Assembly (NCBI GenBank): GCA_001724275.1
Contig: MEDZ01000032.1
Coordinates: 1-40,732, forward strand
DNA length: 40,732 nt
Origin: Gemmatimonadetes bacterium SCN 70-22
GTDB lineage: Bacteria; Gemmatimonadota; Gemmatimonadetes; Gemmatimonadales; Gemmatimonadaceae
Direction: 5' to 3'
The notes beneath the pieces were generated by a model, which was not told the DNA's origin, did no database searches, and saw nothing but the letters and a program-made list of their open reading frames with translations. Position 1 is the stretch's first letter. Each line of letters starts with the position of its first letter. Positions 1 through 40,732 of the stretch are shown one piece after another. A program made the translations under genes and the position numbers.

Positions 1-110
1 CGCTGGTCCCCTGCGGTCTGCTTCCGTCGTGCTGCCATTGAACACCTCCGCCCTCAATTTGGGGCTGGTGAGGTGTCCATCAAACCGGGTCAGGTCCACT
101 GTGCCTGGCG

Positions 111-989
111 ATGCTTGGCGCCTGTGGACATGAGAACGGCAGCGATGCGCTCATCGAGGACTGGCGGCTGCAGCTGGCGGAGCAGAGTGTTCCCTGGGGA
201 GTCGTGGACTGCGGCGCGGCGATCACGTTGTGGAGCGGCCGATCGGACACACTGTACTTCGTCGATCCGGGCGCACGCGTGATCCACGCGCGGCACGTGC
301 TCGGGTGGGCTCCGCTGGCGGTCGGCTGTGCTTCCGACGATGCGGTGATCGCGCTCGGAGAAGCATGGATCGCACGCGTGCGAGTGGATGGATCTTCGGA
401 GGCTCCGCAGGTCGGCCACGCCCTGGCGGCTCAGTACCGACTGATCGCGGCAGCAGTCGACGGCGAAGGTGTTCGAGTCGTGGCGATCGATCGCGGCGGA
501 CGCGCGGTCTTGTTGCGGCGGGGCGCGCGCGTGGCCACTCCGTCGCGCATCCCGTTCGCACGAGATCAGCGCCTGGCGTCGCCGGATGCGTTCGCGATCA
601 CGACGACGCCGACACACATTGTCGTCAATGAGCGACGCTGGCCGTTTCGCATGTGGAGCATCGACAGCACAGGTGCATTGCGAGTATCGTCAGCGCTCTC
701 CGATGATGCGACACTCGACAGCATGCTGAGCGCTCGCGGCGACATTCCATCGTGGTATGCCGGTCCGCTCGTAAGGGTTGGTCCTGGCTTCCTGCTATCG
801 CTGCAGAATCTCCGGACCGATCAGTCGGTGGTGCTACGACTCCTGCCAGACCTTCGAATTGGCAGGGCCCAAGCGTTCGACTCTCCGATTGCGATTGTGG
901 ACGCGTCACGCGACGGAACGTCGGTCTATGGCATACATCACCTTCAGGGGGCGGAGCTCGTCGTGTACCGCTTGTGGCGGCATCCGTGA
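111..989 (+). CDS. Hypothetical lipoprotein-like protein with poorly defined N-terminus
   Basis: I do not recognise a family. The 292-residue product opens with M-L-G-A-C, and L-G-A-C is a lipobox, but with the ATG at 111 there is no room for a signal peptide. The frame is open upstream only to a TGA at 69-71 and has no ATG, GTG or TTG there, although the codons just before 111 encode hydrophobic residues (P-L-C-L-A). The true start may therefore be non-canonical, or the upstream sequence has decayed or shifted frame. The body is rich in short beta-like segments (for example ARVIHARHVLGWAPL, RMWSIDSTGALRV), compatible with a beta-propeller, which is a guess. GC content and codon choice (ATT, TGT, CAC) look lower-GC than the neighbours, which could mean transfer. 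It converges on lon. Confidence 0.6.
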   Translation: MLGACGHENGSDALIEDWRLQLAEQSVPWGVVDCGAAITLWSGRSDTLYFVDPGARVIHARHVLGWAPLAVGCASDDAVIALGEAWIARVRVDGSSEAPQVGHALAAQYRLIAAAVDGEGVRVVAIDRGGRAVLLRRGARVATPSRIPFARDQRLASPDAFAITTTPTHIVVNERRWPFRMWSIDSTGALRVSSALSDDATLDSMLSARGDIPSWYAGPLVRVGPGFLLSLQNLRTDQSVVLRLLPDLRIGRAQAFDSPIAIVDASRDGTSVYGIHHLQGAELVVYRLWRHP

Positions 990-1155
990 TGGCGAGGGCG
1001 CATGCGAAGCTGTCCTGGTCGGCGGCGTCATCCGCCTGCGAAGGCTGAGCGGCGCCAAGCTCGGGCTGGGACGATGCGTCCACCCACGCGGGCGGCCGAC
1101 CGCGACTCAGGACGACGACTGCACGTCGAGAGGATATCGGCCGTCGGTGCGCCGA

Positions 1156-3630
1156 TCACCCTGCCGGCGTTGGGGCCGGTGATTGGGCGCTGGTCTTGGA
1201 CGCTTCGTCACCCTGGCTCATTCCGGATTCCCTCACCGGCACCGCGTCGGCCAGCCCTCCCGCCGCGTAGGAGAGGAGCGCCAGCCGGAACACCTCGTCC
1301 ATGCTGCTCACGAAGGTGAACGCCATGTTCCCGCGCACCTCGTCCGGCACGTCGCGCAGGTCCTTCTGGTTGCCGGCCGGGAGGATCACCTCGCGCAGCC
1401 CGGCGCGATAGGCGGCGAGCGTCTTCTCCTTCACCCCGCCGATCTCCAGCACCTTGCCGCGCAGCGTCACCTCACCGGTCATGGCCACGTCGCGCCGCAC
1501 GGGACGCCGGCTCAGCACCGAGCCGATGGCCAGCGTCACCGCCACGCCGGCGCTCGGCCCGTCCTTGGGAACCGCCCCGGCCGGGAAGTGGATGTGCAGG
1601 TCGCTCTCCTTGAAGTCCTGGGGGGTCACCCCCAGCGCGTCGGCGCGCGATCGCACGAACGAGAGGGCGGCGTCCACGCTCTCGCGCATCACGTCGCCCA
1701 GCTGCCCGGTCACGGTCAGCTTTCCCGACCCCTGCATGCGGAGCGCCTCGATGGTCATGATGTCGCCGCCTAACGATGTCCAGGCCAGCCCGGTCACCGC
1801 CCCCACCTCGGGCTCCTTCTCCGCCGCCTCGTTGGCGTACTTCGGGGCGCCGAGGATCTCCTCCACGAGGGCGTTGTCCACGATCCACGCCCCCTCCTCC
1901 CCCTCCGCCTTCCTGCGCGCCCGCTTGCGCATGAGCGACGAGATGTTGCGCTCGAAGTTGCGCAGCCCCGCCTCGCGCGAATAGCGCGACGAGATGAACC
2001 CCAGCACCTCGTCGGTGAACTGGATGTCCTTGTCGGTAATCCCGTGCTCCTCGAGCAGGCGCGGCAGGAGGTAGCGCCAGGCGATCTCCACCTTCTCCTC
2101 CACCGTGTAGCCGGCGATCCGGATCACCTCCATGCGGTCGCGCAGCGGGGCGGGGATGTCGAACAGGTTGTTCGCCGTGCAGATGAAGAGCGAACGCGAG
2201 AGGTCGAACGGGAGGTTGAGGTAGTGGTCGACGAAGTCGTGGTTCTGCGCCGGGTCGAGGACCTCGAGCATGGCCGCGGTCGGGTCGCCCGAGGCGCCCC
2301 CGCCCGACATCTTGTCGATCTCATCGATCATCAGGACCGGATCGCTGACGCCGACGCGCCGCAGGGCCTGGAGGAAGAGCCCGGGCATGGCCCCCACGTA
2401 GGTGCGCCGGTGCCCGCGGATCTCGGCCTCGTCGCGCACCCCGCCCACCGCGATGCGGTAGAACTCGCGCCCGATCGCCTTGGCGATCGCCTCGCCTAAC
2501 GACGTCTTTCCCGTCCCCGGCGGCCCCACGAAGCAGAGGATCGGGCCGTGCGGGTCGCCGCCGCGCAGCTTGCGCACCGCCAGGAACTCGACGATCCGCT
2601 CCTTGGCCTCGCTCAGCCCGTAGTGCCGCCCGTCCAACGCCTCCTCCACCCGGGACAGCGCGATCTCCTCGTCGCCCGACCGCTTGTGCCAGGGGAGGGA
2701 AAGGATCCAGTCCAGGTAGGTGCGGATCACCTGGTACTCGCTCGATGCCGGGGAGAGCATCCGCAGCCGCTCCGTCTCGCGCCGCGCCTCCTGCCCCACC
2801 CGCTCGGGGAGCCGGGCGTCGTCGATCTTCTTCAGGAGCTCGATCGCCTCCTTCTCCCCCGGATCGGTCTCCCCCAGCTCGGCCTGGATGGCGCGCAGCT
2901 GCTGGCGCAGGTAGAACTCGCGCTGGTGCTGCTCGATCTTGACCTCGGTCTGCTTCTTCACGTCCTCCATCACCCGGGCGCGCGCCACCTCGCGCTCGAG
3001 CCGGGAGAGGATGAAGCGGAGACGCTGCCCCACGTCGAGGCGCTGCAGCACCTCGTCCTTGTCGGAGATCCGGAAGTTCATGTTCGTCGCCGCGAGGTCG
3101 GCAAAGCGCCCCGGGTCGGAGACGTTCATCTTCAGGATCTGCGGGACCTCGTCCGGGATGCGGTCGACCAGGTCGGCCAGCGTCTCGGCCGCGCTCACGA
3201 TGCGGGCGACGAGGTCGTTCAGTTCGTCGGGGTCGGCGGGGAGCTCCTTGGCGGCGTGCACCCTGGCGATGACGTACGGCTCCTCCTGTTCCACCGATTC
3301 CACCGTGATGCGCCGCAACCCCTGCAGCGTGATCTGGACGGTGTCGCCCGGCAGGTTGATCCGCTCGTGCACGCGGGCCGCGACCCCGACGCGTCCCACC
3401 AGCTTCTGGTTGTCGATGGGATCGTCGACGTCGCCAGATGCAACGAGGAGGGCGACGATGAGCCCCGGGTCCTCGTTGTCGCGCAGGAGGGCCAGGTTCT
3501 CCGGCGCCCCCATCTGCACCGCGATCGTCCCCAGGGGGTAGACGATGGTGGAGCGCAACGCCATGAGCGGGAGCGTGGGCGGGAGTTCCTGGCCAAGGAT
3601 TTCGTCGCGACGCTGGGGACGGGACATCAT
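1156..3630 (-). CDS. lon: ATP-dependent Lon protease
   Basis: Cytoplasmic AAA+ serine protease that degrades misfolded and regulatory proteins. Numbered from the ATG at 3630 (824 aa): N-terminal substrate-binding LON domain (about 18-210, opening P-L-M-A-L-R-S), coiled linker (about 215-310), Walker A GPPGTGKT (369-376), sensor region, and C-terminal protease domain with nucleophile S693 in D-G-P-S-A-G and K736 in V-K-E-K, the Ser-Lys dyad spaced as in E. coli Lon (S679/K722). Length is normal. An in-frame start at 3714 would add 28 residues, but those are encoded by a heptamer tandem repeat and match no Lon sequence, so 3630 (or the adjacent ATG at 3627) is preferred. Neither start has a clear Shine-Dalgarno. 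Two TTA-GGC codon pairs lie in the gene (1768, 2494). Confidence 0.97.
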   Translation of the reverse strand: MMSRPQRRDEILGQELPPTLPLMALRSTIVYPLGTIAVQMGAPENLALLRDNEDPGLIVALLVASGDVDDPIDNQKLVGRVGVAARVHERINLPGDTVQITLQGLRRITVESVEQEEPYVIARVHAAKELPADPDELNDLVARIVSAAETLADLVDRIPDEVPQILKMNVSDPGRFADLAATNMNFRISDKDEVLQRLDVGQRLRFILSRLEREVARARVMEDVKKQTEVKIEQHQREFYLRQQLRAIQAELGETDPGEKEAIELLKKIDDARLPERVGQEARRETERLRMLSPASSEYQVIRTYLDWILSLPWHKRSGDEEIALSRVEEALDGRHYGLSEAKERIVEFLAVRKLRGGDPHGPILCFVGPPGTGKTSLGEAIAKAIGREFYRIAVGGVRDEAEIRGHRRTYVGAMPGLFLQALRRVGVSDPVLMIDEIDKMSGGGASGDPTAAMLEVLDPAQNHDFVDHYLNLPFDLSRSLFICTANNLFDIPAPLRDRMEVIRIAGYTVEEKVEIAWRYLLPRLLEEHGITDKDIQFTDEVLGFISSRYSREAGLRNFERNISSLMRKRARRKAEGEEGAWIVDNALVEEILGAPKYANEAAEKEPEVGAVTGLAWTSLGGDIMTIEALRMQGSGKLTVTGQLGDVMRESVDAALSFVRSRADALGVTPQDFKESDLHIHFPAGAVPKDGPSAGVAVTLAIGSVLSRRPVRRDVAMTGEVTLRGKVLEIGGVKEKTLAAYRAGLREVILPAGNQKDLRDVPDEVRGNMAFTFVSSMDEVFRLALLSYAAGGLADAVPVRESGMSQGDEASKTSAQSPAPTPAG

Positions 3631-3632
3631 CG

Positions 3633-3667
3633 GGGAGACGGGAGTCGGGAGTCGGGAGACGGGAGTC
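3633..3667. repeat. Five tandem heptamers GGGAGAC/GGGAGTC upstream of lon
   Basis: Units at 3633, 3640, 3647, 3654 and 3661 read GGGAGAC, GGGAGTC, GGGAGTC, GGGAGAC, GGGAGTC on the + strand. They abut the lon start codon, so the lon mRNA leader would be a pyrimidine-rich CTCCC repeat. A short inverted repeat (ACGGGAG at 3659-3665, CTCCCGT at 3674-3680) overlaps the end. Related arrays occur elsewhere in the window. Confidence 0.9.
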
Positions 3668-3741
3668 CGCAGGCTCCCGTCCTCGGGCCGTGGCGCGTCG
3701 GGGGAGAGCCCCATGCGCCGCGGACAAAGGTACGGGGCGGG

Positions 3742-3829
3742 CGCGACACGCGCGACATGCGCGACACGCGCGACCTGCGCGAGGCGCGCGACATGCTACA
3801 CACGCGACACGCGCGACATGTACGACATG
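3742..3829. repeat. 9-bp tandem array CGCGACAYG in lon upstream region
   Basis: Six consecutive 9-bp units (3742-3795: CGCGACACG, CGCGACATG, CGCGACACG, CGCGACCTG, CGCGAGGCG, CGCGACATG), a 7-bp interruption (3796-3802), then three more (3803-3829). The unit contains CGCG. The array sits in the 285-bp gap between lon and the exported-protein gene, alongside the heptamer array; I see no gene in this gap. As 9 bp is three codons, all frames stay open and give artefactual RDT/RDM-type repeats. Confidence 0.9.
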
Positions 3830-3915
3830 CACGCGCCCCTCGCACCGCTCCACACGCACGCCGTCCCGATCACGCACCGCCTCCCACGTGGAGTGAGCGG
3901 CGGTGCGCGCGCGCA

Positions 3916-4749
3916 TCAGCGCGGTTCGGTGTCGCCCCGCGGCGCCGTCGTCGTCACCTGGCCCGGCAGGGTGAGCTTCCCCGAGGCGATGTCGAAGACG
4001 TCGACGACGCACAGGAGCGGACTGTGCACGCTGCCGTTGACGCGCAGCGCCGCCGTGACGCCGTCGAACTGGAAGGCGGTGGGGAACCCCACTTCCTTCA
4101 GCGGAACCTCGACGCGGATCTCGTTGCCCTCGATGGCCGGCTCGTACCCCGGGCTGTCGATGAAGAGCGGGAGTCCCGGCCACGTGGCCGGGAGCTTCGG
4201 CTTCGCCCCCTCCGGAATGTCGCGTACCTTGAGCGCCCCGGCGCCGCAGGCATCATCCGGGACCAGCACCACCCAGTGCGAGTGCCAGAGCTCTCCGTCG
4301 TTGGTGGGGTCACCATCGCCGTTCTCGTCGAAGCGCGGCGTATCGTCGAAGTCGGGATGTGCGGTGGCGGCGAGGGCCAGCGTCCCCGTCTTCTCCTCGA
4401 ATCCCACCGCCGCCGGATCGAGGCTCGTGGGCCACACGTAACTGAACACCTCGCTCCCGGCGAGCTTGCCGTTGGCGGCAGGGCGCGTCGCCCCCGCTCG
4501 TCCGGCCACCCGCTCGATGAAGACGAGCTTCGTCCCCTCGCGATGCACGCGCGTCAGGACCAGGTCGAATGGCGCGAGCTCGGGCTTGGGCGTCCGCGCG
4601 CTTCTGGCGTCGCCGCTGGCCGAGCGGATCTCGCCGGGCGACCCGAAGAGATCGAAGCCGGCGGCCCCCGCTGCCGTGGCGGCGAGTCCGACGACGGTCA
4701 CGACGGCGAGGGTCGTGCGATACGCGCGAGGGGGTGGATTCCAGGACAT
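3916..4749 (-). CDS. Exported protein of unknown function, divergent from a MarR regulator
   Basis: 277 aa. Residues about 12-30 form a hydrophobic stretch (TTLAVVTVVGLAA) after two arginines, consistent with a signal peptide or anchor, so the protein probably acts outside the cytoplasm. Residues 141-151 (D-E-N-G-D-G-D-P-T-N-D) resemble a Ca-binding DxNxDG loop, followed by W-H-S-H-W (155-159), a possible metal site. I cannot assign a family. It is transcribed divergently from the MarR-type gene at 4943, and the shared 193-bp gap holds two perfect palindromes, so it is the most likely target of that regulator. The ATG at 4749 has no obvious Shine-Dalgarno; it was chosen because it directly precedes the signal sequence. 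Confidence 0.75.
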   Translation of the reverse strand: MSWNPPPRAYRTTLAVVTVVGLAATAAGAAGFDLFGSPGEIRSASGDARSARTPKPELAPFDLVLTRVHREGTKLVFIERVAGRAGATRPAANGKLAGSEVFSYVWPTSLDPAAVGFEEKTGTLALAATAHPDFDDTPRFDENGDGDPTNDGELWHSHWVVLVPDDACGAGALKVRDIPEGAKPKLPATWPGLPLFIDSPGYEPAIEGNEIRVEVPLKEVGFPTAFQFDGVTAALRVNGSVHSPLLCVVDVFDIASGKLTLPGQVTTTAPRGDTEPR

Positions 4750-4775
4750 GGGGTGCTCTTGGGTGAGGAGTGAAA

Positions 4776-4796
4776 TTGCTTAGGACTCCTAAGCAA
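4776..4796. promoter_or_regulatory. 21-bp perfect palindrome, candidate MarR operator 1
   Basis: Half-sites TTGCTTAGGA and TCCTAAGCAA flank a single central C and are exact reverse complements. It lies 27 bp upstream of the exported-protein start codon, in an AT-rich island unlike the surrounding DNA. It shares the core AGGA-C-TCCT with the second palindrome 29 bp away (centre to centre). The location between a MarR gene and its divergent neighbour makes operator function likely; this is inference. Confidence 0.8.
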
Positions 4797-4808
4797 GTGG
4801 CGAAATCC

Positions 4809-4821
4809 TAAGGACTCCTTA
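4809..4821. promoter_or_regulatory. 13-bp perfect palindrome, candidate MarR operator 2
   Basis: Half-sites TAAGGA and TCCTTA flank one C. The core AGGA-C-TCCT is identical to operator 1 and centred at 4815, closer to the regulator gene. A TTATTTT stretch follows. Probably the weaker of two operators, which would allow both divergent promoters to be repressed. Confidence 0.7.
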
Positions 4822-4942
4822 TTTTCTGGTCAAGGGCAAGGGGCGTCCCGAAGGCCAATGCCGGGAGCGCTCGCCCCCCCTCGACGCGTATCGCCGCCGG
4901 TGCGGGCATCGCCGCCGGGAGCGCTTCACCCACTTTCCAGCC

Positions 4943-5629
4943 ATGAGCGACGTGTCGGTCCAGCCGGATGCCTCGTCCCCCCCGCCCCCGGTGGCGGAGC
5001 AGGTCACCGCCGGGCTCTACAAGCTCGGCCTCGCGCTCCGGACGCACGCCTGGCGCGAGTCGATCCCACGGGGGCTCACGCCGACGCAGGCACAGGTCCT
5101 GGCACTCCTGAAGGCCAGCGGCGCTCCACGCCGGCTGTCGGACGTGGCGGAGGAGATGGCGGTGACGCTCCCGACGGCGAGCGACGCGGTGAAGGCGCTG
5201 GTGTCCAAGGGGCTAGTGTCGAAGGGGCGTGCCGCCGACGACGCGCGGGCCGTGGCGCTCACGCTCACGACACGCGGTCACGAGGAGGCAGCGTCGCGCA
5301 CGGCCGGCCCGGAGTTCGTCGTCGCCGCCGTCGCTGCACTCACCCCCGACGAGCAGCGCATGCTCATGCGCATCCTCGTCAAGATGGTGCGGACGCTGCA
5401 GGAGCGAGGCGACATCGCACCGGCGCGGACGTGCGTCGCCTGCCGGTTCTTTCGGCCGTTCGCGCACCCCGATGACACGGCGCGGCCGCACCACTGCGAC
5501 TTCGTCGGGGCCGCGTTCGGCGAGGGGGGGCTGCGGCTGGACTGTCGCGACTTCGAGGCGGCCGATCCCGACGGGATGCGCGCGCGCTGGGCGGCGTTCG
5601 ACGCGGGCGACGAGGTCGCGCGGCGCTGA
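4943..5629 (+). CDS. MarR-family regulator with four-cysteine C-terminal extension
   Basis: 228 aa. Residues about 20-155 are a MarR winged-helix domain: T-P-T-Q-A-Q-V-L-A-L-L (46-56), recognition-helix region L-P-T-A-S-D-A-V-K-A-L (76-86), and the wing D-D-A-R-A-V-A-L-T (99-107). MarR proteins bind palindromes as dimers and usually repress. The unusual part is residues 160-228, with C164-x2-C167, C185 (after R-P-H-H) and C201 (L-R-L-D-C), a pattern suited to Zn or an Fe-S cluster and hence to redox or metal sensing. It is divergent from the exported-protein gene, with two palindromes between them. No strong ribosome site precedes the ATG. MarR identity is firm; the sensing role is inference. 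Confidence 0.85.
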   Translation: MSDVSVQPDASSPPPPVAEQVTAGLYKLGLALRTHAWRESIPRGLTPTQAQVLALLKASGAPRRLSDVAEEMAVTLPTASDAVKALVSKGLVSKGRAADDARAVALTLTTRGHEEAASRTAGPEFVVAAVAALTPDEQRMLMRILVKMVRTLQERGDIAPARTCVACRFFRPFAHPDDTARPHHCDFVGAAFGEGGLRLDCRDFEAADPDGMRARWAAFDAGDEVARR

Positions 5630-5677
5630 CGCCGTAGGTTGTATTTCCAGCGTGACTTAGCTAGCCTTACAGGCTCT

Positions 5678-7015
5678 ATGTTCGACGAGCTTTCCGACAA
5701 GATCTCTGGCGTCTTCGCCAAGCTCCGCGGCCGTGGTGTCCTGACCGAATCGGACATCAAGGAAGGGCTGCGGGAGGTGCGGCGCGTGCTGCTCGAGGCC
5801 GACGTCAACTTCCAGCTCACGCGCGAGTTCCTCGAGCGCGTCGAGAAGAAGGCGGTCGGCGTCACGCAGCTCAAGACGGTGCAGCCGGCGCAGCAGCTGG
5901 TGAAGATCGTCTACGACGAGCTCACCACCATGCTCGGCGAGCGCCGCGAGCCGCTCAAGCTCAGCTCCGTCCCTCCCACCGTCGTGATGATGGTCGGGCT
6001 GCAGGGGTCGGGGAAGACGACGTCGGCGGCCAAGCTCGCCCGCCGGCTCAAGGGGGAAGGGCGCCCCACGCGCCTCGTGGCGGCCGACGTGTATCGTCCC
6101 GCGGCCATCGACCAGCTGGAGACGTTAGGCGCGTCGCTCGAGGTCCCGGTCTACGCCGACCGCTCCACGAGGGACGTGGTGAAGATCGCGCGCGCCGGCA
6201 TCGACGAGGCGAAGCGCGCCCGCGACCGCGTCGTGATCCTCGACACCGCCGGCCGCCTGCAGATCGACGACGAGATGATGCAGGAGCTGGTCCGCCTCAA
6301 GGAGGCAGTCCGCCCCGACGAGATCCTCTTCGTCGCCGACGGCATGACCGGCCAGGACGCAGTGCGCATCGCCGACGGCTTCAGCCAGGCGCTCGGCGTC
6401 ACCGGCGTCATCCTGACCAAGATGGACGGCGATGCCCGGGGCGGCGCCGCCCTGTCCATCTACGGCGTCACGAAGAAGCCGATCAAGTACATCGGCGTCG
6501 GCGAGAAGCCCGACGCGCTCGAGGAGTTCCACCCCGAGCGCATGGCGGGACGCATCCTGCAGATGGGCGACGTGGTCTCGCTCGTCGAGAAGGCGCAGGA
6601 CGCCTTCGATGCCACCGAGGCGAAGAAGCTCGAGAAGAAGGTCCGCAAGGAAGGGCTCGACCTGGAGGACTTCCTCACGGCCATGAAGCAGATGCAGAAG
6701 CTCGGTCCCATGGAGAGCATCCTCAAGATGCTCCCGGGCGTGAACAGCAAGATGCTGAAGAACGCCAACATGGACCCCAAGCGCCTGAAGCATGTCGAGG
6801 CCATCGTGCTCTCCATGACGAGGGCCGAGCGCAAGACGCCGAACCTCATCAACGGGTCGCGGCGCGCGCGCATCGCCAAGGGGAGCGGGCGCCCGATCAG
6901 CGAGGTCAACCGGCTGCTCGAGCAGTTCCGCGACATGCAGAAGATGATGAAGAAGGCCGCCGGTGGCGGCCGGATGGGCTTCCCGGGGATGCCGCCGGGC
7001 ATGTTTGGACGATAG
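5678..7015 (+). CDS. ffh: Signal recognition particle protein Ffh (SRP54)
   Basis: GTPase that binds signal sequences with 4.5S RNA and delivers ribosomes to FtsY at the membrane. From the ATG at 5678 (445 aa, normal length): N domain 1-90, G1 G-L-Q-G-S-G-K-T-T (107-115), G3 D-T-A-G-R-L (189-194), G4 T-K-M-D-G-D (247-252), and a Met-rich M domain (about 325-445) ending in G-F-P-G-M-P-P-G-M. The open frame extends 13 codons upstream to a TTG, but those residues are not Ffh-like. One TTA-GGC pair lies at 6123. It heads the rpsP-rimM-trmD-rplS region. I found no 4.5S RNA gene here. Confidence 0.97.
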   Translation: MFDELSDKISGVFAKLRGRGVLTESDIKEGLREVRRVLLEADVNFQLTREFLERVEKKAVGVTQLKTVQPAQQLVKIVYDELTTMLGERREPLKLSSVPPTVVMMVGLQGSGKTTSAAKLARRLKGEGRPTRLVAADVYRPAAIDQLETLGASLEVPVYADRSTRDVVKIARAGIDEAKRARDRVVILDTAGRLQIDDEMMQELVRLKEAVRPDEILFVADGMTGQDAVRIADGFSQALGVTGVILTKMDGDARGGAALSIYGVTKKPIKYIGVGEKPDALEEFHPERMAGRILQMGDVVSLVEKAQDAFDATEAKKLEKKVRKEGLDLEDFLTAMKQMQKLGPMESILKMLPGVNSKMLKNANMDPKRLKHVEAIVLSMTRAERKTPNLINGSRRARIAKGSGRPISEVNRLLEQFRDMQKMMKKAAGGGRMGFPGMPPGMFGR

Positions 7016-7017
7016 AG

Positions 7018-7062
7018 GACGGGAGGACGGGAAGACGAGCCGGCGGGAAGACGACCGGGTGT
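7018..7062. repeat. Purine-rich octamer repeat between ffh and rpsP
   Basis: The strand reads as degenerate units GGGAGGAC, GGGAAGAC and, after a short break, GGGAAGAC. It resembles the octamer array at 17414-17445. It lies in the 147-bp gap after ffh. A weak inverted repeat (GAGCCG near 7037, CGGCTC near 7075) could form a hairpin downstream of ffh. Confidence 0.6.
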
Positions 7063-7162
7063 TCGTCGACTCGTCGGCTCGGCAGGACCCGGGCGCGCTC
7101 CGGAGATGCCGGAGACGCGAGGAGCTCGGGGAGCAGGATCCACGCACTACCAGGAGCAGGTC

Positions 7163-7483
7163 ATGGTTCGCATTCGACTCCGCCGTGAAGGGCGCAAGAA
7201 GAACCCGATGTACCGTATCGTCGTGACCGAGTCGACGGCGCCGCGCGAGGGGCGTTTCATCGAGATCATCGGCACGTACCACCCCCGCAAGACCGAAGGG
7301 GCGGTCGAGCTGAAGCAGGATCGCGCCAACCACTGGCTGGACGTCGGCGCGCAGCCGAGCGACACGGTGCGTTCGATCCTGCGCCGGGCGGGGATCCTCA
7401 AGACCCGCCACGAGGCACGCCTCGCCCGCAAGCTGCAGGCGGCGGCGGTGCCGCTCGCCGAGGGCGAGAAGGACGCCGAGTAA
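7163..7483 (+). CDS. rpsP: 30S ribosomal protein S16
   Basis: Small-subunit protein needed for 30S assembly. 106 aa from the ATG at 7163, preceded by AGGAG at 7152-7156 with good spacing. Conserved S16 features are V-R-I-R-L-R-R-E-G-R-K-K-N-P (2-15), Y-R-I-V-V-T-E-S (17-24), I-G-T-Y-H-P (36-41) and A-x-x-W-L-D-V-G-A-Q-P-S-D-T-V (56-70). The open frame runs upstream to 7106, but the ribosome site and family alignment fix 7163. First of the classic rpsP-rimM-trmD-rplS cluster; the gap to rimM is 7 bp. Confidence 0.97.
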   Translation: MVRIRLRREGRKKNPMYRIVVTESTAPREGRFIEIIGTYHPRKTEGAVELKQDRANHWLDVGAQPSDTVRSILRRAGILKTRHEARLARKLQAAAVPLAEGEKDAE

Positions 7484-7490
7484 GGGACGC

Positions 7491-8036
7491 GTGTCCGCGT
7501 CGCCGCACGGCGGGGCGTCGCACGCCATCGTTGGTCGCGTGCGGCGCGCCCATGGGGTGCGGGGCGAGCTGTACCTCGAGGTGATGACCGACGCGCCGGA
7601 CGCGATCTTCGCGCCCGGCGCGCGCCTTTTCGCCGGCACCACCGCCGGCGACCTGGCGCGGGATGGTGCGACGCTCACGGTGTCCGGCGTGCGCCCGTTC
7701 AAGGACGGGCTCCTCGTCACCTTCGAGGAGATCCGCGACCGGAACGCGGCCGACCTCTGGCGCGAGCGCTACCTCCTCCTCCCCCTCGACGAACTCCCGC
7801 CCCCGGGCGAGGACGAGGTGTTCCTGCACGACCTGGTGGGGCTGCGGGTGCAACGTGCCGACGGGACGCCGGTCGGGACGGTGGTCGCCTACTACGAGCT
7901 TCCCCACGACATCCTGCTCGAGATCCAGCGCGACGGCTCGACCGTCCTCGTCCCCTACCGCGAGGAGTTCGTCACCGAGGTGGACGTCGACGGCGGCGTG
8001 CTCGTCGTCGCGCCGCCGGAGGGGCTCCTCGAATGA
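7491..8036 (+). CDS. rimM: 16S rRNA processing protein RimM
   Basis: Assists maturation of the 30S head with ribosomal protein S19. 181 aa from a GTG start. The N-terminal RimM domain (about 12-95) has the typical I-V-G-R-V-R-R-A-H-G-V-R-G-E-L; the C-terminal PRC-barrel (about 103-175) has the D-L-V-G-L-R-V motif and the L-V-P-Y-R-E-E-F-V element. It starts 7 bp after rpsP and overlaps trmD by 4 bp (ATGA), so the three are probably translationally coupled. Confidence 0.95.
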   Translation: MSASPHGGASHAIVGRVRRAHGVRGELYLEVMTDAPDAIFAPGARLFAGTTAGDLARDGATLTVSGVRPFKDGLLVTFEEIRDRNAADLWRERYLLLPLDELPPPGEDEVFLHDLVGLRVQRADGTPVGTVVAYYELPHDILLEIQRDGSTVLVPYREEFVTEVDVDGGVLVVAPPEGLLE

Positions 8037-8734
8037 CGCCCCGCGAGGCGCCGCTCCGCATCAACATCGTCACCATCTTCCCCGAGTACTTCCGGGTCCC
8101 GCTGGGGCTGTCGATTCCCGCCAGGGCGGAAGCGGCGGCGAGCGTGCGGTACCACGTGGTCGACCTGCGCGACTTCACGCACGACCGCCACCGCACCGTC
8201 GACGACTACCCGTACGGGGGCGGGGCCGGGATGGTGATGAAGCCGGGGCCGTTCTTCGAGGCCGTCGAATCGTTAGGCGCGACGGCGCCCATCGTCCTCC
8301 TCTCGCCGCGCGGGCGCGTCTTCGGGCAGCGCGACGCCATGCGCTTCGCGGCCGGCGAGGAGCTCACCCTCCTCTGCGGGCACTACAAGGACGTCGACCA
8401 GCGGGTGGCCGATCACCTGGCCACCGAGGAGGTCTCGCTGGGTGACTTCGTCCTGAGCGGGGGAGAGCCCGCGGCGCTGGCGATCGTCGACGCCGTGGTG
8501 CGACTCCTCCCGGGGGCGATGTCGGATCACGACAGCGCCCGCACCGACTCGTTCTACGAGGAGCGCGGCATCAGCGCCCCGAGCTACACCCGGCCGCCGG
8601 AGTACCGCGGATTGGGCGTTCCCAATGTGCTCCTCTCGGGAAACCATGCCGAGATCGCGCGGTGGCGGCGGGAGGAAGGGGAGCGGCGCACGCGCGCGCG
8701 CGCCGACGAAACCCGGGATCGGGGTACCGGGTAA
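8033..8734 (+). CDS. trmD: tRNA (guanine-N1)-methyltransferase TrmD
   Basis: Methylates G37 of tRNAs using S-adenosylmethionine, preventing frameshifts. 233 aa. Trefoil-knot SPOUT domain: N-I-V-T-I-F-P-E-Y-F (11-20), Y-G-G-G-A-G-M-V-M (61-69), L-L-C-G-H-Y (113-118), D-F-V-L-S-G-G-E (138-145), then D172-S-F with D172 at the place of the catalytic Asp, and Y-T-R-P. Family members often have G-H-Y-E-G-V-D; this one has G-H-Y-K-D-V-D. The C-terminus is Arg-rich and somewhat short. Overlaps rimM by 4 bp; one TTA-GGC pair at 8271. Confidence 0.96.
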   Translation: MTPREAPLRINIVTIFPEYFRVPLGLSIPARAEAAASVRYHVVDLRDFTHDRHRTVDDYPYGGGAGMVMKPGPFFEAVESLGATAPIVLLSPRGRVFGQRDAMRFAAGEELTLLCGHYKDVDQRVADHLATEEVSLGDFVLSGGEPAALAIVDAVVRLLPGAMSDHDSARTDSFYEERGISAPSYTRPPEYRGLGVPNVLLSGNHAEIARWRREEGERRTRARADETRDRGTG

Positions 8735-8755
8735 GATCACACGGGCGACCGCGGC

Positions 8756-8784
8756 TTTACGACACACCCGCTGTGATGCATACT
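8756..8784 (+). promoter_or_regulatory. Candidate sigma-70 promoter for the CHRD-like gene
   Basis: TTTACG (8756-8761), a 17-bp spacer, and CATACT (8779-8784), lying 32 bp before the GTG at 8816. It would allow the inserted gene and downstream rplS to be transcribed separately from trmD. Neither box is a perfect consensus. Confidence 0.35.
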
Positions 8785-8815
8785 GCGGCAGGCTCGGCGG
8801 ACCTTCCCGTACCCT

Positions 8816-9367
8816 GTGATCGTGCTGCGCTCGATCTTCCTCACGTTCCTCACGCTCGGTCCCTGCGTCGGCTGCGCTGCCATGGCGACGCAGGTCAACG
8901 TGTCGCGTTCGTCGCCGCTGCTGGGGAGCTACCACCCGGCGTCGGTGCAGAGCGTCTTCACCAGCCGCCTGTCAGCGTCGCCGTCGCCGTCGTCGTCGTC
9001 GTCGCCGGCGTCCGTTGCACCTGCGGTGCGGGAATCGGAGGCGTGGGGGACCGTGCGCCTCATGGTCAAGGACGATGACGCGCTGGAATACCTGGCCACG
9101 ATCTACAACCCGCGGGGCGAGACGTTCTCCACGGCATACCTGCGGCGTGGCGGGGCGAGCGCGGATGGCGTGATCGTGGCGACGCTCTTCTCGGACGTGG
9201 CGCTCCGCACGCCGTACATCCAGGTCCGCGGGACCATCTCGCTGGCCCGGAACGAGCGCGCCGGGGCGCTGGCCGAGGAGCTGCGGGAGAACCCGCATGC
9301 CTTTGGCGTGAGCGTCCACGCGTCGCCGTCCGCCAAGGGGGGGACGATTCGCGGGGGGGTCGAGTAG
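8816..9367 (+). CDS. CHRD-like putative lipoprotein inserted in the trmD-rplS interval
   Basis: 183 aa from GTG (a second GTG at 8822 is possible). Residues 4-20 are a hydrophobic signal ([11 protein letters not shown]) ending C-V-G-C, an imperfect lipobox, so secretion is likely and lipidation at C20 possible. A Ser/Pro-rich linker (about 52-66, from TCG/CCG triplets at 8971-9011) precedes a domain at about 75-183 with A-x-I-Y-N-P-x-G-E, D-G-V-I-V-A-T-L-F and [10 protein letters not shown], resembling CHRD (chordin) domains of secreted bacterial proteins. Family assignment is tentative and function unknown. It splits the normally compact trmD-rplS pair. Confidence 0.6.
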
Positions 9368-9479
9368 GGCGGGGATTTCGCGGAGCGCGAGGGTAGCGGA
9401 CGGCCAACCGGCCGCTTACGTTACGAGTCTCCCGAGAATCGTCCGAAACCGGGCCCAGCCTCACCGACCCGAGCGTCAT

Positions 9480-9854
9480 ATGCATCCGTTCATCGAAACC
9501 CAGAAAGAGTGGCTCCGCGAAGTGCCGCCGTTCCGTGCGGGCGACACCGTTCGCGTCAACGTTCGCGTCAAGGAAGGCGACAAGGAGCGCCTCCAGGCGT
9601 TCGAGGGGGTCTGCATCGCCCGTCGCGGTAGCGGCGTGAGCGCGACCTTCACGGTGCGCAAGGTGTCGAACGGTGTCGGCGTGGAGCGCATCTTCCCGGT
9701 GCACTCGCCCATGCTGGCCGACATCTCGGTCGTGCGGCGCGGGCGCGTGCGTCGCGCCAAGCTGTACTACCTGCGCCACCTGGCCGGGAAGGCGACGCGC
9801 ATCAAGGAGAAGAAGGCGCGCGTTCCTGGCACCGAGGCGCCCGCCAAGGCGTAG
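9480..9854 (+). CDS. rplS: 50S ribosomal protein L19
   Basis: Located at the 30S-50S interface. 124 aa: [11 protein letters not shown] (16-26), [12 protein letters not shown] (38-49), [17 protein letters not shown] (56-72) and the basic R-R-A-K-L-Y-Y-L-R end (91-99) are all L19 hallmarks, with a short Ala/Lys-rich tail. A 112-bp leader precedes it (9368-9479), in which I see only weak inverted repeats near 9398-9418. Followed after 18 bp by rnhB. Confidence 0.97.
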
Positions 9855-9872
9855 CGGGGCAGGGCGGGGCGC

Positions 9873-10529
9873 ATGCCCGGCCGGCGTTCGCCCCGGTGGT
9901 CGCGCATCGAGCGTGACGCGCGCGAGGCGTACGGCGAGCTGATTGCCGGGATCGACGAAGTCGGACGGGGCCCCCTGGCGGGCCCCGTTGTCGCATGTGC
10001 GGTGATCATGCCCGCCAACACGCGTGCCATCGCCGGCGTGGACGACTCCAAGCGGCTGTTGCCGGAGGCGCGTGAGGCGCTGGCGGTGCGCATTCGCGAG
10101 CGGGCCGTGGCCCTCGCCCTCGGGGCGGCGTCGGTGCGCGAGGTCGATCGCCTGAACATCTACCGGGCCACGACGCTGGCGATGCGCCGGGCGCTGGCCC
10201 GTCTCGCGCAGGTCCCCCATCACGTCATCGTGGATGGGCGTCCGATCCGGACGCTCGGGGTCAGCCACACCGCGGTGGTGGGCGGGGACGGGAAGTGCTA
10301 CGCCGTGGCGTGCGCGTCGATCGTCGCCAAGGTGACCCGCGATCGCCTGATGCGGAAGCTGGCGGCGCGGTATCCGGGGTATGCCTGGGAGCAGAACAGC
10401 GGGTACGGGACCCCGGCGCACATCGCGGCGCTGGACGCGCTCGGGGCGACGCCGCATCATCGTCGTTCGTTCTGCGTGAAGCAGCTGACCCTGGGGCTCG
10501 AGGCGCCCCATCCCCCCATCGACGAGTAG
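9873..10529 (+). CDS. rnhB: Ribonuclease HII
   Basis: Cleaves RNA in RNA-DNA hybrids and single ribonucleotides in DNA. 218 aa. G-I-D-E-V-G-R-G-P-L-A-G-P (26-38) carries catalytic D28 and E29; D121 is in I-V-D-G-R-P; by spacing (18 residues) D139 in G-G-D-G-K is the probable fourth acidic ligand. C-terminal signature Y-x2-W-x2-N-S-G-Y-G-T-P-x-H and H-R-R-S-F also match. Usual length. Sits 18 bp after rplS, a common arrangement, and 4 bp before the SDR gene. Confidence 0.96.
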   Translation: MPGRRSPRWSRIERDAREAYGELIAGIDEVGRGPLAGPVVACAVIMPANTRAIAGVDDSKRLLPEAREALAVRIRERAVALALGAASVREVDRLNIYRATTLAMRRALARLAQVPHHVIVDGRPIRTLGVSHTAVVGGDGKCYAVACASIVAKVTRDRLMRKLAARYPGYAWEQNSGYGTPAHIAALDALGATPHHRRSFCVKQLTLGLEAPHPPIDE

Positions 10530-10533
10530 CGCC

Positions 10534-11382
10534 ATGACGACTCCCTCGCCCTTCCGTCCGGACCTGTACGCCGGCCAGGTTGCCCTCATCACCGGGGGCG
10601 GGAGCGGGATCGGCTTCGGCATCGCCGAGCTGCTGTCGTCGTTAGGCGCGACGGTGGCGATCGCCAGCCGCAACGCCGAGCGCCTGGCGCAGGCGGTGGA
10701 GCGGCTGCGGCAGGGGGGAGGCCGCGTGCACGCGGCCACCCTCGACGTGCGCGATCCCGACGCGGTGCGCGGGGTGGTGGAATCGGTGGCCGCCACCCAT
10801 GGGCGGATCGACCTCCTGGTGAACAACGCCGCCGGCAACTTCTACGTCCCCTCGGAGAAGATGTCGCCCAACGCCTGGCGCTCGGTGCTCGAGATCGACC
10901 TGTTCGGGACCTTCTACTGCACCCAGGCGGTCTTCCCCGTGATGCAGCGCCAGGGTGGGGGGAACGTCGTGAACATCTCGATGACGCTGCACTACCGCGG
11001 GTGGCCGTTGATGGCGCACGCGACGGCGGCCAAGGCGGGGATCGACGCGCTCACGCGGACGCTGGCCGTGGAGTGGGCGCCCCACGGGATCCGCGTCAAC
11101 GCCATCGCCCCCGGCCCCATCCCCACCGAGGGGGTGCGGAAGGCCTTCACCCCGCCGTCGGGGAGCGGGGCCACCGACGTCTTCGCCGTCGAGCGCGCCA
11201 TGGGGGATTACGCCCGGCAGACGATCCCGCTGGGGCGCTGGGGGACCCCGGCCGACGTCGCCAACGCCGTCGCCTTCCTGGCGTCGGGCGGGGCATCGTG
11301 GATCACGGGCGCGATCCTCGTCGTCGATGGCGGCGAGTGGCTCTGGAAGCCCCAGGCCCCCGCGGCGCCCCCGCCGGCGTGA
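10534..11382 (+). CDS. Short-chain dehydrogenase, 2,4-dienoyl-CoA reductase type
   Basis: 282 aa Rossmann SDR: T-G-G-G-S-G-I-G (20-27) binds NADP(H), N-N-A-A-G-N-F lies near residue 105, and the C-terminal P-L-G-R-W-G-T-P element is SDR-like. The usual YxxxK is replaced by H-A-T-A-A-K-A-G, with A-P-G-P-I-P-T-E-G-V downstream. This is the pattern of 2,4-dienoyl-CoA reductases (compare the peroxisomal enzyme's H-x3-A-K), which use a different catalytic tyrosine, so the protein is probably an active enzyme of unsaturated fatty-acid beta-oxidation. It is 4 bp downstream of rnhB and may be cotranscribed. One TTA-GGC pair at 10640. Confidence 0.88.
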   Translation: MTTPSPFRPDLYAGQVALITGGGSGIGFGIAELLSSLGATVAIASRNAERLAQAVERLRQGGGRVHAATLDVRDPDAVRGVVESVAATHGRIDLLVNNAAGNFYVPSEKMSPNAWRSVLEIDLFGTFYCTQAVFPVMQRQGGGNVVNISMTLHYRGWPLMAHATAAKAGIDALTRTLAVEWAPHGIRVNAIAPGPIPTEGVRKAFTPPSGSGATDVFAVERAMGDYARQTIPLGRWGTPADVANAVAFLASGGASWITGAILVVDGGEWLWKPQAPAAPPPA

Positions 11383-11399
11383 GGCCGGCGGCCGTCGGG

Positions 11400-11417
11400 G
11401 TGTGACGCGCCTCACAC
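11400..11417. promoter_or_regulatory. CRP/FNR-like site, upstream copy
   Basis: GTGTGA-N6-TCACAC, a perfect palindrome matching the TGTGA-N6-TCACA consensus of CRP-family regulators. Centre at 11408.5, exactly 60 bp upstream of the second copy and about 101.5 bp upstream of the inferred transcription start of the Pal-like gene. Confidence 0.7.
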
Positions 11418-11459
11418 GAGACGGGGCGTCCGGCTCTGCCGCATTAGTCGTTGGTTACG

Positions 11460-11477
11460 GTGTGACTGTGGTCACAC
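11460..11477. promoter_or_regulatory. CRP/FNR-like site, promoter-proximal copy
   Basis: GTGTGAC-N4-GTCACAC, again TGTGA-N6-TCACA. Centre at 11468.5. Taking the -10 box at 11498-11503, the transcription start would fall near 11510, placing this site at about -41.5, the class II activator position, where it replaces a -35 element. No -35 consensus is visible at that place. Confidence 0.75.
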
Positions 11478-11497
11478 GCGGAATTCCCTGCCGCTGC

Positions 11498-11503
11498 TAT
11501 ACT
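11498..11503 (+). promoter_or_regulatory. -10 box of the Pal-like gene promoter
   Basis: TATACT in otherwise GC-rich DNA, 30 bp after the centre of the proximal CRP-like site and 92 bp before the start codon of the lipoprotein gene. Confidence 0.6.
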
Positions 11504-11595
11504 CCTCCCGTGCTCGTTGCTCCCCAGCGGACAGTCCACCTGACGGGGCGCGCGGCACGAGAAGCCAACACTCAGCCTACCTGAGGAGTTCATCA

Positions 11596-12243
11596 ATGCA
11601 CGGTATGTACAAGCTGGCCGCGACTGCGGCCGCGGCGGTGGCCCTGAGCGCCTGCGCCACCAAGGGATATGTCCGCAACACCGTCGAGACGGGTCTGTCG
11701 ACCGAGCGCGTCGCCCGCGCGCAGGGGGACAGCGCCCTCTCCGGCGACATCACCGCGGTGAAGGGTGAGGTCGCCACGCTGAAGAACGACGTCGCCGCGC
11801 TCCGCCGCGACCTCACCGCGCTCCGCACCGAGTTCGGCGCCAAGATCACGGCGATGGAGAACGGGATGAAGTTCGCCTTCCCGGTGACCTTCGCGTTCGA
11901 CGACGCCACGGTCCGTGACGAGGATCGCCCGCAGCTGGATCGCTTCGTCTCCGTCGTGAACAAGTACTACGGCGGCTCGCTGCTGACGGTCGAGGGCTTC
12001 ACCGACCCGGCGGGTTCCGCCAGCTACAACAAGGACCTCTCCAAGCGCCGCGCCGAGTCGGTCGCCGCGTACCTGGCGCAGGCCGGGGTGCAGGGCGTCA
12101 CCATCCGCACCGTCGGCATGGGCGAGGCGCGCCAGGTGGTCGAGGGCGCCGAGCGCGACCAGCCGGGGGCGCAGGCCAACCGCCGCGTGGTCTTCGTGGT
12201 CGAGACCCAGGGCGGCGCCGCCACCACCGCCTCGATCCAGTAA
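11596..12243 (+). CDS. OmpA/Pal-type peptidoglycan-binding lipoprotein
   Basis: 215 aa. Signal peptide 1-19 with lipobox L-S-A-C (C20 lipidated), a heptad-rich coiled coil (about 45-90, D-I-T-A-V-K-G-E-V-A-T-L-K), and an OmpA C-terminal domain (about 95-205) containing G-F-T-D-P-A-G-S and L-S-K-R-R-A. D137 and R152 are placed like the diaminopimelate-binding Asp and Arg of OmpA, so it should tether the outer membrane to peptidoglycan, similar to Pal or Lpp-OmpA hybrids. AGGAG at 11584-11588 supports the ATG. A single gene between a CRP-like-controlled promoter and a strong terminator; no tol genes are nearby. Confidence 0.92.
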   Translation: MHGMYKLAATAAAAVALSACATKGYVRNTVETGLSTERVARAQGDSALSGDITAVKGEVATLKNDVAALRRDLTALRTEFGAKITAMENGMKFAFPVTFAFDDATVRDEDRPQLDRFVSVVNKYYGGSLLTVEGFTDPAGSASYNKDLSKRRAESVAAYLAQAGVQGVTIRTVGMGEARQVVEGAERDQPGAQANRRVVFVVETQGGAATTASIQ

Positions 12244-12272
12244 GCGGACCCCGCTCCGCACCGCACCATCCG

Positions 12273-12303
12273 AAGGGGCCCCGGCACGTGCCGGGGCCCC
12301 TTT
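12273..12303 (+). terminator. Rho-independent terminator of the Pal-like gene
   Basis: A perfect 30-bp inverted repeat: AAGGGGCCCCGGCAC directly followed by its complement, then TTT. It lies 29 bp after the stop codon. Probably ends the monocistronic transcript before tRNA-Lys. Confidence 0.9.
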
Positions 12304-12393
12304 CGCGTGCGACGGATGCGGCGAGGGCGGTCGGGGCGCCTCGCCGTGGTACACACCCGGGGCGATGCGCGGTAGATTGCCGGAGCCGTGTCA

Positions 12394-12466
<73 letters not shown>

Positions 12467-12495
12467 TCGAGGTGCCGCCCCCTCCCCCCGAGGGG

Positions 12496-13404
12496 TCAGG
12501 GAAGAAGCCCGGGAACGTGGTTCCCGGCCGTCGCATGCGCCCACACCATCCCCGCGATGTCGGCGATCAGGCGCTGCGCCACCTTCTCGTCGGGGATCCC
12601 CTTGGTCAGCACCACCAGGACGAACGGCGGTCGACCCTCGGGGAGCACCAGCGCCGCGTCGTGCAGGATTCCGGTGATCCACCCCGTCTTGTGCGCCACT
12701 CGCGTCCCCGGCGGGAGCCCGGCGGGGATCTCGTCGTTGAACTCCTGGCGCTCGAGGATCTCCAGCATGGCGCGCGTGGAGGCGCCCGACGCGGCGGCGC
12801 CACGCCCGATGGCCTCGAACAACGCCCCCAGGTCGCGCGCCGTGGTGGTGTTGTTCAACCCCGCGCGGAAGGCCAGGCCGTCCTCCACGCCGCGCCGCAC
12901 CATCATCGTCGAGGCGCCTAACGAACGCGCCGTCGCCTGCGCCCGCTCGGCCCCCACCAGCTCGATCACCACGTTGGTGGCCAGGTTGCTGGAGCGCGTG
13001 ATCATCCGCTCCACCAGCTCGCGCACGGCAACCTCCTCCCCGACCCGCCGGTACAGGGCGCTGTCCGAGTCGTCGCCGGCGTCCAGTGCGTAGGGTGACC
13101 CGTCCACGATCGACCGGAACCGGTTGGCGAGCGTGACCCGCTGACCAGCGCCGAAGCGCCCCTCGTCGACGCCGCGGAAGTACGCGATCATGACCGGGAC
13201 CTTCATCGTGCTCGCGGCGTGGAACGTCGAGTCGGCATGCCATGCCAGCTCCTCCCCGCTGCCAAGGTCCCGGTAGTACACGCCGGCCAGGGCGCCGGGG
13301 TGCCGCGCGACGCGCGCCGCGATCCGCTCCCGCAGGGAGTCGGTCGAAGACTGCGCCGAAAGTGACGTAGCGCACAAAAGGGCGAAGAGGACGAGGCGAG
13401 TCAT
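12496..13404 (-). CDS. Class A beta-lactamase-like serine hydrolase
   Basis: 302 aa from the ATG at 13404, which starts a clean signal peptide (M-T-R-L-V-L-F-A-L-L, cleavage after S-L-S-A at 14-17). Motifs: S65-T-M-K68 (nucleophile and base), S138-S-N140 in place of S-D-N, and K239-T-G241. The omega-loop region 172-185 (V-E-D-G ... G-L-N-N) contains E174 as a possible deacylation glutamate, but the canonical E-x-x-L-N is not intact. It is thus a class A or beta-lactamase2-family enzyme in the periplasm; real antibiotic hydrolysis is uncertain. The open frame continues upstream but would overlap the divergent gene. One TTA-GGC pair at 12916. Confidence 0.88.
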   Translation of the reverse strand: MTRLVLFALLCATSLSAQSSTDSLRERIAARVARHPGALAGVYYRDLGSGEELAWHADSTFHAASTMKVPVMIAYFRGVDEGRFGAGQRVTLANRFRSIVDGSPYALDAGDDSDSALYRRVGEEVAVRELVERMITRSSNLATNVVIELVGAERAQATARSLGASTMMVRRGVEDGLAFRAGLNNTTTARDLGALFEAIGRGAAASGASTRAMLEILERQEFNDEIPAGLPPGTRVAHKTGWITGILHDAALVLPEGRPPFVLVVLTKGIPDEKVAQRLIADIAGMVWAHATAGNHVPGLLP

Positions 13405-13537
13405 GCACCGGAAGATCGAGGGAGGGGCGTCGCGGGGCAATCGTCCCTGTTGCCACTCCGGCCGCTGGGTCGTGTTACAGGGGATCGCGCTTTCCTGCCG
13501 AACGCCCCGGCGCCGGCGTCGCCGAACGAGCCGCAAC

Positions 13538-14017
13538 GTGGACCATCCCAAGAGCGCAGTTGCGTCGGACCCATCGAACCCGGGGGGGCATGCCGCCGCG
13601 GGGCGCCGCGAGCGCCTCCGGTTCACGCGCTTCAAGTTCGAGCGCACCCCCACCGCGCGCTGCAGCGCCGAGGTGGAGCTCGAGTACGAACCCGGCGACT
13701 CGGTCATCGGCCGGGCCGAGGGGATCGCGACGCCGCTCGGCGACGTGCGCCTGGCCGCCGAAGCCACCCTGCGGGCCATCGAGCAGTTCACGGCCGGGGC
13801 TCTCCGCTTCGACCTCCTGGGCGTCAAGCAGATGCGCGCCTTCGACGCCAACGTGGTGATCGTCAGCGTCGTCTGCACGTCCGGCGACGAAGCCTCCCGG
13901 GAACGGCGCCTCCTCGGCTGTCACCTCGCGGGCGACGATTCGCTGCGCGGGGCGGTGATCGCGACGCTCCAGGCGACCAACCGCCTTCTCGGCAACGCGA
14001 TCGCCACCCGATACTAG
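13538..14017 (+). CDS. Hypothetical protein, small alpha/beta domain
   Basis: 159 aa from a GTG at 13538; the frame is open further back to 13403, but those codons give an unconvincing Arg-rich stretch overlapping the beta-lactamase start. After about 30 disordered residues comes one compact domain: A-E-V-E-L-E-Y (beta), a R-A-E-G-I-A-T-P turn, an A-A-E-A-T-L-R-A-I-E helix, A-N-V-V-I-V-S-V-V (beta), and a final helix G-A-V-I-A-T-L-Q-A-T-N-R-L-L-G. The strand-helix pattern appears twice, hinting at an internal duplication. No signal peptide. Family not recognised. Divergent from the beta-lactamase gene. Confidence 0.65.
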   Translation: MDHPKSAVASDPSNPGGHAAAGRRERLRFTRFKFERTPTARCSAEVELEYEPGDSVIGRAEGIATPLGDVRLAAEATLRAIEQFTAGALRFDLLGVKQMRAFDANVVIVSVVCTSGDEASRERRLLGCHLAGDDSLRGAVIATLQATNRLLGNAIATRY

Positions 14018-14146
14018 CAGGGCGACTCGATAGGCGCCGCGCTGCCTGACGAGTGTCGTCGGGGCAACACCGGGAGGGAACGCGGGTACAGGTTCCCATT
14101 CACCGGACGCCGGGCCAGATTGCGGCGTCGTCGTTCACGTCCCGCT

Positions 14147-14210
14147 GGAGGTCGCCATCACACATTCCACCCGCGCCCGTGCCATAGCGACCTGGCTCGC
14201 GCTCACTGCG
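14147..14210 (+). other. Probable AUC start and lipoprotein signal of the LysM transglycosylase
   Basis: The first canonical start of the next gene (GTG, 14211) lies only three codons before the lipobox Cys. Upstream in the same frame the codons encode a basic n-region (H, R, R) and a hydrophobic core (A-T-W-L-A-L-T-A), but contain no ATG, GTG or TTG. GGAGG at 14147-14151 sits 5 nt before an ATC at 14157, exactly where a start codon would be expected. An AUC start, as AUU serves in infC, is the simplest reading. Confidence 0.55.
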
Positions 14211-16109
14211 GTGGGAGCGTGCGCGTCGGGGCCCCGGCCGTCGTCACCACCGCCGTCTCCCGCGCGCGCCGGGGCGGGCGCGGCGAGAGGGAGCGAGGGC
14301 ACCGTCTCCGCCTCGCCGTCGGGAGCGCGGGGGAGCGATACGGCCGGGGCGGCGCTCGCGACGGCCGCCATGCGCGACTCGATCGACGCCGCGATGCGCA
14401 GCGCGATCGAGCAGGTGAGCGCCCTCTTCGACGTCCCCGATTCGATCGTCCAGGGGCGGACCCTGCGCGGGTTCTTCGACGTCGACTCGACCTCCAACGT
14501 GCTGGGCGACGGCGAGCCCACGTGGGACATCGACGTCGATTCGTACGTCACGCACGACAAGGTCTCCCATTACGTGAACCTCTTCCTGGGGACGGCTCGC
14601 GGTCGATTCGTGGAGCGCCTCCAGCGCGGGAAACAGTACGAGCCGATGATCCGCGAGAAGTTCCGCGCTGCGGGGATACCGGAGGACATGTACTTCCTGG
14701 GGCTCGTGGAGAGTGGCTACGACCCGCACGCGTATTCTCGCGCCGCCGCCGTCGGCATCTGGCAGTTCATGAGCTCCACGGCTCGCGGCGTGGGCCTCCG
14801 CGTGGACTGGTGGGTCGATGAGCGGCGTGACCCCGTGCGATCCACGGAAGCGGCGGCGCGCTTCATCAGCGACCTTCGCGGGCAGTTCGGCTCACTGTAC
14901 CTGGCTGCCGCGGCCTACAACGGGGGGCCCGGGCGCGTCTCGCGGGGGTTGAAGCGCTTCGATGACGAACTCGAGAACGTGTCGGGCGAGGACTGTTTCT
15001 TCGCCCTGGCCGAGCAGGACTACCTGCGGTCGGAGACGAAGAACTACGTCCCGCAGCTCATTGCCGCGGCGCTGATCGGCAAGACCCCCGAGCGGTACGG
15101 AATCTCGCTCGACTCGGCCCCGCGCTTTGCCTACGACTCGGCGATGGTCCCCGGGGGGACGCCGCTCGCCGCCGTCGCCAAGGCGCTCGGGGTCCCGGTC
15201 ACCGATGTGCAGCTCCTGAATCCGCACCTGGTACGCGGGGTGACCCCACCGGGCACACGGATGGCGGTCCGCTTCCCGGTCGGGGCGGGTGTGGGCTTCG
15301 ACTCGGCGTTCGCCGCCCTCCCCCCGGACGAGCGAGTGGGCTTCACCAGCATCCGCACCAAGAAGAACGAGACGCTGGCGGCGGTTGCCAAGCGGCACGG
15401 GCTCACGTCGCGGCACCTTCAGTGGTACAACCCGAAGCTCGCCGTCCGCAGAGGGAGGCTCGTCGCCGGGCAGCTCCTGCTCGTTCCGAGCGCCGCCGTG
15501 GTGCAGGGCGCCTTCGACGTACCCGATCCCTCGATCGAACGGTACGGAACGTCTGCCGGGAGCGCTCGGCCGGGGCGCGTGACCCACGTGGTCCGCCGCG
15601 GCGAGTCGCTGGGGCTCATCGCCAAGCGCTATCACACGTCCGTGGCCACCCTGGTCCACCTGAACCGGCTCAAGAAGCAGGTCATCTATCCCGGTCAGTC
15701 GATCATCGTGCGGGGGGGCGAGGCGGGCGCGACGACCGCCAGCGCGTCGAGCCGCTCGAAGGGCGCCGTGTCGCGGGGCGGGAGCAAAGCCTCGGCCGCG
15801 CGACGCACGGACAAGGCGCGGCCGGTCGCGAAAGGGGGCGTGAAGAAGCGGGTAGCGCCGGCCGCGACTGCTGCCAAGCGATCGCCTGCCAACGGCGCGT
15901 CCGCCATGGGCACGTCCGCCAACGGCGCGTCGTCTGCCAAGGGCGCGTCGTCTGCCAAGGGCGCGTCGTCTGCCAAGGGGCGGGCTGCCAAGGGGCGGGC
16001 TGCCAAGGGGCAGGCGGCGGCAACCGGGAGCAAGCGGTCGACCGCGAAGGGTGGGGCTGCTTCCTCGAAAGCGCCGGCACCCGCCGCCAAGCCCACCGGA
16101 AAGCAGTAG
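14211..16109 (+). CDS. MltD-like membrane-bound lytic transglycosylase with three LysM domains
   Basis: Cleaves the MurNAc-GlcNAc bond of peptidoglycan with 1,6-anhydro product. Numbered from the GTG at 14211 (632 aa; a true start at ATC 14157 would add 18): lipobox Cys at 4, Ala/Ser/Pro linker to about 60, SLT domain about 140-300 with catalytic E167 in L-V-E-S-G-Y, G-I-W-Q-F-M (182-187) and A-Y-N-G-G-P-G (235-241). Three LysM-type modules follow (about 315-360, 380-427, 460-508; the last, V-V-R-R-G-E-S-L-G-L-I-A-K, is the clearest). Residues about 510-632 are a Lys/Ala/Ser-rich basic tail built partly from tandem repeats. Probably an outer-membrane lipoprotein. Convergent with a second transglycosylase gene. 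Confidence 0.93.
   Translation: MGACASGPRPSSPPPSPARAGAGAARGSEGTVSASPSGARGSDTAGAALATAAMRDSIDAAMRSAIEQVSALFDVPDSIVQGRTLRGFFDVDSTSNVLGDGEPTWDIDVDSYVTHDKVSHYVNLFLGTARGRFVERLQRGKQYEPMIREKFRAAGIPEDMYFLGLVESGYDPHAYSRAAAVGIWQFMSSTARGVGLRVDWWVDERRDPVRSTEAAARFISDLRGQFGSLYLAAAAYNGGPGRVSRGLKRFDDELENVSGEDCFFALAEQDYLRSETKNYVPQLIAAALIGKTPERYGISLDSAPRFAYDSAMVPGGTPLAAVAKALGVPVTDVQLLNPHLVRGVTPPGTRMAVRFPVGAGVGFDSAFAALPPDERVGFTSIRTKKNETLAAVAKRHGLTSRHLQWYNPKLAVRRGRLVAGQLLLVPSAAVVQGAFDVPDPSIERYGTSAGSARPGRVTHVVRRGESLGLIAKRYHTSVATLVHLNRLKKQVIYPGQSIIVRGGEAGATTASASSRSKGAVSRGGSKASAARRTDKARPVAKGGVKKRVAPAATAAKRSPANGASAMGTSANGASSAKGASSAKGASSAKGRAAKGRAAKGQAAATGSKRSTAKGGAASSKAPAPAAKPTGKQ
15925..16008 (+). repeat. 18-bp x3 and 15-bp x2 tandem repeats in the transglycosylase tail
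   Basis: Three identical 18-bp units start at 15925, 15943 and 15961 (GCGCGTCG ... CCAAGG, encoding GASSAK), then two 15-bp units at 15979 and 15994 (GGCGGGCTGCCAAGG, encoding GRAAK). Unit lengths are multiples of three, so copy number can vary without breaking the frame. Confidence 0.92.
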
Positions 16110-16163
16110 GCGACCGCCTCCGAATCGAAGGCGGCCGCCCATGTGAGCCGTCGGGGATGGGGG

Positions 16164-16856
16164 CTAGTCGAGGATTCCCTTCCCGCGGTATCCCTTGAGG
16201 ACGATCCGGTCGTAGCCGTTCGACGCGTCGAGGTCGAGCTCTTTGGCGACCTCGACCGCGGCAGGGCCACGATTGTAGGCGAGGAGCGCCATCTGGATGT
16301 CGCCCCGCTGCTCCTTGATGAGGTCGCGCAGGTAGCGGAAGCCGATGCGCAGGTTGGTGTTACGATCGTACAGCCGATCGCGCGTCAGGGTGGGGTCGTA
16401 GTACTTGGCCGTCGACAGCATGAGCTGGGTGAGGCCGATGGCCCCCACCTCGCTCCTTGCCCGTTCGATGAACCCGCTCTCGAGCTTCACCAGCGGAAAC
16501 GCCAGCTCCGGGTCGATGTGCTCGATGACGGCGGCGTCGTAGATCGCGCCGGCCATGTCGGCCGGGATGCGGTACTTGTGCGAGAAGTGGAAGATCCGGT
16601 TCCAGCGCTCGAGCTGGGCCGAGGCAAGGCGCAGGTCGCCGCGCGCCCGCTCGATCTGTCCCTGCAGCCGACGGATTTCCCGCTGCTCGGCGGCGGCGCT
16701 GGAGACTGGGGTGGCGGCCGCCACCGCGGGCTCCCAATTCCTTGCGGCGGTGGTCCCGGCGGTGAGCACCCCCGCCAGCATGATGACGCCTTGGACTCTC
16801 CGCTTTCGTCGCTCCGTGTCGCCGCGGTGCACGTACGACTTGCTGAGATCCTTCAT
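16164..16856 (-). CDS. Lytic transglycosylase, SLT domain (Slt70/MltE-like)
   Basis: 230 aa. A basic N-terminus (R-R-K-R-R at 16-20) precedes a hydrophobic segment (V-I-M-L-A-G-V-L-T-A, 24-33), suggesting a signal anchor; a short coiled coil follows (57-85). The SLT domain (about 95-215) has catalytic E126 in K-L-E-S-G-F, G-A-I-G-L-T-Q-L-M (138-146) and A-Y-N-R-G-P (193-198). AGAGGG upstream of the ATG is a plausible ribosome site. It is convergent with the LysM transglycosylase, only 54 bp away, with a weak CCGCCT/AGGCGG hairpin near 16114-16134 between them. No LysM, so it differs in wall targeting. Confidence 0.9.
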   Translation of the reverse strand: MKDLSKSYVHRGDTERRKRRVQGVIMLAGVLTAGTTAARNWEPAVAAATPVSSAAAEQREIRRLQGQIERARGDLRLASAQLERWNRIFHFSHKYRIPADMAGAIYDAAVIEHIDPELAFPLVKLESGFIERARSEVGAIGLTQLMLSTAKYYDPTLTRDRLYDRNTNLRIGFRYLRDLIKEQRGDIQMALLAYNRGPAAVEVAKELDLDASNGYDRIVLKGYRGKGILD

Positions 16857-16936
16857 AGATGCCCTCTATCGTCAGTCGAGGCCCTAAGTCCGGCAAGCCG
16901 AGGACCTCGGAACCTGATGGATGCGGCGGGCGAACT

Positions 16937-17413
16937 TTACGTCCTCACCCAATCCCCACTCTTCCCGCCGCGCTTCTCGATGAGAGAAATCTGTGCGAGT
17001 TCCATGCCCTTATCCACCCCTTTAGCCATGTCGTAAATTGTGATCAAACTCACACTTACGGCCGTCATGGCCTCCATTTCCACCCCGGTGGAACCGGTGG
17101 TTCTTGCCGTCGCCTCCACCCACACGCCGGGGAGGGCATCGTCCAGGTCGAAGGCTATCTGGATGTCGGACAAGGCGATGGGGTGACACAGCGGGATGAG
17201 TTCGGCGGTCCGTTTCGCCCCCATCACCCCGGCAATTCTTGCCACGGCGAGGACGTCGCCCTTGGCCACCTGGTTGTTGCGGATGAGCGTCAGTGTCTCG
17301 GGACGCATGCGAATGGCCCCCCGGGCGCGCGCCATGCGGACCGTCGGGGCCTTGTCCGTGATGTCGACCATCCGTGCGTGGCCGGAGGGGTCGACGTGGG
17401 TCAGGTTGGACAT
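16937..17413 (-). CDS. moaC: Cyclic pyranopterin monophosphate synthase MoaC
   Basis: Second step of molybdenum cofactor synthesis, converting the GTP-derived cyclic intermediate made by MoaA into cPMP. 158 aa: M-V-D-I-T-D-K (15-21), A-K-R-T-A-E-L-I-P-L-C-H-P (66-78), G-V-E-M-E-A-M-T-A-V-S-V (110-121) and I-Y-D-M-A-K (126-131), with D128 and K131 matching E. coli catalytic D128/K131. No other moa genes are in the window. The start codon directly abuts a purine repeat on the + strand, so the mRNA leader is pyrimidine-rich and lacks a Shine-Dalgarno. Confidence 0.96.
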   Translation of the reverse strand: MSNLTHVDPSGHARMVDITDKAPTVRMARARGAIRMRPETLTLIRNNQVAKGDVLAVARIAGVMGAKRTAELIPLCHPIALSDIQIAFDLDDALPGVWVEATARTTGSTGVEMEAMTAVSVSLITIYDMAKGVDKGMELAQISLIEKRGGKSGDWVRT

Positions 17414-17445
17414 GGGAGGACGAGAAGACGAGAAGACGAGAGGAC
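17414..17445. repeat. Four tandem octamers (GAGAAGAC type) abutting the moaC start
   Basis: Units GGGAGGAC (17414), GAGAAGAC (17422), GAGAAGAC (17430) and GAGAGGAC (17438) run from the base next to the moaC ATG into the gap after holB. Related to the 7018-7062 repeat. Confidence 0.9.
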
Positions 17446-17501
17446 GCGGTGATGGGGAGGGGGGAGCGTGACGGGGAGTTGGCGGGTGGGTAGGGGGGCG
17501 C

Positions 17502-18587
17502 TCAGGGGGGGGCCAGAACGCGCGACAGGTCTCTCAACAGCGACGCGGTGATCAGCTGTGGGCTCACGTTGCCGGCCGCCAGCACCTTCGATTCCTCGAC
17601 CACCGAGACCGCGCGGGCCGCGTTGCGGGCGGTGCGTTCGTCGGCACTCTCGACCGCCGTTCGCGACCGCTCATGGAGCTCGACGGTCAGGGCGTCGAGA
17701 ATGTCCGTGAAGGCGCCACGGGCTCCGCTGCTCCCCTGCGCCAGCGACACGCGCAACAGCCTCGCCCGGTCGCCACTGAGGGCCACCTCGAGCAGGCGGC
17801 GTGCGGCATTGGCTGCGGCGCTGGATTGCTGCGACGCGAGGAGGCGCCCGGGGGCTCCCCCGGCCAGTCGGAGCCGCTCGTCGATTCTTCCGGGGAGGTG
17901 CGCCTTGTCGAGCGTCTCCTTCACGAGCGGCTCCTCCAGCCATGCACGCATGGCATCCTCGCCCAGCGGCGCGACGCGGATGGCGACGACGCGCGACCTG
18001 ATGGTGGGGAGGAGGGCGCCGGGGGCGCTGCTGGTCAGGATGATGTTCGTGTCGGCCGGGGGCTCCTCGAGGAGCTTCAGGAAGGCGTTGGCGGCGGGCG
18101 CCTCGGCGTTCTCGAGCGGGGGGGCCATGCGATCGGCCTCGCCGACGACGATGACCTTGCGCCGGGCCATGGCCGGGGTGACCGATGCCATCTGCACGAG
18201 GAGACGCGTCGTGGCCACGAAGATCCCATCGCTCCCCGGGGGAGGGGGGTACAGCCCCCCCGCCTTGGCGCGATCCTGCGCCGCCTGGCCGAGGTCGAAC
18301 TTGATATCGTCGAGCGAGGGATCGGAATCCTTGAGCTTGGGGCGGGGGAAGGCCCAGATGAGGTCAGGGTGCGACAGTTCCAGGCTGTATCGACACTGCC
18401 GGCAACTTGCACAGGGCCGCGTGTCGCCTTCGCACAGAATCGATTGCGCCAGCCAGAGGGCCAGCCGCTGTTTGCCGACGCCGCTCTCCCCGTGCAACAG
18501 GAGCGACTGGGGGAGGGCGCCGCGGTCGCGTGCCTCGGCGAGGCGCGCGCGCAGGGCGTCGTGACCGTGCAGCGGGACGATGGGCAT
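17502..18587 (-). CDS. holB: DNA polymerase III subunit delta-prime
   Basis: Clamp-loader subunit that, with gamma/tau and delta, opens the sliding clamp. 361 aa from the ATG at 18587: AAA+ fold with P-loop-like G-E-S-G-V-G-K-Q (33-40; the Thr/Ser after Lys is replaced by Gln, and delta-prime is not an active ATPase), a zinc module C52-x6-C59-x2-C62-x2-C65, V-I-V-V-G-E-A-D-R-M (Walker B-like), and L-E-E-P-P-A-D-T-N-I-I-L-T-S (the sensor region typical of HolB). The frame runs upstream through the amidase gene, but that is a shadow. Lies 26 bp after the amidase stop codon and may be cotranscribed; moaC follows. Confidence 0.92.
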   Translation of the reverse strand: MPIVPLHGHDALRARLAEARDRGALPQSLLLHGESGVGKQRLALWLAQSILCEGDTRPCASCRQCRYSLELSHPDLIWAFPRPKLKDSDPSLDDIKFDLGQAAQDRAKAGGLYPPPPGSDGIFVATTRLLVQMASVTPAMARRKVIVVGEADRMAPPLENAEAPAANAFLKLLEEPPADTNIILTSSAPGALLPTIRSRVVAIRVAPLGEDAMRAWLEEPLVKETLDKAHLPGRIDERLRLAGGAPGRLLASQQSSAAANAARRLLEVALSGDRARLLRVSLAQGSSGARGAFTDILDALTVELHERSRTAVESADERTARNAARAVSVVEESKVLAAGNVSPQLITASLLRDLSRVLAPP

Positions 18588-18613
18588 GCGCCAAATATGT
18601 GGCGTTGCCCACG

Positions 18614-20206
18614 TCAGCGAAGCGGGGGGACGGTGGCGGGGGGGCGGCGGTGGTGGGTCCCCTGCTCGTAGGCGAACGCCAGGCGAAAGAGCGTCGCTTC
18701 GGCGAACGGCCGGGCGAGGAGTTGGAGGCCGGCGGGGAGCTGGCCGCGGGTGTAGCCCATGGGGACGGTGATGGCCGGGAATCCCGTGGCCGGCGAGAAC
18801 AGCTGCGAGTTGTCGCCCCCGGGGGTGTTGAGGTCGCCGATGAGGCGCGGCGGATTGCTCCAGGTGGGATAGGCGAGCGCGTCGAGTCGGAGCGAATCCA
18901 TGAGCTGACGGACGGCGACGCGCAGGGCCGCCCGGTACTGCTCCCTGGCGCGGCACCCGGCGCTCTCGGCGGGGGATTCGGTGACGCGCTGGGCGGCCTC
19001 GAGGCGCGCCTGCACCGACGGGTGGTAGCGCCCCGACGCGAGGATCTCGTCGACCGTGCGCACCGGGGGGCGCGAGTCGGCGACGCTGGCCAGGTACGTC
19101 TCGAAGTCGTGCTTGAAGGGGGAGCAGGGACCGCTTTGCAGCCGGCGGATCGAGTCCAGGGCGGGGATGGCGACCGGGTCGAGGACCGTGGCCCCCAGGC
19201 GCTGGAGGTCGGCCAGGGCGCTTTGGAAGACGGCGCCGACCTCGGCGTCGAGGGTGGGGGTGTCGTAGGCGGCATGGAGGACGCCGATGCGGGCGCGGCG
19301 GAGGCCGTCGGCGCGGAGCGAGTCCGCATAACGAGGCATGGGGCGCCCGCGGGCTGCGGCCGTGGCCGGGTCGGCGGGATCCTCGCCGGCGACGACCTGG
19401 AATACCGCCACGACGTCGGCGACCGTGCGCCCCATGGGGCCGGCGATGTCCTGGGAGTCGAAGAGCGGAACGACCCCCATGCGCGAGGTGAGGCCCATGG
19501 TGGAGCGGATCCCGACGAGCGCCTGGTGAGCGGATGGGCCGCGGATGGAATTGCCGGTGTCGCTCCCGAGGCCGACGGCGCCGAACGAGGCGGCCACGGC
19601 GGCGGCGGTCCCGCCGCTGGAGCCGGCGGTCACGCGGTCCAGGGCGTACGGATTCTTCGTGTAGCCGGCCAGGATGGAGCTGACGGTCTCGTTGGGGGAG
19701 AACGCCAGCTCGGCCATGTTGCTCTTGGCCAGGACGATGGCGCCCGCGGCACGAATGCGTTGCACCTGGAAGGCATCGCGGGTGGGGCGCCACCCCTGGA
19801 GCGCCAGCGAGCCGGCGGTGGTGGGGAGGTCGTTCGTCTCGAAGTTGTCCTTCACGATCACCGGGACGCAGTGGAGCGGCCCGGCGAAGCCCTCGCGCGC
19901 ATACCGGCGGTCGAGCGAATCGGCGGTGGCGAGGGCGGCCGGGTTCACGACGATGAGGGCGTTGATGGCCGGCCCGTTCCGGTCGTACGCCTCGATGCGG
20001 CGCAGGTAGCCCTGCACCAACTGCCGGCAGCTGAGGGCGCCGGCGCGCATCGCGGCGTGGAGGTCGGCGATGGTGGCCTCCTCGATGATGAACGGGGGGG
20101 GCTGGCGCGCGCCCGGGGGTTGCCCCGGGAGGGCGGGGGGGGCGAGGACGACGGCCACGGTGGCGGCCGCGAGCGCGCGAAGCGCGAGGGCGAGGCGAGG
20201 GCGCAT
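18614..20206 (-). CDS. Secreted amidase-signature family hydrolase
   Basis: 530 aa. Signal peptide about 1-28 (L-A-L-A-L-R-A-L-A-A-A-T-V-A-V-V-L, then A-L-P-G-Q). Catalytic triad of the amidase signature: K119 in V-I-V-K-D-N, cis-Ser S196 in A-G-S-S-G-G-T, and nucleophile S220 in D-T-G-N-S-I-R-G-P-S, spaced 24 residues apart as in malonamidase E2. Hydrolyses amide bonds; the substrate is unknown. It begins 11 bp after the ABC permease stop, in the same unit as the peptide importer and M28 peptidase, so a peptide or amino-acid amide substrate is plausible. Related family members include AtzF, FAAH and GatA, but GatA has no signal peptide. Confidence 0.92.
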   Translation of the reverse strand: MRPRLALALRALAAATVAVVLAPPALPGQPPGARQPPPFIIEEATIADLHAAMRAGALSCRQLVQGYLRRIEAYDRNGPAINALIVVNPAALATADSLDRRYAREGFAGPLHCVPVIVKDNFETNDLPTTAGSLALQGWRPTRDAFQVQRIRAAGAIVLAKSNMAELAFSPNETVSSILAGYTKNPYALDRVTAGSSGGTAAAVAASFGAVGLGSDTGNSIRGPSAHQALVGIRSTMGLTSRMGVVPLFDSQDIAGPMGRTVADVVAVFQVVAGEDPADPATAAARGRPMPRYADSLRADGLRRARIGVLHAAYDTPTLDAEVGAVFQSALADLQRLGATVLDPVAIPALDSIRRLQSGPCSPFKHDFETYLASVADSRPPVRTVDEILASGRYHPSVQARLEAAQRVTESPAESAGCRAREQYRAALRVAVRQLMDSLRLDALAYPTWSNPPRLIGDLNTPGGDNSQLFSPATGFPAITVPMGYTRGQLPAGLQLLARPFAEATLFRLAFAYEQGTHHRRPPATVPPLR

Positions 20207-20217
20207 GCCGATCGGGC

Positions 20218-21021
20218 TCAGTCGCCCGGGTTGAGGGTGTCGCGCAGGGCATCGCCCAGCACGTTGATGGTGGCGACGGCCAGCAGGATCATGAGGCCGG
20301 GAAAGATGGCGAGCCATGGGGCGGTGAAGAGCGAGCTCTGGGCCCCGCTCAGCATGTTTCCCCAGCTGGCGGCCGGCGGCTGGACGCCGAGGCCGAGGAA
20401 CGAGAGCGCCGACTCGGTGAGGAGGGCGCCCCCCATGCCTAACGTGGCGTTGACCAGGATGGTGGGCCAGAGGTGCGGGAGGAGGTGCCGCACGAACCGC
20501 GGGAGCGGGGGGTCGCCGAGGGCGATGGCGGCCTCGACGAACTCCTGCTGGCGCAGCGTGAGGAGCTCGCCGCGGACCAGCCGGGCGAGCCCCATCCACG
20601 AGGTGGCGCCGATGGCGACGACGAGGGTCGGGACCGACGGGCCCACGAAGGCCAGGATGGTGATGACGACGAAGATCGTGGGGACGGCGAGGGCGGCGTC
20701 GGTGAGGCGCATGAGGGCGGCGTCGATGCGGGGCCGGGCCAGCCCGGCGATGGCGCCCACGCCCGTCCCCACGAGGACGGCGAGGAGCATCGCGGCCGCG
20801 CCGGCGGCCAGCGAGACGCGGGCGCCGACCAGGAGGCGGGCCAGGACGTCGCGCCCGCCCTCGTCGGTGCCTAACGGGTAGAGGCCGCCGGGCGGGCTCG
20901 CGGCGCGGGCGAAGTCGAGGGCGTTGGGGTCCACGCCGTACAGCGTGGGCCCGGCCACCGCGGCGGCGGCAAGGACGAGGAGGACTCCCCCGGCCAGGTG
21001 CAATCGGCGGCGCGCGCTCAC
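20218..21021 (-). CDS. ABC peptide transporter permease, DppC/OppC type
   Basis: 267 aa from a GTG at 21021 overlapping the preceding permease stop by 4 bp (GTGA). N-terminal membrane segment (10-25), periplasmic L-G-T-D-E-G-G-R-D-V-L-A-R-L-L-x-G-A-R (51-68), a hallmark of DppC, then about five more membrane segments and the EAA loop E-A-A-I-A-L-G-D-P-P-L-P-R-F, which contacts the ATPase. Forms the channel with the upstream DppB-like protein. Two TTA-GGC codon pairs (20437, 20869). No ATPase gene is in the window. Confidence 0.92.
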   Translation of the reverse strand: MSARRRLHLAGGVLLVLAAAAVAGPTLYGVDPNALDFARAASPPGGLYPLGTDEGGRDVLARLLVGARVSLAAGAAAMLLAVLVGTGVGAIAGLARPRIDAALMRLTDAALAVPTIFVVITILAFVGPSVPTLVVAIGATSWMGLARLVRGELLTLRQQEFVEAAIALGDPPLPRFVRHLLPHLWPTILVNATLGMGGALLTESALSFLGLGVQPPAASWGNMLSGAQSSLFTAPWLAIFPGLMILLAVATINVLGDALRDTLNPGD

Positions 21022-21971
21022 GTCGGATCGGGGCGGATGCGCGGGTCGAGGGCCAGGTACGCCAGGTCGACGAGGAGCGAGGCGAGCAGGACCCCGCCCG
21101 AGACGACGAGGGTGATCCCCATGACCAGTGGGTAGTCGCGGGCCAGCGCCGCCTCGATGCCGAGCCGCCCCATCCCCGGCCACGAGAAGACCGTCTCGGT
21201 GATGGCTGCCCCGCCGACGAGGCGGGGGAGCTGCAACCCGATCACGGTCACCGCCGGGATGAGGGCATTGCGCATGGCGTGGCGCCACCGCACCCCCCGC
21301 TCGCCCACCCCCTTGGCCCTGGCGGTGCGCACGAATGCCCGGGCGAACTGCTGCCGGGCGCTCGCCCGCGTGTAGCGCAGCAGCTCGGCGGTCCCGGCGG
21401 CGGCCAGGACCAGGGCGGGGAGGACGAGATGCCGGAGCCGGTCGCTCACGGTGGCGCCACCCTCGGCGCTCGTCGCCCCGCCGGCCGGAAGCACCCCGAG
21501 GCGCACGGCGAAGACCAGGATGCACACGATCCCCAGCCAGAACACCGGGACCGAGATGGCCCCCATCGCCAGCGCGCCCGCCGTGCGGTCCACCCACCCG
21601 CCCGGATGCTCGGCGCTCCATGCCGCCACCGGGATGGCGACGACGATCGTGACCAGGAGCGCGGCCCCGGCCAGGATGATGGTGTTGGGGAGGCGCTCGC
21701 GGATGGTCTGCAGCGTGGTCGTCTCGTAGAGGAAGGAGTTCCCGAGGTCCCCCCGCGCCAGTCGCGCCAGCCAGCGCCCGTACTGTTCGGCGAGCGGGCG
21801 ATCGACGCCGAGCCGCTCGGCGATCGCCGCCCGTTCTGCAACGCTCAGTTTGGGATCGGCCAGCAGCGAGGGACCCCCGGGGGCGGCGTGGACGATCGCG
21901 AAGGTGACCGTGCTCACCACGAGCAGGACGAGGAGGGCGTGCCCCAGGCGGCGAAGGAGGAACGCTGCCAT
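21018..21971 (-). CDS. ABC peptide transporter permease, DppB/OppB type
   Basis: 317 aa. M-x-x-F-L-L-R-R-L start with a first membrane helix (10-28), the long periplasmic segment with G-D-L-G-N-S (74-79), and V-R-T-A-R-A-K-G-V (the EAA-type coupling loop), followed by A-M-R-N-A-L-I-P and the conserved E-T-V-F-S-W-P-G-M-G-R-L. Inner-membrane channel subunit. It is 10 bp downstream of the solute-binding lipoprotein and overlaps the DppC-like gene by 4 bp. Confidence 0.94.
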   Translation of the reverse strand: MAAFLLRRLGHALLVLLVVSTVTFAIVHAAPGGPSLLADPKLSVAERAAIAERLGVDRPLAEQYGRWLARLARGDLGNSFLYETTTLQTIRERLPNTIILAGAALLVTIVVAIPVAAWSAEHPGGWVDRTAGALAMGAISVPVFWLGIVCILVFAVRLGVLPAGGATSAEGGATVSDRLRHLVLPALVLAAAGTAELLRYTRASARQQFARAFVRTARAKGVGERGVRWRHAMRNALIPAVTVIGLQLPRLVGGAAITETVFSWPGMGRLGIEAALARDYPLVMGITLVVSGGVLLASLLVDLAYLALDPRIRPDPT

Positions 21972-21981
21972 GACCGGGCGC

Positions 21982-23604
21982 CTAGCGCGCTCGCTTGGCG
22001 AGGCGCTCGCTGTACCGCAGCGCGTCGCGGATCCCTAGCGACGGCAACCCCTCGAGTCGCGCCGAGACGGCCTGGATCTCCCGCGGGTAGAAGAGGACCA
22101 TGACCGGCGGATCCTCCATCTCGATACGCTGGAAGGCGTGGTAGATCTCCCGGCGCTTCGCGGGGTCGAGGGTGATCCGTCCCAGCGCGAGGAGCGAATC
22201 GGCCAGCGGGTTCGACCACTGCACGTTGTTGTTGTCCTGCCCCGAGTGGTAGAACGCGTACTGGTCGGGGTCTGGCGGAGTCGTCCACCAGATCAGCGTG
22301 GCGTCGAAGGTTCCGGGGAGGATGCGGTCGCGCACCAGCGCCGCGAACTCCATCGTCCGGATGGAGACGCGAATCCCGATCTTCTGCAGGTCCTGCTGCA
22401 CCGACAGCGCCGACTGCTCGCGCGTGGGGTTTCCCTTGTCCACGAGGAGCTCGATGTCGAACGGCGTGCCGCGCGCATCGCGCAGCGTGCCGTCATGCCC
22501 GCGACGCCATCCGGCACGCTGCAGCAGGAGGAGGGCCGAGTCGGGGGCGTAGGGGATCGGGGGGAGGGAGTCGGCGAAGTACGCCTCGAGGGCGACCGGG
22601 ATCGTCCCCCGGGGCATGTCGGCGTAGTCGCGGAGCACTCCCTTGATGATGGCCTCGCGATTGACCGCCATGCCTAACGCTCGCCGGACCTCGGCGGGCC
22701 GGAATCGTGACTTCCGGAGGTTGAACGCGACGTAGTAGTGCTGGACGACCGGGACCTGCAGGACCTCGACGCCCCGTGCTCCCTGCACGCTGGCCAGGTT
22801 GGACGGCTCGATGGTGACGAGGTCGAGCTCACCGGCGCGCAGCTGCGCCACTTGGGCATTGAGGTCGGGAACGACCTTGAAGAGGATGCGATCCAGCCGG
22901 GGCGCCTCGCCGTGGTAGCGCGGGTTGCGGACCAGCGTGAGCGACGCGCCGGGGACGACTTCCTGGACCATGAACGGTCCGGTGCCGACCGGGTGCCGGC
23001 GATTGAAGTTCGTCGCCGCGGTCAGCGGCTTCCCCTGCAGCAGGTGCTTGGGGAGGATTCCGGCGTTGTAGCCGAGGAGGGTGAGGAACGGGGCGAAGGG
23101 GGCGCGCAGGCGGAAGGTGACGGTGAGCGAGTCCTCGACGTCGACCCCGGCGAGCGCGGCGAAGTCGGAGCGGAGGCGCGAGCCGGACGCGAGGTCGACC
23201 ACCTGGTCGAAGGTGAACTTGACGTCGTGGGCGCTGAAGGGCGCCCCGTCGTGCCACGTCACGCCGCGGCGCAGCTTGAAGGTGATGCGCAGCCCGTCCT
23301 CGCTCGTGACCCACGACTCGGCGAGGTCCGGCGTGGGGCGGAGCTGTTCGTCGGGGCGCACCAGTCCCGGGAAGAGCACCTTGTTGACCATCACCGACCC
23401 GATGTCGGGGGCGATGACCGGGTCGAGGATCGGGTCGTTGATGAGCGGGATGCGCAGCGTCCCGCCATTTCGCGCCTCGTCGGCGCCGCGTCGTGCCTCG
23501 CTTGCGCCGCCGCAGGCGATGAGGGCGAGCACGACGCCGCAGCGCAGCGACCGGTGCAGCACGCTTCGCGGCCGGGGGCGACGGGGACAGGCGCGATGGT
23601 TCAC
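21982..23604 (-). CDS. Peptide-binding lipoprotein, SBP family 5
   Basis: 540 aa from a GTG at 23604 that overlaps the M28 peptidase stop by 4 bp (GTGA). Signal peptide with lipobox L-I-A-C (C31 lipidated), then a family 5 solute-binding fold: G-G-T-L-R-I-P (47-53), A-E-S-W (94-97 region), L-R-R-G-V-T-W-H-D-G-A-P-F-S-A-H-D-V (the SBP5 signature) and P-V-G-T-G-P-F (215 region). Delivers oligopeptides or similar solutes to the adjacent permeases. One TTA-GGC pair at 22672. A longer reading frame up to 26274 is an artefact over the M28 gene. Confidence 0.93.
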   Translation of the reverse strand: MNHRACPRRPRPRSVLHRSLRCGVVLALIACGGASEARRGADEARNGGTLRIPLINDPILDPVIAPDIGSVMVNKVLFPGLVRPDEQLRPTPDLAESWVTSEDGLRITFKLRRGVTWHDGAPFSAHDVKFTFDQVVDLASGSRLRSDFAALAGVDVEDSLTVTFRLRAPFAPFLTLLGYNAGILPKHLLQGKPLTAATNFNRRHPVGTGPFMVQEVVPGASLTLVRNPRYHGEAPRLDRILFKVVPDLNAQVAQLRAGELDLVTIEPSNLASVQGARGVEVLQVPVVQHYYVAFNLRKSRFRPAEVRRALGMAVNREAIIKGVLRDYADMPRGTIPVALEAYFADSLPPIPYAPDSALLLLQRAGWRRGHDGTLRDARGTPFDIELLVDKGNPTREQSALSVQQDLQKIGIRVSIRTMEFAALVRDRILPGTFDATLIWWTTPPDPDQYAFYHSGQDNNNVQWSNPLADSLLALGRITLDPAKRREIYHAFQRIEMEDPPVMVLFYPREIQAVSARLEGLPSLGIRDALRYSERLAKRAR

Positions 23605-25463
23605 GCCATCGCCTCCTCCACCGTGCGCCGGGCATCGCGGAGCGCCGCGACCAGCCGGTTCTGGCCGCGCAGGAGGTGCGTGCGCAGGAAGCCGATGTCT
23701 TCCGGTGCCATGGCGGGAGCGGCGAGCGCCGGCGACAGGTCGGGGAGCGGGGGGGTGGTCTCGGCGGGGTCGTGGAAGAACGCCGGCCCGCGCGTGTAGT
23801 TGACCGGGACGAGGAGGCGTGCCAGCCGGCGGACGGCGCGGTTCACGCGCTGGACGCGGGGATCGGCGATCGGGCGCGTCGCCAGCGTGGCGGCGTGGGC
23901 GCCTAACGACTGAAGCGTGGCATCGAGCTCGGCGATGGCGGTGCGCGCCGGGCCGAAGTCGAAGGTGCCGGCGACCGCCTCCTGGTACCGGTCGAGCGTC
24001 CCGGAAAAGGTGCGCAGCGTATGCCGGAAGTCGAACGGCGCCACGGTGGCGTTGGCCACCCCCATCACGGCGGCCAGGTAGATGCGGATGTCCTTGAGGA
24101 GGATGTCGCGGTCGGCGATGTGGATCAGGTCCTCCTCCGTGTGCCAGGCGATGTTCGCGCCGCACCCGCCGACGGCGTAGTACCCGAGCTCGTCCCGGTG
24201 CGCATCCTTCATGGTCGAGAGGAGCATGAAGAACGAGGAGATTCCGATGTTGTTGAAGGAGTAGTCGCCGGCCTGGTGGGGGCGCTCGCCGTGCGACTCC
24301 TGTCCGGTGACGTCGCGGATGATCCCCTGGCAGAACGCCTCGGTCTCGTCCATCCACGAGATGTCCTTGTACTCGGTGGCCCAGCGGCATCCCGGCGAGT
24401 CGCAGTTGACCTGGGCGATGCAGTGCTCGTAGAGGTCGAGGGCGAAGGCGTCGGCAAACCATGTGCTGCCGGCGTAGCGGCCGGTGGAATGTCCGGGCCA
24501 CCACGCAATCCTGACGCTGCGCTTGAGGGCGCGGCGGTGCTCCCACAGCACCCGGGCGATCTCGAGGAGGGCGGCGTCGCCGACGGCGTTGTCGCCGATC
24601 CCGAAGTCCCACGAGTCGTAGTGCCCGTGCAGCAGGACGAAGTCGTCGGGCTCGTCGGTGCCGGGGATCGTCACGACGGGGATCGGCGATTCCCACCACC
24701 CCTCGGTGACCACGCTCGTGAGGGTGACACTGCCGCCGGCCTTGGCGAGCGCGATGAGGGCAAGGCCATCGGGGTTGTTCACGGCGACGACGGCCATGCG
24801 GGGCTTGCGCGGCAGGTCCCGCAGGTCGGGGGTCCCCCAGACGGTGGTGCAGATCCCCCAGTGCGCGTTGTGGCCGGGGTTCACCGCGATCATGCCGATG
24901 GCGCCGCGCTCCTGGAAGTACGCCACCTTGCCCGGCATCCCGAACCCTTCGCTCAGGACCAGCTTGCCGCGGAGGTCGACCTCGGCGTCGCTGACGAAGC
25001 CCTTGGTGAACATCTCGTCGGCGTTCCGCGCATAACGAGCCGGGACATAGGCGAGGGGGGCGGTGACGCCGCCGGGGAACGGGACCGACATCGCCATCGG
25101 CTTGGCGCGGAACTCCTGCGCGCCGGCGGTGATTCGTGCCGCGCCCGGGAGTGAGAGGAAGAGCGTCGGCCGGTGCACCTCCACGGGGACCCCGAGGCGC
25201 GTTAGGCGATCGACGATCTCGCCAGCCGCCGTCGCCACGTCGCGGGGGTGCTCGCGCTTGAGGGTGGTGAAGCGCTCGATGAGCGACCAGGGTTCGTCGA
25301 GGGTGACGCTGGCGAGGGCGGCGGACTGTTCGGGCGACAGGGACACGGGAGCGGCTGCCGGGGGGGGGCGCGAGGCGCGAGGGCGTCGCGCCGCGGGAGG
25401 AGAGGAGGCGGGGGTGCGCGGAAACGCCGTGAGCAATTGCAGGGTGGCGCGAGGGACTGTCAA
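23601..25463 (-). CDS. M28-family metallopeptidase with PA domain and altered active site
   Basis: 620 aa from a TTG at 25463; the first 40 residues are low-complexity and the start is uncertain (no Shine-Dalgarno). A PA-like insert spans about 130-265. The peptidase domain has the zinc ligands H281-x-D283 (H-G-H-Y-D-S), D291 (I-G-D-N-A-V-G), D355 (V-N-C-D-S-P-G) and H441 (A-W-H-T-E-E-D). The expected catalytic Glu-Glu (G-E-E-x-G) is replaced by G324-H325-S326-T-G, so the general-base Glu is missing at that place. No clear signal peptide. It opens the importer operon, so it probably trims or releases peptides for uptake. One TTA-GGC pair (23901), and the motif in reverse at 25200. Confidence 0.85.
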   Translation of the reverse strand: MTVPRATLQLLTAFPRTPASSPPAARRPRASRPPPAAAPVSLSPEQSAALASVTLDEPWSLIERFTTLKREHPRDVATAAGEIVDRLTRLGVPVEVHRPTLFLSLPGAARITAGAQEFRAKPMAMSVPFPGGVTAPLAYVPARYARNADEMFTKGFVSDAEVDLRGKLVLSEGFGMPGKVAYFQERGAIGMIAVNPGHNAHWGICTTVWGTPDLRDLPRKPRMAVVAVNNPDGLALIALAKAGGSVTLTSVVTEGWWESPIPVVTIPGTDEPDDFVLLHGHYDSWDFGIGDNAVGDAALLEIARVLWEHRRALKRSVRIAWWPGHSTGRYAGSTWFADAFALDLYEHCIAQVNCDSPGCRWATEYKDISWMDETEAFCQGIIRDVTGQESHGERPHQAGDYSFNNIGISSFFMLLSTMKDAHRDELGYYAVGGCGANIAWHTEEDLIHIADRDILLKDIRIYLAAVMGVANATVAPFDFRHTLRTFSGTLDRYQEAVAGTFDFGPARTAIAELDATLQSLGAHAATLATRPIADPRVQRVNRAVRRLARLLVPVNYTRGPAFFHDPAETTPPLPDLSPALAAPAMAPEDIGFLRTHLLRGQNRLVAALRDARRTVEEAMA

Positions 25464-25651
25464 GGGTGAGCGCCATTGGTGTGGAACGTCTCATCCGCGC
25501 GGCGGCCCGGACGGGCCGCGCCGGGGTACGCAGTGCCCCCGAAAGGACACCGTCGCGTCCACCCGCGGCGACACCGCGCGCCATGACGACGCATGCGACG
25601 AATGCGTACGACGCCATGCCACAACGACTTGCACGGCGCGATACGTTGCGC

Positions 25652-25665
25652 GTGCCACGTGGCAC
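25652..25665. promoter_or_regulatory. 14-bp perfect palindrome GTGCCAC/GTGGCAC
   Basis: An exact inverted repeat with no spacer, 87 bp before the Arg/Asp-rich secreted-protein gene, in the 289-bp gap divergent from the M28 gene. Candidate operator; no promoter boxes are clear beside it. I see no gene in 25464-25752. Confidence 0.4.
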
Positions 25666-25752
25666 CGATGCTGCCCTATTCGTTGGCGCAGGCGCCGACC
25701 GCGACGGTGCGGTCGCCACCTGGTGGAGTTCACCAACGACGCAGGAGCAACC

Positions 25753-26262
25753 ATGCGCACCGCATTGTCCGTCTTGATGGCCAGCGCCGTCTTCGCGATC
25801 TCCCCGGTGGCGGGGAATGCCCAGCCGCGTGGCGGCGACCTTCCGTCCCGCGTGCGCGACGTCATCACCGACCGCGGCAACGCGCCTGCGTCGCGCGGCC
25901 GTGACGGAAGCTGGGACTGGGAGCGCTCGCGCGATGCGGATCGTTCCAGCAACCGTGACTGGGAGCGCGACCGGGACCGTGATCGTCGTGACGACCGCGT
26001 CTACAACCGCGGGAAGGGGCGCGGTTATGGATGGGGGATCAGCAAGCAGGAACAGAAGGCATGGGAGCGCAGCCAGCGCGACTTCGAGCGCCGGAGCCGC
26101 AACTGGAGTCGCTACCAGTGGGAGGCGTATCGCGAGTGCGAGCGCGACATGTACCGTCGCTCGCGCTGGGACCGCTACGATGCGGGCCAGCGTGAGGCGA
26201 TGCGCGAGCGGATCCGGATTCGCGATTACTGCGAGAGCCGCGTCGGGCGCATGCGCTGGTAG
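25753..26262 (+). CDS. Secreted Arg/Asp-rich hypothetical protein
   Basis: 169 aa from the ATG at 25753, supported by AGGAG at 25742-25746. Signal peptide about 1-23 (L-S-V-L-M-A-S-A-V-F-A-I, then A-G-N-A-Q). The mature protein is extremely charged: residues 45-90 are dominated by alternating Arg and Asp (D-R-D-R-D-R-R-D-D-R), then Trp/Tyr/Arg-rich segments with E-R-S-Q-R-D-F-E-R-R and two late cysteines that could pair. No known domain. Upstream frame extension is a shadow of the M28 gene. Followed by a strong terminator, so probably monocistronic. Function unknown; such charged proteins may bind polyanions in the envelope, which is speculation. Confidence 0.75.
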   Translation: MRTALSVLMASAVFAISPVAGNAQPRGGDLPSRVRDVITDRGNAPASRGRDGSWDWERSRDADRSSNRDWERDRDRDRRDDRVYNRGKGRGYGWGISKQEQKAWERSQRDFERRSRNWSRYQWEAYRECERDMYRRSRWDRYDAGQREAMRERIRIRDYCESRVGRMRW

Positions 26263-26324
26263 CGGGCCTGGCATCGCGCACGCCGGGCGCCGGTAGCCAG
26301 CGGCACGTCCCGCGGGCGAACTTG

Positions 26325-26360
26325 AAGGGTCCTCCGACCACGCCGGTCGGGGGACCCTTC
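26325..26360 (+). terminator. Rho-independent terminator
   Basis: Stem AAGGGTCCTCCGACC (26325-26339), loop ACGCC, and complement GGTCGGGGGACCCTT (26345-26359) with one G-U pair. Ends the Arg/Asp-rich gene transcript; the tricorn-type gene starts 19 bp later. Confidence 0.8.
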
Positions 26361-26378
26361 CCGATTTCCCCGACCCCG

Positions 26379-29300
26379 ATGGACCGACGCATAGCCCTGG
26401 CGGTGCTCGCCTGCGCCGCCGCCGCCCCCGGTGCGGGGGCGCAGACGCGCCTCCTCCGGCAACCGACCATCAGTGCGACGCAGGTCGCCTTCGCGTACGC
26501 CAACAACCTGTGGGTCGCTCCGCGCGACGGAGGCGACGCCCGCCGCCTGACGAGTTTCCAGGGGGTCACGACCAACCCGCGCTTCTCGCCCGACGGCAAG
26601 TGGATCGCCTTCTCCGGCCAGTACGCCGGAAACACGGACGTGTACGTCGTCCCGGCCGAGGGGGGAGAGCCCAGGCGACTGACGTGGCATCCGGGGGCCG
26701 ACGTCACCCAGGGGTGGACGCCGGACGGGTCACGCATCGTCTTCGCGTCGGCGCGCAGCTCGCCGAATGGGCAGATGAAGTTCTGGAGCGTCGCTCCACA
26801 GGGCGACGTCGAGGTGGCGCTGTCCATGCCGCGGGCCTTCCAGGGAACGCTGTCGCCCGACGGGAAGCGCGTGGCCTATCGCATGAATGGCTCGTGGGAC
26901 GACGAGCGGCGCAACTATCGCGGCGGGCAGAACCGCCCGATCTGGATCATGGACCTGGCGACGCACGAGGTGCAATCGCCGCCCTGGACCGACTCGAAGG
27001 ACATCGCCCCCGCCTGGATCGGCGACGTCGTCTACTTCCTGTCCGACCGGGACGGAGTGCACAACGTCTGGTCGTACGACACGCGAAGTCGGGCGCTGGC
27101 GCAGTTGACGAAGTTCACCGACTTCGACGTGAAGGCGCTCGACGCCGGCGGCGGCATGGTGGTATTCGAGCAGGCGGGGTACCTGCATACGCTCGACCCA
27201 CGCACCAGGCAGCACCGGCGCCTCGACATCACCGTGCGCGGCGACTTCCCGTGGCTCGTCCCGCAGTGGAAGGACGTCGGCAGCCGGATCACCAACATCG
27301 CCCTCTCGCCCACCGGGAAGCGCGCGGCGGTGGAGGCGCGGGGCGAGATCTTCACCATCCCCGCCGAGAAGGGTGACTGGCGGAACCTCACGCGCGCGGC
27401 GGGGAGCGCCGAACGCACGCCGGCCTGGTCGCCAGACGGGCGCCAGGTGGCGTACTTCTCCGACGCCGGCGGCGAGTACAAACTGATGATTGCAGCACAG
27501 GACGGGATCACGCCCCCGCGCGCGATCGCGCTCCCGGAGCCGTCGTTCTACTACACGCCGGCCTGGTCGCCCGACGGGTCGAAGATCCTGTACACCGACG
27601 CGCACCTGCGCCTGTGGGTGACCGACATCGCGTCCGGGCGATCGACGAAGGTCGACACCGATCCCTTCATGCAGCCCGATCGGTCGATCGACCCGGTGTG
27701 GAGCCCCGATTCGCGCTGGATCGCCTACGCCCGCCGCCTGCCGTCGTACTTCCGCGCCATCTTCGTCCACGACGTGCAGGGCGGGACGACCCGGCAGCTC
27801 TCCGACGGAATGGCCGACGCCACGTCGCCCGCCTGGGACGCGAGCGGGAAGTACCTCTACTGGATGGCCTCGACGGACTACGGTCCGCGCACGGGGTGGC
27901 TGGACATGTCGTCGTACGACCATCCGGTGACGCGCGCGATCTACGCGGCGGTGCTGCGGAAGGGTGAGCCGTCGCCGCTGGCCCCCGAGAGTGACGAGGA
28001 GGGGACGGGCGACGGGAAGCGGGAGACGGGGGTGGGCGCGCCGGTGGTGCCGCCCTCGGGTGGTGCCGGCAACCGCGATGCGCGGGTGGCGCCGCCGGCG
28101 GTCACCATCGACTTCGACGGGCTGGCGCAGCGCGTCATCTCGTTAGGCATGGCGCCGCGCGACTACGGCGCGCTCGAGGCGGCGACGGCGGGGACGATCT
28201 TCTTCCTCGAGAGCGTCCCCCAGAGCGGGACGGGGCCGGCCAGCGGCCCGGGCGGGGGCGGGAGCGTCCTGCACCGCTACTCGCTCAAGGAGCGCAAGGC
28301 GACGGTCTTCGCCCAGGGGGTCGCGCAGTACACCGTGTCGCAGGACGGAAAGAAGCTCCTGTGGCGCGGCGCGGGACCGCAGGGGGCGCTGGCGATCGTG
28401 AACACCGAGGGGCCGGTCCCGCAGGCCGGGCAGGGGCGGCTCACCGCCAGCATCCGCATGCTCGTCGACCCGCGCGCCGAGTACCGGCAGATGTTCGCCG
28501 AGGGGTGGCGGAACCAGCGCGAGTACCTGTACGTGAGCAACCTGCAGGGCGCCGACTACGACAAGGTCAAGGCGATGTACGAACCGCTCGTCGCCCACGT
28601 GGCCCACCGCGAGGACTTCGGATACCTGCTGGACATGACCGGGGCGGAGGTGGCGGTGGGGCATTCCTACGTGCGCGGCGGCGATTATCCCGAGATCCCG
28701 CCCGCCAACGTCGGCCTCCTTGGCGCCGACTTCGCCGTCGAGAACGGGCGCTATCGCATCACGCGCATCTACGACGGGGAGAGCTGGAACCCGGAACTGC
28801 GCGCCCCCCTCAGCGGCCCCGGGATGGATGTGCGTGTGGGCGAGTATGTCCTGGCCGTCGACGGCGTCGACCTGCGCGCGCCGGACAACATCTACCGTCT
28901 CCTCGACGGCACGGCCAATCGCCAGGTGACGCTGATGGTGAATACGACGCCCGACATGGCGGGGGCCCGTCGCGTCACCGTCGTCCCCGTGGCCAACGAG
29001 ATGGGGCTGCGCCAGCGCCCCTGGGTCGAGGGGAATCGACGACTGGTGGATTCGCTCTCGCACGGGAAGCTGGCGTACGTCTACGTCCCGAACACCGCCC
29101 AGCCGGGGTACACCTCGTTCAACCGCTATTACTTCGCCCAGCAGGACCGGCAGGGGGCGATCATCGACGAGCGCTACAACGGCGGCGGGTCGGCCGCCGA
29201 CTACATCATCGACATCCTCCAGCGCGACTTCGACGGCTACTTCAACAACCGCGAGGGAGACCGGGTGCCGTTCACCAGTCCGGCTGCGGGTATCTGGGGG

Positions 29301-29684
29301 CCGAAGGTCATGATCATCAACGAGATGGCCGGCTCGGGCGGCGACCTCATGCCGTACATGTTCAAGCGCCGCAAGATCGGGCCCCTGGTGGGGAAGCGCA
29401 CGTGGGGCGGGCTGGTGGGGACGTGGGACACCCCGGTCCTCATCGACGGCGGGACGATGATCGCGCCGCGCGGCGGCTTCTTCGACCGCGACGGGAAGTG
29501 GGCGGTGGAGAACGAGGGAGTCGCCCCCGACATCGACGTCGAGAACATGCCGAAGGACGTGATTGCCGGGCGCGATCCGCAGCTCGAGCGGGCGGTGGAG
29601 GAGGCGTTGCGCCTGCTGCAGGCCAATCCGGTGCGCCTCAAGCCCGAGCCGCCACCGCCGACGTGGGGGAAGCGGAAGCCCTGA
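26379..29684 (+). CDS. Tricorn-type S41 protease with TolB-like beta-propellers
   Basis: 1101 aa from the ATG at 26379 (signal peptide 1-21, ending G-A-G-A-Q). Residues about 25-330 and 340-640 are TolB/WD40-type propeller repeats (F-S-P-D-G-K-W-I-A-F-S; W-S-P-D-G-R-Q-V-A-Y). Then the C1 part with H762 (G-H-S-Y-V-R-G-G-D-Y), a PDZ domain (about 782-865), and the S41 core with nucleophile S986 in M-A-G-S-G-G-D and E1046 in E-N-E-G-V-A-P-D. Spacings agree with tricorn (H746, S965, E1023). Degrades peptides to short products outside the cytoplasm. Residues about 538-575 are a Gly/Pro linker containing a heptamer repeat. One TTA-GGC pair at 28141. Confidence 0.93.
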   Translation: MDRRIALAVLACAAAAPGAGAQTRLLRQPTISATQVAFAYANNLWVAPRDGGDARRLTSFQGVTTNPRFSPDGKWIAFSGQYAGNTDVYVVPAEGGEPRRLTWHPGADVTQGWTPDGSRIVFASARSSPNGQMKFWSVAPQGDVEVALSMPRAFQGTLSPDGKRVAYRMNGSWDDERRNYRGGQNRPIWIMDLATHEVQSPPWTDSKDIAPAWIGDVVYFLSDRDGVHNVWSYDTRSRALAQLTKFTDFDVKALDAGGGMVVFEQAGYLHTLDPRTRQHRRLDITVRGDFPWLVPQWKDVGSRITNIALSPTGKRAAVEARGEIFTIPAEKGDWRNLTRAAGSAERTPAWSPDGRQVAYFSDAGGEYKLMIAAQDGITPPRAIALPEPSFYYTPAWSPDGSKILYTDAHLRLWVTDIASGRSTKVDTDPFMQPDRSIDPVWSPDSRWIAYARRLPSYFRAIFVHDVQGGTTRQLSDGMADATSPAWDASGKYLYWMASTDYGPRTGWLDMSSYDHPVTRAIYAAVLRKGEPSPLAPESDEEGTGDGKRETGVGAPVVPPSGGAGNRDARVAPPAVTIDFDGLAQRVISLGMAPRDYGALEAATAGTIFFLESVPQSGTGPASGPGGGGSVLHRYSLKERKATVFAQGVAQYTVSQDGKKLLWRGAGPQGALAIVNTEGPVPQAGQGRLTASIRMLVDPRAEYRQMFAEGWRNQREYLYVSNLQGADYDKVKAMYEPLVAHVAHREDFGYLLDMTGAEVAVGHSYVRGGDYPEIPPANVGLLGADFAVENGRYRITRIYDGESWNPELRAPLSGPGMDVRVGEYVLAVDGVDLRAPDNIYRLLDGTANRQVTLMVNTTPDMAGARRVTVVPVANEMGLRQRPWVEGNRRLVDSLSHGKLAYVYVPNTAQPGYTSFNRYYFAQQDRQGAIIDERYNGGGSAADYIIDILQRDFDGYFNNREGDRVPFTSPAAGIWGPKVMIINEMAGSGGDLMPYMFKRRKIGPLVGKRTWGGLVGTWDTPVLIDGGTMIAPRGGFFDRDGKWAVENEGVAPDIDVENMPKDVIAGRDPQLERAVEEALRLLQANPVRLKPEPPPPTWGKRKP
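28007..28027 (+). repeat. Degenerate heptamer array inside the tricorn-type gene
   Basis: GGGCGAC (28007), GGGAAGC (28014), GGGAGAC (28021). Encodes part of a low-complexity linker (G-D-G-K-R-E-T-G-V) between propeller and protease parts, and belongs to the same family as the lon and uppS arrays. Confidence 0.7.
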
Positions 29685-29686
29685 CG

Positions 29687-29731
29687 CCAGGGCGAGGCCG
29701 CCCAGGGCGAGGGCGCCCAGGGCGCCACCGC
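29687..29731. repeat. Three 15-bp direct repeats after the tricorn-type gene
   Basis: Units at 29687, 29702 and 29717 share CCAGGGCG; the first two differ at one base, the third is degenerate. They begin 2 bp after the stop codon. Confidence 0.75.
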
Positions 29732-29739
29732 CCATGGAG

Positions 29740-29780
29740 GACGACGCGAGGGCCGGCGATGCGCCGGCCCTCGTGTCGTC
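29740..29780. terminator. Hairpin between convergent genes
   Basis: An 18-bp stem (29740-29757 with 29763-29780, one mismatch) and a 5-nt loop GATGC. It lies between the tricorn-type gene and the convergent glycosylasparaginase, so it could act in both directions. There is no T tract. Confidence 0.65.
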
Positions 29781-29844
29781 AGCTGCACAACGGCTGTGGG
29801 GAGCGCCGCGGCCGCGGGTGGCATGCCGGGCCCTGCGCGCGCCG

Positions 29845-31077
29845 TCAGTCGTCGGGCGCCCCGGCGATGAGCGGCTCGAGGTCGAGGGGCCGGGCGCCGT
29901 TCTCGTCGCACAGGGCGAACTGCGTCTCGCCGGCGTGATACATCGAGACGCCGGCGTGCGCCCCGCGCTTGTTCAGGATGAAGAAGCGGATGTTGAAGTT
30001 GGGGTTCCCCTTCGAGTTGAGGAGGCGCGCCTCGACGGTGTTGGCACGGATCCGCTTCAGTGCCTCCATCCCCGCATCCTTGGGCGACATCCCGCGGCGC
30101 ATCTGCTCCACGATGAGGTACGACGAGAGATTGTACAGGTTCGCCTCGCCGCGCCCGGTCGACCCGGCGGCGCCGACCTCGTTGTCCACATAGAGCCCGG
30201 CGCCGAGGATCGGCGAGTCGCCGGTGCGCCCGGGAATCTTCCACGCGAGGCCGCTGGTGGTCGTCACGCCGCACAGGTCACCTGCCGGCGAGATCCCGTT
30301 GCAGTTGATCGTCCCCCAGAACGAGCCCTCCCGAATGAGGCCGTCGCGCACCATCGACCGTCCGGCGGCCAGGGCGCGCGACTCCCAGTCGCGCGTGGCG
30401 AGGTGCGTGCGAAGGTGCGCGCCGGCGCTCGCGAGTGCCGCGTCGTTGCCGGGGTCGCGCTCGTGCCGTGGCCGGGGCTTGCGCCCGCTCCCCTCGGGGT
30501 CGAGCCAGTGCTCGGCGTCTACCCGGCGCTTCCACTCCAGCCAGGCCTTGCGACTGGCGGGAGTGTTCAGGTCGTCCTCGATGGTGAAGCCGAGGGCGCG
30601 CGCGAACTCGCGGGCCCCCGCGCCGCTGATGAGGTGGTGGTCGGTGTAGTCCATGACCGCCTTGGCCACCCTGGACGGGGTGCGCACCCCCTCGATGGCG
30701 GCCACCGCGCCGGCGCGGCGCTTGGGGCCGTGCATGCACGACGCGTCCAGCTGCACCACGCCGTCGGCGTTGGGGAGCGCCCCGTAGCCGATCCCCATCT
30801 CCAGCGGGTCGAGCTCGGGGATGTTCACGCCGGCGATGAGGGCGTCGAGGACGTCCTCGCCGGCGACGATCCCCCGGAAGGCGCGTTCGACGGCGTTCTC
30901 CCTTCCCCCGTTCCGGTATTCCCATCCGGAGTAGTCGGAGATGACGACCGGGCGAACGTCGCTCGGGATCAGGATCTCGGGGGCGCCGCCCGGCTGGGCG
31001 AGCAGCGCGGAGAGCGGCGAGCCAAGGGCGAGCGTGGCGGCGCCGCTCCTGACGAAGTCTCGGCGAGTGCTGGTCAT
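29845..31077 (-). CDS. Tat-exported glycosylasparaginase (N4-GlcNAc-asparaginase family)
   Basis: Ntn-hydrolase that cleaves the GlcNAc-Asn amide left after proteolysis of N-glycoproteins. 410 aa. Twin-arginine signal S-T-R-R-D-F-V (3-9) with hydrophobic core to about 27, so it is exported folded. T256 (W-G-T-I-N) is the likely autoproteolytic nucleophile; V-T-T-T-S-G (271-276), R284 and D287 (R-T-G-D-S-P) and G-A-G-L-Y-V-D-N-E match the substrate pocket, with R and D 28 and 31 residues after Thr as in Flavobacterium glycosylasparaginase. The residue before Thr is Gly, as in plant-type asparaginases, not the Asp of the D-T-I-G motif. Followed 64 bp upstream by the M24 gene in the same direction. 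Confidence 0.9.
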   Translation of the reverse strand: MTSTRRDFVRSGAATLALGSPLSALLAQPGGAPEILIPSDVRPVVISDYSGWEYRNGGRENAVERAFRGIVAGEDVLDALIAGVNIPELDPLEMGIGYGALPNADGVVQLDASCMHGPKRRAGAVAAIEGVRTPSRVAKAVMDYTDHHLISGAGAREFARALGFTIEDDLNTPASRKAWLEWKRRVDAEHWLDPEGSGRKPRPRHERDPGNDAALASAGAHLRTHLATRDWESRALAAGRSMVRDGLIREGSFWGTINCNGISPAGDLCGVTTTSGLAWKIPGRTGDSPILGAGLYVDNEVGAAGSTGRGEANLYNLSSYLIVEQMRRGMSPKDAGMEALKRIRANTVEARLLNSKGNPNFNIRFFILNKRGAHAGVSMYHAGETQFALCDENGARPLDLEPLIAGAPDD

Positions 31078-31141
31078 GACGTGCTCGGCGTGGCGAGGGT
31101 CGGGGCGAGGGCGGACGGGGCGGATGCGCGGGGCACGGGCG

Positions 31142-32494
31142 TCACTTGACGAGCAGGATGCGCGGGTTGACGGGATAGACCCACTCGACGCCGCGGGTGG
31201 TGATGATGGCGTCGTCTTCGAGGGGGATGCGCAGCTTCTTGCCGCCCCACTCCGGGATGGGGGTGTAGGCGAACAGCTCGATGGAGAAGAGGTTGGTCGG
31301 GCGGATCTCGTACCGCAACCGGCCGGGGTTGAAGAAGGCCATCGACGGCCCGATCCCGTGTCCCCAGTCGCCCACGGAGTGGCACCCGATGATGAACTCG
31401 ACCGAGGCGTCGTCGCGCACCTGGTTGAAGGCGCGCATCGGGGAGAAGCCCGCCCGCGTGATGGCCGCGTTCACCTCGTCCATCATGGCCTGCGCCGTCG
31501 TCCCCGCGCGCGCCGTGCGGTGGATGACGTCGCGCACCTTCACCGCCTCGTCGAAGGCCCGCTTGTAGCTGGCGGGGAGCGCCACCTCGCCCGGCGCGAG
31601 CACGTACGCGATGCGCTTCTGGTCCGTGTACATGTTCAGGTAGCCGACGCCGAAGTCGATCATCAGCAGGTCGCCGCGCTGGATGATCCGGTCGTTGGAC
31701 GTGGCCTCGATCCCGTTCGGCCCCGTGACGTAGATCGACGGGACCTCGAACGACGTCCCGAGCCCGCGGCGCAGCATCTCGTCCTGGATCCACCACGCCA
31801 CGTCGGCGAGGGTGGTGACCCCGGGGGTGATCACCTCGTTGGACAGCGCGCGCTCGGCGATCTGCCGCCCGATCTCGCCGGCCTCGCCGAAGGCGACGAT
31901 CTCGGAGGCGGTGCGGCGCGAGCTGAAGTCGGACACGAGCTTCTCGGCCGACACGAGGCGCGAGGCGAACGGCGCGCCGAGGGTCTTCACGATGTGGCCA
32001 TGGAGGGTATGGCTGAGCCCATCGGCCATCCCCATCTCCTCGGACATGTTGAGCCCGATGCGCCGGGGGTTGCGCGCGCGCACGAAGGCGGCGAGGTCCA
32101 CGCCCTCCTCGTCGATGTCGTAGGCGCCGCAGGCGGCGCGATGGTGGTCGGTGATGCCTAACGCCGCACGCTCGATGCGGTCGCCACCGCGATCGGTGAA
32201 GATGAAGTACCCGATCGCCCCGGTGTAGCCGCGCCCGAGGAGGTCCCACAGGGGGTCCTGGTGTCCCTCCTTCATGGCCACGATCCACATGTCGATCCCG
32301 TTCTCGCGCATCGCCTCGGGGAGGATGCGGTCGAACTTGTCCTTGCGGATCTGGCAGAGGCGTTCCCAGCGCACCCGGGCCTGGTTGGCGCCCTGTCCCT
32401 CGATCCGGCGCGGCGTCCCCGCGGCGAGCACGGGGACGGCGAGCGCGCAGGCGGCGAGTTGGAGGCGCCAGCGATGGGGAAGGGGGCGGCGCAT
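31142..32494 (-). CDS. Exported M24-family (Xaa-Pro peptidase-like) metallopeptidase
   Basis: 450 aa from the ATG at 32494, which begins a signal peptide (L-Q-L-A-A-C-A-L-A-V-P-V-L-A-A-G). An N-terminal creatinase-like domain (about 40-190) precedes the pita-bread domain with metal ligands D280 and D291 (11 apart, M-I-D-F-G and Y-T-D-Q-K), H379 (W-G-H-G-I-G), E406 (S-I-E-L-F) and E426 (P-L-E-D-D). All five are present, so it should be an active dinuclear peptidase, probably releasing N-terminal residues next to proline. An upstream in-frame extension to 32707 is not signal-like and is rejected. Same strand as the glycosylasparaginase gene. One TTA-GGC pair at 32156. Confidence 0.9.
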   Translation of the reverse strand: MRRPLPHRWRLQLAACALAVPVLAAGTPRRIEGQGANQARVRWERLCQIRKDKFDRILPEAMRENGIDMWIVAMKEGHQDPLWDLLGRGYTGAIGYFIFTDRGGDRIERAALGITDHHRAACGAYDIDEEGVDLAAFVRARNPRRIGLNMSEEMGMADGLSHTLHGHIVKTLGAPFASRLVSAEKLVSDFSSRRTASEIVAFGEAGEIGRQIAERALSNEVITPGVTTLADVAWWIQDEMLRRGLGTSFEVPSIYVTGPNGIEATSNDRIIQRGDLLMIDFGVGYLNMYTDQKRIAYVLAPGEVALPASYKRAFDEAVKVRDVIHRTARAGTTAQAMMDEVNAAITRAGFSPMRAFNQVRDDASVEFIIGCHSVGDWGHGIGPSMAFFNPGRLRYEIRPTNLFSIELFAYTPIPEWGGKKLRIPLEDDAIITTRGVEWVYPVNPRILLVK

Positions 32495-32743
32495 GGCAGC
32501 GGGGGAGGGGCGGGAGGGAGGCACGAAGTCGCGAATCGGGATGGACGGCATCGACCGGCGGGAGCGGCGTGGGGGGCGGCAATGCAACGCCACGCCACCG
32601 ATGTGCGCAAGGGCGGGGGCGGGGCCACGCGCCCTCGCCGTCGCCGAGTCCGCGGGGCAGATTGTCGCGCGGCCACCGCGCCCGCCAACGCGTCGCGTGG
32701 ACCGCACGTTTTACGGGCACACTCGTCCCAGAACCCGAGGCGC

Positions 32744-35700
32744 ATGATGCTGCATCGCCGTCCGACTTCCGGTGTCCTGTGCACCGCCGGTGTCACCCTC
32801 CTTGTCGCGCAGCTGCTGGCTCCCGAGGCGTTTGCCCAGGCGCGTCCGGCATCTCGGCCTGCCGTGGCGCGCCCCTCGCCCGTGGCGCCGCTCACGCAGG
32901 TGAGCCAGTCGCTGTTCGCCAACCTTCAGTACCGCAACGTGGGCCCCGCCCGTGGCGGGCGCGTGACGACGGTGACCGGCGTGGCGCAGGAGCCGCTCAC
33001 GTTCTACATGGGCTCCACGGGGGGCGGGGTCTGGAAGACGACCGATGCCGGCCAGAGCTGGCGCAACATCAGCGACAAGTACTTCACGGTCGGGTCGATG
33101 GGCGACATCGACGTCGCCGACTCCGACCCGAAGGTCATCTACGCCGGGACCGGCTCCGATGGCTTGCGGTCGAACGTCTCGATCGGGAACGGCGTGTACA
33201 AGTCGACCGATGCGGGCGCCAGCTGGACGCACGTCGGCCTCGACAGCGTCGGGAACATCGGCGGCGTGGAGATCCACCCGACCAATCCCGACATCGCCTT
33301 CGTGGCCGCGATCGGGAACCCGTTCCGCCCCAACAGGGACCGCGGCCTGTATCGGACGACCGATGGGGGGAAGACATGGACGAACGTCCTGTACGTCTCC
33401 GACTCGACGGGGGCGGTGGACGTCGAGTTCATGCCCGGCAACCCGAGCGTCGTGTACGCCTCGATGTGGCGCGCCGAGCGGAAGCCGTGGACGATCATCT
33501 CGGGGGCGCGTGAAGGGGGGATCTACAAGTCGACGGACGGGGGGAGCACCTGGAAGAAGCTCACCGCCGGGCTGCCGAACGACCTGTTCGGGAAGAGCAA
33601 CATCGCCGTCACCCCCGCGGCCCCCAACGCGGTGTGGGCGATCATCGAGGCCAAGCCGGGGAGCGGGCTCTATCGCTCCGACGATGCCGGCGAGCACTGG
33701 ACGCTGGTGAGCGCCTTTGCCCCGATGCTGACGCGCCCGTTCTACTACACCGGCGTGGTGGTGCACCCCCGTGATCCCAACGTCATCTGGACGATGAGCG
33801 AGGGCTTCTACAAGAGCACCGACGGGGGGAAGAGCTTCCGGGCGCAGGACATCCCGCACGGCGACAACCACGACTTGTGGATCAATCCCGAGCACCCGGA
33901 CTTCATGGTGCAATCCAACGACGGCGGGGCGACGGTCTCGATCAACGGCGGGCGCACCTGGTCGACGCTGTACAACCAGCCGACGGCGGAGATCTACCAG
34001 GTGGTCGCCGACAACCAGTTTCCGTACCGGCTGTATGGCGCCCAGCAGGACAACTCGACGCTGATCGTCCCCTCGCTCCCGCTCACGTCGGGGCGCCCGG
34101 ATTCGCCGATGCAGGAGTGGATGCAGGGGCCGGGGTGCGAGACGGGGCCCATCATGCCGCACCGCACCAACCCGGACACGGTCTACGGCGCGTGCAAGGG
34201 GCAGTTCTCGCGAATGAACATGCGCAGCGGGCAGGAGCAGCCCTACTGGAACGGCGGGCAGTCGCTGTACGGCAATCCCGGCAAGGAGCTGATCCTCCGC
34301 TTCCAGCGCGTGTCGCCGATGGAGGTGTCGCCGCACGAGCCGAACACGGTGTACTACGGTTCGCAGTACGTGCACCGCACGCGCGATGGCGGTGTCACGT
34401 GGCAGACGATCTCGCCGGACCTCACGCTGAATCCCAAAGAGCGGCAACAGTCGCCGAGCGGGGAGCCCATCACGATCGACGTGACCGGGGAGGAGTACTT
34501 CTCGGTCACCTACGCCATCCGCGAGTCGGTGCTGGAGCCCGGCGTGATCTGGGTCGGCGCCAACGACGGGCCGTTCCACGTGACGCGCGATGGCGGGAGG
34601 ACCTGGAAGGACATCACGCCGCGCGGGCTCGTGCCGACGTCGGAGCACTTCACGCGCAACCTGTTCAAGGGGCCGCCCGACGGGTGCCGTACGCAGCAGG
34701 TGGAGCCCTCGCCGCACCGCAAGGGGTCGGCGTACTACGCGGTGCACTGTTACTTGTTAGGCGACTTCCGCCCGTTCCTCTACCGCACCGACGACTACGG
34801 GGCGAGCTGGACGCTCCTGACCCCCGGCACCAACGGGATCCCGGCCGGCACGCCGACGCGCGTGGTGCGCGAGGACCCGGCGCGCGAGGGGCTGCTGTAC
34901 GCGGGGACCGAGTTCGGGATGTACATCTCGTTCGACAACGGCGGGCAGTGGCACCCGTTCCAGCTCAACCTCCCGGTGGTCCCCATCACCGACCTGCGCG
35001 TGCAGCACGGCGACCTGGTGGTCAGCACGCAGGGGCGCTCGTTCTGGATCCTCAACAACCTGTCGTCGCTGCACCAGCTCTCCGACCGGCTGGTGTCGGC
35101 GCCGGCCGAGCTCCTGGCGCCGCGCGTGGCGGTGATGCAGCGGTATGCGGGGTCGTTCGGCGGCGTGGAGTCGTCGCGCTTCGACCCCGCCGACCCGCAG
35201 TATCCGCCCGCGGGGGCGCAGGTGGACTACTGGCTGGCGAGCGCGCCGTCGTCGCCGGTCACGCTGGAGATCCTCGACGCGACGGGGGCGGTGATCCGCT
35301 CGTTCAGCAGCGCGGGGGCGGGGGAGACCGCGACCGTGCAGCCGTCGATGCGGCAGATGGTCACCGAACGCCTGGGGACGCCGCGCCTCCCGGCGTCGGC
35401 GGGGATGAACCGCTTCTACTGGGATTTCACCCTCGCCGGGCCGTGGGACGCGAACCCGGCGCGCAGCGGGCGCAACGGCCCGCGCGTGGTCCCGGGGCGG
35501 TACAGCGTGCGCCTGACGGCCGGGAGCTGGTCGGCCACGAAGCCGCTCGAGCTCCGGATGGATCCGCGCGTTGCACGTGACGGGGTCACCCTGGCCGACC
35601 TGCGCGAGCAGTTCCGGCACAACGTCAAGGTGCGCGACATGGTGACGGAGGTGAACCAGGTCGCGGCCCAGATCGAGGAGGGGCGCCGGCGCCTGGGCGG

Positions 35701-35968
35701 AGCGGCGAGCGCGGCCGACACGCTGCGGGCGCTCGAGGCGCTGCGGGCGAAGATCGTCACGCCGGCGGTGCGCTATTCCAAGCCGGAGCTGCAGGCGCAC
35801 ATCCAGTACCTCTACGGCATGACCATGCAGGCCGACCAGAAGATCGGGCGCGACGCGATCACGCGGTACGGGGTGCTCCGCAAGGAGCTGGACGAGCGCA
35901 TCGCCGAGCTGCGGCGGGTGCTGGGGACCCCCGCGGTCTCGGACGACGCGGCTGGAGGGCGCCCCTGA
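32744..35968 (+). CDS. Secreted Asp-box (BNR/VPS10-like) beta-propeller protein
   Basis: 1074 aa from the ATG at 32744 (a second ATG at 32747 is equivalent). Signal peptide 1-32 (G-V-T-L-L-V-A-Q-L-L-A, then A-F-A-Q-A). At least ten Asp-box motifs of the S-x-D-x-G-x-T-W type (T-T-D-A-G-Q-S-W at 99, S-T-D-A-G-A-S-W at 154, T-T-D-G-G-K-T-W and others) build probably two propellers, followed by a C-terminal beta-domain (about 800-940) and a helical tail (about 945-1074). Asp-boxes occur in sialidases and sortilin/VPS10 proteins, but I see no sialidase catalytic set. Role unknown; probably cell-surface binding or assembly. Divergent from the M24 gene across a 249-bp gap in which I see no further gene. 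One TTA-GGC pair at 34756. Confidence 0.9.
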   Translation: MMLHRRPTSGVLCTAGVTLLVAQLLAPEAFAQARPASRPAVARPSPVAPLTQVSQSLFANLQYRNVGPARGGRVTTVTGVAQEPLTFYMGSTGGGVWKTTDAGQSWRNISDKYFTVGSMGDIDVADSDPKVIYAGTGSDGLRSNVSIGNGVYKSTDAGASWTHVGLDSVGNIGGVEIHPTNPDIAFVAAIGNPFRPNRDRGLYRTTDGGKTWTNVLYVSDSTGAVDVEFMPGNPSVVYASMWRAERKPWTIISGAREGGIYKSTDGGSTWKKLTAGLPNDLFGKSNIAVTPAAPNAVWAIIEAKPGSGLYRSDDAGEHWTLVSAFAPMLTRPFYYTGVVVHPRDPNVIWTMSEGFYKSTDGGKSFRAQDIPHGDNHDLWINPEHPDFMVQSNDGGATVSINGGRTWSTLYNQPTAEIYQVVADNQFPYRLYGAQQDNSTLIVPSLPLTSGRPDSPMQEWMQGPGCETGPIMPHRTNPDTVYGACKGQFSRMNMRSGQEQPYWNGGQSLYGNPGKELILRFQRVSPMEVSPHEPNTVYYGSQYVHRTRDGGVTWQTISPDLTLNPKERQQSPSGEPITIDVTGEEYFSVTYAIRESVLEPGVIWVGANDGPFHVTRDGGRTWKDITPRGLVPTSEHFTRNLFKGPPDGCRTQQVEPSPHRKGSAYYAVHCYLLGDFRPFLYRTDDYGASWTLLTPGTNGIPAGTPTRVVREDPAREGLLYAGTEFGMYISFDNGGQWHPFQLNLPVVPITDLRVQHGDLVVSTQGRSFWILNNLSSLHQLSDRLVSAPAELLAPRVAVMQRYAGSFGGVESSRFDPADPQYPPAGAQVDYWLASAPSSPVTLEILDATGAVIRSFSSAGAGETATVQPSMRQMVTERLGTPRLPASAGMNRFYWDFTLAGPWDANPARSGRNGPRVVPGRYSVRLTAGSWSATKPLELRMDPRVARDGVTLADLREQFRHNVKVRDMVTEVNQVAAQIEEGRRRLGGAASAADTLRALEALRAKIVTPAVRYSKPELQAHIQYLYGMTMQADQKIGRDAITRYGVLRKELDERIAELRRVLGTPAVSDDAAGGRP

Positions 35969-35979
35969 CGGGCTGAGCG

Positions 35980-36070
35980 GGGGAGGGCGGACGGAGGGCC
36001 CCTCCGGACGGGGGCCCCCGGACGGGGGGGGCCCAGGACGGGGGGCCGCCGGACGAGGGGGAGGGGGGTG
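35980..36070. repeat. G-rich imperfect tandem repeat after the Asp-box gene
   Basis: About four 14-18 bp units of the form GGACGGGGG-CCC, with runs of five to eight G on the + strand. It starts 12 bp after the stop codon. The multiple G runs could form a quadruplex, and the alternating GGGGG/CCCCC segments a hairpin, so it may act as a transcription barrier. Confidence 0.75.
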
Positions 36071-36145
36071 ACGGCCGGCCCCCCGTGATCGTCTTTACAT
36101 GGCAAAGCACTTGACGAACCAAGGCCTGAAGGCGATCCTCCACCC

Positions 36146-36799
36146 ATGACGCGCCAGGACCGTCCGCTCCGGCTCGAACCGCCCGCGCCTCCCCCGGCGC
36201 TGTCGGATCGCGCCATCGACAATCTCAAGTTCATCCGGGAGACGATGGAGCGGGCGGGGACCTTCACCGCCATCTCGGGGACGGGGATCACCCTCACCGG
36301 GATCCTGGCGCTCGTCGCCACCCTCGTCGCGGGGACGCAGCTCAATTCCCCTCGCTGGCTCTTCACGTGGATCGCGGCCGCCCCGGTCGCCTTCTCCGCC
36401 GCGGCGACGCTGACCGTCCTCAAGGCCAGGTCGTCGCAGGCGAACGTCACGGCCGCCCTCGCCCGCAAGCTGGCCCTCGCCTTCTTCCCCTCGCTCGTGG
36501 CCGGGGCGATCCTGACCGCCGTTGCGCTGCGCGCCGGGTGGTACTCGGCACTCCCGGGCATGTGGCTCATGATGTACGGCGCCGCCGTGATGGCGGGCGG
36601 CGCGATGTCGGTCCCCATCGTCCCGGTCATGGGGGCGCTCTTCATGGTGTTCGGCGGCGCCGCCCTCGCCGCTCCCCTGGTCTTCGCCGGGTGGCCGCCG
36701 GAGCACAAGGCGATCGTGCTCAACGGCATCATGGCCGCCGGGTTCGGCGGGCTGCACATCCTCTTTGGCTTCGCCATCTCGCGGAGGTACGGTGGCTAA
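36146..36799 (+). CDS. Polytopic membrane protein of unknown function
   Basis: 217 aa. The N-terminal 45 residues are soluble with a helix (S-D-R-A-I-D-N-L-K-F-I-R-E-T-M-E-R), then about five to six hydrophobic helices (near 47-64, 71-92, 107-128, 136-155, 157-180, 188-210) rich in Gly/Ala. No family recognised. The downstream winged-helix regulator gene overlaps its last 8 bases, so the pair is translationally coupled, an arrangement typical of a membrane protein controlled by or partnering with a cognate regulator. Confidence 0.8.
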   Translation: MTRQDRPLRLEPPAPPPALSDRAIDNLKFIRETMERAGTFTAISGTGITLTGILALVATLVAGTQLNSPRWLFTWIAAAPVAFSAAATLTVLKARSSQANVTAALARKLALAFFPSLVAGAILTAVALRAGWYSALPGMWLMMYGAAVMAGGAMSVPIVPVMGALFMVFGGAALAAPLVFAGWPPEHKAIVLNGIMAAGFGGLHILFGFAISRRYGG

Positions 36800-37208
36800 G
36801 CGGCATCCGTCTCCTTCCTCCCGGGCGTCGGCGGAACGCCATCCGGCAGGTGCACGCGCCACCCCCAGCGGGCTCGCCGCGGTGGAGGGGCATGCCCCCG
36901 ATGCGACGCCGGCCGAACTCGATCGTCTGATTCACGAACGCATCCGGCTGGGCATCGTCTCCGCCCTGGCCGTGAACGAGTCGTTGAGCTTCAACGCCCT
37001 CAAGTCGTTGATGGGGACGACGGACGGGAACCTCTCCGTCCACGCGCGCAAGCTCGAGGACGCGGGCTACATCCGCTGCACCAAGTCGTTTGAAGGACGC
37101 CACCCCAAGACCGACTTCGCCCTCACCGCCACCGGACGGAAGGCGCTCGAACGGTACCTGGGACACATGGAAGCGATCATCAAGGCCACGCGCGAGAATC
37201 ATCGGTGA
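36792..37208 (+). CDS. Winged-helix transcriptional regulator (HTH_34-type)
   Basis: 138 aa from a GTG at 36792, preceded by GGAGG at 36783-36787. The first 40 residues are disordered and basic; residues 43-130 are a MarR/PadR-like winged helix: [13 protein letters not shown] (47-59), recognition helix [13 protein letters not shown] (76-88), wing [10 protein letters not shown] (100-109) and A-T-G-R-K-A-L (113-119). It closely fits the PF13601-type single-domain regulators. Its start overlaps the membrane-protein gene and its stop overlaps the uppS start (GTGA), linking it to both. Confidence 0.87.
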
Positions 37209-37963
37209 CAGCATTCAGACGGGAACCGGGAGACGGGAGACGGGAGACGGTCTCGGCCTCGCCGTTCGGGCCGCAGCACGTGGCCATCATCATGGATGGC
37301 AACGGGCGGTGGGCGCAGCAGCGGGGAAAGCCCCGGACGATGGGACACGTGGAGGGGGCCAAGACCGTGCGGCGCATCGTGGAGCATGCGCGGCGCTCGG
37401 GGGTGCGCTTCCTGACCCTCTATGCCTTCTCGTCGGACAACTGGAACCGGCCGCCGGACGAGGTGCAGGCGCTGATGAAGCTCTTTCGCCGTCACCTGGC
37501 GTCCGAGACGCCGCGCCTGCTCGAGAACGACATCCGCCTCAGCGTCATCGGGCGCCGCGACCGCCTCTCGCCCGAACTGTGCCGCGCCATCGAGGCGTCG
37601 GAGCGCGAGACGGCGGGGTGCGACGGCATGCGCTTGCGGCTGGCGGTTGACTACTCGTCGCGCGACTCGATGCGGCGCGCCGCCGCCCTCATGCCGCAGG
37701 GCGCGCCGCTGACGCGCGACGATTTCGCGCGGGCCATGGCGCAGGCCAATCACTGCCCGGGCGGCGTCCCCGACGTGGACCTCATGATCCGCACCGGGGG
37801 CGAGCAGCGCCTCAGCGACTTCCTCCTCTGGGAGTGCGCCTACGCGGAACTGGCCTTCTCGCGCCGCATGTGGCCCGATTTCTCCAACGCCGACTTCGAC
37901 GCCGCGGTCGACGACTTCCGGGCGCGCGACCGGCGCTTCGGCGGGCTGTCGAAGGCGATCTAG
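37205..37963 (+). CDS. uppS: Undecaprenyl diphosphate synthase (cis-prenyltransferase)
   Basis: Makes the C55 lipid carrier for peptidoglycan and other wall polymers by condensing isopentenyl diphosphate onto farnesyl diphosphate. 252 aa from a GTG overlapping the regulator stop by 4 bp. [10 protein letters not shown] (28-37, D31 catalytic), F-S-S-D-N-W-N-R-P (75-83), and [19 protein letters not shown] all match. The usual N-Y-G-G-R is D-Y-S-S-R. The first 20 residues are partly encoded by a GGGAGAC repeat and are not conserved in the family. No later start lies between them and the catalytic motif except codons inside it. Confidence 0.94.
37221..37248 (+). repeat. Heptamer array inside the uppS N-terminus
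   Basis: GGGAACC (37221), then three GGGAGAC units (37228, 37235, 37242). Encodes the residues P-G-D-G-R-R-E-T of the UppS extension. Same unit as the lon upstream array. Confidence 0.85.
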
Positions 37964-37978
37964 CGAGAGAAGGCGGAA

Positions 37979-38022
37979 AGACGGGACGACGAGCGTGGGC
38001 CCACCCGCTCCTCGTCCCGTCT
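37979..38022. terminator. Hairpin between convergent uppS and decarboxylase genes
   Basis: A 17-bp stem (37979-37995 with 38006-38022, one mismatch) and a 10-nt loop. The left arm contains GACGGGACGACGAG, resembling the purine repeat units. No T tract. It probably terminates both converging transcripts. Confidence 0.65.
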
Positions 38023-38045
38023 GGCGCGCGTGCCGCCAAGCGCCC

Positions 38046-39548
38046 CTACGTGCGCCGGCCCTGTAGCTCCCGATGCACCGCGTCGCCGTGGCGGGCGACG
38101 ATATCCGGGATCTCCGCGATGTCCCGCTCCGACGTGCGGAAGTTCACGATGCACCCGCGCAGCACGTAGCGTCCGTCGATCACCGCGTTCGAGACGAAGA
38201 GCTCTCCCGTCACCTCCAGCCGTGCCTGTATCGCCCGGTTCAGCTCATTGAGGTAGTGCTCGGCGGCCTCGTCGCCCACGCGCAGCCGGTACCCCTCCGG
38301 GACGTAGCGGAAGGTCGAGATGCTCAGGCTCAGCGTGGCCACCTCGAAGCGCGGGTCGGTGGCCAGCCGTGCATGCAACGCCCCGGCCAGCGCGATGTCG
38401 TCGGCGATCATGCGCTGGTAGCCGCGCCGCCCCACCTGTCGCAGCGCCATCCACACCTTGAGCGCGCGGAAGCCGCGCGAGTTCTGGGGGCCGAAGTCGA
38501 CGAAGTTCGTCGCCTCCTGGCCGAAGTGGTAGTACGGCGGATGGTAGCTGTATGCCGCGCGATGCCTGGCCGGGTCGCGCACGAGCGCGCACCCGGCTTC
38601 CAGCGGCGCATACAGCCACTTGTGCGGGTCGATCGCGACGGAATCGGCGAGCGCCAGCGCGCGAAGGTCGTCCGGGGCAGATGGGAGCATGGCGGCAAAT
38701 CCGCCGTACGCGCCATCGACGTGGAACCAGACCTCCTGCTGGCGGCACAGCTCCGCCATGGCACGCAGCGGGTCGATGGCGCCCGTGCTCACCGTTCCCG
38801 CCGATCCGACCACCGCGACCGGGATGCGCCCTTCGCGCAGGTCGGCGGTGAGCGCCGACGCCAGGTCGTCCAGCACCAGCCGACGCTCGGCATCGACGCG
38901 AATGGGGCGCAGCGCGTCGGGAGAGAGCCCGTACATGTCGATCGCCTTCTCGATCCACGTATGGGTCTCGGTCGAGGCGTAGATCGTCGCCCGCGCCAGC
39001 CGCTCGGCACTGCGGTCGTCCGCGTCCCGGGGAAAGGCGGCGCGAAGCGCGGTGTAGATCCCGACGAAGTTGGCGACGTTGCCGCCGCTGACCAACAGCC
39101 CGCTGCATCCGCTCGGATAGCCGAGCAGCTCGGCGATCCAGCGGATCGTTTGGGCCTCGATCTCGGTCGCGACCGGGGAGAGCGTCCACGCCCCCACGTT
39201 GGGGTTGACCGCCGCGGCGAGGAGGTCGGCGAGCATCCCGATCGGGGCGGGGGCCGAGGTGATGTACCCGAGGAACTTCGGGTGCCCGTTGTAGAGCGAA
39301 TGCCGGGTGAGGAGGTCGGTGGCGTGCGCGAGGATCTCCTCCACGTCGCTCCCGTCCTCGGGCACCCGCGCGCCGGCGCCGATCACCTCGCGGATCTCCG
39401 AGACGGAGAGCCCGCCGGTGACCGGGCGGTCGCGCATGTTCGCCAGCAGGTCGGCGATGCGGTCGACCAGGGCGTACCCCGCGGCGCGGAAGCGCTCCGG
39501 GGGAATCTCGATCGGCGCGTGCCGATCCTGCGGCGAACGTTCGTCCAT
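38046..39548 (-). CDS. PLP-dependent group II decarboxylase (aromatic amino acid/cysteine-sulfinate type)
   Basis: 500 aa. Converts an L-amino acid to its amine with pyridoxal phosphate. The Schiff-base K310 lies in I-D-P-H-K-W, D278 in F-H-V-D-G-A-Y-G, and H196 in E-T-H-T-W stacks on the cofactor ring. P-x-F-L-G-Y-I-T-S (91-98) and V-S-G-G-N-V-A-N-F (153-161) are typical of the DOPA/tryptophan/cysteine-sulfinate decarboxylase group. AGGAG with close spacing precedes the ATG. It starts 6 bp after the stop of the upstream cysteine-synthase-like gene, so the two are surely cotranscribed. Substrate unknown; a sulfur or amino-acid product of the partner is possible. Confidence 0.92.
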   Translation of the reverse strand: MDERSPQDRHAPIEIPPERFRAAGYALVDRIADLLANMRDRPVTGGLSVSEIREVIGAGARVPEDGSDVEEILAHATDLLTRHSLYNGHPKFLGYITSAPAPIGMLADLLAAAVNPNVGAWTLSPVATEIEAQTIRWIAELLGYPSGCSGLLVSGGNVANFVGIYTALRAAFPRDADDRSAERLARATIYASTETHTWIEKAIDMYGLSPDALRPIRVDAERRLVLDDLASALTADLREGRIPVAVVGSAGTVSTGAIDPLRAMAELCRQQEVWFHVDGAYGGFAAMLPSAPDDLRALALADSVAIDPHKWLYAPLEAGCALVRDPARHRAAYSYHPPYYHFGQEATNFVDFGPQNSRGFRALKVWMALRQVGRRGYQRMIADDIALAGALHARLATDPRFEVATLSLSISTFRYVPEGYRLRVGDEAAEHYLNELNRAIQARLEVTGELFVSNAVIDGRYVLRGCIVNFRTSERDIAEIPDIVARHGDAVHRELQGRRT

Positions 39549-39554
39549 CGTCTC

Positions 39555-40640
39555 CTACGCGGGTTCCATCTGGTGACTGGGGGTCGAGCGCGAGAGGGCC
39601 ATCTCTTCCTCCGTCATGTCGGCGGCGACGCCGTCGAACAGCGGAGTGGAGAGGTAGCGCTCGCCGGTATCGGGGAGCATGCAGCACAGCACCGAGCCGG
39701 GAGCGGCCTTCTCCGCCAGCTGCATCGCGACGGCGAACGTGGCGCCGCCGGAGATGCCGGTGAAGATCCCCTCCCGTTGCGCGAGCTTGCGCGACCACTC
39801 CATCGCCACCGGCCCCGAGACCGGGACCAGCTCGTCGTAGTAGTGCCGGTCGACCGATTCCTGCAGGACGTGCGGAATGAAATCCGGCGTCCACCCCTGG
39901 ATGGGGTGCGGCTGCCAGGCCGGGTGGCTGGCGGCCGGCGAGTGGTCGGTCCCTCGCTCCTGCGCAATCCCGCTGCCAAGGAGTTGCGCATTTTCCGGCT
40001 CGGACAGGACAATGCGCGTGTTCGGGCGCTCCCGCCGCAGGACGCGCGCGACGCCGGTGACCGTGCCTCCCGTTCCATAGCCGCTGATCCAGTAGTCGAG
40101 CCGTTCGCCCGCGAAGTCCGCCAGCAGCTCGCGCGCCGTGGTGTTCTCGTGGATCGTGGCGTTGTCGGGCGTCTCGAACTGGCGAGCGAGGAACCAGCCG
40201 TTGGCGTCGGCCAGCTCCCTGGCCTTCTGGTACATCCCCACGCCCTTCGCCGCCCGGGGCGTCAGCACGACCTTCGCCCCGAGGAAGCGCATCAGCTTGC
40301 GGCGCTCGATCGAGAAGGAGTCGGCCATGGTGACGACGAGCGGGTACCCCTTGGCCGCGCAGACCATGGCGAGCCCGATGCCGGTGTTGCCGCTGGTCGC
40401 TTCCACCACCGTCTGTCCCGGCTTGAGGTCACCGCGACGCTCGGCCTCTTCGATGATGCTGATGGCGAGGCGATCCTTGACCGAGGCGGCGGGGTTGAAG
40501 TACTCCGCCTTCACGTAGAGGCGGACGTGCGCGGGGGCCAGGTGATTGATGCGGATGCACGGGGTGTTGCCGATGGTGTCGACCACGCTGTCGTACAGGC
40601 GGCCCTGCCCCTCGGTCCTGCGGGATCCGTTCGACGTCAT
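39555..40640 (-). CDS. Cysteine-synthase-family PLP enzyme
   Basis: 361 aa fold type II PLP enzyme. K55 in N-P-A-A-S-V-K-D-R forms the Schiff base; T-S-G-N-T-G-I-G-L-A-M (about 84-94) binds the substrate carboxylate; G-T-G-G-T-V-T-G grips the phosphate; G-I-S-G-G-A is near the C-terminus. O-acetylserine sulfhydrylases usually have K-I-Q-G-I-G-A-G-F; here it is P-I-Q-G-W-T-P-D-F, so the acceptor loop differs and the substrate may not be O-acetylserine plus sulfide. AGAGGAG about 7 bp before the ATG supports the start. First gene of a two-gene unit with the decarboxylase. The remaining 40641-40732 shows no gene. Confidence 0.88.
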   Translation of the reverse strand: MTSNGSRRTEGQGRLYDSVVDTIGNTPCIRINHLAPAHVRLYVKAEYFNPAASVKDRLAISIIEEAERRGDLKPGQTVVEATSGNTGIGLAMVCAAKGYPLVVTMADSFSIERRKLMRFLGAKVVLTPRAAKGVGMYQKARELADANGWFLARQFETPDNATIHENTTARELLADFAGERLDYWISGYGTGGTVTGVARVLRRERPNTRIVLSEPENAQLLGSGIAQERGTDHSPAASHPAWQPHPIQGWTPDFIPHVLQESVDRHYYDELVPVSGPVAMEWSRKLAQREGIFTGISGGATFAVAMQLAEKAAPGSVLCCMLPDTGERYLSTPLFDGVAADMTEEEMALSRSTPSHQMEPA

Positions 40641-40732
40641 GCGGCGCTCCTCTGGTTGTCAGCGGCGCGGAATCGACGACGGCCGGGATGGACACGCCCG
40701 ACGCGGTACGACTCGCGTGTTGGTTCCATGGG

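Follow-up and report, generated by a model that had tools for sequence, protein, structure and literature searches.

The gap upstream of an OmpA-family lipoprotein gene in Gemmatimonadetes bacterium SCN 70-22 is probably a promoter activated by a CRP-type protein, at which a single regulator together with its ligand would act from a class II position at −41.5, with a second dimer at −101.5. Direct observation covers the sites, how they are conserved and spaced, and the regulator with its recognition helix. The window, by which we mean the whole analyzed stretch of 40,732 nucleotides, corresponds to contig C32 in a genome of 4.70 Mb that is 99.98% complete, and the G+C content of the window is 70.4%.

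Results

Two perfect palindromes precede a predicted −10 hexamer

The gap between the short-chain dehydrogenase (SDR) gene and the lipoprotein gene measures 213 bp and holds both palindromes, followed by TATACT (Table 1). As the original prediction had claimed, both sites match TGTGA-N6-TCACA at 10/10 positions and lie 60 bp apart from center to center, far beyond chance: perfect matches in the window number three where 0.02 are expected, and none of 100 shuffles reached three. Both sites have the flanks GTGTGAC...TCACAC. Taking the first base of TATACT as −12, which puts the predicted +1 at about 11510, we obtained the same centers as the prediction had given (−41.5 and −101.5); the class II position of the proximal palindrome is counted from the hexamer with an inferred +1, and its spacing recurs in relatives. 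No consensus −35/−10 pair was found in 11350–12400, and its absence fits an activator-dependent promoter.

Table 1. Features of the lipoprotein promoter region (window coordinates)
Feature	Position	Strand	Details
Upstream neighbor, short-chain dehydrogenase (SDR) gene	10534–11382	+	Regulatory gap begins after its 3′ end
Distal CRP-type palindrome	11401–11416		TGTGACGCGCCTCACA; 10/10 match; center at about −101.5
Proximal CRP-type palindrome	11461–11476		TGTGACTGTGGTCACA; 10/10 match; center at about −41.5 (class II position)
TATACT, predicted −10 hexamer	11498–11503	+	TANNNT at equal offset in 23/61 related promoters
Predicted target gene, 215-aa OmpA-family lipoprotein	11596–12243	+	Lipobox Cys20; helix 22–80; peptidoglycan-binding OmpA domain 98–188

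The third perfect match in the window (17039–17054) sits within the moaC coding sequence and is unrelated to the lipoprotein promoter. It holds the same position in the gene in four genomes, falls on codons within a conserved part of it, and appears to be a coincidence of the coding sequence. Also in the window is an open frame of 1430 aa (21982–26274), in which Pfam recognized only a family 5 solute-binding domain (residues 980–1348); the 980 residues ahead of it drew no match.

The site is conserved before orthologues of the lipoprotein gene

We searched 60 genomes and counted the best match in 24 of them as an orthologue (L011–L034); L035–L040 were set aside as other OmpA proteins, and no site of at least 8/10 precedes them. 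The motif was scored over the 10 bases of TGTGA-N6-TCACA within 230 bases upstream of the start codon. Among the 24 orthologues, the site scored at least 8/10 in 21, at least 9/10 in 16, and 10/10 in 10, compared with means of 2.0, 0.135, and 0.02 for dinucleotide shuffles, and the coding regions, used as a control, gave 0 at 9/10 or better. In a ranking of 390 motif/gap pairs built from permuted half-sites, TGTGA-N6-TCACA itself came first (16/24) and its one-base shift second (13/24), with all others at 5 or fewer.

Eighty named loci were examined in the same manner; three were excluded, L141 for a match that begins at the locus edge and L146 and L157 for short upstream DNA, leaving 57 orthologues of at least 47% identity and 20 relatives below 47%. 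At thresholds of 8, 9, and 10, the site was present before 50, 35, and 14 of the orthologues and before 3, 2, and 0 of the more distant relatives. The sets of 24 and 57 partly overlap; pooled, they comprise 81 promoters, or 70 once promoters more than 85% alike were removed, and the site scored at least 8/10 in 61 of these 70. By contrast, crp promoters in the same genomes reached 9/10 in only 5 of 30 cases.

Class II spacing recurs in diverged promoters

We counted the start of the hexamer TANNNT from the end of the 16-mer in 61 promoters: 13 have it at offset 21 and 10 at offset 22, whereas the mean over all 84 offsets was 0.70 (about 0.44 without offsets 21 and 22). After strict de-duplication, 11 of 39 promoters had TANNNT at these two offsets and every other offset had at most 2. 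Offsets 21 and 22 correspond to a site center at −41.5 or −42.5 if the first hexamer base is −12. In 38 of the 61 promoters, TANNNT is absent from the class II offset.

A second site lies 30 to 110 bp upstream in 19 of the 61 promoters (shuffles: mean 2.07, maximum 6), at site-to-site spacings of 30–31, 40–41, 50, 57–60, 72–75, 82–85, and 109 bp. At a period of 10.5 bp, the phase of these spacings gave R = 0.61 (p = 0.00025, 22 values), and R = 0.55 (p = 0.006, 17 values) in a reduced set from which near-identical promoters were taken out by hand. We regard helical phasing of the two sites as suggestive only, because a score threshold and related promoters underlie the set of spacings. A GG-N10-GC pair also recurs: 7 of the 61 promoters share it at one offset, where the mean is 0.43. 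In these promoters (L018, L027, L085, L088, L091, L096, and L102), it overlaps TAGCAT or TAGCTT downstream of the CRP-type site. Sigma-54 genes were present in all 6 genomes checked.

The genome encodes a single CRP-type regulator

A PF00325 (Crp helix-turn-helix) profile search of the source genome returned exactly one protein, so that the CRP-family regulator implied by the original prediction does exist, with a CRP-like recognition helix. It is a protein of 241 aa encoded on contig C15, and its cNMP-binding (PF00027), HTH_Crp_2 (PF13545), and Crp (PF00325) matches are all above the cut-offs. The recognition helix reads ASRETVSR. CRP-type recognition helices follow the rule RE-x3-R, which the regulator satisfies with SRETVSR, a sequence common to all 30 regulator orthologues examined. 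Seven genomes yielded 8 more Crp-domain matches; SRETVSR or TRETVSR occurs in 7 of these, and ARESVSR in the remaining one, which is a second protein from G054. FNR-type sites have the consensus TTGAT-N4-ATCAA, and we rejected an FNR-type reading, as both the sites and the regulator helix are of the CRP type. Against the NCBIfam CRP equivalog NF008732, the regulator scored 114.5 bits, below the curated cut-off of 266; by these scores it is classified as a CRP-family protein and is not filed as an equivalog of E. coli CRP.

The best full-length relatives of the regulator among solved structures are 3r6s/4byy/4cyd, which we take to be GlxR, and 3d0s/3i54, presumably the Mycobacterium tuberculosis CRP. 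In the C-helix, Ala-Asp of the regulator aligns with Thr-Asn of these two proteins. We take Thr-Asn to be the adenine contacts, and because it is replaced by Ala-Asp, cAMP may not be the ligand of the regulator. The ligand is probably a cyclic nucleotide from the one class III cyclase domain found in the genome, in a protein that we read as FHA-GAF-cyclase. Besides the regulator, a PF00027 search returned one protein, in which a cyclic-nucleotide-binding domain is joined to an ammonia-lyase-like part (the lyase assigned by eye). The domain lies at the N terminus of this aspartase/fumarase-like enzyme (L010, minus strand, C19:5072–8332), and direct control of the ammonia-lyase by a cyclic nucleotide is possible.

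Of the 24 genomes, 21 have the regulator, and 20 of these have the site; the 3 without a regulator include 1 with the site (Fisher p = 0.03, with kinship ignored). G005 (95% complete) has no Crp-domain match and only a weak match to the regulator, and its best promoter score is 7; G028 (74% complete) has the same pattern. G029 (77% complete) is a counter-example, with a perfect site and no regulator found. In G054, which belongs to another family, a regulator with 52% identity occurs without the site. CRP-type control as originally read from the sites made predictions that could be examined in sequence, and these were borne out: one regulator, a family-wide site, class II spacing in a large minority of promoters, and joint absence of site and regulator in G005.

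Perfect sites across the genome include Rex-type palindromes

Perfect matches numbered 7 in the genome-wide search that the original prediction had proposed; base composition alone predicts about 0.76, and the reversed control gave none. When one mismatch was allowed, the motif gave 28 matches and the control 12. Three of the 7 perfect palindromes are of the Rex type (L001, L002, and L006, each at 1501–1516, on contigs C4, C31, and C52); they precede rex, a multihaem cytochrome gene (alternative complex III-like), and an apparent ATP synthase alpha gene, the last recognized by eye. These Rex-type sites, which recur in both congeners, likely form a redox regulon. They read CTTGTGAA...TTCACAAG or are near-identical to it and share the TGTGA-N6-TCACA core. 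Rex operators end in TTGTGAA...TTCACAA, and ends of this type are present at the rex gene of the source genome. Rex was rejected as the binder of the lipoprotein sites, where the flanks described above stand in place of Rex operator ends. When the 3 Rex-type sites and the moaC match are subtracted from the 7 perfect sites, 2 of the remaining 3 precede the lipoprotein gene. A genomic match before a CheY-like gene was rejected as a regulatory site, being within coding sequence (the surrounding frame is CheW-like by eye).

To look for further targets, we compared the 28 sites of the source genome with the sites fetched from two congeners (50 of 53 from G002 and 22 of 29 from G001, whose lipoprotein region is L012, outside the 22) and with regions around 60 chosen places in G007 and G013, most Rex-like ones being left out. 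Within the genus, and with the alignments inspected, intergenic sites recur before crp and before phosphomannomutase/phosphoglucomutase in 3/3 genomes each, and before a type IV pilin gene and a coiled-coil lipoprotein gene in 2/3 each. The CRP-type site between polA and the pilin gene (L071:1501–1516) recurs in a congener and lies near polA in a second genus (L191, L261); in G007, from that genus, sites were found by the polA end, beyond which the pilin gene lies in the source genome, and by a homologue of the coiled-coil lipoprotein. The pilin, coiled-coil lipoprotein, phosphomannomutase, and crp genes are leads, as candidate further targets. Family-wide autoregulation of crp was rejected on the count of 5/30 orthologues with a 9/10 site, despite its recurrence within the genus. 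The OmpA-type lipoprotein is the one predicted family-wide target in these data, the comparison for the pilin, coiled-coil lipoprotein, and phosphomannomutase genes having covered the source genome, its two congeners, and the chosen places in G007 and G013.

The predicted target is a YiaD-like lipoprotein distinct from Pal

The original prediction had called the product Pal-like, and this part of it did not hold. The lipoprotein (P0001) scored 58.2 bits against the Pal family TIGR02802, whose cut-off is 125.35, while a true Pal, above that cut-off, is encoded on contig C37 with TolB-like and CpoB-like frames on either side (neighbors assigned by eye). Its PF00691 (OmpA domain) match is 62.1 bits, and its best NCBIfam match is YiaD, at 88.9 against a family cut-off of 175; OmpA-family, YiaD-like lipoprotein describes it better. 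The lipobox cysteine C20 is invariant in 24 sequences. The predicted structure has a long single helix ahead of a confidently modeled OmpA domain, with 6jfw (PA0833) and 2k1s (YiaD) as the best fold matches. D137 and R152 are invariant, and we take these to be the peptidoglycan-binding residues; from the fold and these two residues, P0001 probably tethers the outer membrane to peptidoglycan.

The closest sequence among the 80 named loci is from a metagenome-assembled "Gemmatimonadetes bacterium" (91% protein identity), and many further named relatives are labeled Gemmatimonadaceae. A tblastn search of plasmids with the lipoprotein gave OmpA-type matches only, at less than 60% identity, none spanning 80% of the query.

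Discussion

We propose that the 241-aa regulator takes up a ligand, which would probably be a cyclic nucleotide made by the class III cyclase, and that the ligand-bound protein would then occupy the proximal palindrome at −41.5, overlapping the position where a −35 element, absent here, would normally lie, and recruit RNA polymerase to the TATACT −10 box by class II activation. The second dimer at −101.5 would contribute activation or cooperativity in a class III layout, and the tether between outer membrane and peptidoglycan would be produced in response to a second messenger. Binding of the regulator to the palindromes is inferred in this model, and it is the position of the sites that points to activation rather than repression.

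The strongest competing explanation is that the CRP-type protein binds but represses the lipoprotein gene, either by obstructing RNA polymerase at the −35 region or by drawing the DNA between the two sites into a loop. The roughly helical spacing of paired sites in relatives would suit such looping, and envelope proteins including TolB, OmpA, and RcsF increase in a Klebsiella crp mutant (PMC6985210). We nevertheless consider repression unlikely, since diverged promoters keep the distance to the −10 hexamer exactly at the class II activating value and the window promoter lacks the consensus −35 expected of a repressed strong promoter. Recognition of the sites by a different regulator (Rex or an FNR-type protein, for example) is improbable: L001, L002, and L006 do have the same core, but their ends differ from GTGTGAC...TCACAC, and the single PF00325 protein of the genome carries a helix of the CRP type.

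Still less probable is that some members of the family use a sigma-54 promoter modulated by the palindrome. This reading has in its favor the GG-N10-GC pair that 7/61 promoters share and the sigma-54 genes in 6/6 genomes, but those 7 promoters are close relatives that also have TAGCAT or TAGCTT at the class II offset, and the window promoter has no GG-N10-GC at the corresponding place (by eye). That the palindromes are chance or meaningless repeats can practically be discounted: the moaC palindrome does show that a perfect match can keep its position in relatives with no evident regulatory role, but the lipoprotein sites have family-wide intergenic conservation, fixed spacing, and the control motifs on their side. 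Activation by the CRP-type protein is the reading we retain.

The mechanism is an ordinary one, in an unstudied phylum and with an interesting target. Titles and abstracts of open papers gave no CRP target or regulon in Gemmatimonadota, and the lipoprotein gene would be a predicted first CRP target there, with a site, a spacing, a regulator, and a natural case of loss. The promoter layout suggests that the tether is not constitutive but switched in response to a signal molecule, which raises the question of whether outer-membrane anchoring is tuned by a second messenger or constant. We advance only tentatively, and with more doubt than belief, the broader idea that the CRP-type protein of Gemmatimonadaceae, a family with few cultured members, is chiefly a cell-surface regulator with the tether as its most conserved target and the coiled-coil lipoprotein, pilin, phosphomannomutase/phosphoglucomutase, and crp genes as additional ones, through which a cyclic nucleotide (perhaps not cAMP) would set outer-membrane anchoring and surface dressing.

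Among known systems, CRP motifs of E. coli concentrate at −41.5 (class II), −61.5 (class I), and −93.5 (class III), and deoC carries two CRP sites near −40 and −90 (PMC5957442). The window promoter resembles E. coli class II/III promoters in its site sequence, its predicted −41.5 center, a −10 hexamer without a good −35, and a second upstream site. It differs in belonging to another phylum, in its distal site at −101.5 (−91.5 in sister genera, with 50-bp spacing), and in its target, which is a lipoprotein tether and not a catabolic gene. CRP relatives of distant phyla with TGTGA-N6-TCACA-like sites are already known; GlxR of Corynebacterium glutamicum is reported to have such a site and to complement an E. 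coli crp mutant (PMC5449483). GlxR and the M. tuberculosis CRP are, by sequence, the nearest full-length structural relatives of our regulator, which differs from them in having Ala-Asp for Thr-Asn in the C-helix and a Gram-negative envelope target.

The target itself is like YiaD and PA0833 in being a lipoprotein with an OmpA peptidoglycan-binding domain, and unlike YiaD in scoring below the family cut-off (88.9 versus 175) and in the long helix (22–80) before that domain. The original prediction had held CRP-family control of a tethering lipoprotein to be unexpected, which was too strong: in Klebsiella pneumoniae, CRP status alters the amounts of outer-membrane and Tol-Pal proteins, with more ompA, tolB, and rcsF product in the crp mutant (PMC6985210). 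In contrast to that rise on crp deletion, the layout in the window predicts activation, and of a target that is neither Pal nor TolB.
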